64,000 nt of DNA from Acidobacteriota bacterium (GTDB taxonomy: Bacteria; Acidobacteriota; Terriglobia; Bryobacterales; UBA6623), in NCBI GenBank assembly GCA_016125275.1, contig WGMB01000009.1:124001-188000 (forward strand), written 5' to 3'. The notes beneath the pieces are model-generated. The model was not told the DNA's origin and did not search any database. It was given only the letters and a program-made list of their open reading frames with translations. Below, in pieces: positions 1 through 64,000 of this stretch (positions are counted from its first letter, which is position 1; every line of letters begins with the position of its first letter). Made by a program: the position numbers and the translations under genes.

Positions 1-596
1 CCATTGACGTCTCCACCGTGGAGCGCACCTTCGAGCCGCCGCAGATCGTCAGCGAACGCGTTCTGGCCCGCTACGGCCTCCGCGCCGAGCAGTTGACCGA
101 GCGCGGCGTCAAGGCCTTCGGCGTGGACTACGGCGTCCAGGTCACCGAAGTCTGGGTCGGCTGGGAAGCCTATCAGGCGGGCCTGCGCCCCGGCGACGTC
201 ATCATCGCCGTCGACGGCGACCCGGCCACCGCCGTCACCGACCTCGAGCCGCTGACCCTGCCGGTCGCCCGCGAAAACTTCGACCTCGCCGTGGTCCGCA
301 ACGGCCAGAAGCGCCAGGTCCGGCTCAACGCCCGTACCGAAGGCCAGGCGCCATTCGGCCCCGCCGGCGTCGGCTGGTCGCAAGCTCCGGCCGGCTTCCG
401 CATCGAGTCCGTCGAGGCCGGCAGCCCCGCCGCCACGGCTGACCTGCGGCCCGGCGACCGCCTGCTGCGCATCGGCGCGGACCGGCCCGAAACCATTGCC
501 GAAATCAACAAGGCTCTGCTCGAAGCCTCCGCGAAGAAGCCCGCCTTCGTGGTCGTGCAGCGCGGCCGGCGCGTCTGGGGGGCGTTTCTAGGCTAG
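1..596 (+). CDS. PDZ-domain protein, 5' end outside window
   Basis: The reading frame is open to the left edge, so the N-terminus is missing. A GTG at 18 is in frame, but nothing marks it as the true start. Two PDZ-like domains can be read: one around YGVQVTEVWVGW...GLRPGDVIIAVDG, and a second near the C-terminus around SVEAGSPAATADLRPGDRLL. Both show the GLRPGD/DLRPGD ligand-loop pattern seen in HtrA/DegP and related periplasmic proteases. No protease domain lies inside the window, so it could be the tail of an HtrA-like protease or a PDZ-only scaffold. The stop codon directly abuts the ATG of the antiporter gene, so the two are probably translated from one message. Confidence 0.75.
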   Translation, partial: IDVSTVERTFEPPQIVSERVLARYGLRAEQLTERGVKAFGVDYGVQVTEVWVGWEAYQAGLRPGDVIIAVDGDPATAVTDLEPLTLPVARENFDLAVVRNGQKRQVRLNARTEGQAPFGPAGVGWSQAPAGFRIESVEAGSPAATADLRPGDRLLRIGADRPETIAEINKALLEASAKKPAFVVVQRGRRVWGAFLG

Positions 597-1814
597 ATGA
601 ACGAGCTTTCCTCGCTCGGCATGATCCTGTTGCTGGCCCTGCTGGCCGGCCACATCGTGCGCGTCGTCCGCATCCCCGAGGTCACCGGCTACCTCTTCGC
701 CGGCATCGCCCTGGGGCCTTCGGTGCTCGGCTGGGTCAGCCATGAGAACCTGCAGGCGCTCGAGGTCCTCAGCGAGGTCGCCCTCGGCCTCATCCTGTTC
801 TCCATCGGCTCGGTCTTCGAGTGGCGCCTGCTGCGCCGCTTCGGCCCGCGCGTCTCCCGCCTCACCTTGGCTGAATCCGCCCTGGCCGCCTGCCTGGTCA
901 CGGTCGGCATGCTGCTGGCCGGCCAGCCCTGGCAGGTCGCGCTGCTGCTCGGCGCCATCTGCATCGAGACCGCGCCGGCCTCCACCCTCATGGTCATCCG
1001 CGAGTGCCACGGCCGCGGCCCCTTGAGCGAGGCCTTGCTGGGCATCATCGCCATCAACAACATCCTCTGCATCGTGGCCTACTCGCTGGCCGCCGCCGCC
1101 ATCGACCTGGCCATCAACTGGGGCGGCCTGTCCACCCTGGCCGGCTCGCTCTACCAAGCGCTCTATCCCCTGGTCTGGCAACTGCTCGGCTCGGTCGCCC
1201 TGGGTTTCCTGGTGGGACTGCTGCTGGCCGCCTGGGGCTCTCAGGTCGACGAGAGCGGCGAGATGCTCATCCTGCTTGCCGGCTCCATCCTGTTGTGCGT
1301 CGGCGTGTCCCGCATCCTCGACCTCTCCGCCCTGGTCGCCAGCCTAGCCGTCGGGGCCACGATGGTCAATCTCTCCCGCCGCAGCCGTCGCCTGTTCGAC
1401 GCTCTCTCCGGAACCGACCCGCCGTTCTACGCCATCTTCTTCGTCATTGCCGGCGCGGATCTCGACCTGTCGAGCATCTCCGAGCTCGGCGTGGTCGGCG
1501 CGGTCTACCTGGTCTGCCGCCTGTCCGGCAAATTCATCGGGGCCAGCGTGGCGGCCCGGCGCCTCGACATGGACCCCGGCGTCCAGCGCTACCTCGGCTT
1601 CGCGCTGCTGGCCCAGGCCGGCCTTGCCGTCGGCTTGGTGCTGACCACCGAACGGCGCTTCCCCGAGCACGGCGACGCCGTCAAAACGGTCATCCTGGCT
1701 GCCGTGGCTTTCTATGAGGTGCTCGGGCCGGTGGCGGCGCGCTACGCCATCGTCAGCGCCGGCGAGTCCCGCAAGAAGGAGCAGGACTCGGAATCCATCT
1801 GGGCCCTGGAATAG
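597..1814 (+). CDS. CPA2-family monovalent cation/proton antiporter (Kef/NapA type)
   Basis: A 405-residue, very hydrophobic protein with about 12 predicted membrane segments and no cytoplasmic tail. The N-terminal stretch with VTGYLFAGIALGPSVLGW is the typical start of the Na+/H+ exchanger domain of the CPA2 superfamily. It lacks the C-terminal RCK/TrkA-N domain of full KefB/KefC, so it is a membrane-only antiporter. The start codon follows the stop of the PDZ gene with no gap, implying translational coupling. The substrate ion (Na+ or K+) cannot be told from sequence alone. It ends just before a strong hairpin shared with the convergent lon gene. Confidence 0.85.
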   Translation: MNELSSLGMILLLALLAGHIVRVVRIPEVTGYLFAGIALGPSVLGWVSHENLQALEVLSEVALGLILFSIGSVFEWRLLRRFGPRVSRLTLAESALAACLVTVGMLLAGQPWQVALLLGAICIETAPASTLMVIRECHGRGPLSEALLGIIAINNILCIVAYSLAAAAIDLAINWGGLSTLAGSLYQALYPLVWQLLGSVALGFLVGLLLAAWGSQVDESGEMLILLAGSILLCVGVSRILDLSALVASLAVGATMVNLSRRSRRLFDALSGTDPPFYAIFFVIAGADLDLSSISELGVVGAVYLVCRLSGKFIGASVAARRLDMDPGVQRYLGFALLAQAGLAVGLVLTTERRFPEHGDAVKTVILAAVAFYEVLGPVAARYAIVSAGESRKKEQDSESIWALE

Positions 1815-1836
1815 CCGCCCTTCCCCCAACGGAAAA

Positions 1837-1860
1837 AGGGGCCGGATCGCTCCGGCCCCT
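1837..1860. terminator. Hairpin between convergent antiporter and lon genes
   Basis: Perfect 10-bp inverted repeat AGGGGCCGGA / TCCGGCCCCT with loop TCGC. It is followed on the plus side by a pyrimidine-rich CTCGTTCTTCC, and on the minus side by CTTTTTCC. It lies between two convergent stops and probably serves both directions. Confidence 0.75.
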
Positions 1861-1886
1861 CTCGTTCTTCCGCGTCGGACGCCGCG

Positions 1887-4319
<2,433 letters not shown>

Positions 4320-4420
4320 AGTCCTGCACCTGATTATGACGGGCGGTCCCGGCAAAGGGAAATCTGCGGGCAACACGCTCAGATCCTGCGCGGCCTCATG
4401 CGCCGAGGATCAGCGAAGCC

Positions 4421-4453
4421 CAAAAAACAGAGCCCCATCCGCAAGGATGGGGC
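4421..4453 (-). terminator. Intrinsic terminator downstream of clpX
   Basis: On the minus strand, a perfect 9-bp stem GCCCCATCC / GGATGGGGC is followed almost at once by six T. On the plus strand the loop reads GCAA. It lies 45 bp past the clpX stop and 100 bp before the lon start, so most clpX transcripts should end here. Confidence 0.85.
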
Positions 4454-4498
4454 CCAAATGCTTCCATCAAACGACTGCCGCGGCGCGCGCCGCCCGGC

Positions 4499-5791
<1,293 letters not shown>

Positions 5792-5854
5792 CTGGACTTC
5801 TCCTGCTCGCGATCTGCCGACCTCCGTGGGTCCGGGGCGCAAGCCGTCATGACG

Positions 5855-5883
5855 ATTATCATACTCGCTCGCAGGGTTGGCAA
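5855..5883 (-). promoter_or_regulatory. Candidate sigma70 promoter for clpX
   Basis: Read on the minus strand: TTGCCA, 17 bp, GATAAT. This is 4/6 and 5/6 to the consensus with ideal spacing. The -10 ends 63 bp before the GTG start of clpX. Confidence 0.6.
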
Positions 5884-5968
5884 CGGGTTTTCGCGAGGGT
5901 TTCACAGGGTTTCTGCTGAAGGTCATAGGCCTTTGGTCGCATTTCGCCGCCGCCCCGCCGCCTTGATA

Positions 5969-6691
5969 ATGAGGTTCATGCTTCCGCGACGCGTCGCCGT
6001 ATTTCTGTTTCTCGCCCTGCCCCTCGCCGCCGCCCAAGGCGACCGCGCCCGGGGTTGGGAGATCTACCAGCAAGCCCGCGCCGCCGCCGCTCACGGCAAA
6101 ACCCTCGCCGATTATTCGTTCGAGCGCGTCACCCAACTCGAGCGCGAAGGCCGCACCCTCCGCATCACCAGCCGCACCCAAGCCATCCCCGGAAAGGCCC
6201 AGCGCATCGAGGTCGAGTCGCAGGCCGGCGTGGTGACGATGGTCGTCAACGGCGACCAGGGCTGGCGCTCCGGCATGGGCGCCAAGCAGAACCTGCCGCC
6301 GGACGCCGTCGCCCTCCAGCGCAAGGAAGACGCCCGCACCGCCGCCCTCTACGGCCCGGCCGTCGAAGAAGGCTCGGTGCGCTTCCGCGAGGAAACCTCC
6401 GTCAACGGCCGGCCCGCCGACGTCATCGAGCTCGACGACGTCGGCGACACCCCCTTGCGCCTCTACGTCGACCGCGAAACCCACGACGTGCTCGAACGCG
6501 TCTTCGTCGGCGACGCCCCGGGCGGCAAGATGGCCCAGATCGAAGAGTTCCTCTCCGACTACCGCGACGTCAACGGCTTCCGCTGGCCCTTCGCCAAGCG
6601 CGTCGTCCGCAACGGCGAAGAAGCCAACAGCTCCACACTCAGCAACGTCCAGCTCAACCAGGGCCTCACCGTCCAACAGCTCACGCAGTAA
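5969..6691 (+). CDS. Secreted protein resembling outer-membrane lipoprotein-sorting (LolA-type) domain
   Basis: A 240-residue protein that starts with a clear Sec signal peptide ([20 protein letters not shown]). The mature part is rich in beta strands. It has a central block on metabolic outer-membrane-type repeats ([48 protein letters not shown]) that recalls the LolA/LolB-like open beta barrel. That assignment is by pattern only. ATG codons at 5969 and 5978 are both possible; neither has a strong ribosome site. It is divergent from clpX and separated from the next gene by two hairpins, so it is probably a single-gene unit. Confidence 0.7.
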
Positions 6692-6698
6692 TCGTGGA

Positions 6699-6737
6699 GC
6701 AGGCCTCCCGGCCTGCCACGGGGACCTCCAGGTCCCC
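6699..6737. repeat. Paired palindromes (REP-like) after LolA-like gene
   Basis: Two adjacent perfect hairpins: GCAGGCC-TCCC-GGCCTGC (6699-6716) and GGGGACCT-CC-AGGTCCCC (6720-6737). Neither is followed by a T run. The second shares the GGGAC/GTCCC core with the hairpin at 63917-63934, suggesting a dispersed palindromic family that may also slow transcription. Confidence 0.6.
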
Positions 6738-6790
6738 ACAACAATCCCAGCGGGCGCTCCCAGCGGGCACTCTGCTACGATGCCTGCGCC

Positions 6791-7780
6791 ATGCTTCGCA
6801 ACAGCCTGCTCGCCCTCGCCGGCCTCGGCCTCCTGCTGCTCGCCTGCCAACCCGGCGCGGTCTCCCAAGAGACCGTCGACCAAGCCAAGGTCGACGCCTG
6901 GATGAGCGAGCTCTCCAACTGGGGGCGCTGGGGCAAAGACGACCAGCGCGGCACGATCAATCTCATCACGCCTGAGAAACGCAAGCAGGCCGCCGCCCTG
7001 GTCCGCGACGGCGTCTCGGTCTCCTTGGCTCGCAACGCCGAGAAGGACGAGGCCCCCGACAACCCGCAGCCGTTCGACCACCAGATGCTCAACACCGGCG
7101 ACAAACCCGGCGCCGGCCAGTTCGTCAGCGACCGCTACGGCGTCTCCTATCACGGTTTCGCCCACACCCACATGGACTCTCTGGCCCACATGTCCTGGCA
7201 GGGCAAGAGCTACAACGGCTTCGAGATGGCGAAGATCGGCCAAGAAGGAACGCCGCACCTGGCGATCACGAACTTCAAGGAAGGCGTCTTCACCAAGGGC
7301 ATCCTGATGGACATCCCCAAGCTCAAAGGCGTCGACTGGCTCGAGCCCGGGACGCCCATCTACCCCGAAGACCTGGCCGCCTGGGAGAAGCAGTCCGGCG
7401 TGAAGGTCGAGCCCGGCGACGTCGTCTTCATCTACACCGGCCGCTGGAAGAAGCGCGACACCGAAGGCCCCTGGAACGCCTCGCAAGGAGCCGCCGGCCT
7501 CTACGCCTCCTCCGCCAAGTGGCTCCACGAGCGCGACATCGCCATGATCGGCTCCGACGGCGCCAGCGACGTCATGCCCTCCGGCATCGAAGGCGTCCGC
7601 CAGCCGATCCACCAGCTCTTCTTGATCGCCATGGGAACCCCGATCTTCGACAACTGCGACCTCGAAGCCCTGGCCGCCGAATGCCGCAAGCGCAACCGCT
7701 GGGACTTCCTCATCACCGCCGCCCCGATCCCGGTCGAAATGGGCACCGGCTCGCCCCTCAACCCCATCGCCACCTTCTAG
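6791..7780 (+). CDS. Cyclase-family metal-dependent hydrolase, lipoprotein
   Basis: A 329-residue member of the 'putative cyclase' family (kynurenine formamidase-like, PF04199). These proteins are metal-dependent amide/ester hydrolases. The metal-binding block H121-x3-H125-x-H127-x-D129-x3-H133 ([13 protein letters not shown]) matches the family pattern. The N-terminus has a lipobox (LLLLACQ), so the protein should be membrane-anchored outside the cytoplasm, which is unusual for the kynurenine enzymes. It is followed by a secreted esterase and a secreted DUF3604 protein on the same strand. The substrate is unknown. Confidence 0.85.
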
Positions 7781-7894
7781 CCCGAGGGAGCCGCCCGAGT
7801 TCACCCAGGGGGTCGGCGAATCCGCCGGCGACGTGCCGCGCCAAATTCCGCCTTACCGGCGCCAAACCTGGTTTGACGTAGACTAGTCGTCGCC

Positions 7895-8917
7895 ATGCGC
7901 AAGGCCCCTTTGTCGCGTCCCGAGCCGGCCGAACTGTGGCGCCGGCGCCGCTTCCTCCAGGTCGGCTCCGTGGCGGGCCTGGCAGCCTGCGGCTCGCAGC
8001 CTCATGCCGCCGAGTCCCAGCCGGAGCAAGCCTCCCAGCAGACCTTTGCCTACAAGCGCGTCGACGGCCTGGACATTCTCGCCGACGTGCGCCGCGCCGC
8101 GGGCGCCGGCTCGCGCCCGGTCGCAGTCTGGATCCATGGCGGAGCGTTGATCAACGGCGGCCGCGAGGGCGTGCCCGCCAAGCTCGAGGACTCTCTGCTC
8201 GAGGCCGGCTTCACGGTCGTTTCGATCGACTATCGACTGGCCCCCGAAACCAAGCTGCCCTCCATCATCGAAGATCTGGAAGACGCCTTCCGCTGGGTCG
8301 CCGAGCAGGGACCCGGCCTGTTCGGCGCCAACCCGGACCGCATCGTGGCGCTGGGGGGCTCGGCGGGCGGCTATCTGACGCTGACCGCCGGCTACCGAGC
8401 CCTTCCTCGCCCCCGCGCGCTGGTCTCGTTCTGGGGCTACGGCGACCTCATCGGCCCTTGGTACAGCTCGCCCAGCCCGCATGAGCGGCACCGTCGCACG
8501 GTCATGACCCGCGAAGAAGCGCTGGCCCAAGTGAGCGGGCCGCCGATCGCCAACTCCAAGGACCGCCCAGGCGACGGCGGCGCCTTCTACCAGCACTGCC
8601 GCCAGCATGGCATCTGGCCCTACGAAGTCTCCGGCTGGGACCCACAGAAGGAACCCGACCAGTTCACTCCTTATATGCCGCTCCGGAACGTGACCGCGGA
8701 CTACCCGCCCACGTTGCTCGTGCACGGGACCGCCGACACGGATGTTCCCTATGAGCAGTCACAGCTCATGGCCGCCGAGCTCGCCCGCCACGACGTAGAG
8801 CACGGACTGATCACCGTGGAGGGGGCCGAACACGGGCTCGCCGGAGCGGAAGCGGGAGCTTTGGACAATGCCTACGCCGCCGCAACCCGGTTCGTCGAGC
8901 GGCAGGCCATGGCTTGA
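7895..8917 (+). CDS. Exported alpha/beta hydrolase (HSL/BD-FAE-like esterase)
   Basis: A 340-residue esterase with oxyanion-hole motif HGGALINGG, nucleophile elbow GGSAGG (S156), and probable catalytic acid D283 (DTDVPY) and H313 (AEHGL). This gives a complete triad as in carboxylesterases of the hormone-sensitive-lipase group. The N-terminus carries RRRRFLQVGSVAGLAAC, which combines a twin-arginine signal with a lipobox cysteine. It is therefore probably a Tat-exported lipoprotein. It sits between a cyclase-family lipoprotein and a DUF3604 protein, a set of extracytoplasmic hydrolases. Confidence 0.85.
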   Translation: MRKAPLSRPEPAELWRRRRFLQVGSVAGLAACGSQPHAAESQPEQASQQTFAYKRVDGLDILADVRRAAGAGSRPVAVWIHGGALINGGREGVPAKLEDSLLEAGFTVVSIDYRLAPETKLPSIIEDLEDAFRWVAEQGPGLFGANPDRIVALGGSAGGYLTLTAGYRALPRPRALVSFWGYGDLIGPWYSSPSPHERHRRTVMTREEALAQVSGPPIANSKDRPGDGGAFYQHCRQHGIWPYEVSGWDPQKEPDQFTPYMPLRNVTADYPPTLLVHGTADTDVPYEQSQLMAAELARHDVEHGLITVEGAEHGLAGAEAGALDNAYAAATRFVERQAMA

Positions 8918-8962
8918 CCAGCCCCCATCCCTCCCAGAAAACCCGGTCTATCCTAGGTAACA

Positions 8963-11812
8963 ATGTCTCGCCTCGTCGCCTGCCTGCTGCTGTCCGCCGC
9001 CCTCCTCTCCGCCGCCCCCCAGCGCTTCCTCGTCCTCTTCGGCGGCGCCGACGCCGAGCCCTCCGACTGGTCCGGCTCCCTCACCGCCCGAGGCGGGACC
9101 GCCCGCATCCTCGCGATGCACCACTTCGCCCCCGCCGACTCCTTCGACCAAGCAAGCTGGAAGGCCGACAACCAGATGGACGCCGACATCAACCTGCTGC
9201 CGCAGGAGGCGCCCGGCTTCCCCAAGACCAAGTGGAAGGGCGTGCTCGTCGACGTCGACGGCCCCGAATCCGCCGTCGTCACCCTGCGCACCGCCCACGG
9301 CGACGCTGAATTCCGCACCGGCGCCGTGCGCTACCTCGCGCCGGCCGCCCTGCTCGACGGCCGCATCCGCGTCGAACGCGTGCCCTTCGCCGCCGAGATG
9401 GGCGGACCGCAAGCCGACGACGACTACCCGGCCCTGTCGGTCGGCCCCGACGGCCGCGTCTGGTCCGCCTGGATCGCCCATCAGGACCTCCAAGAGCGCG
9501 TCTGGCTGCGCTACGCCGACGACGGCGAAACCTGGAGCGAGCCCGAAGAGATCTCGCCGGCCTCGGGCGACTACTACCAGGTCGAGCTGCTCGCCACAGG
9601 CCCCAAGACCCTCCTCGCCGTGTGGTCGGCCACCGTCGACGGCAATGTCGACCTGTTCGAGCGCCGCTTCGAGAACGGCGCCTGGTCCGCCGTGGAGAGG
9701 CTGACCCGCGAGCCCGGCCCGGACACCTTCCCCAAGCTGGCCGCCGGCCTCGATGGCGACGTCTTTCTGGCCTGGCAGTCCTCCGGCAAGCCCCGTACCG
9801 ACATCTCTCTCAAGATTCGTCGCAACGGCCGCTGGTCCGACGCCATGAAGGTCACCGAGCACCCCGCCAGCGACTGGGAGCCCTCCCTGGCCGTCAACTC
9901 ACGCGGCGAGGCCGCCGTCTCCTGGGACAGCTACCGCCACGGCAACTACGACGTCTTTCTGCGCCGCTACCGCAACGGCAAGCTCGGCCCCGTCGAGCGG
10001 CTCACCGATTCGCCCGACTTCGAAGCCCACTCCTCGCTCGCCTACGACGGCCGCGACCGCCTCTGGATCGCCTATGACAACGGCGGACCCAACTGGGGCA
10101 AGGACAACCACGGCATCAACGGCATCCTGCGCGCCGACGGCGGCCTCTACGCCCAGCGCCGCGTCGAGGTCCGGGTCATCGACCGCGGCCGACTCGTGCA
10201 ACCCGTCCGGCCGCTCGACGAGAAGCTGCCCGGCAAGCCGATCCTCGGCAGCCGCATGACCCTGGGCCTGCCCAGCTCCTACCAGACCTTCACCGAGAAC
10301 CCCATCCTGCGCGTCGACGGCCGCGGCCGCGTCTGGGCCGTCGTGCGCATGCGGACCATCGGCCGCTACAACCCTCCCAACCGCGAGGGCCGCTCCATCC
10401 TGCCCTACTGGACCTACCAGGCCACGCTGTTCGACGGCGCCGGCTGGACCGCCCCCGTCTCCATCCCCTTCTCCGACGGCCGCCAGGAGCAGCGCGCCGC
10501 CGCCGCCGTCGACCGCAACGGCGACCTCTGGGTCTCCGGCCAGACTGACGGCTGGAGCCGGCCGCGCACCGACCCCGCCTTCGCCCAGTACGACCTCTAT
10601 GTCGGCAAGATCGCCATGGACCAAGCCGCCGCCGGCCCCGTCGACCAGGAGCTGATGGTCGGCGTCGACAGCCCCCGCGCGCCGCAGGAAGTCGACGACC
10701 AGGAGCCCCGGCTCGTCGCGCCGCTCTACAAGACCTACGAGATGGACGTCGCAGGCCAACGCTACAAAGTCACCTGGGGCGACCTGCACCGCCACACCGA
10801 CCTCTCCTTCGACGGCCAGTCCGACGGCTCGATGTATGACGTCTACCGCTACGCCATCGACGCCGCCGAAATGGACTTCCTCGGACCCTCCGAGCACCTG
10901 CTGCCCCAGGACGACTTGAGCGACTACGTCTGGCGCATGGTCGACAAGGCCGTGGACGTTTACAAGCTGCCCGGCTTCTTTTATCCGCTGCTCAACTACG
11001 AGCGCACCGTCGCCTACCCCGACGGCCATCGCAACATCGTCTCGCGCAGCCGCGGCTACCAGCCGCTCCGCATCCTCCCCGGCGAGGGCCCTTCCGGCGC
11101 GGCCGAAAACGATCAGCTCTACCTCTGGCAGAAGCTGCTCGCCGGCAAGGACAAGCCCGACGCCCTCAGCATCCCGCACACCACCGCCACCCAAATGGGC
11201 ACCGACTGGCGCTACAACGACGAACGCGTCGAGCGCCTCGTCGAGATGTACCAGGGCAACCGCGACTCCTACGAATACTACGGCGCGCCGAAAGGAGCCG
11301 TGGCCGAGCAGATCGTCGTCGGCGGCTACATCACATCAGGCGCCATGCGCCCCAAGGGCTTCATCTGGAACGCCCTGGCCAAGGGCTACAAGATGGGCTT
11401 CATCGCCAGCTCCGACCACCGGGCCACCCACATCTCCTACGCCGCGGTCTACACCCCTGAAGTCGGCTACAACGCCATCTGGGACTCTCTCTACGCCCGC
11501 CGCACCTATGCCGCCACCGACTACATCCTGGTGGACTTCCAGTGCCAGGGCCACGCCATGGGCGAAGAGTTCGCCACCTCGCAAATCCCCCGGCTCGACA
11601 TCGGCGTCATCGGCACGGGCAAGATCAAGCAGCTCGACGTCATCAAGAACAACAAGATCATCTACACCGCCCAACCCGGCGTCCAAGAGCTCTCGATGAC
11701 CTACGTCGACCGCGCCGCCGAGCCCGGCGAGAGCTACTACTACGTCCGCGTGATCCAAGACGACGACAACATGGCCTGGGCCAGCCCCATCTGGGTGACC
11801 CTCGAGAAATAG
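8963..11812 (+). CDS. Secreted beta-propeller plus DUF3604 protein
   Basis: A 949-residue protein with Sec signal peptide (LVACLLLSAALLSAAP). Residues about 130-560 contain repeated sialidase/BNR-like strand patterns (WSAWIAHQD, LLAVWSATVDG, VFLAWQSSG, AAVSWDSYRHG), consistent with a beta-propeller. From about residue 600 a DUF3604 domain begins with GDLHRHTDLSFDG, a PHP-like His-rich metal site, continuing to the C-terminus with SSDHRATH. DUF3604 proteins are poorly characterised. The metal-ligand pattern suggests a phosphoesterase or other hydrolase. No catalytic function is assigned here. Confidence 0.8.
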   Translation: MSRLVACLLLSAALLSAAPQRFLVLFGGADAEPSDWSGSLTARGGTARILAMHHFAPADSFDQASWKADNQMDADINLLPQEAPGFPKTKWKGVLVDVDGPESAVVTLRTAHGDAEFRTGAVRYLAPAALLDGRIRVERVPFAAEMGGPQADDDYPALSVGPDGRVWSAWIAHQDLQERVWLRYADDGETWSEPEEISPASGDYYQVELLATGPKTLLAVWSATVDGNVDLFERRFENGAWSAVERLTREPGPDTFPKLAAGLDGDVFLAWQSSGKPRTDISLKIRRNGRWSDAMKVTEHPASDWEPSLAVNSRGEAAVSWDSYRHGNYDVFLRRYRNGKLGPVERLTDSPDFEAHSSLAYDGRDRLWIAYDNGGPNWGKDNHGINGILRADGGLYAQRRVEVRVIDRGRLVQPVRPLDEKLPGKPILGSRMTLGLPSSYQTFTENPILRVDGRGRVWAVVRMRTIGRYNPPNREGRSILPYWTYQATLFDGAGWTAPVSIPFSDGRQEQRAAAAVDRNGDLWVSGQTDGWSRPRTDPAFAQYDLYVGKIAMDQAAAGPVDQELMVGVDSPRAPQEVDDQEPRLVAPLYKTYEMDVAGQRYKVTWGDLHRHTDLSFDGQSDGSMYDVYRYAIDAAEMDFLGPSEHLLPQDDLSDYVWRMVDKAVDVYKLPGFFYPLLNYERTVAYPDGHRNIVSRSRGYQPLRILPGEGPSGAAENDQLYLWQKLLAGKDKPDALSIPHTTATQMGTDWRYNDERVERLVEMYQGNRDSYEYYGAPKGAVAEQIVVGGYITSGAMRPKGFIWNALAKGYKMGFIASSDHRATHISYAAVYTPEVGYNAIWDSLYARRTYAATDYILVDFQCQGHAMGEEFATSQIPRLDIGVIGTGKIKQLDVIKNNKIIYTAQPGVQELSMTYVDRAAEPGESYYYVRVIQDDDNMAWASPIWVTLEK

Positions 11813-11857
11813 CCGGCGCGAGAGGGAACAAAGCCGGCTCCGGTCTCGTATCGACGA

Positions 11858-12082
11858 GTGGATGACACTGCGATGCTGACCTTCCTGCTCTGGATCCTCC
11901 TGTTCATCGTCTGCTGGCCGCTCGCCCTGGCGGCGCTAATCGCCTATCCCATCCTGTGGCTGCTGTCGCTGCCCTTCCGCTTGGTCGGAATCGCCGTCGA
12001 CGGCGTCTTCGAGCTGCTCAAGGCCATCGTCCTGCTCCCGGCGCGCCTGCTGGGCGGCCGGCCGGCCGCGGCGCGCTCCTAG
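11858..12082 (+). CDS. Small hydrophobic membrane protein, unknown
   Basis: About 70 residues, with two or three hydrophobic stretches (FLLWILLFIVCWPLALAALIA, then LWLLSLPFRLVG) and a positively charged C-terminus. I know of no named family for it. The frame begins with GTG at 11858; ATG at 11873 is an alternative that leaves the membrane segments intact. Codon use resembles neighbouring genes, which supports it being real. It is followed by a possible terminator. Confidence 0.55.
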   Translation: MDDTAMLTFLLWILLFIVCWPLALAALIAYPILWLLSLPFRLVGIAVDGVFELLKAIVLLPARLLGGRPAAARS

Positions 12083-12088
12083 GTTTTC

Positions 12089-12121
12089 GCCGCTTCCCGG
12101 CGGAATCACCAGCGGCTTTTT
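12089..12121 (+). terminator. Possible terminator after small membrane protein gene
   Basis: Stem GCCGCT / AGCGGC (6 bp) with a 16-nt loop and five T directly after. The stem is short, so the call is tentative. Confidence 0.4.
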
Positions 12122-12150
12122 CCGGTCATCGTGAGCTAATCTAGCTCCCG

Positions 12151-13323
12151 ATGACCCCCCAAGACCTGCTGAAGCTCAACGAAACGCTCGCCTACTACGA
12201 CCAAATCGGTTCGCTCGGGCGCGCAAAAATCCAGCGATTTCTCGACAGTCTCCTCGATCAACGCTGGCGAAAGGACATCCTCGACATCGTCGTCCGCGCC
12301 GAAGAGCCCGGCTACTTCTGGCAGTCCGGCTGGAAGATCGCCGCCCGCGCCTGGCTGCTCGCCAAGCTCATCGAGGACAAGGCCCCCGGCCCCTACCTCA
12401 TCAACGGCGACTGGCAGCCGCCCGCCAAACCCGTCGTCGACGCCTGGGTCCTCAAGCTCCAGACCACCTACGAGGACCAGCTCCGCCGCGAGATCACCGA
12501 GTGCTTCAGCTTCGCTCGCGACCTCAAGGGCCTGGCGGCTTTGATGAACAGCCCCAGCCGAGGCCTCTGGGACGTTGGCAAGTTCAGCGACCCCGTCCAC
12601 CACAACCCGCTCCACTTTCGCTACATCGTCTACTCCATGGTGGCGAGCGTAAACATGCCGTTCGTTGTGCCCGGGCCCGACCCGCGCTCGGACTACCTCA
12701 AGAACAGCCTCAACGGCTACCTCAACCAAGTCGGCCTGGGCTACCAGCTCAACTGCGCCCAGTACTACTTGGAGCACCCCACCGTGCTGCACGCTGAGCT
12801 GCTGAGCTGCTCGCTCATCTCCAATGAATTTCCCCGCACCTACCGCGACTCGCCCTTCGGCTTCATCCTCCGCGCACCCAAGCAGAACATCTGCTTCGCC
12901 AAAGCCTCCGACGCCGCGCTCAGCAACGCCGAAGGCCGCGCCGACGCCCTCGTCGGCAAGTCCCACAGCGAGCGGTTGACCGTCGTCAGCAGCGCCATGG
13001 AGACCCTCGTCGGCATGTACGAGGCCAACCTCGATTCGCCCGACAAGATCCTGCTCGACAGCCGCGGCGGCAACCACAACGAGCTCGGCATCGTCGGCTC
13101 CATCTCCGGGCTCAAGGTCCAGCCCAGCGCCATCTTCGTCAAGGTCACCCCGGACGCCTATCTCTGGCAGTCCTTCGTGCAGACGGCCACGGCCAACAAC
13201 CTGCTGCCGGTCCTCACCCAATGCGCGACGACGCTGGGCATCCCCATCGTCGCCATCCCCGACCGGCGCGGAGCCGCCTCGGCGGTGGACTTCACCGCCT
13301 GGTTCCCCAACGGCAAAATCTAG
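12151..13323 (+). CDS. Unrecognised 390-residue cytoplasmic protein
   Basis: I do not recognise a family. No signal peptide or membrane segment is visible. Rough layout: an alpha-helical N-terminal half (residues 1-190) with many Trp and charged residues, then a mixed half with EFPRTYRDSPFGFILRAP around residue 230 and a hydrophobic C-terminal block (LGIPIVAIPDRRG). The GFILRAPKQNI stretch faintly recalls a strand motif of some ADP-ribosyltransferase-like proteins, but I cannot identify the catalytic residues, so this is only a hint. It stands alone on plus, and its stop overlaps by 4 bp the stop of the convergent cupin gene. Confidence 0.75.
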   Translation: MTPQDLLKLNETLAYYDQIGSLGRAKIQRFLDSLLDQRWRKDILDIVVRAEEPGYFWQSGWKIAARAWLLAKLIEDKAPGPYLINGDWQPPAKPVVDAWVLKLQTTYEDQLRREITECFSFARDLKGLAALMNSPSRGLWDVGKFSDPVHHNPLHFRYIVYSMVASVNMPFVVPGPDPRSDYLKNSLNGYLNQVGLGYQLNCAQYYLEHPTVLHAELLSCSLISNEFPRTYRDSPFGFILRAPKQNICFAKASDAALSNAEGRADALVGKSHSERLTVVSSAMETLVGMYEANLDSPDKILLDSRGGNHNELGIVGSISGLKVQPSAIFVKVTPDAYLWQSFVQTATANNLLPVLTQCATTLGIPIVAIPDRRGAASAVDFTAWFPNGKI

Positions 13324-13706
13324 CCGCCGGCCGTCGGCCAGTGGTCTTCCACCCGGACCGCCTCATCGGCGCCCGGCCAGGGCGGCATCGTGGCGATCAG
13401 GAACCGCAGCGGAGCGTCGCCGTCATTGCGGAACTGGAAGTGCGCGCCCAGCGGAATGTCCAGCGAGACGCCCGGCTCGAAGGCCGTGACCTCCTCGCGG
13501 CCTTCGAGCCGGCGCCAAACCTCTCCGCGCCCCTCCAGGCAGTACCAGATCTCTTCCACCGTGAGGTGCCGCACCGCCAGCGACACCCCGCCGGCCGGCA
13601 GCGTGCAGTGTACGGTGGAGGCCCTCTCGTTGCCCGCCAAAAAGCGAATCTCGGAGCCGTCCGGAGCGACAGCGCTGACATCTTCAGGGAGCTTGGTCGT
13701 CTGCAT
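13320..13706 (-). CDS. Cupin-domain protein
   Basis: A 128-residue single-domain protein with cupin-like pattern. Motif 1 region is RHLTVEEIWYCLEGRGEVW and motif 2 region is PGVSLDIPLGAHFQFRN, with a His in each block and a Glu in the first. Members bind a metal and act as isomerases, dioxygenases or sensors; nothing here tells which. It is the last gene of the minus-strand run that begins with the M36 peptidase, 9 bp after the serine hydrolase. Confidence 0.8.
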   Translation of the reverse strand: MQTTKLPEDVSAVAPDGSEIRFLAGNERASTVHCTLPAGGVSLAVRHLTVEEIWYCLEGRGEVWRRLEGREEVTAFEPGVSLDIPLGAHFQFRNDGDAPLRFLIATMPPWPGADEAVRVEDHWPTAGG

Positions 13707-13715
13707 CGTTCTCGT

Positions 13716-14783
13716 TCACGGGGCCAGCAGGATCTCGAGCACGCCCTCGCACAGCTCCGGCAGCCCGGAGTAGCCCTCCAGGTTCGCCATCGCCGCCAGC
13801 GCCACGCCCCGCTCCGGCAGCAGGATCAGCCGCGTCGTAGCCCCTTGTTGCCCGCCGGAGTGGAACACCCGCTTCATGCCGTCCTTCTCTGCGATCATCC
13901 AGCTCAGCCCCGCCCGGCTGACCTTCCCGTCGAGCGTGCGTTGGGGCGTGAACATCTCTTCCACCGTCTCGGGCTCCAGCAGCCGTCCTTCCTGCAGAGC
14001 CATCGCGAAGCGCGTCAGGTCCCCGGCCGTCGACACCAGCCCGCCGCCCGGAATCTTCACGCTCGTATCCGCCAGATCGCAGTTGCGCAACTTCCCCGCC
14101 GCATCCATCCGGTAGCCCCGTGCGCGGTGCGGAATGATGTCCTCCACCGCGTCCGTGCGCGTCGACCACATCGCCGCCGGCTCCAGCACCGTCTTCGTCA
14201 GCGTCGTCACGAACTCCTCGCCCGAAGCCCCCTCCACGGCCGCCCCCAGCAGGTTGAAGCCGTAGGTGCTGTAGGAGTACTTCTCCCCCGGCTGGAACAG
14301 CAGCGGGTCGTCTTGAAAGACCGTCAGCCCGTCGGCCACATGCTCGTAGTGCGCCGTGCTGCGGAACTCCTCGCCCTGGTAGTGCCGTATGCCGGAGAGA
14401 TGCCCCAGGATCTGCCGCACCGTGATCGGCCAACGCTTCTCCGGAAAGCTCGGCACGTAGCGTTGAATCCGGACGTCCAAATCCATCCGGCCCAGCTCCA
14501 CCTGCCGCATCAGGGCCACGGCCGTCATCGGCTTGGCGATCGAGGCGGTGCGGTAGCGCGTGTCCGGCCGGGCGGGAACGCCGTGCTCCACGTCCGCCAG
14601 CCCAAATCCCTTCTCCCACAGCACCCGGCCGTCGATGGCGATCGCCGCCGACAAACCCGGCGCGCCGCCCTCCAGCCGCTTCGCCTCGATCAGCCGCTCG
14701 ATCGCCGCCAGCTTGTCCGCATCGAGCCGCTGCCCCGCCGCCGGAAGCGAGAGGAGCAGAAGCGCGAGCAGCCGGCGGGTCAT
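13716..14783 (-). CDS. Serine hydrolase of the beta-lactamase/DD-peptidase (class C-like) family
   Basis: A 355-residue protein that acts outside the cytoplasm. The ATG at 14783 gives a Sec signal peptide (MTRRLLALLLLSLPAAG); an upstream ATG at 14819 would bury it. The nucleophile motif S-x-x-K is present in TASIAKPMTA, and the third motif HSG in VFHSGGQQG. The second motif reads YST (YSTYGFNLLGA) rather than the usual YSN, so activity may differ from penicillin-binding enzymes. Members are often esterases or D-aminopeptidases rather than true beta-lactamases, so no resistance function is claimed. Confidence 0.88.
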   Translation of the reverse strand: MTRRLLALLLLSLPAAGQRLDADKLAAIERLIEAKRLEGGAPGLSAAIAIDGRVLWEKGFGLADVEHGVPARPDTRYRTASIAKPMTAVALMRQVELGRMDLDVRIQRYVPSFPEKRWPITVRQILGHLSGIRHYQGEEFRSTAHYEHVADGLTVFQDDPLLFQPGEKYSYSTYGFNLLGAAVEGASGEEFVTTLTKTVLEPAAMWSTRTDAVEDIIPHRARGYRMDAAGKLRNCDLADTSVKIPGGGLVSTAGDLTRFAMALQEGRLLEPETVEEMFTPQRTLDGKVSRAGLSWMIAEKDGMKRVFHSGGQQGATTRLILLPERGVALAAMANLEGYSGLPELCEGVLEILLAP

Positions 14784-14815
14784 GGTTGGCGTCAAGGATA
14801 GCAGCCCCCGCCGGC

Positions 14816-15937
14816 TCAACGGCCCTCGGCCAGCGCCCGCACGCGCTCGTCGTTCACCCGCAGCACGCCGAAGGCGTTGTCGTTCTGCGCCGTCACGTAC
14901 AGCAGGCCGTCGCGGTACGCCAGGTCGTGGGCGTTGTCATAACGGACCTCGCCGTCGGCCTCCAGCGCCCGCGTCGCCAGCAGCTCCCCGCCCCTATACT
15001 GCGCCAGCGACCTCGGCCGCGCCGGGTCGGAGACGTCGATCGCCTCCACGCACTCGCCGCCGGCCACGAACAGCGCCTTCCCGGCGACGGTCAGTCCCGT
15101 GGCATCGATGTCGCACACCGGCATGTTGGCCGTCTGGCGAGGCTGCCAGGGGTCCCGTAGGTCCACGATCGCCACGCGGTCCGGCACGAAGGCGCCCACG
15201 TAGGCGAACCCGTCCGCCGCCGCCACGCGGTTGGCGCCGCCCAGGTCGAAGGCCCCGCCCGCCCCCACCGCCGGCAGACCGCCTCCGGCCTCCCATCGCT
15301 CCGGCGGCAGCAGCGCATCCCCGTCGAAAACCTTGTAGACCCGCAGCGCCGCCTCAGTGTCGCGCGCGGTGTCGACCACCACGATGCGTTCCTCGTCCAG
15401 CATCGCCACGTCGTGCGGGCTTCGCTGGCCGCCCTTTTCGAGCGTCGCCACGCTCGCCGCCAGACGCGGGCGCCGCGGGTCGGCGATGTCGAACACCGCC
15501 ACATACCCGCTCTTGCAGGCCGCGAAGACGGAATCGCCCCGCCGCGCCATGCCGTTGATGCGGTCCACGCGCGGGCGGTCCTCGACCGTCGCCACGATCG
15601 CCGGCGCCGCCGGGTTCGACACATCCACGACGTGCAGGTCCCGCGAGCCCAACAGCAGCAGCCCGTCGCCGATCGGCAACACCGTCTCGGCGTCGCCAAG
15701 GCCGCTCAGCGAACCCGCCAACCGCGGCCTTCCGGGCTCCGAAACATCCACCAGCGCCAGCGAGCCGCCCTTGCCCGGGACCGCGGCGATGTCCCCCAGC
15801 AATTCCACGTCATGGGCCCGGGCCAGCGCGCCGTCGTCGCGCAGTCGCCCAATCAGCTCCAGCCCCGGGCGCTCCGCCGCCGGCGGCGCCGAGCCGCAAG
15901 CCGCCAACGCCAGCCATGCAATCCATGCGCCCCGCAC
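14816..15937 (-). CDS. LVIVD-repeat lipoprotein
   Basis: A 373-residue lipoprotein: LALAACGSAPP gives a lipobox ending at Cys about residue 14. The mature part is a series of strand repeats ending in phrases such as SLALVDVSEPGRPRL, HVVDVSNPAAP, YVAVFDIADPRRPRL, VAIVDLRDPWQP and EAIDVSDPARPRSL. These are the LVIVD repeats thought to form a beta-propeller at the cell surface. Function is unknown; no enzyme motif is visible. It lies 33 bp downstream of the HemG-like gene and 32 bp upstream of the serine hydrolase start. Confidence 0.88.
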   Translation of the reverse strand: MRGAWIAWLALAACGSAPPAAERPGLELIGRLRDDGALARAHDVELLGDIAAVPGKGGSLALVDVSEPGRPRLAGSLSGLGDAETVLPIGDGLLLLGSRDLHVVDVSNPAAPAIVATVEDRPRVDRINGMARRGDSVFAACKSGYVAVFDIADPRRPRLAASVATLEKGGQRSPHDVAMLDEERIVVVDTARDTEAALRVYKVFDGDALLPPERWEAGGGLPAVGAGGAFDLGGANRVAAADGFAYVGAFVPDRVAIVDLRDPWQPRQTANMPVCDIDATGLTVAGKALFVAGGECVEAIDVSDPARPRSLAQYRGGELLATRALEADGEVRYDNAHDLAYRDGLLYVTAQNDNAFGVLRVNDERVRALAEGR

Positions 15938-15970
15938 GGGCCCCAGCGTAGGCCTCCGTCCACTCGGCCG

Positions 15971-16519
15971 TCAATGCTTCGCCGAAGCCGCCGGAACCGT
16001 CGCCGCCACGTCCCTCGCAAAGCGCAGCACCGAGTCCCAGTCCGTGTACTCGTAATCGTGCGCCGTATCGGTCGCCCCGCCCTCCTTGGCCGCGATCCGC
16101 CGCATGATCAGCTTCTTCAGCAGCCCGTACCGGCTGTACGCCAAAGCCCCCGCAAAGCAGGCCAGCGACTCGGGCCGCCAGCCCGTCTTGAACAGGAACG
16201 CGTCAGCCAGCCGCTTCGCCTCCGCTTGCTCGTTGGGGTCTTCCGACGCCGCCGCCAGACTCACTGAAAAGAACCCGCCGTGGGTCTTTTCCAGCACCTC
16301 CAGGTGCGTCTTCACCCACTCCAGCACCGCCCGCTCGTGCCGCCCGGCGTGCACCGGCGACCCGACCACCACCGCGCCGTAACCGCTCGGCGAGGGTGCG
16401 TCCTGAGCGCGCGAAACCTCCGCTTCATGGCCATCCGCCCGTAGCGCCCCGGCAATCTCGTGGGCGATGTGGGCCGTCTGTCCTTCACACGTGGCGTACA
16501 CGATCAGGATCTTTGCCAT
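15971..16519 (-). CDS. hemG: Flavodoxin-fold protein, HemG-like protoporphyrinogen oxidase
   Basis: A 182-residue flavodoxin-type protein starting KILIVYATCEGQTAHIA, whose phosphate-binding loop (YATCEGQT) binds FMN. Length and later blocks (FAGALAYSRYGLLKKLIM, then DYEYTDWDSVLRFARD) match the menaquinone-dependent protoporphyrinogen IX dehydrogenase HemG (haem synthesis, inner face of the membrane) better than plain flavodoxins. The symbol is a likely but not certain call. Its start lies 4 bp after the stop of the M36 gene, with GGAG (within TGGAGTAG) as ribosome site, so it is co-transcribed with a secreted peptidase, an odd partner. Confidence 0.8.
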   Translation of the reverse strand: MAKILIVYATCEGQTAHIAHEIAGALRADGHEAEVSRAQDAPSPSGYGAVVVGSPVHAGRHERAVLEWVKTHLEVLEKTHGGFFSVSLAAASEDPNEQAEAKRLADAFLFKTGWRPESLACFAGALAYSRYGLLKKLIMRRIAAKEGGATDTAHDYEYTDWDSVLRFARDVAATVPAASAKH

Positions 16520-16523
16520 GTTT

Positions 16524-19500
16524 CTACTCCATGACCATCTGCAGCACCTGTTGCACGGACATCTCCATAGGCTCCAGCCGCATCCGGTCCAGCGTCACGT
16601 CCAGGTAGTAGCTGTCGGTCCAGGACGCTCGCGCCGCCGTCGGCGCCACCCCGCTCGACGGCGTATAGGCTGGAAACACCGCCGTCGCGTCCAGAGAGCC
16701 GTCCACGTAAACCGCCGCCCTCCGGCTCACGCCGTCGAAGGTTACCGCCACATGCGTCCACCGCCCCGGCGTCAGCGCCGAGCCGGACAGCAGCCAGGGG
16801 CTCGACGCCGGTCGGCCGGCCACGCAGACGATCACCCGCCCCGAGCCGTGCAGCCCCACGTACCAGCCCCGGTAGTCGCCGTCATAGGTGGAGAACAGCG
16901 TCCCCCACGACCCCGGCAGCGCGTTCGGCTTGACCCACGCCGACCAAGTGAACGCCGGCGCGTTCCAGGCCGGGTCCGCCGGCAGCAGGCCCACGTCCGG
17001 CCGCCCTTGGAACCGTCGCGCCCCGCCGAACAGCCCTGCTTCGGGAACCCCTCCCGAACCCGCCAGCACGCCGTCCCGGCCGCCCGGCCCCGCGTCCCGA
17101 AACGCCGCTCCCGCCTCCGCCGTCGTCTCATCGAGCTCCCAGCGCCCCAATGGCGCCGGACGCCGCGCCGCGTCGAGCTCCGCAAAGTCCGCCGCCACTT
17201 CCTCCGCTGACCGCTCGTAGTCATACAGCTTCACCCGGTCAGCGGCGTGCTTCAGCCACCCCGTCGCCCCCCACGAAGCCTTCCCAAACGTCGGCCGCAC
17301 GCCGGAAGCCGGCGCCCAGGCCCCAAACACCGCGCTGCCGGCGCGCTCGCCGTCCACGTAAATCAACCCCCGCCGCGACGGCCCGTCGAAGGTCGCCTCC
17401 ACGTGGTGCCAGCGCCCCAGCGTCAGCCCCTTGCTCGACAGCAACCACGGTCGCGACGCCGGCGGCCCCGTCACGCACAAGATCACCCGCGCGTCCTTGT
17501 AGACGCCCACGTACCAGCCGCCCACGTCGCCGTCGTAGGTGGAGAACAGCACGCCCCAGCTCTGCGGCGTCTCGTCGATGCGAACCCAGGCCGAGTAGCT
17601 GAAGCTCTGCGTCAGCAGCGCCGCATCGGCGTCGGCCGAAGCCCCGTCCGGCCAACCCTCGAAGCGCCGCGCCGCGCCGCTCAGGCCCGCCATCGGCCGC
17701 GTGCGGTCGGCCGCCGTGGTCGCATTGCGCCCGCCCACGCCGTCCACCAGCGCGACGCCCGCCCCCACGCCGGTCTCGTCCAGCTCCCAGCGGGCCACCA
17801 GCGATCCCGGAGCCGGGGTCGGCTCGGGCTGCGCCGCCGGAGGAGTCCACGAGGCCGCATCCGCCGCCAGCTCCGCCGCCGACCAAGGCCTCGCCTCGAT
17901 CCGTAGCTCATCCACATCGAACCGCGTAAACCGCGTCGCCGACCCCGCCGCCCGCCCCACCGTGAACTGCCCGTCGGCGCGCGGCTTCATGCCCGCCGCC
18001 AGCACGCTCTGCGCCGCCAACTTGCCGTCCAGGTAGAGCTGCGCCTGCTTCGACCAGGCCCTGTGCACCAGCGCCACGCGCCGCCACACGCCCAGCCCGA
18101 AAGGCTGCGGAGCCGTCACCGTCTCCGGCCCCGGCGCTCCGCCGAACGTCGCATACGGCCGCCCGTCAGCCCTCACGCCGACCTCCCAGCCGCTCGTCGC
18201 CCCCAGGTCCCCCGCCATCACGCCGCCGTTCGAGCTCGCCGGCAGCGCATTCAGCCGAGCCCAGAACAGCGCCGTAAAGTCGTCCGGGTTGAGCTGCTCG
18301 TGGTTCACCGCCAGCGCCGCGTCGGCCGCGCCGTCCAGCCGCAGCGCCTCATTGGCCACCCCGGGGATCGACAGCCCGCTCAGAGCCGCCGCCCGCCGGT
18401 TATTGCCGCTCGAGTCCGCTCCCCGGTCGGCCGCCGGAAAGCTCCACAGCGCCGGCGTCGCCAGGTTCACGATCGGCGCCGGCGGCGAAAACGAGGCGTA
18501 GTCGGCCGCAATCTCCTCCGCCGTGCGGACGCCCCGCTCCACCCGCGCCTCATCCAGGGCTCCCCGCAAAAAGTAGTTCTCCGTCCACGAAGCCTTCCCC
18601 AGCGTCACCGCATGCGAGACGTCCGGCTCGAGCCCCGGAAAGCGCGCCACGCGGTCCAGAACGCCGTCCACATACAGCCGCGCCTCGTTGGTCCCCCGGT
18701 CGTAGGTCGCCGTCAGCATGTGCCAGCGGCCGGACTGCAAGGTCGCCTGCGAGAGCAGCCACGGCGCCGAATCCGGCGGCTGCGCGGCCATCCACACCGC
18801 CCGGGGCCCCGGCGCCACGCCCAAGTACCAGCCCTTGAAGCTCGTCCCGCCAAAGGCCGACACCAGCAGCCCCGGCTTGGTCGGCGCCTCGCTCAGCCGC
18901 ACCCAGGCCCGCACCGTAAAGCGGTCGGGAACCTCCAGCGGCGCTCCCGTCGACAAGCCTTCCGTCCAGCCATTGAGCCGCTGCGCCAGCCCCCGCGCGC
19001 CCTCGATCGTCAGCCCCGGCCCGCCGCCCTCGAACGACCACTCCGCCAGCACGCCGGTCGGCTCCGGCGGCGCCGCCAGCGTCAGCGTCACCGGCACCTC
19101 CGTCGTCCCCGCCGCTCCCGCGCTGACGCGCACCACGCCCGCATAGGCCCCCGGAGTCGAGCCCGTCGCCGTCACCGTCACTTGGCCGGGCGCCCCGCCC
19201 GTCGCGGGGCTCGCCTGCAGCCAGCCCGCCCCCGCGGTCACCGCCGCCGTCCAGCTCAGCGTTCCGCCGCCGCTGTTGCGGATCTCCAGCGCCGCCGGCG
19301 CAACCGGCGTCCCGGCCACGCCCTGCAACGTCAGCGCCGCCGGCTGCACGCTCAGCCGCGGAGCCTCGGCCAACACCGGCAGCACCTGGATGTCGTCGAG
19401 ATACCAGCCCTCGTAGTTGTTGTTCGCGCTGGTGAAGGTGTCGAACTCGAAGCGCAGCCGAATCGTCCGGCCGGCAAAGCGCGACAGGTTCACCCGGTGC

Positions 19501-21821
19501 CGCACGAAGCCCTCGCCTGGCGTGGGATGCGCCAAGTGCGTCACCGCCTGCCAGGCCCCTCCGTCGGCCGAAACCCACAGCCGCCCCGAATCCAGGTTCA
19601 GATACGGCCCGTACACCCCGCCCAGGTAGTACCGCCGCCAAAAGCCCTCGTTGCGCAGCACCTGCTGCCACTCCACCGTCGCGCCGGCCGCGCCGGTCAG
19701 GTCGATCGGCGGCGAAACCAGCTCGCCCGCCTCCCTCTGGCCCGTCTGGTAGTCCGCCGCATCGGCCCGCCCGAAGCGCCAGGAGTAGCCGCCCGTGGCC
19801 GCCCGCCGCGTCGAACGGTGCCACAGCCCCGTCGCCGTCCAGCCTGAAGCCGCCTCGGCGCCCTCGCTCAGCAGCGCAGCCCCCGCCGCCGGCGGCGCTC
19901 CGCCGCAGTAGGTCGGCCGGTCGAAGGCCTCATACACGCTCACCGCCGTATCAGCCGCCTCGCCGCTCGCCACCGCGTTCAGCGCCGCCGAGGCTCCCAT
20001 GCCCCGCGCTGCGAACGCCGCCCACACCGCGCAAGCCCTCTCGCCGCCCAACGCCATCGCCTCGGCGGCCTGCAGCAAGGCGTCGCGCGCGTCCAGAAAC
20101 GACGGCCGCGACGGCGTCATCTTCAGCGCCTCGATCAGCAGCCGCGGAAAAGCCTCCGCCCCCACCGCCTGCCGCACATCCCACAGCGCTGACGCCCACA
20201 CCTCGCCGTCGGCGTGCGACTCCGGCAGCCCCGCCAACTGGTTCGACGGCGGCAGCAGCGTCACCCGCCGCACGCCCACCTGCCCGAACGTCAGCCCGCT
20301 CTGGTCGTAGCGCACCGTCCGCACGCCCGTCGAAGCGTTCGTGGAGGAGTACTCGCCGATCCGCGGCTCACCCGTGAAGGCGAACGCAAACGCATCCGAC
20401 CAGCCCTCTGACAGCCCCGCGCTCTGCAGCAGATACAGCGAGGCCGCGTTGAGCGGCCCGCCCACCAGCCGCGACGTCACGCCGTGGGCGTACTCATGGG
20501 TCAGGATGTCGCCGTCCAGCGCCGCGTCCCGCCGCACGCCCGGGTACAGGCCCACGTTCAGCCGCGGCGCGATGCCGTCGGGCGGCGTCAGAAACGTGGC
20601 GTTGCTCGGCGTCGCGCCGTCGTGGATGTCCACCCGCACCGCATCGCCGGTTCCCCCGCCCCGTCCGAAGTTCACCGCCTGGAAGTTCCCGTCCGGCTCC
20701 TTGAAGCCCAGCCCGTACAGCCAATCGTGCAGCGCATTGGTCCAATAGAAGGCGTTCACGAGCGCGAAGGCTCGGTCCGGCGCCGGGTCGTTGGTCAGCT
20801 TGTAGGAGTCGCTGAAGGGGAAGACCAGCGAGCCGTTCACCACCGCCGCCCGGCCGTCGCACACCTCGTCGCCGTTGAGGTCGAAGCACACGTCGGCGTT
20901 GTTGCCGAAGGTCCCCGAGCCGTCGGTCCAGCACCCGCCGGCCGCCGGTCCCCCGGCTCCGGGCGCGGGATAGACGCCCGCCGGACAAGCCCCGCCCGCC
21001 TGCGCCGGCCACCCCGACAGCGCCTGCACGGCCGGTGCGCCGGCGTCCGGATGGGGCGTCTGCGGAGCCCTCAGCACCGATCCCTGCGGCGTAGCCTCCC
21101 GCGCCAGGTTGAAGCTGAACAGGATGCGGCCGTCAACGGCGTCCACCGCCATCTCATACGGCTCCAGATACAAGCGCCAGGCCGGCCGCGCCTCGTCGCC
21201 CAGCGGAAACCAAACCAGGCTCGCCCGCACGGGTTCGCGCAGGTCGGGATGACGGAGAACGGTGGGGCGGGAAGGTTCGGACGAAGCGGACAGGATCTCC
21301 CAGGCGGCTTGCCGCGGCTGGTCCGGATCCAGTGCGCGTAGCGCGACCGCGGCGGCTTGGGCGGGCTCGAGCGTCAGCTCGAGCCCGCGTGGAGGGCGCG
21401 GCAGCCGCCCCCTGTGCAGTCGCAGCAGCCGCCCCGCCGGGTCCAGGTGGGCGATCACATCCCCCTCGTAGACCGGAATCCCCCCAAAGCGCGTCTGCAT
21501 CACCACCCGCTCGATCGAGCCGTCCGCGCTCGACGAGCGCGACACCGTGGCGTACTCCGGCGGCCCGGCCCCGGGCCGCCGCAGCGCCGGAGCCGACAGA
21601 AAGCCCTCCACGATGCTCTCGGCGTCCCGCGGGTCCGGCGGCGTCAGCGCTTCGCCCAGCCGATACAGCTCCGCCGGAGGCGTCCCGTCCGCCGGCCGCG
21701 TGGCAAACCGCACGTCATGCGCGTCGAGCTCCTCAACGCTCTGAGCCTGCCCAATGGATGCGAGGGAAACGGCCGTCGCCATGGTCCACAACCAGAGGGC
21801 GCGCCGGCTGTACGACGACAT
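16524..21821 (-). CDS. Secreted M36 (fungalysin-like) metallopeptidase with BACON-like and four LamG domains
   Basis: A 1765-residue Sec-exported protein (signal peptide ending near SIGQAQS). After a propeptide-like region the M36 peptidase carries the zinc site H442-E443-x-x-H446 (HEYAH) and the third ligand E472 in LSEGWSD. Later parts: a domain with bound strands at about 640-820, a BACON-like Ig domain near 825-910, and four concanavalin/LamG domains (about 920-1110, 1120-1310, 1320-1510 and 1520-1750). LamG3 and LamG4 are near copies of each other. LamG domains usually bind glycans, so the enzyme may attack substrate bound to polysaccharide. A ribosome site GAGGG precedes the ATG. Confidence 0.9.
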   Translation of the reverse strand: MSSYSRRALWLWTMATAVSLASIGQAQSVEELDAHDVRFATRPADGTPPAELYRLGEALTPPDPRDAESIVEGFLSAPALRRPGAGPPEYATVSRSSSADGSIERVVMQTRFGGIPVYEGDVIAHLDPAGRLLRLHRGRLPRPPRGLELTLEPAQAAAVALRALDPDQPRQAAWEILSASSEPSRPTVLRHPDLREPVRASLVWFPLGDEARPAWRLYLEPYEMAVDAVDGRILFSFNLAREATPQGSVLRAPQTPHPDAGAPAVQALSGWPAQAGGACPAGVYPAPGAGGPAAGGCWTDGSGTFGNNADVCFDLNGDEVCDGRAAVVNGSLVFPFSDSYKLTNDPAPDRAFALVNAFYWTNALHDWLYGLGFKEPDGNFQAVNFGRGGGTGDAVRVDIHDGATPSNATFLTPPDGIAPRLNVGLYPGVRRDAALDGDILTHEYAHGVTSRLVGGPLNAASLYLLQSAGLSEGWSDAFAFAFTGEPRIGEYSSTNASTGVRTVRYDQSGLTFGQVGVRRVTLLPPSNQLAGLPESHADGEVWASALWDVRQAVGAEAFPRLLIEALKMTPSRPSFLDARDALLQAAEAMALGGERACAVWAAFAARGMGASAALNAVASGEAADTAVSVYEAFDRPTYCGGAPPAAGAALLSEGAEAASGWTATGLWHRSTRRAATGGYSWRFGRADAADYQTGQREAGELVSPPIDLTGAAGATVEWQQVLRNEGFWRRYYLGGVYGPYLNLDSGRLWVSADGGAWQAVTHLAHPTPGEGFVRHRVNLSRFAGRTIRLRFEFDTFTSANNNYEGWYLDDIQVLPVLAEAPRLSVQPAALTLQGVAGTPVAPAALEIRNSGGGTLSWTAAVTAGAGWLQASPATGGAPGQVTVTATGSTPGAYAGVVRVSAGAAGTTEVPVTLTLAAPPEPTGVLAEWSFEGGGPGLTIEGARGLAQRLNGWTEGLSTGAPLEVPDRFTVRAWVRLSEAPTKPGLLVSAFGGTSFKGWYLGVAPGPRAVWMAAQPPDSAPWLLSQATLQSGRWHMLTATYDRGTNEARLYVDGVLDRVARFPGLEPDVSHAVTLGKASWTENYFLRGALDEARVERGVRTAEEIAADYASFSPPAPIVNLATPALWSFPAADRGADSSGNNRRAAALSGLSIPGVANEALRLDGAADAALAVNHEQLNPDDFTALFWARLNALPASSNGGVMAGDLGATSGWEVGVRADGRPYATFGGAPGPETVTAPQPFGLGVWRRVALVHRAWSKQAQLYLDGKLAAQSVLAAGMKPRADGQFTVGRAAGSATRFTRFDVDELRIEARPWSAAELAADAASWTPPAAQPEPTPAPGSLVARWELDETGVGAGVALVDGVGGRNATTAADRTRPMAGLSGAARRFEGWPDGASADADAALLTQSFSYSAWVRIDETPQSWGVLFSTYDGDVGGWYVGVYKDARVILCVTGPPASRPWLLSSKGLTLGRWHHVEATFDGPSRRGLIYVDGERAGSAVFGAWAPASGVRPTFGKASWGATGWLKHAADRVKLYDYERSAEEVAADFAELDAARRPAPLGRWELDETTAEAGAAFRDAGPGGRDGVLAGSGGVPEAGLFGGARRFQGRPDVGLLPADPAWNAPAFTWSAWVKPNALPGSWGTLFSTYDGDYRGWYVGLHGSGRVIVCVAGRPASSPWLLSGSALTPGRWTHVAVTFDGVSRRAAVYVDGSLDATAVFPAYTPSSGVAPTAARASWTDSYYLDVTLDRMRLEPMEMSVQQVLQMVME

Positions 21822-21946
21822 ACCATTCCCTCATCGTCCAGCCAACGCAATCTTGGAGCGCCGCGCCCTTGGGCCCGCCGCGGGGTCGCGTATCCTAAAG
21901 GTTTGCCGCGGACGCGCTCGTTCGGCGCCGCGCACCCAGCAAGTCC

Positions 21947-23134
21947 ATGCAGAAACTAGCGATTCATGGCGGCAAGCCGGTCCGCAGCCAGGAATACCCG
22001 GCCTGGCCCGTCTCCGGCCCGCGCGAGCTCGAGCTGTTGCAGCAGGTGCTCTTCTCGGCGCAGTGGGGCGGCTACCACGAGTACGTCGAGGAGTTCGAAA
22101 AGCTCTTCGCCGGACTGCACGACGCCCGCTTCGGCATCGCCGTCGCCAACGGCACCGTCGCGCTCGAAGCGATGTTGCAGGGCGCCGGCGTCAAGCCCGG
22201 CGACGAGGTCATCGTCCCCGCCCACAGCTTCATCGCCACCGCCACCGCCGTCTCGCGTATCGGCGCCAAACCGGTCTTCTGCGACATCGAGCGCGACACC
22301 TTCAACATCGACCCCGCCTCCGCCGAAGCCGCCGTCGGCCCCAAGACCCGCGCCATCATCGCCGTCCACTTCGGCGGCGTGCTGGCCGACATGGACCGGC
22401 TGGCCCGCCTGGCCGACAACGCCGGCCTGCTCCTGTTCGAAGACGCCGCCCACGCCCACGGCGCCGACTGGAAGGGCCGCCGCGCCGGCGGCATCGGCCT
22501 CGCCGGAACCTTCAGCTTCCAGAACTCCAAGGCCATGACCGCCGGCGAAGGCGGCATCATCATCACCAACGACGCCGACGTCGCCGCACAGGTGCGCTCT
22601 CTGGTCAACTGCGGCCGCAAGCCCGGCCACGGCTGGTTCGACCACTTCGAGCTCGGCACGAATCTGCGGATCACCGGCTTCCAGGCCGCCGTCCTGCTGG
22701 CCCAGCTCGAGCGCCTGCCCGAGCAGATCCGTCTGCGCCAGGCCAACGCCGAGCTGCTCAACACCAAGCACTCCACGCCCGGCGTCTACTTCCAGAAGGC
22801 GCCCGAGGGCGCCGTCGTCCAGACGCTCTACGTGCTGCCCGGCTGGGTCGACGAAGAGGTCCTCGGGGCCACCCGCGACGAGTTCCTCGAAGCCCTGCAA
22901 GCCGAGGGCGTCCCGGCCCGTCCCTGGTACCCTCACCCTCTCTACGCCAACCCCTTGTACGAAAAGCACCCCTACCGCAAGGTCTCCTGCCGCGTCGCCG
23001 AGCAGGCCTGCAAGGACTCCTTCTGGCTGCCCCAGCGCACCCTTATGGGCAACGACGAGGACACCAGCGACATCGTCCGCGCCATCGACAAGATCTACCA
23101 GACCTACAAGCCCGAGACCACCGCCGTCCAGTAG
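21947..23134 (+). CDS. DegT/DnrJ/EryC1/StrS-family aminotransferase
   Basis: A 395-residue PLP-dependent fold-type I enzyme of the sugar-aminotransferase family. These make amino sugars for glycans or antibiotics by transferring an amine to a keto sugar. The Schiff-base lysine is K195 in SFQNSKAMTAGEGG, and the family motif for cofactor binding is DAAHAHGA. No sugar-nucleotide genes are adjacent; the next gene is a TPP enzyme 75 bp on. The exact sugar substrate cannot be inferred. Confidence 0.92.
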   Translation: MQKLAIHGGKPVRSQEYPAWPVSGPRELELLQQVLFSAQWGGYHEYVEEFEKLFAGLHDARFGIAVANGTVALEAMLQGAGVKPGDEVIVPAHSFIATATAVSRIGAKPVFCDIERDTFNIDPASAEAAVGPKTRAIIAVHFGGVLADMDRLARLADNAGLLLFEDAAHAHGADWKGRRAGGIGLAGTFSFQNSKAMTAGEGGIIITNDADVAAQVRSLVNCGRKPGHGWFDHFELGTNLRITGFQAAVLLAQLERLPEQIRLRQANAELLNTKHSTPGVYFQKAPEGAVVQTLYVLPGWVDEEVLGATRDEFLEALQAEGVPARPWYPHPLYANPLYEKHPYRKVSCRVAEQACKDSFWLPQRTLMGNDEDTSDIVRAIDKIYQTYKPETTAVQ

Positions 23135-23209
23135 CAGGGCCGCCCTCCGGGGCGGCAAGGCGGGCCAGACTGTTATCCTTTCCCTTTACGAGAGGAATCG
23201 ATAACAGCA

Positions 23210-24883
23210 ATGCCCTCCGGCGCGGAACTTTTCTCCCAGAGTCTTCAGAAGCTCGACGTCTCCCACGTCTTCACCCTGGTCGGCGACCACCTCAACGAGG
23301 TCCTGCAAGTGCTGGACCGCGACGGCTTCACCATCGTTGACACCCGCCACGAGTCCGCCGCCGTCCACATGGCCGACGGCTACGCCCGCCTCACCGGCAA
23401 GCCCGCCGTGTCGCTGGTCACCGGCTCGCCCGGGCACACCAACTCCATCACCGGCCTGGCCACCGCCCAGGCCACCGGAGTGCCCCTGCTCGCCGTCAGC
23501 GGCATGTCCACCTCCAAGGTGCGCCACCGCAACGCCTTCCAGGACATGGACCAGTTGAGCTACGTCGGCGAAGGCGCCAAGTACTCCGCCGTCCCCGCCG
23601 ACCCCGGCCAGATCCCCTTCCACGTGCGCAAAGCCCTGCAGCAGGCCGTTACCGGCCGCCCGGGCGTCGGCCACCTGAGCATTCCGGTCGACCAGTTCAC
23701 CACCCGCGTGGACGACTTCTCGCCGTTGCCCTCCGGCCCCATCCAGATCCATCGCAGCCGCCCGGAGGCCATGGACGTCGCCCGCACCATCGACCTGCTC
23801 GACCGCGCCGAGCGCCCGGTCGTCATCGCCGGCGGCGGCGCCTGGTGGTCCGGCTGCTCCGAAGCCCTGCAGACCTTCATCGAGCGCGCCCAGACGCCTC
23901 TGTTCACCGTCACTTTGGCCCGCGGCGTGGTCTCTGACGAGCACCCTCTCTGCTTCGGCTACGCTGACGCCACCCTCAGCCGCGGCGCCGAGAGCGCCCT
24001 CAAGCAGGCCGACCTGGTGCTGGTGGTCGGCAAGCGCATCGACTACCGTCTGCGGCTGGGCGGCGCGCAGCTCTTCTCCCCCGACGCCAAGTTCGTCCAA
24101 ATCGACCTCGACCCCGGCGAGCTCGGCCTCAACCGCCCGCTCGAGGTCGGCATGCCCGTCGACGCCAAGGCCGCCCTCGAGGATCTCGCCGCCGCGCTCG
24201 AAGGCCGCACGCCCCCGGACCGCTCGTCCTGGATCGGCGAAATCCGCCGCGGCATGGAGGAGTACGCCGCCGAGGTCGAGCGGCGCGCCGATCAGCCCTC
24301 CGAGCCCATGCACCCGCTGCACTTCTACCGCGAGTTCCGCAAATGGGTCTCGCCCGACTCGACGCTCTGCTTCGACGGCGGCGACTTCGTGCACTGGGGC
24401 CGCTACTACATCCCGGCGCGCAAGCCCGGCCACTGGATGCGCCTCGGCGCCCTGGCCGGCCTCGGCGTCGCCTTTCCCATCTCGCTCACGGCCCAACTGC
24501 TGCGGCCCCAGCACAAGTCCATCCTCGTCACCGGCGACGGCTCCTTGGGCTTCTACCTGGCTGAGATGGACACCGCCGTGCGCTTCAACCTGCCCCTGAT
24601 CCTCATCGTCGGCAACGACGGCGGCTGGGGCATCGAGCGCGAGCTGCAGGCCGGCAACTACGGCCCCAAGACGGTCGCCTGCGAGTTGCGCCGCACCCGC
24701 TACGACCTGGTCATGAAGGGCTTCGGCGGCGACGGCGCCTACGTCGAAACGCCCGACCAGATCCGCCCCGCCCTCGACCGCGCCATGCAGAGCGACAAGC
24801 CGTTCCTCATCAACGTCGAGATCAAGGGCTCCGGCTCGCCCTTCACCGAGTACCAGTTGCGGGGCAAGAAGAAGCCGCAGTAA
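23210..24883 (+). CDS. Thiamine pyrophosphate enzyme, acetolactate-synthase-like large subunit
   Basis: A 557-residue enzyme with the three-domain layout of the ALS/pyruvate-decarboxylase family: N-terminal TPP-binding Pyr domain (catalytic Glu in DTRHESAAVHMADG), a central domain (GPIQIHRSRPEA onward) and the C-terminal PP domain with motif GDGSLGFYLAEMD...GND. No regulatory small subunit gene is adjacent, which speaks against biosynthetic acetolactate synthase. Relatives include oxalyl-CoA decarboxylase, glyoxylate carboligase and benzoylformate decarboxylase. The precise reaction is not decided. It may share a message with the upstream aminotransferase gene. Confidence 0.9.
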   Translation: MPSGAELFSQSLQKLDVSHVFTLVGDHLNEVLQVLDRDGFTIVDTRHESAAVHMADGYARLTGKPAVSLVTGSPGHTNSITGLATAQATGVPLLAVSGMSTSKVRHRNAFQDMDQLSYVGEGAKYSAVPADPGQIPFHVRKALQQAVTGRPGVGHLSIPVDQFTTRVDDFSPLPSGPIQIHRSRPEAMDVARTIDLLDRAERPVVIAGGGAWWSGCSEALQTFIERAQTPLFTVTLARGVVSDEHPLCFGYADATLSRGAESALKQADLVLVVGKRIDYRLRLGGAQLFSPDAKFVQIDLDPGELGLNRPLEVGMPVDAKAALEDLAAALEGRTPPDRSSWIGEIRRGMEEYAAEVERRADQPSEPMHPLHFYREFRKWVSPDSTLCFDGGDFVHWGRYYIPARKPGHWMRLGALAGLGVAFPISLTAQLLRPQHKSILVTGDGSLGFYLAEMDTAVRFNLPLILIVGNDGGWGIERELQAGNYGPKTVACELRRTRYDLVMKGFGGDGAYVETPDQIRPALDRAMQSDKPFLINVEIKGSGSPFTEYQLRGKKKPQ

Positions 24884-24912
24884 GAGCGGCCGCCTCGGCC
24901 CCTGAAACGCGA

Positions 24913-24946
24913 AAACGCCCCCGTGGGTCACTCCGCGGGGGCGTTT
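24913..24946. terminator. Bidirectional terminator hairpin
   Basis: Perfect 11-bp stem AAACGCCCCCG / CGGGGGCGTTT with a 12-nt loop, between the convergent ends of the TPP enzyme and RidA-like genes. T-rich on both sides (TTTCTGTTTC on plus, CGTTTTCGCGTTTC on minus). Confidence 0.85.
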
Positions 24947-24969
24947 CTGTTTCAAGTTCCGGCAGCGGC

Positions 24970-25425
24970 TTACGGGACCCAGGCGATCATGTCGATCTCG
25001 ACCTTCGTCTTCGCATCCGGAAACTCGATGCCGATCGCCGAACGCGAGGGCTTGATCGCTCCGGTGAAGAACTCGCCGTAGACCTTGTTCATCGCCGGCT
25101 TTTCGACCTTGATGTCCGCCATGTAGACGGTCACCTTCAGCACGTTGTCCAGCGACGTACCGGCTTCCGCCAGCGCCTTCTTGTGCTTTTCGAGCGTGGC
25201 GCGGGTCTGCTCTTCGATGGTGCCGCCGAAGTCCCCGTCGGAGACGCCGGTCAGCCCCGAGGTGAAGATCAGGTTGCCGATCTTCAGGCCCGCCGGGGTC
25301 TTCTCGATCTTGCCGCCGGCGGCCTCGGAGGGAACCGCCATCGCCATCGCGGCCAACCCGGCCGCGCCGCCCGCCTTGGCGGCCTGCTGCAGGAAATTGC
25401 GACGTTCTTTGGTGTTCTCAGCCAT
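24970..25425 (-). CDS. Tat-exported RidA-family protein, copy 1
   Basis: A 151-residue protein. The mature part (from about residue 40) is a RidA/YjgF/UK114 domain. RidA trimers hydrolyse reactive 2-aminoacrylate-type enamines/imines released by PLP enzymes. The key arginine is kept in KPSRSAIG, and the C-terminal VEIDMIAWV matches the family. The N-terminus ERRNFLQQAAKAGGAAGLAAM resembles a twin-arginine leader with RR and a hydrophobic stretch, so it is probably exported. It starts 7 bp after the SelA-like copy 1 stop. It pairs with that enzyme, and the other RidA gene pairs with the second one. Confidence 0.88.
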   Translation of the reverse strand: MAENTKERRNFLQQAAKAGGAAGLAAMAMAVPSEAAGGKIEKTPAGLKIGNLIFTSGLTGVSDGDFGGTIEEQTRATLEKHKKALAEAGTSLDNVLKVTVYMADIKVEKPAMNKVYGEFFTGAIKPSRSAIGIEFPDAKTKVEIDMIAWVP

Positions 25426-25432
25426 CGTTGTT

Positions 25433-26647
25433 CTACCCCTTCAGCTCTTCGCGCAGCCGGCGAGCCACCACGTCCTCGTCGCCGTCCTGCATCATCGACA
25501 CCGCCACGACCACCAAACCCTTGCCGCCGCCCGGCCGCAGCTCGATGTTCGGGCTGCCCTTGCGCAACCCTTCCACCACCTGCTCCCGCGTCCGGCCCAC
25601 CTTCGCCTCGTCCCAGGTCACTTCCAGGTGCGGAACGGCGTTGGCGATCTCCGGCACGAAGACCTTCGTCTGCACCGTCTTGGCCTTCTTCACTTCCTTG
25701 GCCACCACGTCGCAGCGCTTCTCCCACATCTTCCACTCGGCTTCGTGATCCAGTTTTACGAAGCGCTCCACCGCCGCCAGCATGCCCACCAGCTCTTCCT
25801 TGTTGACCTTGTTGGTGCGGCACAGCGAATCCGAGTTCGGCGAGGCGTTCATCCGCGCCGCCGCGATCAGGTCCTTGCGGCCCAGCAGCAGGCCGGCCGA
25901 CTGCGGTCCGCGCATGCCCTTGCCGCCCGAAAACGCCACCAGGTCGAAGCCGAGGCCCTGGAACTTGTACAGGTTCTCCACCGGCGGCACGTCGGCGGCG
26001 GCGTCGATCAGCGTCGGGATCCCGTGCTTCTTGCCCAGCGCCACGAACTCTTCGTGCTTGATCTTGCCTTCCGGCGTGGCGTGGTTCAGGTAGAACATCA
26101 TCGCCGTCTTGTGGTTGACCGCCCGCTCCAGCTCCTGGGCCGTCTCCACCTCGATCATCGTCACGCCGGCGTTGCGGATCGCGTGGTCATAGCCGTTGCG
26201 GTGCGACTTCTGGCAGATGACCTCGTTCTTCATGTGGTGCGTGTCGGGCAGCATCTGGATCTTGTCGCGATCCGCGCCGGCCACGCACGCCGCCGTCGCC
26301 TGCGACAGCGCCGAGGCGCAGCCCGCGCTCACCAGCGCCGACTCCGCCTTCACCAGCTCCGCGATGCGCTTGCCCACCGCGTCATGCAGCTCGATCAGGT
26401 TGACGTACTTCGTCGCCGCCGACGTAATGGCGCCGATGACTTCCGGCGGCATCAGCGACGCCGTCAGCGTCGTGTAGGTGCCCGCCGCGTTGATGAACGA
26501 CTGAACGCCGAGCTCGGCGATCAGATCGCGCTCGGCCGCGCCGGAGCGCGCCGCCGCCGAAGCGGCCGAAGGCAGCAGGCCCCCGACCAGCGGCAGCCCA
26601 GCCAGGCTGCCCAGAAACTTGCGCCGATTCGCATTCTTCCAGATCAT
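25433..26647 (-). CDS. Tat-exported SelA-like PLP enzyme, copy 1
   Basis: A 404-residue fold-type I PLP protein of the selenocysteine-synthase/D-glucosaminate-6-phosphate ammonia-lyase superfamily. The Schiff-base lysine is K243 in AFSGGKGMRGPQ, and the cofactor aspartate is in IDAAAD. Its N-terminus NRRKFLGSLAGLPLVGGLL looks like a Tat signal. True SelA works on tRNA in the cytoplasm, so this one must have another substrate. The SD GAGAGGGG precedes the ATG. It lies in the same minus-strand run as the second pair; the upstream RidA stop is 60 bp away. Confidence 0.87.
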   Translation of the reverse strand: MIWKNANRRKFLGSLAGLPLVGGLLPSAASAAARSGAAERDLIAELGVQSFINAAGTYTTLTASLMPPEVIGAITSAATKYVNLIELHDAVGKRIAELVKAESALVSAGCASALSQATAACVAGADRDKIQMLPDTHHMKNEVICQKSHRNGYDHAIRNAGVTMIEVETAQELERAVNHKTAMMFYLNHATPEGKIKHEEFVALGKKHGIPTLIDAAADVPPVENLYKFQGLGFDLVAFSGGKGMRGPQSAGLLLGRKDLIAAARMNASPNSDSLCRTNKVNKEELVGMLAAVERFVKLDHEAEWKMWEKRCDVVAKEVKKAKTVQTKVFVPEIANAVPHLEVTWDEAKVGRTREQVVEGLRKGSPNIELRPGGGKGLVVVAVSMMQDGDEDVVARRLREELKG

Positions 26648-26707
26648 CTTTCCCCTCTCTTATGGCTCGCGGGCCGCCCCGAGGGAGGGCCCGCCGCCTC
26701 TCGGCCG

Positions 26708-27172
26708 TCAGTCGACGTAGGCGATACAGTCGATCTGCAGCAGTTGTCCCTTGCGCCGAAAACCCGTGGCGCCGAAGTACGAACGGACCGGACGAGGGTC
26801 CTTGAAGAACGTCTCGTAGACCTTGTTCATCGGCTCCCAGTTGTTCTCCGGGTCGACGAGCGAGACCTGCACCTTCAGGACATTGTCCATCGAGCTGCCG
26901 GCCTTTTCCAGAGCATTCTTCATGATCGTGAGCGCGTCGCCGGTCTGCTGGCCCGCGTCGCCGGGGCCCTCGGGCCGGCGGTCCGGATACCAGCCGCCGA
27001 TCCCGCTCAGAAACAGCAGGTTGCCCGAACGGATCGGCCCACCCACGCGCTCCTTCTTGGGATGCCAGGTCTCGGCCGCGCCGGCCGAAGCCGCCCCGGC
27101 CAGACCAAGCGCGGCGGCGCTGAACGCCGCCCGTCGCGTGCTGGTCGCTTTGTCCTTTTTCTTGTCCGCCAT
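26708..27172 (-). CDS. Tat-exported RidA-family protein, copy 2
   Basis: A 154-residue RidA/YjgF domain protein behind a leader STRRAAFSAAALGLAGAASAG, a twin-arginine type signal. The catalytic arginine is kept (PVRSYFGA), and the tail LLQIDCIAYV is the family's last strand. It differs markedly from the first RidA protein, so the duplication is old. It starts 13 bp after the stop of SelA-like copy 2, with GAGAGG as ribosome site, suggesting co-translation with that enzyme. Expected role: hydrolysis of imine products of its partner. Confidence 0.88.
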   Translation of the reverse strand: MADKKKDKATSTRRAAFSAAALGLAGAASAGAAETWHPKKERVGGPIRSGNLLFLSGIGGWYPDRRPEGPGDAGQQTGDALTIMKNALEKAGSSMDNVLKVQVSLVDPENNWEPMNKVYETFFKDPRPVRSYFGATGFRRKGQLLQIDCIAYVD

Positions 27173-27185
27173 GAACCGGCCTCTC

Positions 27186-28796
27186 TTACGCGTTGTCCTT
27201 GTTCACCGGCGCCAAATTGGCCGCCATCTTGCCGTAACCGTGGCGCTTGGCCGTGAAGCGCGCGCCCGGGTACTCGCCCAGATCCAGCGAGCCCGCCATG
27301 CGGTCGCCGTCCACCTTGCCCTTGAAGGTGTAGTGCAGGGTCGTGCCCTCGATCTTCAGCGAGCTCGAGAACTCCACTTCGTCGCCCCAGGCCTTGCCCT
27401 TGATCGGTCCGTTCTTCACCGACCCGAAGTGCGTGCCCACCAAGTTCGCGCCGTCGGCGTCCAGGAACACCAAGTGCTGCGCCGAGCCCTTCTGGAACTC
27501 CACGCTCACGTCCCAACGTCCGGTCACGTCGCCCTTCGGCGCCGGCAGAGCCTTCTTCGGCTTCGGCGCCGGAGCGCTCGACAGAATCTCCGCCAGCCGC
27601 TCGGCCACGATCTTGTACTCGTCGGGCTTCATCGCCACCGGCCGAATCGTGAAGCTGCTGCCGTCGCCGGCCGCGTGCGTCATGATCGCCGGGTTGCCGT
27701 CCAGCAGCAGGTCATGCACCTCGCCGGCCGTCAAGCCCGTCTTGCTCGGGTCCCAGGAAACCGACAGCGTCGGGAACGGGCCGCCGCGGCTCGGACCCTT
27801 CACCTCGGTCTTCACGCCGGCCACCTTCGTGACCTTGTCGTTGATGTACTGGTACCAGCCTTCCCACTCTTTGTACTCGGCCTTGATGTCGCGGCTGTTC
27901 ACCCACACCTCGACCGCGGCCACCATGCCCACGATCTCTTCCTTGCTCACCTTCATCGGGCGGCCGAAAGCGTGGTGCGGAGCCGAGTTCGCCCAGGCGG
28001 CGCGGATCAGGTCCTCGCGGCCCAGCAGCATGCCCGCCGTCTGCGGCCCGCGCGTGATCTTGCCGCCCGAACAGGCGACCAGATCCGCTCCGGCGGCGAT
28101 GTACGGGTTCGGCACGATCAGGTAGTCGGCGGCGGCGTCCACCACGACCGGCAGCCCGGCGGCCTTGGCGATCGGCGCCACTTCCTCCAGGCCCAGCTTC
28201 ACCTTGTCGAAGCGGTTGCCCAGCACCATCACGAAGGCCGTCTCGTGGCTGATGGCGGCCTTCAGCTCCTCCACCGAATCCACTTCCACGGTCTTCAGGC
28301 CGCACATGCGCACGGCGTGGTCATAGGCGTTGCGCGAGGACTTCGGGATGATGACCTCGGTCTTCAAGCCGGTCAGATCCGGCAACTGCTGCATCCGCTC
28401 CGGGTCCATGCCCGCCACGATGCCCGAAGCCGCGTGCGCCAGCGCGCCGGCCGCGCCGGAAGTTACCATCGCCGCCGGAACCTTCAGCAGCGTCGAAATG
28501 CGCTTGCCGGCGGCGTCCATCAGATCGTCGATATCTACGTGATAGTGCGAGGCGTGCTCGATCGCCTCGATCACTTCGGGCAACAGACGCGAGCCGCCGT
28601 TGATCGTCAGCGTCGCGGTGCAGTTGATGAAAGGCTTCGCGCCGATGCGCGTGTAGACGTCAGGCGGCGGCTCCATCACGGGGGCGGCGGCCGAAGCGGC
28701 CTCCAACGGACGGGCGCCTGCGTCGGCGAGGAGGGCCGCAATGGCGGCCGTGGAGCCCAGCCATTGACGCCGGGTGGATCGATTTGGGGACGACAT
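27186..28796 (-). CDS. Tat-exported SelA-like PLP enzyme, copy 2, with C-terminal extension
   Basis: A 536-residue paralogue of the 25433-26647 protein. The leader NRSTRRQWLGSTAAIAALLA has the twin-arginine pattern. The PLP lysine is K246 in CSGGKITRGPQ. Beyond about residue 415 it has an extra ~110-residue tail, after a Pro/Lys linker, that begins GDVTGRWDVSVEF and alternates beta strands. It may form a small barrel or lipocalin-like domain. The start is secure: AGGAGG seven bases before the ATG. It is the first gene of a four-gene minus-strand set. Confidence 0.87.
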   Translation of the reverse strand: MSSPNRSTRRQWLGSTAAIAALLADAGARPLEAASAAAPVMEPPPDVYTRIGAKPFINCTATLTINGGSRLLPEVIEAIEHASHYHVDIDDLMDAAGKRISTLLKVPAAMVTSGAAGALAHAASGIVAGMDPERMQQLPDLTGLKTEVIIPKSSRNAYDHAVRMCGLKTVEVDSVEELKAAISHETAFVMVLGNRFDKVKLGLEEVAPIAKAAGLPVVVDAAADYLIVPNPYIAAGADLVACSGGKITRGPQTAGMLLGREDLIRAAWANSAPHHAFGRPMKVSKEEIVGMVAAVEVWVNSRDIKAEYKEWEGWYQYINDKVTKVAGVKTEVKGPSRGGPFPTLSVSWDPSKTGLTAGEVHDLLLDGNPAIMTHAAGDGSSFTIRPVAMKPDEYKIVAERLAEILSSAPAPKPKKALPAPKGDVTGRWDVSVEFQKGSAQHLVFLDADGANLVGTHFGSVKNGPIKGKAWGDEVEFSSSLKIEGTTLHYTFKGKVDGDRMAGSLDLGEYPGARFTAKRHGYGKMAANLAPVNKDNA

Positions 28797-28982
28797 GCGT
28801 GTCCTCCTGAGACAGCGGTTGTGAGTTGTTACGAATGCCGGCTGCGGGGCCGGCGCTCCCTATTGTGACGGAAGCGCTCCCGGGATGCCAGTGTCGCTTA
28901 TCGAGAATCGCTAGGCCATCCCCCCTCCCCCAGGGATTTTCCTAGGGAGGAACCCTGCCGCTCCCTTGCTTTCAATCCCTTA

Positions 28983-29009
28983 TTGACCCGTTTCAAATCC
29001 ACAAGATAT
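28983..29009 (+). promoter_or_regulatory. Weak candidate promoter for the pseudo-kinase gene
   Basis: TTGACC (28983-28988), then about 15 bp to AGATAT (29004-29009). The spacing is shorter than ideal. It lies in the 258-bp gap between the SelA-like operon and the kinase-like gene. The rest of this gap shows only a C-rich CCCCCCTCCCCCAGGG tract and no open reading frame of note. Confidence 0.3.
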
Positions 29010-29054
29010 GGTTGATCCTAAAGGACCGAGCCGGCCTGCTCCGGCGTAGCCGCA

Positions 29055-30839
29055 TTGATCCACTGGACTCAGATCGCCGAAGTGAGTTTGATCGCGTTGC
29101 AGGCCGCCGCCGGTCCCCTGGCCCTGTTCGCCGGCGGCGACCTGTCTATCGACCGCGCCCTGGCCTCTTGGTCCATCCTCGCCGTCGTCCTGCTGTTCGC
29201 CTGCGTCGTCATGTTCTTCCAGTGGCGCCACGGCCGCTGGGCGATCGATCAGCAAGGCCAAATGCTCAAGCTGTTCGGCCTCGCCGAGCGCATCGTGGCC
29301 TCCACCGATCGCGACGAGATCCTGCGCGAATCCGCCGAAGCCGCCGTCGAAGCCGCTGACGCCGACCACTGCTTCATCCTCCTGCCGCACCCCTCCGGAC
29401 ACGCCCTCTACTATGCCGCCGGCACCGACTCGGTGCCCCGCAAGGGCATCTCCATGGGCGCCATCTCCGGTTCGGTCGCCTGCTTCCGCTCGCGCGAGAC
29501 CACCGAGGTCCCCGACGCCGACAACTGCCCCTTCATCGACAAGGACCTCGTCCGCCGCCGCAAGCAGCGCGCCGTGCTCTACGCCCCTTTGATGAACGGC
29601 GAAACCTGCCTGGGCGTCGTCGAGGTCGAGGACCGCCGCCGCAAGCGCAACTTCAGCGCCGAGCAGCGCGCCCGCATCGAGTACATCGCCCGCATGGTCG
29701 CCCTCGGGCTCCGCATGAGCGACCAGCGCGCCATGACCGAGCAGATCCATCGCTCCGAGAAGCTCTCCGCCGTCGGCGAGCTCGCCCAGGTCATGTCGCA
29801 GGAGCTCGCCGAACCCTTCGAGCGCATCCAGACCCTGGCCGAGCGAGTCCCCTACGGCCTCACCCCCCGCGAGCTCGAGGAGCGCCTTCAGGACGTTTCC
29901 TCACAAATCGACCGCGCCTCCTCCGCCGTCGAGAAGCTCGTGCGCTTCGCCAAGCCCGACGGCGGCGACCAGGAAGAGGTCGACCTCAACGCCTTGTTGC
30001 GCCGCCTGGTGGCCGACATGCGTCGCCGCCGCGAGAGCAAGGACGTGCAGGTGAAGCTGGCGCTGAGCAAGCACTCGCCGCTGCTGTTCGCCGACCCCAC
30101 CCACCTGCAGCAGGTTTTCCAGATCCTGCTGCGCCACGCCCAGCACTACCTCGAGGATCTCGGCGGCAAGTCTTTGCAGGTCAACACGACCCTGCGCGAG
30201 CGCCGCGTGGTCGTCTCCATCTCGCCGCTGGCCCGCCCTGACCAGCCCTTGCGCTCCACCTTGGCCGGCGGACGCGAAATCGGCTCCAACCTCGGCCTGT
30301 CGGTCTGCCAGAGCCTCATCGAGCGCGCCGGCGGCGCCCTCCAGATCGACCGCCAGTCGAGCCTCGGCTTCCAGATCGAAGTCGAGTACCCGCTCACCGA
30401 AGATCCCTTCCAGGCCGGCTCCGGCGACGACTTCGCCGAAGTCCCGGTCACTCTGCGCCCCAGCTCGATGACCGTCCTGATCATCGACCCCGACCCCAAC
30501 GTCCAGCGCGAGCTCGTCGAGCGGCTCTCCGAGCAGAGCTATCGCGCCGTGCCGGTCTCCACCGGCGAGCAGGGCATCGAGCTCTGCCAGCGCATCCGTT
30601 TTGAGTGGGTCTTCTGCGACCTGAGGCTGCACCCGGTCACCGCCGCCGAGGTCTGGGACCGCATCCGCGACCGCTGCGAGCGCTTCATCCTGCTGATCGA
30701 CGAATCCGCCAACAGCCAGGGCTTGGACGCCTACGCCGGCGACGGCCGCGCCGTCCTGCGCAAGCCCTTCACCGCCGAGGACGTCGAAGCCTTGATCGAG
30801 TCGCTGCTGCGCTCCTCGGTCATCTTCCAGGATGGCTGA
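29055..30839 (+). CDS. Degenerate (pseudo) histidine kinase with GAF and receiver domains
   Basis: A 594-residue membrane-anchored protein: TM segment at about 24-46, a GAF domain (about 60-210), a kinase-like core (about 235-455) and a C-terminal receiver (about 475-590). In the DHp motif SQELAEPF, the usual phospho-acceptor His before Glu is Gln. The N-box reads LLRHAQ (Asn to His), and no DxGxG G1 box is visible. The receiver keeps an acceptor Asp (FCDLRL) and Lys (LRKPF). So the core is unlikely to autophosphorylate. The start is TTG at 29055; no ATG or GTG lies upstream before a stop. Its end overlaps the next gene. Confidence 0.85.
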   Translation: MIHWTQIAEVSLIALQAAAGPLALFAGGDLSIDRALASWSILAVVLLFACVVMFFQWRHGRWAIDQQGQMLKLFGLAERIVASTDRDEILRESAEAAVEAADADHCFILLPHPSGHALYYAAGTDSVPRKGISMGAISGSVACFRSRETTEVPDADNCPFIDKDLVRRRKQRAVLYAPLMNGETCLGVVEVEDRRRKRNFSAEQRARIEYIARMVALGLRMSDQRAMTEQIHRSEKLSAVGELAQVMSQELAEPFERIQTLAERVPYGLTPRELEERLQDVSSQIDRASSAVEKLVRFAKPDGGDQEEVDLNALLRRLVADMRRRRESKDVQVKLALSKHSPLLFADPTHLQQVFQILLRHAQHYLEDLGGKSLQVNTTLRERRVVVSISPLARPDQPLRSTLAGGREIGSNLGLSVCQSLIERAGGALQIDRQSSLGFQIEVEYPLTEDPFQAGSGDDFAEVPVTLRPSSMTVLIIDPDPNVQRELVERLSEQSYRAVPVSTGEQGIELCQRIRFEWVFCDLRLHPVTAAEVWDRIRDRCERFILLIDESANSQGLDAYAGDGRAVLRKPFTAEDVEALIESLLRSSVIFQDG

Positions 30840-31152
30840 GCCGTCTGAGCCATCCTGGGCGTCCCGCGTCTGGCGAGCCGTCCGCCGCGTTCCCCAGGGC
30901 CGCATCGCCACCTACGGAGACATCGCCGAAGCCGCCGACTGTTCCCCGCGCATGGTCGGCCGCGCCCTCCGCCAAGCCCCCAAAGGCCTGCGCCTGCCCT
31001 GGCACCGCATCGTCGCCGCCGGCGGACGCATCGCCCTGCCCGGCGAGGCCGGCCTCGAGCAGCGCCTGCGTCTGGAAGCCGAGGGCGCCCGCTTCCGGGG
31101 CCGCCGCGTCAGTCTCGAAGGCTGCCGTTGGAGCCCTCCCACATCGCTATGA
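30832..31152 (+). CDS. Alkyltransferase-like (ATL) DNA-repair protein
   Basis: A 106-residue protein homologous to the C-terminal DNA-binding domain of O6-methylguanine methyltransferase. It has Trp (W57) in place of the reactive Cys: PWHR where the enzyme has PCHR. This is the hallmark of ATL proteins, which bind O6-alkylguanine and hand it to nucleotide excision repair. Helix-turn-helix and arginine finger regions (ADCSPRMVGRAL) are present. It overlaps the last 8 bp of the kinase-like gene and lies 9 bp before the NHL protein, so it is in one transcription unit with both. Confidence 0.9.
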   Translation: MAEPSEPSWASRVWRAVRRVPQGRIATYGDIAEAADCSPRMVGRALRQAPKGLRLPWHRIVAAGGRIALPGEAGLEQRLRLEAEGARFRGRRVSLEGCRWSPPTSL

Positions 31153-31161
31153 TGGGCTTTT

Positions 31162-33039
31162 ATGCCCGTCGAACCCGGTAAGGTCAACGCCCCGGAATTC
31201 CCCGCCGATCTGGAGTGGTTGAACGTCTCCCGCCCGCTGCGCATGAAGGATCTGCGCGGCAAGATCGTCCTGCTCGACTTCTGGACCTATTGCTGCATCA
31301 ACTGCCTGCATGTGCTGCCGGATTTGGAGCGGCTGGAGAAGAAATACCCCGACGCGCTCGTCGTCATCGGCGTCCATTCGGCCAAGTTCCACGCCGAGCG
31401 CCAGGTCGCCAACATCCGCCAGGCCGTGCTGCGCTACGGCGTCGAGCACCCGGTGGTCAACGACGCCGAACACCAGATCTGGAGCGAGTACGCCGTCCGC
31501 GCCTGGCCGTCGTTCATGCTCATCGATCCCCGCGGCAAGATCATCGGCACGCACTCGGGCGAGCAGGTCTTCGAGCTGTTCGATCGCGTGATCGGCCAGA
31601 TGGTCGAGCACTTCTCCGGCGACGGGACCCTCGACCGACGCCCCCTCGAGGAGCTGCTGCCCGAGCGCCGCCGCGAGCCCGAGCCCTTGTTGCGCTTCCC
31701 CGGCAAGGTCCTCGCCGATGAAGCCGGCCGCCGCCTGTTCATCGCCGACACCGGCCACCACCGCATCCTCGTCGCCGGTCTCGACAGCGGCCGCCTGCTC
31801 GATGTCGTCGGCGCCGGCACGCCCGGCCTGGCCGACGGAGACTTCCGCGAGGCCCGCTTCCGCTCCCCCCAGGGGATGGCCGTCGAGGGCGACCTGCTCT
31901 ACGTCGCCGACACCGACAACCACGCCCTGCGCCGCGTGGACCTGCGCGCCCGCACCGTGCTCACCCTCGCCGGCGACGGCGAACAGGATCTCGACTTCAA
32001 CAACTTGCCCGGTCCGGCCCGCGGCCGGCGGCTCAACTCGCCCTGGGATCTCACCATCGCCCACGGCGTGCTGTTCATCGCCATGGCCGGCCCGCACCAG
32101 ATCTGGGGCTACGACCTCGAGGAAGGCTACCTCGCCGGCCACGCCGGCAGCGGCCGCGAGGACCACGTCGACGGCCCCCTGCTGGCTGCTTCCCTGGCCC
32201 AACCCAGCGGCCTGTCGCACGACGGAACCCACCTGTTCGTCGCCGACAGCGAGGTCAGCTCCATCCGCGCCGTCGATCTCGACCCTCGCGGCGGCCACGT
32301 CAAGACCGTGCTCGGGCAAGGCCTGTTCGACTTCGGCGACGTCGACGGCGGCCCCGCCGAGGCCCGCCTGCAGCACCCTCTCGACGTCGAATACGCCGAA
32401 GGCACGCTGTTCGTCGCCGACACCTACAACAACAAGATCAAAGCGGTCGGGCTGCACACCCGATCGGCGCGCACCTTCGCCGGCTCCGGCGTCGCCGGCT
32501 TTGCCGACGGACCCGCCGAACAGGCGGCCTTCCACGAGCCCGGCGGCCTCTCTCACGCCGATGGCAAGCTCTACGTCGCCGACACCAACAACCACCGCAT
32601 CCGCGTGGTCGACGTCGTCAGCGGCGCCGTCTCCACCTTCCCTTTGCTGGAAACCGAAAAGCTCGCCCCGCGCCGCGTCGCCCAGGCCGTCGAGCTGCCC
32701 GCCTTGCACGTCGCGCCGGAGGGCCCGCGGCTGCGTTTCGAGCTCGCCCTGCCGGCCGGCTGCAAGCTCAGCCCGCAGGCGGCCTCCGAGCTCTCCTTGC
32801 GTTGGAACGGCGAGCTGCGCGTGCTGCCGCTGGAGTCGGCGGCCCTGGAGACCGAGCTGCCGCCGGCCGAAAGCGCGGCCAAGCTGCGGATCGAGGCGGC
32901 CGTCTACTATTGCGAGGAGGCCGACAACGGCCTCTGCTATTACTGGGGCGCCGACTATGAGGTCGCCTTGGTCGCCGACGCCGAATCCGGCTCCACCGCG
33001 TTCCTGCGCCTGGAGCCCAACCCCGCGCCGTCGGCCTAG
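31162..33039 (+). CDS. Thioredoxin-fold plus NHL-repeat protein (NHLRC2-like)
   Basis: A 625-residue protein with no signal peptide. Residues about 1-165 are a TlpA/AhpC-like thioredoxin domain with CxxC motif (CCINCLHVLPDL) and a following cis-Pro region (AWPSFML). Residues about 170-500 hold six NHL-type repeats forming a propeller (LFIADTGHHRILVA, LYVADTDNHALRRVD, LFVADTYNNKIKAVG, LYVADTNNHRIRVVD). This architecture matches NHLRC2. A C-terminal beta region follows. The stop overlaps by 4 bp with that of frr on the other strand. Its biological role is unknown in bacteria. Confidence 0.9.
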   Translation: MPVEPGKVNAPEFPADLEWLNVSRPLRMKDLRGKIVLLDFWTYCCINCLHVLPDLERLEKKYPDALVVIGVHSAKFHAERQVANIRQAVLRYGVEHPVVNDAEHQIWSEYAVRAWPSFMLIDPRGKIIGTHSGEQVFELFDRVIGQMVEHFSGDGTLDRRPLEELLPERRREPEPLLRFPGKVLADEAGRRLFIADTGHHRILVAGLDSGRLLDVVGAGTPGLADGDFREARFRSPQGMAVEGDLLYVADTDNHALRRVDLRARTVLTLAGDGEQDLDFNNLPGPARGRRLNSPWDLTIAHGVLFIAMAGPHQIWGYDLEEGYLAGHAGSGREDHVDGPLLAASLAQPSGLSHDGTHLFVADSEVSSIRAVDLDPRGGHVKTVLGQGLFDFGDVDGGPAEARLQHPLDVEYAEGTLFVADTYNNKIKAVGLHTRSARTFAGSGVAGFADGPAEQAAFHEPGGLSHADGKLYVADTNNHRIRVVDVVSGAVSTFPLLETEKLAPRRVAQAVELPALHVAPEGPRLRFELALPAGCKLSPQAASELSLRWNGELRVLPLESAALETELPPAESAAKLRIEAAVYYCEEADNGLCYYWGADYEVALVADAESGSTAFLRLEPNPAPSA

Positions 33040-33617
33040 CCGATCTCCATGATCTCTTTTTCCTTGGTCGCGCTGGCCGCGTCGAGCTTGGAGATCGTGC
33101 CGTTGGTCAGGGTCTGGACCTCGTCCTGCGCCTGCCGCGACTGATCCTCGGAGATCACCTTGTCCTTCTCCAGCTTCTTGATCGAGTCGTTGGCGTCGCG
33201 GCGCAGGTTGCGCACGGCCACGCGGTGTTTCTCGGTCATCTGGTGCAGTTGCTTCACGAACTGCCGCCGCCGCTCCTCGGTCAGAGGCGGAATGTTCAGC
33301 CGGATCACCTTGCCGTCGTTCTGCGGATTCAACCCCAGCTCCGAGGTCAGAATGGCCTTCTCGATGGCGTGAATCGCCGAGGAATCCCACGGCTGGATCA
33401 GCAGCGAAGTCGGGTCCGGCGCCGTCAGATTCGCCATCTGGCTCAGCGGCGTCGGCGAGCCGTAGTAGTCGGCGCGAATCGTATCCAGCAGGTGCACCGA
33501 GGCGCGACCGGTCCGCAGCGAGGCCATTTCCCGCCGCAGGTCTTCGATCGTCTTTTCCATCCGGTCTTCAGCTTCGAGCTGGATCTCTTCAACGGATTCG
33601 CCGGGAATATGGGACAT
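33036..33617 (-). CDS. frr: Ribosome recycling factor
   Basis: A 193-residue protein that splits the post-termination ribosome together with EF-G. It has the family's features: EDRMEKTIEDLRREMASLRTGRAS at the N-terminus, and RLNIPPLTEERRRQFVKQLH in the core. The ATG at 33617 follows GAGGTAGG. The extra codons upstream of that (MDGPRGAFADL...) read into pyrH-side sequence and are not part of the gene. It is 67 bp downstream of pyrH on the same strand, the standard pyrH-frr order. Confidence 0.97.
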   Translation of the reverse strand: MSHIPGESVEEIQLEAEDRMEKTIEDLRREMASLRTGRASVHLLDTIRADYYGSPTPLSQMANLTAPDPTSLLIQPWDSSAIHAIEKAILTSELGLNPQNDGKVIRLNIPPLTEERRRQFVKQLHQMTEKHRVAVRNLRRDANDSIKKLEKDKVISEDQSRQAQDEVQTLTNGTISKLDAASATKEKEIMEIG

Positions 33618-33684
33618 CGAACCTACCTCTACACTCCAAATGACTTCCAGGTCAGCGAACGCCCCTCGCGGGCCGTCCACGGTC

Positions 33685-34389
33685 TCAGGACATCAACGTA
33701 CCCATCGACTCGCCGCGGGCCACGCGCGCAACCGCGCCTTCGGCCAGCAAATCGAACACGAGGACGGGCATCTTGTTCTCGCGGCACAGCGCCACGGCGG
33801 TCGCGTCCATCACGCCGAGCCCCTGCGCCAGAACGTCCGAGTACGATATCTTCGCATATCGTTTCGCATCCGGGTGACGCGCCGGGTCCTTGTCGTAGAC
33901 CCCGTCCACCTTCGTTCCCTTGGCCAGCAGGTCCGCGCCGATCTCGATCGCCCGCAGCGCCGCCGCCGTGTCGGTCGAGAAATACGGGTTGCCGGTGCCC
34001 CCGCCGAAGACCGCCACGCCTCCGTCATCCAGCAGCGCGTTCACCGCCCGCCGGTCGTAGCGCGCCGCCAGCGGCTCCATGCCCACCGCGCTGAAGGCCT
34101 CGGCTCGCAGCCCTTCGGCTCGCAGCAGCCCCGCCAGGCCCAGCGCGTTCACCACCGTCGCCAGCATGCCCATCGAGTCCACCGTCACCCGCTCGATGCC
34201 GCTGTCGGCCGAGCCCAGGCCGCGAAAGAAGTTGCCGCCGCCCACCACGATGCCCACGCCCGCGCCCTGCCGCGCCGCCTCGGCCACGCCGGCCGCCACG
34301 CCCCGCGCCAGCTCGAAGTCGAACCCGCGCCCGGACCCGCCGCCCAGCACCTCGCCGCTCAGCTTCAGTAGGATTCTTTGATAGCCCAT
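33685..34389 (-). CDS. pyrH: Uridylate kinase
   Basis: A 234-residue UMP kinase (UMP to UDP, pyrimidine synthesis). It starts GYQRILLKLSGEVL, the amino acid kinase-fold P-loop-like start of bacterial PyrH, and has the core GGGNFFRG. The ATG at 34389 fits the family; the frame's upstream codons (MRRGRADEQA) do not. A strong terminator lies just upstream, so pyrH-frr must be read from its own promoter or by read-through from tsf. Confidence 0.96.
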   Translation of the reverse strand: MGYQRILLKLSGEVLGGGSGRGFDFELARGVAAGVAEAARQGAGVGIVVGGGNFFRGLGSADSGIERVTVDSMGMLATVVNALGLAGLLRAEGLRAEAFSAVGMEPLAARYDRRAVNALLDDGGVAVFGGGTGNPYFSTDTAAALRAIEIGADLLAKGTKVDGVYDKDPARHPDAKRYAKISYSDVLAQGLGVMDATAVALCRENKMPVLVFDLLAEGAVARVARGESMGTLMS

Positions 34390-34420
34390 CGCTTGCTCGT
34401 CCGCCCGCCCCCGACGCACA

Positions 34421-34457
34421 CAAAAAAGAGGGGGCGGGCCGAAGACCCGCCCCCTCT
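34421..34457 (-). terminator. Intrinsic terminator between tsf and pyrH
   Basis: On the minus strand a perfect 12-bp stem AGAGGGGGCGGG / CCCGCCCCCTCT is followed by TTTTT. The loop reads TCTTCGG, which can form a C(UUCG)G tetraloop, a very stable cap. It lies 29 bp past the tsf stop and should end most rpsB-tsf transcripts. Confidence 0.88.
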
Positions 34458-34485
34458 GATTGTCTCTCGCGAGCCCTCTCGGACT

Positions 34486-35088
34486 CTAGCTCTCTTCGCC
34501 GATCTTGTAGCGAACCACGCGGCCCACGGTGATGTTCTCACCGAGCTTCGCGATTGTCTCGGTCAGCAAATCCTGCACGGTCTTCGAGTTGTCCTTCACG
34601 AAGGGCTGCTCCAGCAGCACCACCTCTTCGTAGAACTTGCTCATGCGGCCTTCGACGATCTTGTCGACGATCTTCTCCGGCTTGCCCTCGGCCAGGGCGC
34701 GAGCCCGCTGGATCTCGCGCTCCTTCTCCATCGCGGCCTCGTCCACTTCCTCGCGGCGCACGAAGCGCGGCGCCGTCGCCGCCACGTGCATCGCGATGTC
34801 GCGGGCCAGTTCCTGGAACTGGTCGGTCCGCGCCACGAAATCCGACTCGCAGTTGAGCTCGAGCAGGACGCCCAGCTTGGCGCCCGGATGGATGTAGGCC
34901 TCGATCAGGCCTTCATTGGCTTCCCGACCAGCCTTCTTCGCCGCTACCGAGACGCCGCGCTTACGAAGCACCACTTCGGCTTCGGCCACGTCGCCATTGG
35001 CCTCCACGAGCGCTTTCTTGCACTCCATGAAGCCGACGCCGGTCTTGTCGCGAAGCTGCTTGACTAGTTGCGCGCTGATATCAGCCAT
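34486..35088 (-). CDS. tsf: Elongation factor Ts
   Basis: A 200-residue nucleotide-exchange factor for EF-Tu. It has the N-terminal UBA-like start QLVKQLRDKTGVGFMECKKA, the EF-Tu contact block VARTDQFQELARDIAMHVAA, and PFVKDNSKTVQDLL. The length is the short form found in several phyla (E. coli is 283). It lies 40 bp downstream of rpsB, the usual order, and is followed by a terminator before pyrH. Confidence 0.97.
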   Translation of the reverse strand: MADISAQLVKQLRDKTGVGFMECKKALVEANGDVAEAEVVLRKRGVSVAAKKAGREANEGLIEAYIHPGAKLGVLLELNCESDFVARTDQFQELARDIAMHVAATAPRFVRREEVDEAAMEKEREIQRARALAEGKPEKIVDKIVEGRMSKFYEEVVLLEQPFVKDNSKTVQDLLTETIAKLGENITVGRVVRYKIGEES

Positions 35089-35128
35089 AACGATTTGCTC
35101 CCTGGTCCGAGCTCCGGCTCGGAAATGA

Positions 35129-35965
<837 letters not shown>

Positions 35966-35991
35966 GAGTTCCTCCTGGCGTTAAAGCGCGC

Positions 35992-36009
35992 CGCTCGTTC
36001 GAGCGAGCG
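35992..36009 (-). promoter_or_regulatory. Leader hairpin before rpsB
   Basis: Inverted repeat CGCTCG-TTCGAG-CGAGCG centred 35 bp upstream of the rpsB ATG, in the untranslated leader. It could be part of an S2 autoregulatory leader, but no alignment to known leaders was possible. Confidence 0.3.
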
Positions 36010-36058
36010 ACGCCGGAGCGCCTGGGGGTCTGTCCAAGCGGGATTTGACCCCCGGCGC

Positions 36059-36088
36059 AAAAACGGGGCCGCCGAAACAGCGGCCCCG
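36059..36088 (-). terminator. Intrinsic terminator after rplM-rpsI
   Basis: Minus-strand stem CGGGGCCGC / GCGGCCCCG (9 bp, 7-nt loop), followed by TTTTT. It lies 17 bp past the rpsI stop and 94 bp upstream of the rpsB start, separating the two ribosomal units. Confidence 0.88.
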
Positions 36089-36105
36089 CGATCGGTTCCA
36101 AGCTC

Positions 36106-36504
36106 TTAGCGCTTGGAGAACTGGAAGCGCTTGCGGGCGCCCGGCCGGCCGTACTTCTTGCGCTCGTGCTTGCGCGGGTCGCGCGTCAGGTAGCCTTGCT
36201 TCTTCAGCTCCGGCCGCAGCTCGGAGTTGAAGCTCTGCAACGCGCGGGCGATGCCCATCCGCGTCGCCTCGGCCTGCCCGGTCAGTCCGCCGCCGGACGC
36301 CAGCACGTAGACGTCGAACTTGCCCGCCGTCTCGGTCGCCAGCAACGGCTGACGCACGGCGTGCCGCAACATCTCGATCGGGAAGTACTCTTCCAGCGGA
36401 CGGCGGTTCACCAAGATTTGGCCCGTTCCAGGGCGCATGAACACCCGCGAGGTGGCGAGCTTGCGCCGCCCGGTGCCCAGATACTGCATGCGAGTCGAAT
36501 CCAC
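36106..36504 (-). CDS. rpsI: 30S ribosomal protein S9
   Basis: A 132-residue S9, ending in the typical basic tail [11 protein letters not shown] that reaches into the P site. GTG start at 36504 with GAGG six bases upstream, rather than the internal ATG ([10 protein letters not shown]), which has a worse spacing. It follows rplM by 34 bp, the conserved L13-S9 pair. Confidence 0.97.
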
Positions 36505-36538
36505 GTCGTTCCTCGTTCCTTTCTCGTCAGAACCCTAG

Positions 36539-36976
36539 CTAGCGCGCCGGCAGAGCCATCGGCTTCGGCTCCTGCGCTTCGTGCGGATGCTCCGCGCCGG
36601 CGTATACCTTCAGCCGCGACCGCAACTGCCGGCCCAGCTTGTTCTTCGGCAGCATGCGGTAGACCGCGTTCTCCACCAGCCGCTGCGGAAAATCCGACCG
36701 CATGTCCTTGGCCGTGGTCGCCTTCAACCCGCCCGGATACTGCGTGTGGCGATAGTAGGTCTTATCGCCTTCCTTGGCGCCGGTCAGCACCGCCTTGGCG
36801 GCGTTGATGACCACCACGTGATCGCCGGTCTTCAAAAACGGCGTGTAGTCGGGCTTGTGCTTACCCATGAGCACCATCGCGGCGCGCGTGGCCAGCCGAC
36901 CCAGGATCTGTCCTTCGGCGTCGAGGACGTACCAATCGTTGCGCACTTCAGATGCGCTGGGGATAAACGTAGACAT
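36539..36976 (-). CDS. rplM: 50S ribosomal protein L13
   Basis: A 145-residue L13. Core blocks DAEGQILGRLATRAAMVLMGKHK and DHVVVINAAKAVLTGAK are diagnostic. In E. coli L13 represses its own operon through the leader; a hairpin in the same place is noted separately. Ribosome site is weak (ACGAG). Confidence 0.97.
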   Translation of the reverse strand: MSTFIPSASEVRNDWYVLDAEGQILGRLATRAAMVLMGKHKPDYTPFLKTGDHVVVINAAKAVLTGAKEGDKTYYRHTQYPGGLKATTAKDMRSDFPQRLVENAVYRMLPKNKLGRQLRSRLKVYAGAEHPHEAQEPKPMALPAR

Positions 36977-36986
36977 GGTGGCTCGT

Positions 36987-37002
36987 GCCCCGGAGTCGGG
37001 GC
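36987..37002 (-). promoter_or_regulatory. Leader hairpin upstream of rplM
   Basis: Stem GCCCCG-GAGT-CGGGGC, 10 bp upstream of the rplM ATG. It overlaps the region where the ribosome lands, so it may control translation, perhaps as an L13 leader site. Confidence 0.35.
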
Positions 37003-37012
37003 CAACTCATTG

Positions 37013-37042
37013 ATGCTATCGCACTCCTTCCGTGAGCGTCAA
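37013..37042 (-). promoter_or_regulatory. Candidate promoter for rplM-rpsI
   Basis: Minus strand: TTGACG, 18 bp, TAGCAT (5/6 and 4/6 matches). It lies about 40 bp upstream of the rplM start. Confidence 0.4.
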
Positions 37043-37120
37043 TCGGCCCCGCCGCCCCGTTTCTTTCAGTTCTGGACCCCAATTCCCCCGCGTAGTAACA
37101 TTGGAGGACGTCTTTGCTCC

Positions 37121-37957
<837 letters not shown>

Positions 37958-37976
37958 CCACTCGGATGATCGCCGC

Positions 37977-38753
37977 ATGAAAAGGGTCCTCACGGCCCTG
38001 CTCCTGATTCCGCTCGTCGTTGTCCTGATCTTCTGGGCTCCGCCGCTGGCGGTCCGTCTCGCTTTGGCGGCGGTGGCGCTGCTGTGCCTGCACGAGTGCT
38101 ACGCCATCATTCGCGCCGGCGGCGTCCGCCCCTTCCAGCCCTTGGGCTACGCCCTCGGCGCGGTCCTCATCGTCACCAGCCAGCCGGTCGACGCCTTGCT
38201 GATCGTCGCCGTCGTCGCCATGCTGCTGCTCACGCTGCAGAGCGAGCGCCATGAGGCCGCCCTGGCCGTCGCCTCCTCCACGCTGTTCGCCGTCGCCTAC
38301 ACCTGCGGCCCATTCGCGCTGGCGCGCTGGGCGCACGAAGTCAACCCGCACTGGATGTTCGTGGTGCTGCTCATCAACTGGGCGGGCGACTCGGCGGCGC
38401 TCTACGTGGGCCAAGCCCTGGGACGGCGCAAGCTCGCCCCCACCATCAGCCCCAACAAGACCTGGGAGGGCTCGATCGCCTCGGCCCTGCTCGGCGGAGG
38501 CGTCGGCGTCGCCTACCTGCACTCCTTCGTACCGGCGCTCCACCCCTTGGTCGCCGTCGCCGCGGCGCTGTGGATCAACGTCGCCGGGCAGGCCGGCGAC
38601 TTGGCCGAGAGCGTCCTCAAACGCGGCGCCCACGTCAAGGACTCCGGCTCCCTGCTGCCCGGCCACGGCGGAATGCTCGACCGCATGGATGGGGCGCTGT
38701 TCGGCTACCCCGCCCTCTACGTTTTCTTGGAAGTCCTACGCCGTCTGGCGTGA
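37977..38753 (+). CDS. cdsA: Phosphatidate cytidylyltransferase
   Basis: A 258-residue integral membrane enzyme making CDP-diacylglycerol, the precursor of all phospholipids. The family signature lies at the C-terminus, with SVLKRGAHVKD, PGHGG and LDRMD in order. About 7 membrane segments can be seen. It forms the usual uppS-cdsA pair. The last 18 bp overlap the 3' end of the convergent IclR-like regulator gene. Confidence 0.95.
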   Translation: MKRVLTALLLIPLVVVLIFWAPPLAVRLALAAVALLCLHECYAIIRAGGVRPFQPLGYALGAVLIVTSQPVDALLIVAVVAMLLLTLQSERHEAALAVASSTLFAVAYTCGPFALARWAHEVNPHWMFVVLLINWAGDSAALYVGQALGRRKLAPTISPNKTWEGSIASALLGGGVGVAYLHSFVPALHPLVAVAAALWINVAGQAGDLAESVLKRGAHVKDSGSLLPGHGGMLDRMDGALFGYPALYVFLEVLRRLA

Positions 38754-39881
38754 GTGCACCGCGACCGGCGAGGTCGCGTCGTCCGGATACAGCGAAGCCA
38801 CGTTCTGCGCCGTCACCAGCTTGTGCGGCGTGAATACCGCCGGCGGCGTCGGACGCCCCTCCAGCAGGTCCAGCGACAACTGGATCAGCCCCTTGCCGTA
38901 GCTTTCCGGGAAGTACGCCACCGAGCCGATCAGCCGCGAGCCCGGGTTGCGCAGCTCCGCCCGGCCCTCGGCCGAAGCTCCTTGGCTCACGATCACCGAC
39001 AGCTCCCGCTGCCGAGACTCCTGGATCACCTCCAGGGCCCCCAGCGCCGCCGGATCGTTCGCCGCCGCCACCAGCGTCCGCACGCCCGGACGCAGCGCGC
39101 GCCGCATCGCCGCCGCGCCGCCTTCCTCGGTGCCCTTGCAGTCCAGCCGCACCGTCGGCAGCTCCGCCGCCCGCGGCAGAGCCTCCCGCAGGCCCGCCAG
39201 CACGCCGTCCATGCGCGTCGCCGTCGTCGCGCCGACGGCCGGAATGTCCAGCAGCACGATCTGCTGCGCCCGGCCCGACCAGTACCGCTCCGTCCACATG
39301 CCCAGCGCCTGGCCCGCGATCTGCCCGGCGCGGAAGTTGTCCGCCCCGAAGAAGACCGCTCCCGGGTGGGGAATGTCGATCGCGATCAGCGGAATGCCGG
39401 CCGCCCGGAACTTCGACGCCACCTCGGCCGCCACGCTGGCGAACGTCTGGAACTCGATCGCCAAGTCCACCCTCTGCCGGATCAACTGCTCCGCGTTGCG
39501 CACCGCCGTCGAGGCGCTCATGCGGTTGTCCAGCTCGATCAGCTCGATCCTCCGCCGGTCGGCCTCGGCCCGCAGCCCGTTGGCCACGTCCACCGCAAAC
39601 GAGCTCTCCAGCGTCTGCCCGGCGTAGCCGATGCGGTAGCGCGGCCGCTCGAGCAGCTTCACCCGCAGCCGGTAGCGCTGCGCGTCGGCCTTCTCCACCA
39701 GGCCGCTGCGCTCCAGGGTGTAGAGCAGCCGGAAGGCTCGCGACGAGGTCAACCCGGTCCTCGTCACCAGCTCCTTGAGAGTCAACTTCTCGGTCTCTGA
39801 TTGAAAAGCTCGCAACAGATCGCAAGCTCGGACCACGGCGTCGACAAGGTAGTCGTCGCGTTCAGATCGGTTGGGTTTCAT
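38736..39881 (-). CDS. IclR-type HTH fused to sugar-binding (periplasmic-binding-protein-like) domain
   Basis: A 381-residue protein with an N-terminal winged helix (about 10-75, TLKELVTRTGLTSSRAFRLLYTLERSGLVEK, as in IclR regulators) and a C-terminal ~300-residue domain (YRIGYAGQTLESSFAVDVANGL onward) with the two-lobe pattern of LacI/ribose-binding proteins. Its usual IclR effector domain is absent. It is probably a repressor responding to a sugar. The ATG at 39881 (KPNRSERDDYL) fits the family; codons upstream do not. No ABC transporter genes are adjacent. Confidence 0.85.
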   Translation of the reverse strand: MKPNRSERDDYLVDAVVRACDLLRAFQSETEKLTLKELVTRTGLTSSRAFRLLYTLERSGLVEKADAQRYRLRVKLLERPRYRIGYAGQTLESSFAVDVANGLRAEADRRRIELIELDNRMSASTAVRNAEQLIRQRVDLAIEFQTFASVAAEVASKFRAAGIPLIAIDIPHPGAVFFGADNFRAGQIAGQALGMWTERYWSGRAQQIVLLDIPAVGATTATRMDGVLAGLREALPRAAELPTVRLDCKGTEEGGAAAMRRALRPGVRTLVAAANDPAALGALEVIQESRQRELSVIVSQGASAEGRAELRNPGSRLIGSVAYFPESYGKGLIQLSLDLLEGRPTPPAVFTPHKLVTAQNVASLYPDDATSPVAVHSRQTA

Positions 39882-40063
39882 TTCGACTATCGAAAGTCCT
39901 TCGGCTTCCGCGCCCTTCCACAACGGGCCCGCGCCGACGCTCCCGATCTTGTAGTGTACCGGAGCGTTCCAGAGAAAACGGAACGCTCCGTCGTTTCAGT
40001 GTTCGAAAACGCCCGCAGGGCTTGACAGTCCTATCGGGATATGGTTCAACCAAGTGCAGCGCG

Positions 40064-42652
40064 ATGACGGAAAAAGTATCCCTGACGATCTTTCCGGCGA
40101 TCTTGTTGGCCCTCGCAGCCGCCCTGCCGGGGGCCCCGGCCGAGCTCCCCCCGGCCGCCTCCGAGAAGGTCGATTTCGAAAAGCAGGTTCGCCCTCTGTT
40201 CGAGCGCTGCACGGCCTGCCACGGCGCCGCTCTGCAGATCAACGGCTTGCGGCTCGACCGCAAGAAGGCTGCGTTCGAAGGCGGTTTGTCCGGCCCGGCC
40301 ATCGTGCCCGGCGACAGCGCCAACTCCCGGCTCATCCACATGGTCGCCGGCTTCCGCGTCAAATCCGTCATGCCGCCCTCGGGCGAGCCGCTCACGCCGC
40401 AACAGATCGGCTTGCTGCGCGCCTGGATCGACCAGGGCGCGGCCTGGCCCGACGACCCCGTCGAGACCACCGCCGCCGAACCCGAAAAGCCCAAGCACTG
40501 GGCCTTCGAGCCGCGCACACAGCCCAAGCCGCCGGCGGTCGAGCACAGCGACTGGCCCCACAACCCGATCGACAATTTCGTCCTCGCCCGGCTCGAAGCC
40601 GACGGCCTGGCCCCCTCTCCCGCCGCCGACCCGCTCACCCTGCTGCGCCGCCTCTGCCTGGACCTGACCGGCCTGCCGCCGACGCCCGAGCAGATCGCCG
40701 CCTTCCAGGCCGACTCCTCGCCGCGGGCCGTCGCCCGTCTCATCGATGGTCTATTGCGCTCGGAAGCCTACGGCGAGAAGTGGGCCATGCACTGGCTCGA
40801 CCAGGTTCGCTACGCCGACTCCGACGGCTATGAGAAGGACGACGAGCGGCCCCACGCCTGGCGCTATCGCCAGTGGGTGATCGAATCCCTCAACGCCGAC
40901 AAGCCCTTCGACGAGTTCTCCATCGAGCAGATCGCCGGCGACCTGCTGCCGCACCCCACCGCCGACCAGCTCGTCGCCACCGGATTCCATCGCAACACCC
41001 TCACCAACCGCGAGGGCGGCGTCAACAAGGAGCAGTTCCGCTTCGAGGAGACCGTCGACCGCGCCAACACCATCGGCTCCGTCTGGCTCGGCCTCACCGT
41101 CGGCTGCGCCCAGTGCCACGACCACAAGTTCGACCCGATTACGCAGAAGGACTACTACCGCTTCTTCGCCTTCGTCAACAACATCGAAGAGGAGCTCACC
41201 CCCGCCCCCCTGCCCGGCGAGCGCGGCGCCTGGCTACGCACCCACGCCGAGTACCGCGCCCGCCGTCAGGAGCTGCTGTGCGCCTACGACGTGCCCGACC
41301 TGCAGCCGGCCTGGGAAGAAAAAGTTCAGTACCACGGCCAGAACCCCGGTCAGGACACCGCCTGGGACGTCAACTGGGACACCCTCGCCAAGATGACCGA
41401 CGGCGGCGAGAAGTACATCCTCATCCCTGCCGACCAGCGCACCGAGCTGCAAGCCGACGTCGTCACCGACTATTTCCTGCGCTTCTACACCCAGATCGTC
41501 AGCCGGGACGAGTACAACGCCCTCGGCTTCGGCGAGCTGCGCGGCAAGCTCGAGCGCCTGGAGCGCTCCTACCCGCAGATGAGCCAGGCGCGCACCGTCT
41601 CCGAGCTCGCCACGCCCAGGCCGGCCACCGTCCACGTGCGCGGCGGCTGGGATCGCCCCGGCGTGGCGGTGACGCCCGGCGTGCCCGGCTTCCTGCCGCA
41701 GATCGACAAACCGAACCCCACCCGGCTCGACATGGCCCGCTGGCTGTTCCGCGACGACAACCCCTTGACCGCCCGCGTGCTGGTCAACCGCGTCTGGCAG
41801 GAATACTTCGGCCAAGGCCTGGTGACGACCTCCGACGACTTCGGAACCCGCAGCGACGCCCCTTCGCACCCGGCGCTGCTCGACTGGCTGGCGCAGGACT
41901 TCATTGACTCCGGCTGGAGCCTCAAGCATCTGCACCGCACCATCGTCTCCTCGGCCGCCTATCAGCAAGCCTCCGACGCCCGGCCCGAGCTCAGCGAGAA
42001 GGACCCCGACAACCGCCTGCTGGCCCGCCAGGAGCGCCTGCGGCTGCCCGCCGAGCTGATCCGCGACGCCGCCCTGGCCGCCGGCGGCCTGCTCAACCTC
42101 CGCGTCGGCGGCAAGAGCGTCAAGCCGCCCATGCCCGAAGGCGTCGCCAGCCTCAGCTACGCCGGAGGCTTCGACTGGACCGTCCCCGAAGGCGTCGACC
42201 GCTACCGCCGCGGCCTCTACATCCACTTCCAGCGCACCGTCCCCTACCCGATGCTGTCGACCTTCGACGCCACCGAGCGGACCGTCGCCGAGTGCTCCCG
42301 CGAGCGCTCCAACACCCCCTTGCAGGCGCTGAACCTGCTCAACGACCCGGTCTTCGTCGAAGCCGCCCAGGGCCTGGCCACGCGCGTCCTGCTCGAATCG
42401 CCCGCGCCCGACCTCGACGTCCGCCTCGGCGTCGCCTACCAGCTCTGCCTGGGCCGCGACCCCAGCGCCGCCGAGCGCTCCCGCCTGGAGCGCTTCTACC
42501 ATGACCAGATGCGCGTGCTCGACGCCTCGCCCGAAATCGTCGGCAGCCTCTACCCGCTGCAGCCCGAAGGCTACGACCGCGTCGCCGCCGCCGCCTGGAC
42601 CGGTCTGAGCCGCGTGCTGCTCAACACCGACGAATTCATGACCCGCGAATAG
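40064..42652 (+). CDS. PSD1-type cytochrome c / DUF1549-DUF1553 protein
   Basis: An 862-residue exported protein. N-terminal signal-like segment, then a c-type haem domain with a single CxxCH (RCTACHG), then the DUF1549 and DUF1553 domains (ending GSLYPLQPEGYDRVAAAAWT). Such proteins, named for planctomycetes, occur in Verrucomicrobiota and Acidobacteriota and are thought to take part in oxidative polysaccharide or sugar degradation. The ATG at 40064 gives the better leader; an earlier TTG at 40022 exists. The next gene encodes its usual DUF1501 partner. Confidence 0.92.
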   Translation: MTEKVSLTIFPAILLALAAALPGAPAELPPAASEKVDFEKQVRPLFERCTACHGAALQINGLRLDRKKAAFEGGLSGPAIVPGDSANSRLIHMVAGFRVKSVMPPSGEPLTPQQIGLLRAWIDQGAAWPDDPVETTAAEPEKPKHWAFEPRTQPKPPAVEHSDWPHNPIDNFVLARLEADGLAPSPAADPLTLLRRLCLDLTGLPPTPEQIAAFQADSSPRAVARLIDGLLRSEAYGEKWAMHWLDQVRYADSDGYEKDDERPHAWRYRQWVIESLNADKPFDEFSIEQIAGDLLPHPTADQLVATGFHRNTLTNREGGVNKEQFRFEETVDRANTIGSVWLGLTVGCAQCHDHKFDPITQKDYYRFFAFVNNIEEELTPAPLPGERGAWLRTHAEYRARRQELLCAYDVPDLQPAWEEKVQYHGQNPGQDTAWDVNWDTLAKMTDGGEKYILIPADQRTELQADVVTDYFLRFYTQIVSRDEYNALGFGELRGKLERLERSYPQMSQARTVSELATPRPATVHVRGGWDRPGVAVTPGVPGFLPQIDKPNPTRLDMARWLFRDDNPLTARVLVNRVWQEYFGQGLVTTSDDFGTRSDAPSHPALLDWLAQDFIDSGWSLKHLHRTIVSSAAYQQASDARPELSEKDPDNRLLARQERLRLPAELIRDAALAAGGLLNLRVGGKSVKPPMPEGVASLSYAGGFDWTVPEGVDRYRRGLYIHFQRTVPYPMLSTFDATERTVAECSRERSNTPLQALNLLNDPVFVEAAQGLATRVLLESPAPDLDVRLGVAYQLCLGRDPSAAERSRLERFYHDQMRVLDASPEIVGSLYPLQPEGYDRVAAAAWTGLSRVLLNTDEFMTRE

Positions 42653-42661
42653 AGGAAGTCC

Positions 42662-44095
42662 ATGCTCGACCGTCCCCAGTTCCAAGCCATCCAAAGCCGC
42701 CGCGGCTTCCTCGAGCGCACCCTCGCCGGTCTCGGCTCGATGGCTCTGGCCGATCTGCTCCACGGCGAAGGCCGCACCGCCCAGCAAGACGACCCGCTGG
42801 CCCCCAAGGACCCGCACTTCGCCCCCAAGGCCAAGAACGTCATCTTCCTGTTCCAGGCCGGCGCGCCCAGCCAGATGGATCTGTTCGATCCCAAGCCCAA
42901 GCTCAAGAAGTATCACGGCCAGTCCCTGCCGCCCGAGCTCACCAAGGACCTCCAGCTCGCCTTCATCAAGAAGAACGCCCAGGTCATGGCCTCGGTGCAG
43001 AAGTTCCGCAAGTGCGGCCAGAGCGGCATGGAGATCTCCGATCTGCTGCCGCACACCCAATCGATCGCCGACGAGATCTGCCTCGTCCGCTCGATGTTTT
43101 CTGAGGCCTTCAACCACCACCCGGGCCAGTCCCTGCTGATGACCGGCAGCCCCCTGCTCGGCCGCCCCACCGTGGGCGCTTGGCTGACCTACGGCCTCGG
43201 CTCGGAAAACCGCAACCTGCCCGGCTTCGTCGTGCTCAGCTCCGGCCGCGGCACCTCCGGCGGCTCGTCGAACTGGTCCTCCGGCTTCCTACCCTCCACC
43301 TACGCCGGCGTGCCCTTCCGCTCCTCCGGCGACCCCATCCTCTACCTGTCCAACCCCGACGGCGTCGACCGAGACATGCAGCGCATGAGCCTCGACGCCC
43401 TCAAGGACCTCAACCAGGAGCGCCTCGACAAGACCGGCGACCTCGAGATCGCCTCCCGCATCCAGAGCTACGAGCTCGCCTTCCGCATGCAGGCCGCCGC
43501 GCCCGAGCTGCTCGACTTCTCGAGCGAGCCCCAATCAGTGCTCGACTCCTACGGCGTCGGCAAGGAGCCCATGCACCCCTACGCCGTCAACTGCCTGCTG
43601 GCCCGCCGCATGGTCGAGCGCGGCGTGCGCTTCGTCATGCTGGCCCACGCTAGTTGGGACCAGCATCAGAACCTCAAGAAGGATCTGCAGAAGAACTGCG
43701 ACATCACTGACCAGCCCGGCGCAGCCCTCATCAAGGACCTCAAGCAGCGCGGCCTGCTCGACTCCACCCTGGTCGTCTGGGGCGGCGAGTTCGGACGCAC
43801 CTCCTTGGCTGACATCCGCCGGCCCGAGGACATCGACAGCGCCGGCCGCGACCACCACCCCAACGGCTACTCCATGTGGGTCGCCGGCGGCGGCGTCCGC
43901 GGCGGCCAAGTCATCGGCTCCACCGACGATCTCGCCATGCGCGTCGATACCGAGAAGGTCCACGTCCACGACCTGCAAGCCACCCTGCTGAACCAGATGG
44001 GTTTCGACCACACCAAGCTCACTTACCGCCACATGGGTCGCGATTTCCGCCTCACCGACGTCGAAGGAGAAATCGTTCGCAAGATGATCGCCTGA
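42662..44095 (+). CDS. DUF1501 protein, Tat-type leader
   Basis: A 477-residue protein that nearly always lies beside the DUF1549/DUF1553 protein. Its N-terminus SRRGFLERTLAGLGSMALA has a twin-arginine pattern. The fold is related to alkaline-phosphatase/sulfatase-like enzymes, and the block ADIRRPEDIDSAGRDHHPNG holds likely metal ligands. The SD GAGGA precedes the ATG at 9 bp, and the gene starts 9 bp after the upstream stop. Function is not established. Confidence 0.92.
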   Translation: MLDRPQFQAIQSRRGFLERTLAGLGSMALADLLHGEGRTAQQDDPLAPKDPHFAPKAKNVIFLFQAGAPSQMDLFDPKPKLKKYHGQSLPPELTKDLQLAFIKKNAQVMASVQKFRKCGQSGMEISDLLPHTQSIADEICLVRSMFSEAFNHHPGQSLLMTGSPLLGRPTVGAWLTYGLGSENRNLPGFVVLSSGRGTSGGSSNWSSGFLPSTYAGVPFRSSGDPILYLSNPDGVDRDMQRMSLDALKDLNQERLDKTGDLEIASRIQSYELAFRMQAAAPELLDFSSEPQSVLDSYGVGKEPMHPYAVNCLLARRMVERGVRFVMLAHASWDQHQNLKKDLQKNCDITDQPGAALIKDLKQRGLLDSTLVVWGGEFGRTSLADIRRPEDIDSAGRDHHPNGYSMWVAGGGVRGGQVIGSTDDLAMRVDTEKVHVHDLQATLLNQMGFDHTKLTYRHMGRDFRLTDVEGEIVRKMIA

Positions 44096-44123
44096 CCTCC
44101 GGCGCGTTGTGGCTGTAAAGCCT

Positions 44124-44180
44124 CCGCCCCAAAGAGCCGAATTGGGGGATAGAGAGGTTCGGCTCACTTGGCGGTTTTTT
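44124..44180 (+). promoter_or_regulatory. Structured leader at the chemoreceptor start (hairpin or pseudoknot)
   Basis: CCCCAA (44127-44132) can pair with TTGGGG (44142-44147), while GAGCCGAA (44134-44141) can pair with TTCGGCTC (44158-44165). The interleaving allows an H-type pseudoknot or two alternative hairpins. The ribosome site AGAGAGG (44151-44157) lies in the loop and the TTG start is at 44168. An outer CCGCC (44124-44128) / GGCGG (44170-44174) plus T6 would also resemble a terminator. Confidence 0.5.
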
Positions 44181-45658
44181 CCCGCAATTCCCTCGGACAA
44201 AGGCTCACTGTGGGCTTTGGTTCCCTCCTTTTTCTGGTCTTGCTGCTGAGCTTGGCCGGGCTTCGCTCCATCTCCCTGCTCGAAGGGCAGATCCAAGGCC
44301 CCATCAACGACATCATCGTGCGGCTGGAAGCCATGGCCGCCTTGCGCGGCTCCCTGTCCACCATGGTCAGCTCCGAGCGCGGCCTCATCATCTGGACCCT
44401 CAAGGACGAGGCTTCCTCGGCCGACGAATCCATTCAACGCTACCGCGAGGCCGAAGCCGCCTTCCGCGACGCCGTCGACGTCTTTCGCCAAGCCGAGCTG
44501 ACCCGCGAGGAGAGCGACGCCCTCGCCGCCCTCGACAAGGGCTTCGCCGAGTGGCTGCCGCTGTTCGACAACATGGTCGGCCTCTGCCGCAGCGGCGACG
44601 TCGGCGCCGCCTCGACGCTCGAAACCCGGGTGGAGCCGATCACGGAACGGCTGCTGCGCAGCGCCGACGACCTGGCCAACGCGCAGAGCGGTCGCTACCT
44701 GAAGGTGCGCGACGGCGCCAGCGACGTCGTCTCCCAATCCCGTTGGCTCGCCATCTCCCTGCTGGCGCTCTCCATCGCCGTCGGCGTCGCGGTCATGGTC
44801 GGCTACCGCCGCTCGGTTCACACCGTGCTGTGCGAGATCCTCGACACCCTCCGGGCCGGTTCCAAGCAGGTCTCGCAGGCCGCCGACCGCATCTCCGGCG
44901 CCAGCCAAGAGGTCGCCGAAAGCGCCACCCAGCAGGCCGCCGCCCTGGAAGAAACCTCCGCCTCGGCGCAGCAACTCAGCCAAATGACGGCGGAAAACGC
45001 CCGCGACGCCCAAAAGTCCACCGCTCTGGTCGAAGGAGCCCAGAAAGCCGTCGACGCCGCCAACGCCTCCCTCGCCAAGATGATGACCTCCATGGGCGAG
45101 ATCAATACCTCCAGCGAGAAGATCTCCCGCATCATCAAGGTCATCGACGAGATCGCCTTCCAGACCAACATCCTGGCGCTCAACGCCGCCGTCGAGGCCG
45201 CCCGCGCCGGCGCCGCCGGTCGCGGCTTCGCCGTCGTCGCCGACGAGGTCCGCAACCTCGCCCAGCGTTCCGGAGACGCCGCCCGCGACACCGCCCGCCT
45301 CATCGAAGAGTCCATCGGCCGTTCCCGCGAAGGCAGCGTCACGCTCGATCAGGTCGTCAGCAGCATCGCCGTCATCACCGAGCGCGCCGAAGGCGTCCGG
45401 CAGCTCGTCGACCGCGTCGACCGCGGCAGCCAAAACCAAGCCGAGGGCTTCCACGGCATCTCGCACGCCGTCGATCGCATGGCCGTCGTCACCCAGCGCT
45501 CGGCCACCACCGCGGAGGAGACCGCCTCGGCCGGTCACCAGCTCCGCACCCATGCCGCCATCGTCAACGTCGCCGTCGCCAAGCTCCAGGAGTTGGTGGG
45601 CCGCGACGCCGACAGCTCCGAGCCTCCCCGGCCCCCCTCAGCTTCCGCGACGGGCTGA
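44168..45658 (+). CDS. Methyl-accepting chemotaxis protein
   Basis: A 496-residue inner-membrane chemoreceptor. TM1 (GSLLFLVLLLSLAGL), a four-helix ligand-binding domain (about 50-185), TM2 (WLAISLLALSIAVGVAVMVGY), then the signalling coiled coil. The trans-membrane histidine-kinase contact tip is EIAFQTNILALNAAVEAARA, the conserved hairpin. I see no clear HAMP domain between TM2 and the signal helices. The TTG start fits the family (LGQRLTVGFG); the GTG at about 44210 is another option. A CheY-like gene overlaps its 3' end on the other strand. Confidence 0.9.
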   Translation: MAVFSRNSLGQRLTVGFGSLLFLVLLLSLAGLRSISLLEGQIQGPINDIIVRLEAMAALRGSLSTMVSSERGLIIWTLKDEASSADESIQRYREAEAAFRDAVDVFRQAELTREESDALAALDKGFAEWLPLFDNMVGLCRSGDVGAASTLETRVEPITERLLRSADDLANAQSGRYLKVRDGASDVVSQSRWLAISLLALSIAVGVAVMVGYRRSVHTVLCEILDTLRAGSKQVSQAADRISGASQEVAESATQQAAALEETSASAQQLSQMTAENARDAQKSTALVEGAQKAVDAANASLAKMMTSMGEINTSSEKISRIIKVIDEIAFQTNILALNAAVEAARAGAAGRGFAVVADEVRNLAQRSGDAARDTARLIEESIGRSREGSVTLDQVVSSIAVITERAEGVRQLVDRVDRGSQNQAEGFHGISHAVDRMAVVTQRSATTAEETASAGHQLRTHAAIVNVAVAKLQELVGRDADSSEPPRPPSASATG

Positions 45659-46042
45659 GTTCAGCACCGACGCCAAGTTCATCAGCCGGTCCAGCTCGCC
45701 CAGCAGCTTCTTCGGGGTAAACGGCTTCTCGATATAACCGATCGCGCCCAACGAGCGCAGCTCCGATTCGAACTGCGTCCGCGGGTCCGAGCTGACGAAG
45801 ATCACCGGCGTTCCCGCCAAGCGCGGATCGGCGGCAATCTTCTGGGCCAGCTCGAAGCCGTTCATGTTCGGCATGTTGATGTCGGTGATCACCAGGTTCA
45901 CCGTGTTCGCTTCGAGCAGCGCCAGCGCTTCGGCCCCGTCGGAGGCCTCCAGCATGCGCGAGACGGGCACGCCCGCCGCCAGCGCCTGCTTGCCCACGAA
46001 CTTTCGCATGGCCCAAGAATCATCCACGATCAATAGTTCCAT
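45638..46042 (-). CDS. CheY-like single-domain response regulator
   Basis: A 134-residue receiver with D7/D8 acidic pair, phospho-acceptor D54 (VITDINMPNMNG), the Ser/Thr switch in VIFVSSD, and Lys in EKPF. It has no output domain. It overlaps the chemoreceptor's 3' end by 21 bp on the opposite strand, so the two are neighbours in function but not in one message. Confidence 0.93.
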   Translation of the reverse strand: MELLIVDDSWAMRKFVGKQALAAGVPVSRMLEASDGAEALALLEANTVNLVITDINMPNMNGFELAQKIAADPRLAGTPVIFVSSDPRTQFESELRSLGAIGYIEKPFTPKKLLGELDRLMNLASVLNSARRGS

Positions 46043-46132
46043 CTGCGCGCGCTCCTGGCCGATGAGGCTCTAACCCTTATCGGCCGAACCATCGGCAGGC
46101 TGGAGCCCGGCGGGGCGCGTCCGCGGCAAAGG

Positions 46133-46699
46133 CTACGAATCCGCCGTCTCGTACCGCGCGTAGTCGGCGATCTTCGCCGCCAGCCGCGCCGAAAGCGCCG
46201 GGCAGCCCAGCCGCAGCTCGTCGTGGATGAGCTGCGCCTCCCGCCGGTAGCCCGCGATCTTTTCCGCGCTCCAGTACCCGGGCGGCTGCTGCAAATTCGT
46301 GATCCGATCCGCCAACTTCACCATCCAAACCTCGCGCGGCCGGCGGCGGATACGCGCCAAGCTGTCCCGCATCTGCGTCGCCTTGTCGCCCAGCGCCGGA
46401 TTCTTCGTCAGTGCGTCCACGCCGGCCGCCACCTCGGCGCCGAACTCCCCGGCCACCTGCTCCAGGGTCACCGGCGTATCTTCCACCACGTCGTGCAGCA
46501 GCGCGCACTGCACCGCCAAATCCGGCCGCTCCACATCGCCGCGCTGCGCAATCGCCGCCATCACCTCCATGGCGACGCTACCCACATGGTTGAGGTAAGG
46601 CCGCTCTCCGCCTGGAACCTTCTGCGCGCCATGCGCATCGGCGGCAAAATTCCAGGCCCTCAGAAACAGCTCCTGCGACCACATCTTGGGCGCGATCAT
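46133..46699 (-). CDS. HD-domain protein, likely small alarmone hydrolase (RelA/SpoT HD type)
   Basis: A 188-residue protein of stand-alone hydrolase size. The metal-binding HD sequence is CALLHDVVEDT, followed by VTLEQVAGEFGAEVAAGVDALTKNP and WMVKLADRITNL, which closely follow the (p)ppGpp-hydrolase domain of RelA/SpoT and MESH1-like proteins. So it probably degrades (p)ppGpp, but the activity is inferred. No synthetase domain is present. The ATG at 46699 (MIAPKMWSQ) is favoured. The start codon and first eight codons lie inside copy 1 of a 228-bp repeat. Confidence 0.85.
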   Translation of the reverse strand: MIAPKMWSQELFLRAWNFAADAHGAQKVPGGERPYLNHVGSVAMEVMAAIAQRGDVERPDLAVQCALLHDVVEDTPVTLEQVAGEFGAEVAAGVDALTKNPALGDKATQMRDSLARIRRRPREVWMVKLADRITNLQQPPGYWSAEKIAGYRREAQLIHDELRLGCPALSARLAAKIADYARYETADS

Positions 46700-47531
46700 A
46701 ACGCACCTGGCGCGAGCCGGCGCACCCACCACACCGCGACATCACTCTCCGGCTCGCCTCGTAGCGCGCGCCTCCAGGCGAGCCGGGTCGTCGGTCCCCG
46801 ACGACCTCCGGTCCACCGCCACCCGCTTGAGCCCGCTGATTCGACCTTCGAGGAGCACGAGCGCAGGATGACTTGGGCATCGCTGCGGTTCGCTTCGAGG
46901 CATGCGACCACATCTTGGGCGCGATCATGACAGACCTGCCTCGAGCCGGCGCGCCCACCCGCCGCGACATCACTCTCCGCCTCTCCTCGTAGCGCGCTCC
47001 TCCAGGCGAGCCGGGTCGTCGGTCCCCGACGACCTCCGGTCCACCGCCGCCCGCCTGAGCCGGCTGATTCGACCTTCGAGGAGCAGGAACGCAGGATGAC
47101 CTGGGCATCGCTGCGGTTCGCGTCGAGGCGTGCGACTACATCCTAGGCGCGACCATGAAGGACCTGCCTCGAGCCGGCGCGCCCACCCACCGCGACATCA
47201 CTCTCCGGCTCGCCTCGTAGCGCGCGCCTCCAGGCGAGCCGGGTCGTCGGTCCCCGACGACCTCCGGTCCACCGCCACCCGCCTGAGCCCGCTGATTCGA
47301 CCTTCGAGGAGCACGAGCGCAGGATGACCTGGGCATCGCTGCGGTTCGCTTCGAGGCGTGCGACCACAGCTGAGGCGCGATCATGACGCACCTGCCTCGA
47401 GCCGGCGCGCCCACCCACCGCGACATCGCCTCGTAGCGCGCGCCTCCAGGCGAGCCGGGTCGTCGGTCCCCGACGACCTCCGGTCCACCGCCACCCGCCT
47501 GAGCCGGCTGATTCACCTTCGAGGAGTAGTT
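46677..47531. repeat. 228-bp tandem repeat array, about 3.7 copies
   Basis: Copies begin at 46677, 46906, 47134 and 47362 (periods 229, 228 and 228) with only scattered differences. The last one has a ~12-bp deletion and ends near 47531. Each unit contains two palindromes (CGTCGG-TCC-CCGACG, and an AGGCGAGCC/GGCTCGCCT pair) and, read on minus, a copy of the first codons of the HD gene. The reading frames that run across it are not like any protein. From the HD gene start (46699) to the next gene (47619) there is nothing else recognisable. Confidence 0.9.
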
Positions 47532-47618
47532 GCGACCAGAGGCCCGCACCTCTTACGCCGCCGAGCCGACGCGCCCAGCCCTCCGCCGGCCGCGCGCTAG
47601 ACTCTAAGACCGAGCCTT

Positions 47619-48806
47619 ATGGCTCCACCCGCCATGTCCGCCGTCCATCCTTTCCGCTCCCTCGGAGCCGCCGTCATCGGCTCCGGCTTCATCGGCCCCG
47701 CCCACGTCGAGGCCCTGCGCCGTCTCGGCGTCCCCGTCCGCGGCATCCTCGGCAGCCGCCCCGAGCGCTCCCGCCAAGCCGCCGACGCCTTGGGCCTCGA
47801 GCGCGGCTACGAAAGCCTCGACGCTCTGCTCGCCGACCCCCGAGTCCAGGTCGTCCACGTCGCCTCGCCCAACCATCTGCACTTCTCCCAAGCCAAGGCC
47901 GCGCTCGAAGCCGGCAAGCACGTGCTCTGCGAGAAGCCCCTGGCGATGACCCCGTCGGAGACCGCCGAGCTCGTCCGCCTCGCCGCCGAGCGCCCCGCCC
48001 AGGCCGCCGGCGTCTGCTTCAACATCCGCTACTACCCGCTCAACCTCGAAGCCGCCACCCGCCTCCGCGACGGCGCCCTCGGCCGCGTCTTCGCCGTCAA
48101 CGGCTCCTACGTCCAAGACTGGCTGCTCTATGAGACCGACTACAACTGGCGCGTGCTCGCCGAGCAGGCCGGCCCCCTGCGCGCCGTCGCCGACATCGGA
48201 GCCCACTGGCTCGACCTCGTCCACGCCGTCACCGGCCTGACGGTCGAATCCGTCTGCGCCGACCTCGCCACCGTCCACCCCGTCCGCCTCCGCCCCAAAG
48301 GCGAGGTCGAAACCTTTTCCGGCGCCGCCGCCCGCGACACCGAGCCCGTCGCCGTCTCCACCGAGGACTACGGCGCCGTCCTGCTGCGCTTCGCCGGCGG
48401 CGCCTGCGGCGCCTTCCACGTCTCTCAAGTCACCGCCGGCCGCAAAAACCGCCTCTGCTACGAGATCGCGGCGGAGAAAGGCGCCCTCGCTTGGGACAGC
48501 GAGCGCCCCAACGAGCTCTGGCAGGGCGCCCGCGAGTCCGCCAACCAGCTCCTGCTCAAGGACCCCTCTCTGCTCTCGCCCGCCGTGCGCCCGTTCGCCA
48601 ACTATCCCGGCGGCCACAACGAAGGCTTTCCGGACGCCTTCAAGCAGCTCTTCCGCGCCTTCTACTCCGCCGTCGCCGAGCAGCGCCCCCTACCGGCCTC
48701 CTTCCCGGGCTTCGCCGACGGACACGACGAGGCCCTGCTCTGCGCCGCCATCCTGCTCAGCGCACGCGAGCGCCGTTGGGTCGACCTCGCCGGCATCGCC
48801 GTCTGA
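47619..48806 (+). CDS. Gfo/Idh/MocA-family oxidoreductase
   Basis: A 395-residue NAD(P)-dependent dehydrogenase. The N-terminal Rossmann domain has the dinucleotide motif VIGSGFIG, then EKP in HVLCEKPLAMTP carries the catalytic Lys. Substrates in the family are sugars, inositols and related compounds; this one is not known. Followed 39 bp later by a sugar isomerase-like gene, probably a shared catabolic unit. A second ATG at 47634 is possible as start. Confidence 0.9.
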   Translation: MAPPAMSAVHPFRSLGAAVIGSGFIGPAHVEALRRLGVPVRGILGSRPERSRQAADALGLERGYESLDALLADPRVQVVHVASPNHLHFSQAKAALEAGKHVLCEKPLAMTPSETAELVRLAAERPAQAAGVCFNIRYYPLNLEAATRLRDGALGRVFAVNGSYVQDWLLYETDYNWRVLAEQAGPLRAVADIGAHWLDLVHAVTGLTVESVCADLATVHPVRLRPKGEVETFSGAAARDTEPVAVSTEDYGAVLLRFAGGACGAFHVSQVTAGRKNRLCYEIAAEKGALAWDSERPNELWQGARESANQLLLKDPSLLSPAVRPFANYPGGHNEGFPDAFKQLFRAFYSAVAEQRPLPASFPGFADGHDEALLCAAILLSARERRWVDLAGIAV

Positions 48807-48845
48807 GCGTCGATCGCCCCCTCGGCTCCGCTACCATACGTCGTG

Positions 48846-49769
48846 ATGATGCAACTCGGCTTCGTCAGCGCCATCTTCCCCGACCTCTCCTTCGGAGAGG
48901 TCTTCGACTTCGCCTCGCTCGAAGCCTATGACTGCGTCGAGGTCATGTGCTGGCCTCCCGGCAAGGCGGACCGTCGCTACGCCGGCGTCACCCACATCGA
49001 CGTCACCGCGCTCGACGCCGCCGCCCTCGACTCCATCCGCGAGACCTCCGACGACTGCGAGGTCTCCATCAGCGCCCTCGGCTACTACCCCAACGCCCTC
49101 TCGCCCGACGCCGACGAAGCCGCCCTCGCCGTCGAGCACCTCCAAAAGGTCATCGCCGCCGCGCCCAAGCTCGACGTTCGTCAGGTCAACACCTTCATTG
49201 GCCGCGACTGGACCCAAACCGTCGACGAGAACTGGCCCCGCTTCCTCTCCACCTGGAAGCCCCTCATCGCCTTCGCCGAGGAGCACGGCGTCCGCATCGG
49301 CATCGAAAACTGCCCCATGTCGTTCAGCCGCGACGAGTGGCCCGGCGGCAAGAACCTCGCCTCCACCCCCGCCATCTGGCGGCGCATGTTCAACGACATT
49401 TCCAGCCAGAGCTTCGGTCTCAACTACGACCCCTCGCACTTGATCTGGCAGATGATGGACGCCGTCGAGCCGCTGTGGGAGTTCCGCGACCGCATCTTCC
49501 ACGTGCACGCCAAGGACGTCCGCGTCGACCGCCGCAAGCTCAACGACGTCGGCGTGCTGGCCTACCCGGCCGCCTTCCACACTCCCAAGCTGCCCGGCAT
49601 GGGCGACGTCGACTGGGGGAGCTTCTTCTCCGTGTTGACCGACATCGGCTACCAGGGCCCTGTCTGCGTCGAAGTCGAGGACCGCGCCTACGAAGGCTCC
49701 CTCGACGACCGCGAGGCCTCCCTGCGCCAGAGCGCCACGTACCTGCGCAACTTCATCCCGGAGATCTAA
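48846..49769 (+). CDS. Sugar phosphate isomerase/epimerase (TIM barrel, AP endonuclease 2-like)
   Basis: A 307-residue xylose-isomerase-like TIM barrel. Typical metal-ligand blocks are [10 protein letters not shown] (Glu), [10 protein letters not shown] (Asp, His), FHVHAKDV (His, Lys) and [13 protein letters not shown] (Glu). Such proteins pair with Gfo/Idh/MocA dehydrogenases in sugar or inositol routes, as here. The start region holds GTG-ATG-ATG; ATG at 48846 is used here. Confidence 0.9.
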
Positions 49770-49797
49770 GCGTCCGCCCGTCGGCCGGGGCGCGCGC

Positions 49798-50400
49798 TCA
49801 GCTCGCCTCGGCGTCCTCGCCCGGCCGAACCTTCAGCCCCTCCAGCAGCCGCCGCATCGCGCGCCGCACCAGCGCCCGAAACTCCCCCTCGCCCAGTTGG
49901 AACCGCCCTGCCCGCCGCAGCGCCACATAGCCGTGCGCCAGCGCCCACAGCTCCAGCGCCGCCTCCCATTCGTCGTCGCGGCGCAGCCGCCCCGCAGCCA
50001 TCTCGGCCGCCAACGCGTCCGCCACCGGCGTCAGCGTCGGGACCCCTCGCTGCCGCAGGTCTACAGGGTATAGGCGAGCGTCCGGACGCGGCCGGGAGAA
50101 CACCGCGTCGAAGATCCTCGGCCGCTCGTAGGCGTAGTCCAAGTACCCGTCCAGCAGCGCCACCACCCGCTCCTCGCCGTGCTTGCCCCGCCGCCCCGCC
50201 TCCAGGTAGTCCAGCAGCTTCCCGAACTCCCGGTCCGTCACCCGCCGCAGCAGCGCATCGCGGTCCGGAAAGTAGTGGTAGATCGCCATCGGGGTGATCC
50301 CCACCGCCTTCGCCACGGCTCGCATGCTGACGGCGCCGGCGCCGTCCCGCTCCAGAATCTCGAGGGTGGCCGCCTCGATGGCGTCGAGAGTAGAGTCCAA
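49798..50400 (-). CDS. TetR/AcrR-family transcriptional regulator
   Basis: A 200-residue repressor-type protein. N-terminal helix-turn-helix with VSMRAVAKAVGITPMAIYHYFPDRD, the standard TetR pattern. The C-terminal ligand domain is unrelated to known ones at a glance. TTG start with AGGAGG eight bases upstream. It is transcribed away from the sensor-kinase gene; three palindromes in the shared 139-bp gap are its likely operators, so it probably represses itself and perhaps the kinase. Confidence 0.9.
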   Translation of the reverse strand: MDSTLDAIEAATLEILERDGAGAVSMRAVAKAVGITPMAIYHYFPDRDALLRRVTDREFGKLLDYLEAGRRGKHGEERVVALLDGYLDYAYERPRIFDAVFSRPRPDARLYPVDLRQRGVPTLTPVADALAAEMAAGRLRRDDEWEAALELWALAHGYVALRRAGRFQLGEGEFRALVRRAMRRLLEGLKVRPGEDAEAS

Positions 50401-50416
50401 GGCTTCGTCCTCCTGT

Positions 50417-50476
50417 TCTCTATACGCTGTATAGAGATAACTATACGACGTATAGTACAGCCTCTACGCTGTAGAG
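50417..50476. promoter_or_regulatory. Three phased palindromic operators in the TetR/kinase intergenic region
   Basis: Palindromes share the plan (C)TATAC/TCTAC-3 bp-GTATA(G)/GTAGA. Site 1 at 50417-50437 has 9-bp arms (TCTCTATAC, GCT, then the inverse). Site 2 at 50440-50456 has ACTATAC-GAC-GTATAGT. Site 3 at 50462-50476 is CTCTAC-GCT-GTAGAG. Centres are 50427, 50448 and 50469, exactly 21 bp apart (two helix turns), so dimers would bind one face of the DNA. Confidence 0.85.
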
Positions 50477-50485
50477 CCAAGAACT

Positions 50486-50514
50486 TTCGGCACACGGACC
50501 AACTTCGCTATAGT
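50486..50514 (+). promoter_or_regulatory. Candidate promoter for the sensor kinase gene
   Basis: TATAGT at 50509-50514 (5/6 to consensus) with a poor -35, TTCGGC at 50486-50491, 17-bp spacer. It lies just downstream of the third palindrome, so repressor bound there could block it. Confidence 0.4.
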
Positions 50515-50539
50515 CTCAGTCACTCCCTCCGGACGCCGC

Positions 50540-52180
50540 GTGCCCGTAGCACTGCTGACACGTCTGCTGAGCGCCTCGAAGGCGGCGCAGAAGAAGCGAT
50601 CGGACCGGCCTTACCTGCTGACGGCCAAGGCTGTGAGCGCAACGGTCTCCCTGCTCGGCGCCGTTGTCCTGCTGGCTTGGCGCTTCGACTTCGAAGCCGC
50701 CAAGAGCCTGCTGCCGTCGTTCGCCACCATGAAGGCCAATACGGCGCTGTGCTTCCTCGCCAGCGGCGTCGCTCTGTGGCATCTCGCCGGTCCCGTCGCC
50801 ACGGTCTGCTCCCCCAGCCGCCGCGGCCGAATCCTCGCCGCCGCCGCCGCCGGGCTCACGCTCACCCTCAGCCTGCTCACGGTCTCCCAGTACGTCTTCT
50901 CGTTCGACGCCGGCATCGACGAGCTCCTCTTCGCCGACAACTCCACCGCCCCGCAAGAGACCGTCTACCCGGGCCGCATGTCGCCGGCCACGGCGGTCTC
51001 CTTTCTGCTGCTCGCCCTGGCCTTGCTGGCGCTGGCGCTGGACCGTCTGCGGAGCAAGGAGCTGGCCCAGCACCTCTCCGTCGCCGTCGGCTGGATCGCC
51101 TTCGTCGCCATCGTCGGCTACGCCCACGGCGGCCCCGGCCCCTTCGGCGGCTCCCCGGTGCCCGTGCTGTCGCACGCCTTCGCCTCCATGGCGCTGCACA
51201 CCTCGGTCGGACTCCTGTTGCTGGCCGCCGGCGCCTTCGTCATCCGCCCCCGGCACGGCCTCATGGCCGCCATTTCCAGCCCTTCCCTCGGCGGCCGCAT
51301 GGCCCGCCAACTGCTGCCGCTGGCCGCCGCCGTCGCCGCCTTCCTGTTCGTCCTCGGCATCGTCGGTCACGCCGACGGCGACCATGGCGACGGCTTCAGC
51401 CAGAGCCTGCTCGCCGTCTTCGCCATCACGCTGCTCGCCTCCACCATCTGGCGCAGCGCCGCCGCCCTCAACCAGCTCGACGCCCAACGGCTCGACGCCG
51501 AAGAGAAGCTCCTGCTCTCGCTCAAGGAGAAGGAATCCCTGCTCAAGGAGATCCACCACCGCGTCAAGAACAACCTCCAGATCGTCTCCAGCCTGCTCAG
51601 CCTGCAATCCCGCCGGACCAGCGGCGATGAAGCCCGCCGCGTCTTCGAAGAGAGCCAGGCCCGCATCCACGCCATGGCCCTCATCCACGAGCACCTCTAC
51701 CGCTCCAACGACCTCGACAACATCGACTTCTCCACCTACCTCCGCGAGCTCGTCGGCCACATCCTGCGGCTCCACGCCGGCCCTTCCTCCAAGATCTCCG
51801 CCCACGTCGAGGTCGGCGACGCCCGCTTCCCCGTCGACGTCGCCATCCCCTGCGCCCTCATCGTCAACGAAGCCGTGCTGAACTCGTTGAAGTACGGCTT
51901 CCCCGCCGGAGGCCCCGGCGAGGTTCGCATCCGCTTCGAGCAGACCGACGAGCGCTCCGGCTCGCTCGCCATTCAGGACAACGGCGTCGGCTTCCCCGCC
52001 GATTTCGACCCCGCCTCCTCGGCCTCCCTGGGCGTGCGTCTCATACAAGCCCTGGCGCGCCAACTCGGCGGCGACGCCGAATTCTCCAGCCCCCACGGGG
52101 CCCTGGTCCGCATCGAGTTCCGGCTCCAGGCGGACGCCCGCACCCAGCCCGCCCAACGCCAAGCCGCCGCCGGCGCCTAG
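50540..52180 (+). CDS. Membrane sensor histidine kinase, HisKA_2 type
   Basis: A 546-residue kinase. The first ~320 residues hold about seven membrane helices with no recognisable ligand domain. The catalytic core is HisKA_2: EIHHRVKNNLQIVSSLLSLQ (acceptor His in IHHRVKNNL), N-box NEAVLNSLKYGFP, G1 DNGVGFP and G2 LGVRLIQALA, all intact. HisKA_2 kinases often regulate general-stress-type responses. No response-regulator gene is adjacent. GTG start at 50540. Confidence 0.9.
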   Translation: MPVALLTRLLSASKAAQKKRSDRPYLLTAKAVSATVSLLGAVVLLAWRFDFEAAKSLLPSFATMKANTALCFLASGVALWHLAGPVATVCSPSRRGRILAAAAAGLTLTLSLLTVSQYVFSFDAGIDELLFADNSTAPQETVYPGRMSPATAVSFLLLALALLALALDRLRSKELAQHLSVAVGWIAFVAIVGYAHGGPGPFGGSPVPVLSHAFASMALHTSVGLLLLAAGAFVIRPRHGLMAAISSPSLGGRMARQLLPLAAAVAAFLFVLGIVGHADGDHGDGFSQSLLAVFAITLLASTIWRSAAALNQLDAQRLDAEEKLLLSLKEKESLLKEIHHRVKNNLQIVSSLLSLQSRRTSGDEARRVFEESQARIHAMALIHEHLYRSNDLDNIDFSTYLRELVGHILRLHAGPSSKISAHVEVGDARFPVDVAIPCALIVNEAVLNSLKYGFPAGGPGEVRIRFEQTDERSGSLAIQDNGVGFPADFDPASSASLGVRLIQALARQLGGDAEFSSPHGALVRIEFRLQADARTQPAQRQAAAGA

Positions 52181-52282
52181 CCGCCCCGGGTCAACCGTGT
52201 CGGGTTCCCCCGCCGTTCCACGCTACAATCTGTATCCGCCCGACGCCGTCGTCGAGCGCGCTATCGCCAAGGAGCCCGCCCC

Positions 52283-52786
52283 ATGGATACCCAAGAAGCC
52301 AAGGTCATCGCGAACTTCCTGATCGCCGACTTCGAGAACGAGATGCAGACCACCATGCGCGTCCTCGCCGCCGTCCCGAACCAGAACCTCGACTACCAGC
52401 CCGACGCCAAGTCCAAGACCGCTCTCGGCCTCGTGCGCCACATCGCCCTCGAGGACGAGTGGCTGCTCGACTGCATCGCCAACGGCGAGTTCACCCCTCC
52501 GCCCGACGATTCCGACGCCTGCGGCGTCATGAGCCCCGCCGACGCGGTCGAATGCTACAAGGCAAAGGTGTCGGCCGCGCTCGACCGCGTCCGCGCCATG
52601 TCCGGCGAGCAGCTCGTCGGCATCATCGACATGTTTGGGATGCTGCAGCTCCCGGCGCTGAGCTTCCTGTCGATGGCCGGCAAGCACTCCGTGCACCACC
52701 GCGGCCAGCTCAGCTCCTACCTGCGCGCCATGGGCGGCAAGGTCCCCGGCATCTACGGTCCCAGCGGGGACACGCCGCAGAACTAA
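52283..52786 (+). CDS. DinB-family protein
   Basis: A 167-residue four-helix DinB/YfiT-type protein. The metal-binding histidines are seen in RHIALEDEW and in HSVHHRGQL, the usual place. These proteins are thiol-dependent transferases or damage-inducible proteins of unclear role. It stands alone, convergent with the RoxA-like gene; a hairpin follows. Confidence 0.9.
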   Translation: MDTQEAKVIANFLIADFENEMQTTMRVLAAVPNQNLDYQPDAKSKTALGLVRHIALEDEWLLDCIANGEFTPPPDDSDACGVMSPADAVECYKAKVSAALDRVRAMSGEQLVGIIDMFGMLQLPALSFLSMAGKHSVHHRGQLSSYLRAMGGKVPGIYGPSGDTPQN

Positions 52787-52810
52787 CAGGATTCGCAACC
52801 GGCGAAAGGG

Positions 52811-52837
52811 GGCCGAAGCCGCGTCGCGGCCTCGGCC
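52811..52837. terminator. Probable terminator between DinB and RoxA-like genes
   Basis: Near-perfect inverted repeat (one mismatch) GGCCGAAGCCGCG / CGCGGCCTCGGCC between two convergent stops, followed by CTCGCTGTTTC on plus. No long T run, so moderate. Confidence 0.45.
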
Positions 52838-52847
52838 CTCGCTGTTT

Positions 52848-54485
52848 CTACAGGCTCTTCAAGTACTCGATCAACTGGCCCTTGGAGTCCTCGTCCAGGT
52901 CCGTGCCGAACGGGTGCCCCAGGTTCGAGTTGCCCGGCAACGCCGTGTCGTAGACGAACGATCCGCCGTCCTTGTACCCCACGGCCGCCGGGTCGTACTC
53001 CCTCGATCCCAGCCGAAACGTCTTCGGCCGCTCCGCCGGCGGCGTCAGCATCGCCCGCAGCGTCGGCGCCGAGCCGTTGTGCAGGTACGGCGCCGTCGCC
53101 CACACGCCGTTCAGAGGCCGCGCCTTGTACGACGGCGGCTCATTCGCCGGCTGCTGCGCCCGCGCTCCGAAATACGCCTTCAGCAGATCCGGCAAACCCT
53201 CCACCGGACGCCCCACCAGCGAGCCGATCACGCCGTTCACCACCAGAAAGCCCGTCGGCGCCTGCGCCGGCAGCGGAGCCCCGGCCACGAACGCCGCCGG
53301 CCGCCCCTCCAGCGACCCCGTCTTCGAGATCCGCCCGAACTGCCGAGCCATCTCCGGGTCGGTACCCACCGTCGCCAGCGGCACCATCGTCGCCTTCACC
53401 GTGCGGGCCGGGTCCGCCCGCTCGATCTTCGGGTGGCAGTTCACGCAGGTGCGCTCGTAGATCGCCGCGCCCGCCTCGGCCTTGGCCGCGTCGATCGCCG
53501 GCAGCGCCGCCGGCCACTGCGGCGACTCCAGCGTCGTGATCCAGTCCTCCAACTGCGCCAGGTTCGCCGTGCGGATCGTCGAGGAGTAGCCGCCGTTGTC
53601 GGGCAGCGGCGCAAAGTCCAACGACCCGAACACGCCCATCACCTCACCCGCGTTGCGCACCAGCGGCCCCGCCCCGGCGTTGATCGCCGAGCCGTTCCAC
53701 TGCACCCGGTCGTGCTGCGGCGTATCCCACAACGGCGGGTACGACACCGGCGCGTTCGGCGGCATGCCGTTCTCCGGAACGCCCAGAAACGCCGTCGACA
53801 CCTCGTTGAAGATGTTGCCGAAGGCGTCCACCCGCGCAAACCCCGCCGGGTGGTCCGGCTTGTTCAGCGTCAGCCGGTCCGCCAGCGCATCGGTCGCCTC
53901 GCCCAGGCTCTCGCGCAGCGCCGCCGGATCGCTCGCGCCCAGCCGCTTCGCCAGCCGGTCGAGCTTGCCTTCGTCGGCCAGCGTCGCTTGCATCGCCGCC
54001 AGCAGCTCATCGAGAAACGTGTTGAAGTCGTGCAGCGCCGGGCCGCCGTCGATCACCAGGTGTACGTCGTCGTAGTCGATCCGGCCGGTGTGGCAGGCCG
54101 CGCAGGTCATGCCCAGGTAAGCCGGCCCGTCGCCCTCGGCCGGCTCCTTGGTGAAGCCGATCGGCAACCCGTCGGGGTTGTACGGCCCGGCCGCCGCCGG
54201 AATGAACCGCAGCCGGTCCAGGTTCTCGTTGGAGCGGAACAGCTCGTCCGAGCCCTTCTGCTCCAGCCCCAGAAACCAGTCATAGGGGACCAGCCGCGAG
54301 CCCTGCGGCGTAAACCAGAACCCGTGCATGGCCGCTTCGTCCCAGCCCTGCTCGAGCGTCGTCAGCGCCGGCGGCGCCTCCGGTTCCGGCGCCGGCTTCG
54401 GCCCGTCGCCTCCGCCGCACGACAGCGTCAAACCCGCCGAAAGCAATCCCGCCAACCCCAATCCCGCCAATCCGATCGACTTCAT
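52848..54485 (-). CDS. RoxA-like di-heme cytochrome c protein, lipoprotein
   Basis: A 545-residue protein with two haem c sites: CAACH (about residue 125) and CVNCH (about 350). The block YKARPLNGVWATAPYLHNGS is typical of the rubber oxygenase/di-heme peroxidase-like proteins (RoxA group). The leader LSCGGGDG is a lipobox, so it is probably exposed at the cell surface or in the periplasm. Start at ATG 54485 with GGAG upstream rather than the GTG four codons earlier. The exact oxidation reaction is not known. Confidence 0.87.
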   Translation of the reverse strand: MKSIGLAGLGLAGLLSAGLTLSCGGGDGPKPAPEPEAPPALTTLEQGWDEAAMHGFWFTPQGSRLVPYDWFLGLEQKGSDELFRSNENLDRLRFIPAAAGPYNPDGLPIGFTKEPAEGDGPAYLGMTCAACHTGRIDYDDVHLVIDGGPALHDFNTFLDELLAAMQATLADEGKLDRLAKRLGASDPAALRESLGEATDALADRLTLNKPDHPAGFARVDAFGNIFNEVSTAFLGVPENGMPPNAPVSYPPLWDTPQHDRVQWNGSAINAGAGPLVRNAGEVMGVFGSLDFAPLPDNGGYSSTIRTANLAQLEDWITTLESPQWPAALPAIDAAKAEAGAAIYERTCVNCHPKIERADPARTVKATMVPLATVGTDPEMARQFGRISKTGSLEGRPAAFVAGAPLPAQAPTGFLVVNGVIGSLVGRPVEGLPDLLKAYFGARAQQPANEPPSYKARPLNGVWATAPYLHNGSAPTLRAMLTPPAERPKTFRLGSREYDPAAVGYKDGGSFVYDTALPGNSNLGHPFGTDLDEDSKGQLIEYLKSL

Positions 54486-54521
54486 CACAGTCTCCACTCC
54501 CCGCTCCGCCGTCTCGCCGCC

Positions 54522-55910
54522 CTACTGCGGCAACGCCACCGGAGGCCAAATCTCCACCGCCCCTCGCCCTCCGGGCACCGGCGTCCTCGTTTTCAGCGGC
54601 TTCACCGCGCCCTTCACCGCCATGTCCGACGATCCCAGCCCCCGGCCGTCCACGTTGAACACCACGCCGCCCGGGCGACAGTACAGCAAATTGCGGATCT
54701 CCATCCCGTAGGAAGGAATCAGCAGCATCTGAATCGTCGAGCTGTACGGAGAAGCCCTGCCCAAATTCGGCGTCGTCGATGCGATGTGGTCCAGGCAGAC
54801 TTCCAGCCCCACCGTCAGGCCCGCGATGTTGAGAATGCAGCCGCCCATGCGCTCGTCGTTGAACAGCGACTGGATGCGGCTGTGATGGCTCCCCTGCGGC
54901 GCTAACACGGTGCGCAGCCCTTCTTCCGGCGTGTTCGGCAGGGCGTTCACTTGGTTCCCCTTGTAATCGATGCCGGAGACGTACTCCTTGGCCACCACGA
55001 ACGACTCGCCCGCATGGTGCACCAGCGCCACGTTCTGCACCTCCGCGCCGTACTCGCCGGTGACCACCGCATGCGGCGGTCCGACGCCGAGATCCTTGCT
55101 GCATTTCGGAATCGTCTTGGTCCGGTCCCCCGGGTTCCTCTCGAACTTGATGGTGCTGTTCCCGAAGCCGCAGGTCGAGCAAAAGGTCACCTGGTCCACG
55201 ATCGAGGCGATCGCGGTGCCGAACACGAACAGCCAGTCCCGCCAACCCGAGCCCAGCTCCTTCTGCATGCGCGGAATGATGTTCGCCACGATGTCCGGCG
55301 AATAGGCGCCGTTCTTGCCCCGAAAGTAGAACTCCGGCGCCAGGAACACCTTCAGCGTGGCGTCGTTGTCGGTCAGGCCCCGCGTGGAAATCGCCGCCTT
55401 GGCCGCGTGGATCGCCTTGACCATGTAGGCGCACTTTGTCCCCATGTCGCTGCCATCGTCGGTCGAGTGGGCGAAGTAGTCCGGGTTGTACAGGGAATTG
55501 GCATAAGTCATGCCGGTCGAAGCGTTGTAGTTGCAGCCGATCGCCCATCCCGTGCAGATCACGTTGGCGTACTTGCTTGCGGACGGCGAGCTCCGGACGA
55601 TCCGGGTGGTCACTTCCTTCAGCGCAACCATCGCCATCGAGATGTCCTGCGGGTTGTCGCGCATGTACTTGGCGACGGCGCGGTCGAGATCGACGGCGAT
55701 GTTCCGCTTCGCCATCAGCGACCAAGCCTTCTCATGCAGCTTGATCAGATCGTCGATCGGTTTGAACGCGATGGACCGGCCCTGCGGCGCCGGGTTGGGC
55801 AAGCCGCCGCTCTGGAAGGCGGCCGCCATCTGCGCCACGCGCCCCTTGCCGAGCACCGCGGAGCTGTCGGCAAGCCAGACGGAAAACTTTGGAATCGTCT
55901 CGTAACGCAT
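54522..55910 (-). CDS. Nitrilase-superfamily-like protein, unusual
   Basis: A 462-residue protein with the catalytic triad order of carbon-nitrogen hydrolases: E193 in LAPEFYF, K308 in VVAKEYVSG, C372 in GLEVCLDH. This is my pattern-based reading; the rest is unlike typical amidases. An extra ~90-residue N-terminal region and a CSTCG loop near residue 240 are unusual. No signal peptide is clear. Start at ATG 55910 (MRYETIPKF) with GAGG upstream. It ends 36 bp before the RoxA-like start on the same strand, so the two may be one unit. Confidence 0.7.
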   Translation of the reverse strand: MRYETIPKFSVWLADSSAVLGKGRVAQMAAAFQSGGLPNPAPQGRSIAFKPIDDLIKLHEKAWSLMAKRNIAVDLDRAVAKYMRDNPQDISMAMVALKEVTTRIVRSSPSASKYANVICTGWAIGCNYNASTGMTYANSLYNPDYFAHSTDDGSDMGTKCAYMVKAIHAAKAAISTRGLTDNDATLKVFLAPEFYFRGKNGAYSPDIVANIIPRMQKELGSGWRDWLFVFGTAIASIVDQVTFCSTCGFGNSTIKFERNPGDRTKTIPKCSKDLGVGPPHAVVTGEYGAEVQNVALVHHAGESFVVAKEYVSGIDYKGNQVNALPNTPEEGLRTVLAPQGSHHSRIQSLFNDERMGGCILNIAGLTVGLEVCLDHIASTTPNLGRASPYSSTIQMLLIPSYGMEIRNLLYCRPGGVVFNVDGRGLGSSDMAVKGAVKPLKTRTPVPGGRGAVEIWPPVALPQ

Positions 55911-56372
55911 GCAGGCCTCGACCTCACCCGAACAGTCGCCCCGCAAACCGCCGACGCCAACAACTCCCGTAGGCGGACGTCGCAGGCTGGCTGGGTGGGG
56001 TCCGCGAAAACGGGGTCGGGTTCGATCCTAGCACCTCCGAAACTCCGCGTCGATCCCTGTTTTGGCGTCCGACATTTTTCGGCCCTCGCCGAGGAATCGC
56101 CGAGGTCCCTCGCCCTTTCCTCGCCGCCCGAACCAGATCGAGCGCAGGAGCGGCAAGCCCCCCTGGCCGCCGGGCTCGATCCGGCCGCCCGCTTCACGCG
56201 GAGCCCTTGACAGTAGGCGTAATCTGGGAACAGAGAGGGACGCAGACCGAGCCGGCGTTCCTGTCTCGCGGCCGTCTCGATTTGGCTCACCGGCGGGGTC
56301 CGGTTGGCTCACTTTGGCTCACTTTGGCTCAGAATGGCTCACATTTCGACCGTTTTTTGAGCCGAACTCCCG
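55911..56372. other. 462-bp gap without a recognisable gene
   Basis: Between the start of the nitrilase-like gene and the stop of the MFS gene. It contains a phased TGGCTCA repeat (see next entry), an isolated TTGACA near 56211 without a matching -10, and only short unconvincing reading frames. It probably holds the nitrilase-like gene's promoter. Confidence 0.5.
56283..56341. repeat. TGGCTCA heptamer array with 10-bp phasing
   Basis: TGGCTCA occurs at 56283, 56305, 56315, 56325 and 56335; the last four are exactly 10 bp apart. An inverted TGAGCC at 56359 closes the set. It could be a protein-binding array or the decayed end of a transposable element. Confidence 0.7.
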
Positions 56373-57617
56373 TCAGGCGGGCGTCGCGAGCGGTTTCTCC
56401 GCGTCAATCCACAGCCAAATCCCGGCGCTGACCACGTAGTACCCCGCCGAGATCAGCAGCGGGATCTCCCACGACCCGAACGCTTCCACCAGCCGACCGA
56501 TCACCGCCGGCGCCAGCACCGCCCCCACCTGCCCCAGCGAGTTCATGAAGCCCGAGACCAGCCCGGCCTGCTCGCGCCCCACGTCCATGCAGGTCGCCCA
56601 GCAGATCGCCAGGATCAGGTCCGCGCAGCCGAAGCTCAGCGCCAGCGCCGTCAGGCTCACCGCGTTGCTCTCCGCCTTGGCCGCCGCCACCAGCAGCGCC
56701 GCCGCCGCCAGCAGCCCGCCCATCGCCGGAATGCGCCGCGCCAGCCGCAGCGGAATCCGCCGGCTCAGCGCGTCGGTCAGCCAGCCGCCCAGGTAGTTCG
56801 CCCCGGCCCCGGCCAGCATCGGCGCGGAAGCCGCCAGCCCCACCCGCTCCCAGGCGATGCCGCGGCCCTCCAGCAGATACGTCGGCAGCCACGTCAGGTA
56901 GAAGTACAGCCCCCAGGCGTAGCCCGAGTACATCGCCGCCAGCGCCCACACGTTGCGGCTGCGCAACAGGCGCCCCCACGGCGCGCCGCCCTCGTGCGCG
57001 ATCACGTGCCGCCCCGCCAGAATGTGCGCCCTCTCCTGCGGCGACACGCTCGGGTGCTCCTCCGGCCAGTTGCGGTACCACCAGGCCCAAGCGGCGGCCC
57101 ACAGCAGCCCCAGGCCCGCGAAAATCCAGTACACCGGCCGCCAGCCCGTCCGTGCCATCACGCCGATCACCAGCAGCGGCGCGAACGCGGCCCCCAGCCG
57201 GCTGCCCACCATGATCACCGCCTGCGCCCGCCCGCGCTCCGCCGCCGGAAACCACCGCGAGATCGCCGAAGCGCAGCCCGGAAACGCCCCCGCCTCCCCG
57301 CAGCCGAACAGGAACCGGATCGCCAACAGGCTCCCGTAGCTCCACGCCAGCCCCGTCAGCGCTGTGAACAGCGACCACCACGCCACGATCCGCGCCAGCA
57401 GCGCCCGCGCCCCATAGCGGTCCGCCAGCCACCCGCCCGGAATCTCGAACAGCACGTACCCCAGCACGAAGATGCTGAACACGTCGCCCATCTGAGCCTT
57501 GGACAGCCCCAGCTCCTCCGACATCGCGCCGGCGGTCGCCGAGATGCACACGCGGTCCAGGTACGTGACCAGCGTCAGCAGAAACATCAAGCTCAGCGCG
57601 CGGTAGCGGGCGGGCAT
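56373..57617 (-). CDS. MFS transporter, anion:cation symporter (ACS)-like
   Basis: A 414-residue 12-helix transporter. Motif YLDRVCISATAGAMSEELGLSKAQMGDVFS and the GYVLFEIPGGWLADRYG loop are typical of the hexuronate/glucarate/phthalate branch (ACS family). It could carry a sugar acid. It lies 6 bp downstream of the YfiT-like gene on minus and is probably co-transcribed with it. Confidence 0.92.
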   Translation of the reverse strand: MPARYRALSLMFLLTLVTYLDRVCISATAGAMSEELGLSKAQMGDVFSIFVLGYVLFEIPGGWLADRYGARALLARIVAWWSLFTALTGLAWSYGSLLAIRFLFGCGEAGAFPGCASAISRWFPAAERGRAQAVIMVGSRLGAAFAPLLVIGVMARTGWRPVYWIFAGLGLLWAAAWAWWYRNWPEEHPSVSPQERAHILAGRHVIAHEGGAPWGRLLRSRNVWALAAMYSGYAWGLYFYLTWLPTYLLEGRGIAWERVGLAASAPMLAGAGANYLGGWLTDALSRRIPLRLARRIPAMGGLLAAAALLVAAAKAESNAVSLTALALSFGCADLILAICWATCMDVGREQAGLVSGFMNSLGQVGAVLAPAVIGRLVEAFGSWEIPLLISAGYYVVSAGIWLWIDAEKPLATPA

Positions 57618-57623
57618 CCTCTC

Positions 57624-58166
57624 TTACACCCAGCCGTTGCGCGCCCGCAGCGAGGTGATGTGCGCCATGTGATGCTTGCCGTGCCAGGCGTACATGCCCA
57701 GCGTCTTGTCCAGCCGCAGCGGCTTGGGGTGCTCCGGGTGAAAGAAGATCCGCGTCCGCTCGGCGGCGCTCAACGACTCCGCCAGCGCCACCCAGCGCAG
57801 GTGCAGCGCGTCGAGCAGGTCCAGCGACGGCTCGATCGGCGACAGCCGCGCGTCGCTCAGCTCCGCCCACTTCGGCTGATCGTAGGGCTTGATCGTCGGC
57901 GCCTCCTCGGTCAGCGCCCAGCGGAACCGGCACTGGCTGTTCAGGTGGCTGTCGGCCATGTGGTGCACCACTTGGCGCACCGTCCAGCCCTCCGGCCGGT
58001 ACCGCGTGTCGATCTGCTCCGGGCTCAGCCCCTCCACCGCGGCCCGCAACTGAGCGGGCGCGGCGGCGATCTCCGCAATCCACCGTTCCACGTCGCCGTC
58101 GGCCACCGTCTCCGGCCATTTCCATGGCCCGATCGGGTAACGAAGTTGTTCGAGCGTCTCTGCCAT
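57624..58166 (-). CDS. YfiT/DinB-type metal-dependent transferase-like protein
   Basis: A 180-residue protein of the YfiT (BstA-like) branch of the DinB superfamily. It starts LRYPIGPWKWPE, has EGWTVRQVVHHMADSH with two ligand histidines, and ends AWHGKHHMAHI with the third. In Firmicutes these are bacillithiol transferases; in other phyla the thiol is unknown. It is the first gene of a two-gene minus unit with the MFS transporter. Confidence 0.88.
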   Translation of the reverse strand: MAETLEQLRYPIGPWKWPETVADGDVERWIAEIAAAPAQLRAAVEGLSPEQIDTRYRPEGWTVRQVVHHMADSHLNSQCRFRWALTEEAPTIKPYDQPKWAELSDARLSPIEPSLDLLDALHLRWVALAESLSAAERTRIFFHPEHPKPLRLDKTLGMYAWHGKHHMAHITSLRARNGWV

Positions 58167-58171
58167 CCCGC

Positions 58172-58177
58172 TATAAT
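58172..58177 (+). promoter_or_regulatory. Perfect TATAAT -10 box before the exported isomerase gene
   Basis: TATAAT at 58172-58177, with only a weak TTCGAG 17 bp upstream. Transcription would start around 58184, about 9 nt before the ATG at 58193, with no ribosome site. That would make the message nearly leaderless. The YfiT-like gene starts close by on the other strand. Confidence 0.5.
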
Positions 58178-58192
58178 TGCACGCACCGACCT

Positions 58193-59071
58193 ATGCGACG
58201 CCGCGATCTTTTCCGCACGCTTCCCGCCCTTCCGCTGGCCCTGGCCGCGCCCGTCGCAGCCCCCGCCGCGGGCCGCTCCTCCCGGCTGCGGACCTCCATC
58301 TGCGCCTACTCCTTCCGCAAGGCCCTCGAGGCCGGCAAGCTGCAGTACGCCGACCTGGTCGACATGGCCATCGAGCACGGCATCGACGGGCTCGACCTGA
58401 CCGTCTACTGGTTCCCCCAGAAGGACCTCGAGAAGTTCCTCACCGCCCTGCGCCTCAAGGCCTACAAGAACGCCGTCGAGATCCCCTCCATCGCCATCCG
58501 CTCCAACCTCTGCCGCGAGAACGAGCGCGACCGGCGCCAGGAGGCCGCTTGGCTGATGCACTGGGTCGACGTCGCCGACCGTCTCGGCGCCAGCTTCATC
58601 CGCGTCTTCGGCGGCACGGTCCCCAAGGGCTCCACCGAAGATCAGGCCGCCGAGTGGTGCGTGGAAATCCTGCGTGAAGCCGGCGACTACGCCGCCACCA
58701 AGGGCGTCATCCTCGGCCTGGAAAACCACGGCGGCATCACCCTGCGCGCCGACCGCGTCATCCAGATCGTCAAGACCGCCAACCACCCCTTCGTGGCCGT
58801 CAACCTCGACACCGGCAACTTCCGCGAGGACTTCTACGCCCAAATCGGCAAGTGCATCCCCTACGCCGCCAACTCCCAGTTCAAGGTGGAGATGCGCGGC
58901 GAGGGCGACCGCCGCGAGCCGTCCGACTGGGACCGCATCGTCAAGATGCTCGCCGACGGCGGCTATCGCGGCTACATGGCTCTGGAGTACGAAGCCGACG
59001 AGGACCCCTTCGTCGCCGTCCCGCGCCACCTCGCCGCGCTGCGCAAGCTCGCCGGCAAGTATAGCGGCTAG
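58193..59071 (+). CDS. Sugar phosphate isomerase/epimerase-like TIM barrel, Tat-type leader
   Basis: A 292-residue xylose-isomerase-like barrel: GLENHGGITL, NLDTGNF, and YMALEYEADEDP give the metal-ligand pattern. The N-terminus MRRRDLFRTLPALPLALAAP has a twin-arginine motif and a hydrophobic stretch, so it should act outside the cytoplasm. The start is ATG 58193; the longer frame from 58124 lies in the promoter region. Confidence 0.88.
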   Translation: MRRRDLFRTLPALPLALAAPVAAPAAGRSSRLRTSICAYSFRKALEAGKLQYADLVDMAIEHGIDGLDLTVYWFPQKDLEKFLTALRLKAYKNAVEIPSIAIRSNLCRENERDRRQEAAWLMHWVDVADRLGASFIRVFGGTVPKGSTEDQAAEWCVEILREAGDYAATKGVILGLENHGGITLRADRVIQIVKTANHPFVAVNLDTGNFREDFYAQIGKCIPYAANSQFKVEMRGEGDRREPSDWDRIVKMLADGGYRGYMALEYEADEDPFVAVPRHLAALRKLAGKYSG

Positions 59072-59090
59072 GCGGGGCTGCGAGACCTTG

Positions 59091-59108
59091 GGGGCTCCGG
59101 CGAGCCCC
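59091..59108. terminator. Hairpin between convergent isomerase and lactonase genes
   Basis: GGGGCTC-CGGC-GAGCCCC, 7-bp perfect stem. No T run follows, so its role in termination is weakly supported. Confidence 0.35.
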
Positions 59109-60265
59109 TATCCCGCCGGGTGATAGACGATGCACACCGGCATCGAGACGGCGATCTGCCGCCCGGTCGCCTTCAGCTCGCCCGTGGCCGGGTCGAGCTG
59201 GAAGACCACCACGTTGTCCGAATCCTGGTTTGCCGCCAACAGATACTCGCCGCCCGGCGCGATGTTGAAGTTGCGCGGCGTCTCCCCCAGCGTCGGGTAG
59301 TTCGCCTTGCGCTCGATCTTGCCCGTGGCCTCGTCGATCTGGATCAGCGCCAGCGAGTGGTGCCCGCGGTTGGAGGCGTAGAGGAACTTGCCCGACGGAT
59401 GCACCTGGATCTCCGCCGTCGTGTTCTTGCCGTCGAAGTCCTCCGGCAGCGTCGAGATCGTCTCGATCAGCGTCATCCCGCCGGTGGCCGCGTCGTAGCT
59501 GAACGACGTGACCGTGGAGGCGATCTCGCCCAGCGAGAAGGCGTACTTGTTCGACGGATGGAAGGCGAAGTGCCGCGGCCCCGACCCGGGCGGCAACACC
59601 GCCGCGCCGACCTGCTTGAGCTTGCCCGCCGCCACGTCGGCCTCGTACACCAGCACCTTGTCCAGGCCCAGGTCCGAAACCATCACAAAGCGGTTGTCGG
59701 CCGAAAAATCCACCGAGTGCGCGTGCGGCCCCTTCTGGCGCGGCGTCGTGCTCGACCCCTCGTGCTGGTGGAAGTCCGACGGAGCGCTCAGCGAGCCGTC
59801 CTCGCCCACCTGGTAGGCGATCGTCGAGCCGCCGCCGTAGTTGGCCACCACCAGCATCTTGCCGGTGTGGTCCACCTCCAGGTCGCACGGCGAGCCGCCC
59901 TGGGTGGGCTGCGTGTTGATCTTCGTCAGCGCGCCGGTCGCCCCGTCGAGCGCGTAGCTGTCCACGCTGCCCTCGTTGGTCTCCGCCACCGCGTACAGGT
60001 ACTTCCCGTTGGGGTGGATGGTCAGAAACGACGGGTTCTCCATCTCGGCCGCGAGCTCGGCGTCGCTCAGCTCGCCGGTCGCCGCATCGAAGCGGCTGCG
60101 GTAGATGCCCTTGCTGGTCTCACGGGTATACGGCCCGAAGAACACCCAATAGGGTTTCCCGGCCGGCGTCTCCGCCGGAGCCTCTGCGGCTTCTTCGGGA
60201 GCGCCTCCACAGGCCAGCAGCAGGGCGGGCGGCACGGCGGCTAGAAAATCACGGCGAGTCGGCAT
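59108..60265 (-). CDS. Seven-bladed propeller lactonase-like lipoprotein
   Basis: A 385-residue protein of the Lactonase family (6-phosphogluconolactonase-like, PF10282). Repeats such as FLTIHPNGKYLYAV, GKMLVVANYGGGS, RHFAFHPSNKYAFSLG, and IQVHPSGKFLYASNRGHHS are the family's blades. The leader TRRDFLAAVPPALLLACGG has a twin-arginine motif with a lipobox. This makes it a surface lipoprotein rather than the cytoplasmic pentose-phosphate enzyme. ATG at 60265 fits the leader; codons upstream do not. Confidence 0.9.
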   Translation of the reverse strand: MPTRRDFLAAVPPALLLACGGAPEEAAEAPAETPAGKPYWVFFGPYTRETSKGIYRSRFDAATGELSDAELAAEMENPSFLTIHPNGKYLYAVAETNEGSVDSYALDGATGALTKINTQPTQGGSPCDLEVDHTGKMLVVANYGGGSTIAYQVGEDGSLSAPSDFHQHEGSSTTPRQKGPHAHSVDFSADNRFVMVSDLGLDKVLVYEADVAAGKLKQVGAAVLPPGSGPRHFAFHPSNKYAFSLGEIASTVTSFSYDAATGGMTLIETISTLPEDFDGKNTTAEIQVHPSGKFLYASNRGHHSLALIQIDEATGKIERKANYPTLGETPRNFNIAPGGEYLLAANQDSDNVVVFQLDPATGELKATGRQIAVSMPVCIVYHPAG

Positions 60266-60376
60266 ACGCAATATCAGAGCGCATTCCACACCGCCGCGCA
60301 ACGGGCGCCGCCCGCGCTTTTCTCGCATCGTGAACCCCGCCCCGGCCCTGATCCGTTCTGGAACCAGGGGTTTCTC

Positions 60377-62635
60377 ATGATTTCAGGAAAGTTGTGTCTA
60401 TTTCTCGCTCTGCCGCTGCTGTTGGCGGCCCAACCGGCCCCGCAAGCCGGCCTGCAGGTCTCTCGCGTCGCGCTCTACAAGCACGGCGTCGCCTACTTCG
60501 AGGTCGCCGGCGAAATCGCTGACGGCCAAACCGCCCGTCTGGAGTTCAAGGCCTCCGAGATGGACGACGTGCTCAAGTCCCTCACCATCCGCCGGCAAGG
60601 CGGCGACGGCGTTTCGGCCATCCAGTACGATTCGGCTGACCCGCTCGAGAAGCGCCTTGAAAACTTCTCGTTCCGCCTCGGCGAACACGCCTCGCTGGCC
60701 GAGGTGCTCGACCAGTTCCGGGGCGCATCCCTGACCGTCGAGCAGGAAAGCGGCGCCGCCCAAGGCCTGATCGTCAGCGCCCGCTCGGCGTCGGGCGCCG
60801 ATGGAGCCGAGCTCCAGGAGCTGCTGCTGGCCACGGCGTCCGGCGGCCTCCGCACGCTCGACCCGCGCCGGGCCGTCGAGCTGCGGTTTCGCGAGCCCGA
60901 CCTCCAGCGGCGCTTTCTGGACTACCTCGGCGTGGTCGCGCAGTCCCGCAACGCCGACCGGCGCGGCCTGACCATCCAGTCGCGCGGCGGCTCCAGCCAC
61001 ATCGCGGCGGCCTATCTGGCGCCGGCGCCCGTCTGGAAGTCCAGCTACCGCCTGATCCTGCCCGAGGACGGCGAGCCGCTGCTGGAGGGCTGGGCCGTCG
61101 TCGACAACACCTCCGCCGAAGACTGGACCGACGTCCGGCTCTCGCTGGTCTCCGGCCTGCCGGTCTCGTTCCTGAGCTCGCTGTATGAGCCGCGCTACGT
61201 CGCCCGCCCGCGCGTGGAGCTGCGCCAGGACCGCGCCTGGCAGCCCATCCTGCACGGCGCCGCCGTGGACGTGCTGCCCGCGGGGAACCGGCGCTCCGCC
61301 GCCGACGGCCCCGGCCGCCCCGCAACGGGCTCGATCCAGGGCACGGTCATGGACTCCTCTGGGGCCGTGATTCCGATGGCGATGATCCGCGTCGCCGGCC
61401 CGGGCTCGCAGTCGTATTCAGCGACCAGCGCGCCGGACGGCGGCTTCCGCATCGCGGATTTGCCGGCCGGGACCTACCAGGTCAGTGTTGCCTCGGCGGG
61501 TTTCAGGCAATACAGCACGCGCGTTGACGTAGGGAGCGGCGCGGCCCTGCTGAGCGTCATCCTGGAGATCGGCTCGGTGACGGAGACCGTGGCGGTCATG
61601 AATACCGAGATGTCTTCGACTTCCGTCGTCAGCGACGGTTCGACCGTCCAAGAGAACCTCTTCGCCGGCGAGCAGCTCGGCGACCTATTCCAATACAGCA
61701 TCCGCGAGCCGGTCACCGTGCGCGCCGGGCAATCGGCGATGCTGCCCTTCTTCAGCGGCCGCGTCCAGGCCCGCCGGCTGCTCATCTACAGCGAGAGCTA
61801 CGGCTCGCAGCACCCGCTCCAAGCCGTACGCATCGTCAACGAGACCGACGGAGCCCTCGACGGCGGCGCGATCACCGTCTACGACAGCGGCGGCTACGGC
61901 GGCGAAGGCGTCATGGAAACCGTCAAGGCCGGCGACGACCGCCTCATCAGCTACGCCGTCGACCTGGGAACCCGCATCACCAGCGCCTTCCACAGCGAGG
62001 CCACGCCCATGGCGGAGCTGCACGCCAAGGACGGTCTGCTGCTGACCAAACGCCTCACCCGCGAGCGCAAGACCTTCACCGTCCGCAACGTCGACCCGGA
62101 CGCCAAGACCCTCTGGCTGGAGCTGCCCGTCCGGCAGGGCTTCGAACCCGTCGGCGCCGAGCCCGTCGAGAAGACCGCCGCCGCCTGGCGCTTCGAAGCC
62201 GAGCTCGAGCCCAAGGCCGTCCGCGAAGTCGCCCTGCTCTTCGAGCGCGTCGATCAGACCAGCGTCGAGCTCACCCAGCTCAGCGCCGACGGGGTCCGCT
62301 ACTACGCCGAAAGCCCCGTCTACGACGCCGCCGGACGGCAGCAACTGCTGGAGGTCGCCCGCCGGCTCGCCGAAGTCGAACAGCTCTACCGGGAGTCCGA
62401 GCGCCTGGAGGACGAGGCCGACACGCTCTCCGAGGGCCAGGGCCGGCTGCGCGAGAACATTGAGACGCTCAACGCCCTGCCCGGCCAGTCCGCCCGCGTG
62501 CAGGAGCTCGCCGACCGGCTCACCGCCAACGAAGACCGCATTCTGGAGCTCGAAAAGCAGTCCGAGCAGGTGGAGGAGCGCGCCGACGCTCTGCAGGAGC
62601 GGATCGAGCGGGACATCGAACGCTTGGCCTTCTAG
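60377..62635 (+). CDS. DUF4139 (MuiA-like) protein interrupted by a carboxypeptidase-regulatory-like domain
   Basis: A 752-residue Sec-exported protein. N-terminal domain (about 25-210, SRVALYKHGVAYFEVAG) and the DUF4139 barrel (from about 215) are of the mucoidy-inhibitor MuiA type. The barrel is split at about residue 317-410 by a domain starting GSIQGTVMDSSGAVIP, typical of TonB-receptor plug regions in acidobacteria. It then resumes at LGDLFQYSIREPVTV. A coiled coil of about 100 residues closes the protein. Codon choice in the insert is less GC-biased at position three, suggesting later acquisition. Confidence 0.87.
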   Translation: MISGKLCLFLALPLLLAAQPAPQAGLQVSRVALYKHGVAYFEVAGEIADGQTARLEFKASEMDDVLKSLTIRRQGGDGVSAIQYDSADPLEKRLENFSFRLGEHASLAEVLDQFRGASLTVEQESGAAQGLIVSARSASGADGAELQELLLATASGGLRTLDPRRAVELRFREPDLQRRFLDYLGVVAQSRNADRRGLTIQSRGGSSHIAAAYLAPAPVWKSSYRLILPEDGEPLLEGWAVVDNTSAEDWTDVRLSLVSGLPVSFLSSLYEPRYVARPRVELRQDRAWQPILHGAAVDVLPAGNRRSAADGPGRPATGSIQGTVMDSSGAVIPMAMIRVAGPGSQSYSATSAPDGGFRIADLPAGTYQVSVASAGFRQYSTRVDVGSGAALLSVILEIGSVTETVAVMNTEMSSTSVVSDGSTVQENLFAGEQLGDLFQYSIREPVTVRAGQSAMLPFFSGRVQARRLLIYSESYGSQHPLQAVRIVNETDGALDGGAITVYDSGGYGGEGVMETVKAGDDRLISYAVDLGTRITSAFHSEATPMAELHAKDGLLLTKRLTRERKTFTVRNVDPDAKTLWLELPVRQGFEPVGAEPVEKTAAAWRFEAELEPKAVREVALLFERVDQTSVELTQLSADGVRYYAESPVYDAAGRQQLLEVARRLAEVEQLYRESERLEDEADTLSEGQGRLRENIETLNALPGQSARVQELADRLTANEDRILELEKQSEQVEERADALQERIERDIERLAF

Positions 62636-62671
62636 CGGACGGCGGCGCGGCTATACTTTCGGGGAACGAAG

Positions 62672-63727
62672 ATGACGCGCCGCCAACTCCTGCTCACCCT
62701 TGCCGCCTCGCAGGCCCTCCGGGCGGAGGCTCTGCCGGCCTACCCCGACCACGACGACCTGCTCTACGTCATCGACCCCGCCACGGGCGAGCGGCGCAAG
62801 GTCGCCGGCGAGAGCGACTGGCTGCTGCGCAGAAAACACATCGTCGCCCACATGGAGACCGTCATGGGGCCGTTCCCCACCGGGCCGCGCCCGCCGCTGA
62901 AGGTCCGTCTGCTGGAGGAGCAGCGCGGCGAGGGCTACCGCCGCCGGACGATCACCTACGAGGCCAAGGCCGGCAACCCGGTCCCGGCGCAGCTCTACCT
63001 GCCCGACGCCCCGGGCCGCCGCCCGGCCGTGCTGGCGCTGCATCCCACCGGCGTCCCGGGCAAATTGATCGTCGCCGGCGAAGGGCCCCGCCCCAACCGC
63101 GCCTACGCCAAGGAGCTGGCCCAAAGGGGCTACGTGGCGCTCGCGCCGGACTACCCGACCATGGGCGATCCGCAGGCCGACGCCTACGAGCTGGGCTACG
63201 ACTCGGTGACGATGCAGGCGATCTACAACCATAGCCGCGGCGTGGACCTGCTGCAATCGCTCGACCAGGTGGACGGCGAGCGCATCGGCGCCATCGGGCA
63301 CTCCCTGGGCGGCCACAACTCGCTGTTCATCGCCGTCTTCGAGCCGCGCGTGAGGGCCGTGGTAACAAGCTGCGGCTTCAACTCGTTCTTCCAGTACTAC
63401 GGCGGCGACCTGAAGGGCTGGGGGCAGGACAAATACATGCCGCGCATCCGCACCCAGCTCGGCCTCGACCCCAAGCGCATGCCGTTCGACTTCACGGAGC
63501 TGCTGGCGACCATCGCGCCGCGCGCGGTCTTCGTCAACGCCCCGCTCCACGACGCCAACTTCGAGGTGCAAGGCGTCTACCGTTGCCTGAAGGCCGCCGC
63601 CCCGGTGTACGAGAAGATCTACCACGCCCAGGGGAGGCTGGTCGCCGTCCACCCGAACTGCGAGCACGACTTCCCGGACGAGCAGCGCGAGCAAGCCTAC
63701 GCCTTCCTCGACGGCTGGCTGGGGTGA
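62672..63727 (+). CDS. Alpha/beta hydrolase, probable exported esterase
   Basis: A 351-residue protein. Leader MTRRQLLLTLAASQALRAEA resembles a signal (with an RR pair). Catalytic serine in GHSLGG, acid in the LHDANFE region and His in CEHDFPDE, giving the acetylxylan-esterase/dienelactone-hydrolase type core. It is 36 bp after the DUF4139 gene and may share its message. Confidence 0.85.
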   Translation: MTRRQLLLTLAASQALRAEALPAYPDHDDLLYVIDPATGERRKVAGESDWLLRRKHIVAHMETVMGPFPTGPRPPLKVRLLEEQRGEGYRRRTITYEAKAGNPVPAQLYLPDAPGRRPAVLALHPTGVPGKLIVAGEGPRPNRAYAKELAQRGYVALAPDYPTMGDPQADAYELGYDSVTMQAIYNHSRGVDLLQSLDQVDGERIGAIGHSLGGHNSLFIAVFEPRVRAVVTSCGFNSFFQYYGGDLKGWGQDKYMPRIRTQLGLDPKRMPFDFTELLATIAPRAVFVNAPLHDANFEVQGVYRCLKAAAPVYEKIYHAQGRLVAVHPNCEHDFPDEQREQAYAFLDGWLG

Positions 63728-63757
63728 ACCTAAGGCTATGCGAAAACGCGGGCCTAG

Positions 63758-63777
63758 CCCCGGACTTCAGTCCGGGG
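63758..63777. repeat. Palindrome, member of a local hairpin set
   Basis: CCCCGGAC-TTCA-GTCCGGGG, 8-bp perfect arms. Confidence 0.7.
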
Positions 63778-63812
63778 TGAACGAACGCGAACGCTTCGAC
63801 TGAACCCAAAAG

Positions 63813-63849
63813 ATTGAGGCTGGTCCGCTCTTTGCGGACCAGCCTCAAT
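63813..63849 (-). terminator. Strong 16-bp hairpin terminator for the gene at the right edge
   Basis: Perfect inverted repeat ATTGAGGCTGGTCCGC / GCGGACCAGCCTCAAT with 5-nt loop. On minus it is followed by CTTTTGGG. It lies 90 bp past the stop of the truncated minus-strand gene. Confidence 0.75.
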
Positions 63850-63880
63850 CGGGCAAATCGATGGGGCTCGCTTCTTTGGA

Positions 63881-63900
63881 CCCCGGGTTGAAACCCGGGG
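63881..63900. repeat. Palindrome, member of a local hairpin set
   Basis: CCCCGGGTT-GA-AACCCGGGG, 9-bp perfect arms. It resembles the 63758 palindrome. Confidence 0.7.
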
Positions 63901-63916
63901 CTCAGCAAAACCGAGT

Positions 63917-63934
63917 CTGGGACGTGAGTCCCAG
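63917..63934. repeat. Palindrome, member of a local hairpin set
   Basis: CTGGGAC-GTGA-GTCCCAG, 7-bp perfect arms; similar core to the palindrome at 6720-6737. Confidence 0.65.
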
Positions 63935-63939
63935 GTCCC

Positions 63940-64000
63940 CTAATCCCCGCTCAGCGTCACCAGCTCCTCGCCCTTCAGCACCGCCTCGGCCTCTTCCATC
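63940..64000 (-). CDS. 3' end of a gene cut by the window edge
   Basis: The minus strand reads MEEAEAVLKGEELVTLSGD and stops at a TAG at 63940-63942. Whether the Met is internal cannot be told; the gene continues beyond the window. The product is not recognisable from 19 residues. A terminator lies downstream, which supports a real gene end. Confidence 0.5.
   Translation of the reverse strand, partial: MEEAEAVLKGEELVTLSGD

Follow-up and report, generated by a model that had tools for sequence, protein, structure and literature searches.

DGL (D-glucosaminate-6-P ammonia-lyase, DgaE, EC 4.3.1.29; PDB 7LC0) and Cap15 (PDB 8T7J) are the nearest characterised relatives of the PLP enzymes described here. 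DGL is an intracellular enzyme with a phosphorylated substrate, a 2-amino sugar acid that loses ammonia and water in the reaction. In a docked DGL model, Arg226 lies close to the alpha-carboxylate (PMC9529869). The H163A variant of DGL is still active and releases the enamine, and the source paper itself names RidA as the enamine remover. Cap15 is a PLP-dependent monooxygenase-decarboxylase of capuramycin biosynthesis, which acts on a beta-hydroxy-alpha-amino acid and depends on phosphate. We know of no exported RidA partner for Cap15. SelA (L-seryl-tRNA(Sec) selenium transferase) belongs to the same superfamily; however, its role is tRNA-specific, and there is no reason why its tRNA would occur outside the cytoplasm.

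RidA is a guardian of cytoplasmic PLP enzymes. Genes for RidA/YjgF hydrolases are known to lie beside genes for PLP enzymes such as threonine dehydratase, and a catalytic Arg marks the imine-hydrolysing Rid subfamilies (PMC4433059); neither 'signal peptide' nor 'periplasm' occurs in the text of that paper. PvdN and PtaA of Pseudomonas are PLP enzymes that are exported by Tat in the folded state together with PLP, but they tailor siderophores and belong to other PLP families, and a RidA partner is absent from their description (PMC6206403). The ong cluster of Pseudoalteromonas, which degrades an oxidised chitin sugar, combines an N-acyl hydrolase (deacetylase), a PLP deaminase and RidA. All three genes are needed for growth on GlcNAc1A and RidA is essential there, with an unknown role (PMC9537276). 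OngC, however, is of fold III and is not homologous to the enzymes of this study, and OngB and OngC are predicted to be cytoplasmic. A search of the open-access literature found no exported SelA-like/RidA pair.

The window, that is, the whole stretch of 64,000 nucleotides that was analysed, contains four neighbouring open reading frames on the minus strand at 24970-28796. They are, in order, PLP1 (27186..28796, 536 aa), RidA1 (26708..27172, 154 aa), PLP2 (25433..26647, 404 aa) and RidA2 (24970..25425, 151 aa), each a putatively exported protein. The gaps between them are 13, 60 and 7 bp, which bears out the two tight PLP-RidA pairs seen in an earlier, sequence-only reading. All four genes were defined from open frames only, and their GC3 of 0.85-0.93 is typical of real genes at this G+C. 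On the 3' side of RidA2, a G+C-rich hairpin followed by TTTT (24910..24945, minus strand) is likely to be the intrinsic terminator of the unit, judging from folding, in which the stretch 24891-24969 that contains it folds at -48.6 kcal/mol. In a consensus promoter/terminator scan, sites were no commoner than in shuffles and this hairpin was absent from the list. The tight same-strand spacing and the hairpin suggest that all four genes are transcribed together.

PLP1 and PLP2 are SelA/DgaE-type fold I PLP enzymes. They match TIGR01437 with E-values of 3e-50 and 6e-55, both below the model cut-off (171 and 187 bits, cut-off 385), and score 170 and 151 bits against NF047797 (cut-off 600). The SelA model TIGR00474 gives 26 and 41 bits (cut-off 268), and membership of SelA was rejected on this score. 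By both sequence and fold searches, the nearest solved structures are DGL and Cap15, not SelA (E 1e-32 to 1e-38; TM 0.85-0.87, normalised by target); SelA shows about 20% identity and a TM of about 0.6. PLP2 matches Cap15 best by sequence and by fold, and for PLP1 Cap15 is level with DGL. The name 'SelA-like' given in the sequence-only reading is too loose. PLP1 also has an eight-strand beta-barrel-like domain near its C-terminus in the structure model (aa 421-520; 27237..27536, minus strand), which had no match in the Pfam search.

The Schiff-base lysine, recognised from the beginning as K246 in PLP1 and K243 in PLP2, is invariant in both alignments, and the column holds Lys in 136/137 homologues. 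Arg226 of DGL is also Arg in PLP1 and PLP2 and is Arg or Lys in 127/139. The phosphate-site positions Arg301, Arg332 and Arg346 are different: this triad is present in both DGL and Cap15 but is T/H/V in PLP1 and H/R/S in PLP2, and it was complete in none of the exported homologues. Its absence is expected if the substrate is unphosphorylated. At the positions of the strictly conserved DGL pair His162-His163, PLP1 has NRFD and PLP2 has NHAT, and only three exported homologues carry HH. On the two cut-offs of TIGR01437 and NF047797, the HH pair and the Arg triad, membership of PLP1 and PLP2 in DGL was rejected. We also considered whether loss of the HH pair explains the presence of RidA across the paralogues, but such a comparison has no statistical power because the HH-type exported homologues number only three. 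Since the proton-donor loop is aligned with gaps, another residue, for example the His in NHATPEG of PLP2, could stand in for His163.

A lyase reaction is no more than likely for PLP1 and PLP2. Against it stands Cap15, equally close, which performs an O2-dependent monooxygenation-decarboxylation and not an elimination. The exported enzymes might be Cap15-like oxidases or monooxygenase-decarboxylases working at an O2-rich site, where RidA hydrolyses the imine of oxidation or reshapes the product. The Lys-x-x-Lys-Glu motif, taken to hold the two essential lysines of Cap15 (Lys262 and Lys265; PMC6411801), shows little or no variation in either alignment, and PvdN, a PLP enzyme exported by Tat, carries out a similar decarboxylating oxygenation (PMC7497351, PMC6206403). 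However, the same motif is found in DGL and so does not discriminate for Cap15 chemistry. Cap15 moreover requires phosphate and has the full arginine triad, which the PLP1/PLP2-type proteins lack, and it comes from an antibiotic cluster, whereas the related loci here look catabolic. We consider the oxidase reading unlikely.

All four proteins begin with a twin-arginine leader by a rule-based assignment, as had been noticed from the sequence (RRQWLGSTAAIAALLA, RRAAFSAAALGLAGAASA, RRKFLGSLAGLPLVGGLLPSAASA and RRNFLQQAAKAGGAAGLAAMAMA). On the minus strand, the leaders cover 28689..28796 in PLP1 (about aa 1-36, STRRQWLGSTAAIAALLADAGA), 27074..27172 in RidA1 (about aa 1-33, STRRAAFSAAALGLAGAASAGAAE), 26552..26647 in PLP2 (about aa 1-32, NRRKFLGSLAGLPLVGGLLPSAASA) and 25318..25425 in RidA2 (about aa 1-36, ERRNFLQQAAKAGGAAGLAAMAMA). 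Scored with TIGR01409, a curated model of Tat signals, the leader of RidA2 is the only one of the four to pass (at 21-23 bits against a cut-off of 16.7); those of PLP1, RidA1 and PLP2 match neither TIGR01409 nor PF10518. That a Tat-signal model misses three of the four leaders speaks against the proposed export. Together with gene starts called from the open frame only and the well-known clustering of cytoplasmic RidA and PLP-enzyme genes (PMC4433059), it could mean that the leaders are membrane anchors or mis-called starts and that the pair is cytoplasmic like its known counterparts. Such a reading is very improbable. An RR followed by a hydrophobic stretch ahead of the folded domain, a feature of Tat substrates, is present in the proteins of the window and in their homologues: in a random draw of 60 PLP homologues from relatives, the strict leader rule held in 55 and RR in all 60, against a background of 55/335 genes, and thus homologues elsewhere do have leaders. 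In the source genome, which encodes TatC, 13 of the 14 PLP genes of this type have an RR leader. TIGR01409 is passed also by homologues in L142 and L112. The structure models have low confidence over the leader of PLP1 and pLDDT <50 over aa 1-36 of PLP2, as signal peptides would show. The leaders of the family are well supported by these sequences, and the four proteins themselves are probably exported.

RidA1 and RidA2 belong to the RidA family (PF01042, E 3e-17 and 1e-21; 63 and 78 bits, cut-off 27) and score 47.5 and 65.2 bits against the NCBI Rid subfamily model TIGR00004, below its cut-off of 106. The catalytic Arg, as claimed earlier, is present in both and in 55/56 proteins across the set; RidA2 also has Glu120, which is replaced by Gln in RidA1. 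In the tree, the exported RidAs form one clade of their own that spans phyla, which again argues against a cytoplasmic pair. Among the matches listed, 9 of 22 exported RidAs lie beside PLP genes, compared with 0 of 26 other RidAs.

Among the matches listed, at least 20 PLP-RidA pairs lie within 500 bp, in at least 17/44 genomes, against about 0.45 expected from a Poisson estimate that ignores shared ancestry; about half of these close pairs are convergent and not operonic. Large paralogous families could co-locate by chance without a common function, and some chance pairs are expected from the family sizes (up to 24 PLP genes and about 25 amidohydrolase-family matches per genome). This explanation is extremely improbable given the excess of pairs and the lack of PLP genes beside other RidAs, and although shared ancestry weakens the estimate, the pair recurs in several genera, in both orientations and in Bacteroidota, where the contigs have leaders on both partners. 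The pairing is well supported as conserved, but it is recurrent rather than general, since RidA lies within about 5.5 kb at only 10/60 random PLP loci. With no RidA in the vicinity of the majority of PLP paralogues, RidA is either not obligatory or acts in trans. The description of the locus as a duplicated module is misleading. Identity is 43% between PLP1 and PLP2 and 40% between RidA1 and RidA2, and in the tree every one of the four proteins is far closer to relatives from other genomes than to its counterpart in the window, so that a recent tandem duplication was rejected. PLP1-RidA1 is the older conserved pair, and PLP2 elsewhere partners another RidA branch. The earlier interpretation as a whole is partly supported: leaders and pairing stand, and its two refuting conditions, checked with profile models for the leaders and with homologues for leaders and pairing, did not refute it.

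Exported EF_0837-type amidohydrolases recur near related PLP loci, with at least 9 amidohydrolase-PLP pairs within 500 bp against 0.58 expected among the matches listed. RraA-like aldolases and TonB-type receptors are sometimes found in the clusters, and a uronate isomerase is among the cluster genes, which gives them a catabolic look. These loci may represent a widespread, uncharacterised extracytoplasmic route in this phylum and Bacteroidota, in which an exported amidohydrolase, a PLP lyase and a RidA that are both exported by Tat, and sometimes an RraA-like aldolase would degrade either N-acylated (beta-hydroxy) amino acids or amino sugars in oxidised form; we put this forward tentatively, at slightly less than an even chance.

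For the locus itself, we propose a deamination module, made of two pairs in one unit, that works outside the cytoplasm on unphosphorylated substrates, either (beta-hydroxy) amino acids or sugar-amino acids, and give it an even chance. The PLP enzyme would bind PLP and fold in the cytoplasm and then be exported folded via the Tat system. Outside, it would bind an unphosphorylated alpha-amino acid, whose side chain probably bears a beta-hydroxyl or is of the sugar-acid type, as an external aldimine, from which elimination of water would yield an enamine. Without the proton donor of DGL, PLP1 and PLP2 would release the enamine/imine, the state seen in DGL H163A, and this would explain the co-exported RidA partner, whose hydrolysis of the released product would yield ammonia plus a 2-oxo acid. 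In related loci, the exported amidohydrolase could provide the free amino acid by deacylating an N-acyl precursor, and the RraA-like aldolase and TonB-type receptor would sometimes join the pathway. A point against the module is that free enamines decay spontaneously in a matter of seconds, which makes it less than obvious why RidA would be required outside the cell. The PLP enzymes might instead catalyse another reaction of amino acids outside the cytoplasm (racemisation, D-threonine-aldolase-like aldol cleavage or transamination), with RidA in a protective role or acting on an unrelated amine. This is rather improbable: the archaeal models for Ala/Glu racemase and Cys/Met lyase match this branch weakly and PtaA is an existing periplasmic PLP transaminase (PMC6206403), but DGL and Cap15 are closer than any other characterised protein, and the conserved RidA linkage best fits imine/enamine chemistry. 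We infer the beta-elimination, the action of RidA on its product and the substrate class of the deamination module.

The recurrence of the pair in other genera and in Bacteroidota points to an uncharacterised pathway that breaks down amino acids outside the cytoplasm. If the deamination module is real, an exported RidA clade accompanying exported PLP enzymes would mean that, beyond the cytoplasm too, damage control against enamines is needed or serves as a step of a pathway. A testable chemical idea comes with it: RidA should become necessary once the His163 proton donor of DGL is lost. The module would assign a function to a large exported family with as many as about two dozen copies per genome, and would suggest a route of nitrogen scavenging.

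PLP1 (27186-28796), RidA1 (26708-27172), PLP2 (25433-26647) and RidA2 (24970-25425) are open reading frames transcribed in this order from the minus strand, with intergenic gaps of 13, 60 and 7 bp; 3' of RidA2 lies a strong hairpin together with a T run. The catalytic lysine is kept in PLP1 (Lys246) and PLP2 (Lys243), and the RidA arginine in RidA1 and RidA2, both of which score over the PF01042 cut-off. The coordinates, catalytic residues and spacing in the sequence-only reading were all correct, and its observation of an exported-type PLP/RidA gene unit is confirmed. Convergent to the operon are plus-strand genes for a DegT/DnrJ aminotransferase and an acetolactate-synthase-like TPP enzyme scoring below model cut-offs (21947-24883). 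A 1765-aa signal-peptide protein (16524-21821) resembles, by eye, an M36-type metallopeptidase that continues into repeated laminin-G-like domains.

All four proteins start with an RR motif and then a hydrophobic stretch in front of the domain, in line with the twin-arginine-like leader ascribed to them. TIGR01409 recognises RidA2 and misses PLP1, RidA1 and PLP2; among the homologues tested it recognises L142 and L112. Comparison across homologues gives stronger evidence for leaders than these matches. Among 60 PLP homologues drawn at random from the 139 matches listed in relatives, 55 have a leader by a strict rule and the other five have RR with a shorter or charged hydrophobic stretch, so homologues elsewhere are indeed leadered; the background is 55 of 335 other genes, an approximate figure for which a domain start was assumed. 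The genome of the window, G000, encodes TatC and 14 PLP paralogues (for example C12:387453-389883, C10:734540 and C14:107419), 13 with an RR leader and one with none. Some of these leaders contain a lipobox-like cysteine (LGGC, LPGC), and several paralogues thus look like Tat lipoproteins. The relatives G005, G007 and G009 each have 21-24 SelA-like paralogues, with RR leaders in nearly all sampled. In the AlphaFold models the leader regions have low confidence.

Across 61 genomes belonging to the same family and order, 20 PLP-RidA pairs lie within 500 bp among the matches listed, versus about 0.45 expected from densities, and 31 within 3.5 kb versus 1.45, although the Poisson value overstates independence because the genomes share ancestry. 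The proposed adjacency is therefore conserved elsewhere. Pairs within 500 bp occur in 17 of the 44 genomes with listed PLP places. RidA is downstream in tandem pairs, the sole listed exception being PLP2 counted with RidA1 in the same cluster, and the other half of the close pairs is convergent. Pairs of both orientations and from several genera are seen; MAG contigs of Bacteroidota (L112-L115) have them too, with an RR leader on each partner. Viewed from the PLP genes it is a minority trait, RidA lying within about 5.5 kb of 10 of 60 randomly drawn loci. From the RidA side, one clade of 54 (support 0.92) holds 52 of 53 leadered RidAs, and among loci fetched by RidA searches a PLP gene lies within 1.5 kb of 9/22 leadered RidAs versus 0/26 others (Fisher p 3e-4). 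Two G000 loci (C2:36965-38050 and C20:191195-192196) encode three consecutive RidA domains in one open frame, the 3x-RidA type.

The module was also thought to be duplicated. Recent duplication is rejected, since PLP1 and PLP2 are 43% and RidA1 and RidA2 40% identical and the PLP enzymes group separately. PLP1 clusters with 64-66% identical proteins encoded directly upstream of RidA1 orthologues (G014, G015, G017). PLP2 clusters with about 60-65% identical proteins, mostly without RidA; in its wider clade the partner is another exported RidA branch, beside uronate isomerase in f3 genomes. RidA2 orthologues are mostly apart from such PLP genes. Therefore, the window unites two pairs of different history.

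Nine times among the matches listed, a PRK09237/EF_0837-type amidohydrolase gene and a PLP gene are no more than 500 bp apart, versus 0.58 expected; judged by eye, several of these amidohydrolases begin with a Sec-like signal sequence. Other genomes from the same class and phylum (L216-L220, L211, L225-L227) show, in full or in part, the series outer-membrane receptor, RraA-like, PLP2-type, RidA, PLP1-type, amidohydrolase. Occasionally the neighbours include MlrC (M81) proteins, as beside the PLP and exported RidA genes at L157:12036-13571 and, by eye, L018:10564-12111. The neighbourhood resembles a catabolic or scavenging locus. In f3 genomes (L146-L150, L152) a PLP2-type gene directly adjoins glucuronate isomerase UxaC with an exported RidA nearby and, in some cases, DUF362 and GHL6 glycosidase genes, a hint of uronate or amino-sugar-acid catabolism. 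At G044:C45, G044:C8 and G053:C33 a RidA-family gene is within 165 bp of an EF_0837-type amidohydrolase, with no PLP gene within 3.5 kb among the matches listed.

The label SelA-like holds in part: TIGR01437, the model of the SelA/DgaE group, hits both PLP1 and PLP2 (E 3e-50 and 6e-55, both below its cut-off), but the closest solved structures are DGL (7lc0) and Cap15 (8t7j), at TM 0.85-0.87 normalised by target, ahead of SelA. DGL's PLP lysine, Lys-217 in the paper (PMC9529869), has the number 213 in the chain numbering applied here. A PLP1-type homologue, L283:5357-7006 (G009:C61), has Met in this column and is possibly a pseudoenzyme. At the position of Arg226, which the docked model of DGL places close to the alpha-carboxylate (PMC9529869), 127 of 139 sequences have Arg or Lys. 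Of the sequences compared, only DGL and Cap15 have the phosphate-binding Arg triad. Since Cap15, which uses O2, is as near as DGL, and the Tat-exported PvdN has comparable chemistry (PMC7497351, PMC6206403), an oxidative reaction yielding an imine that would likewise suit RidA was considered; the catabolic neighbours and missing phosphate site make it rather unlikely, and for the same reasons elimination is favoured, with about an even chance of being right.

The best functional analogue is the ong pathway, which combines an N-acyl hydrolase, a PLP deaminase and an essential RidA, although its PLP enzyme belongs to a different fold type and a cytoplasmic location is predicted for both the hydrolase and the deaminase (PMC9537276). 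Exported PLP enzymes and RidA adjoining PLP enzymes are already known; the literature searched yielded no combination that is both exported and conserved. The earlier interpretation is supported in part, for the leaders and conserved pairing but not for recent duplication, and is extended. His162-His163 of DGL is missing from the exported homologues except L010:5933-7165 (G000:C12), L257 and L259, which keep it as RSHH; L010 and L259 adjoin EF_0837-type amidohydrolases, and none of the three has RidA nearby. In DGL, H163A leaves catalysis intact and releases the enamine into solution, and the authors of that study point to RidA as an example of the enzymes that remove such products (PMC9529869). 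The exported PLP enzymes resemble a naturally occurring form of this variant, although this reading is inferred, because the loop aligns with gaps and a different proton donor is possible. This likeness gives a concrete reason for a RidA partner: the PLP enzyme would eliminate, the enamine would be freed as in H163A, and RidA would remove it.
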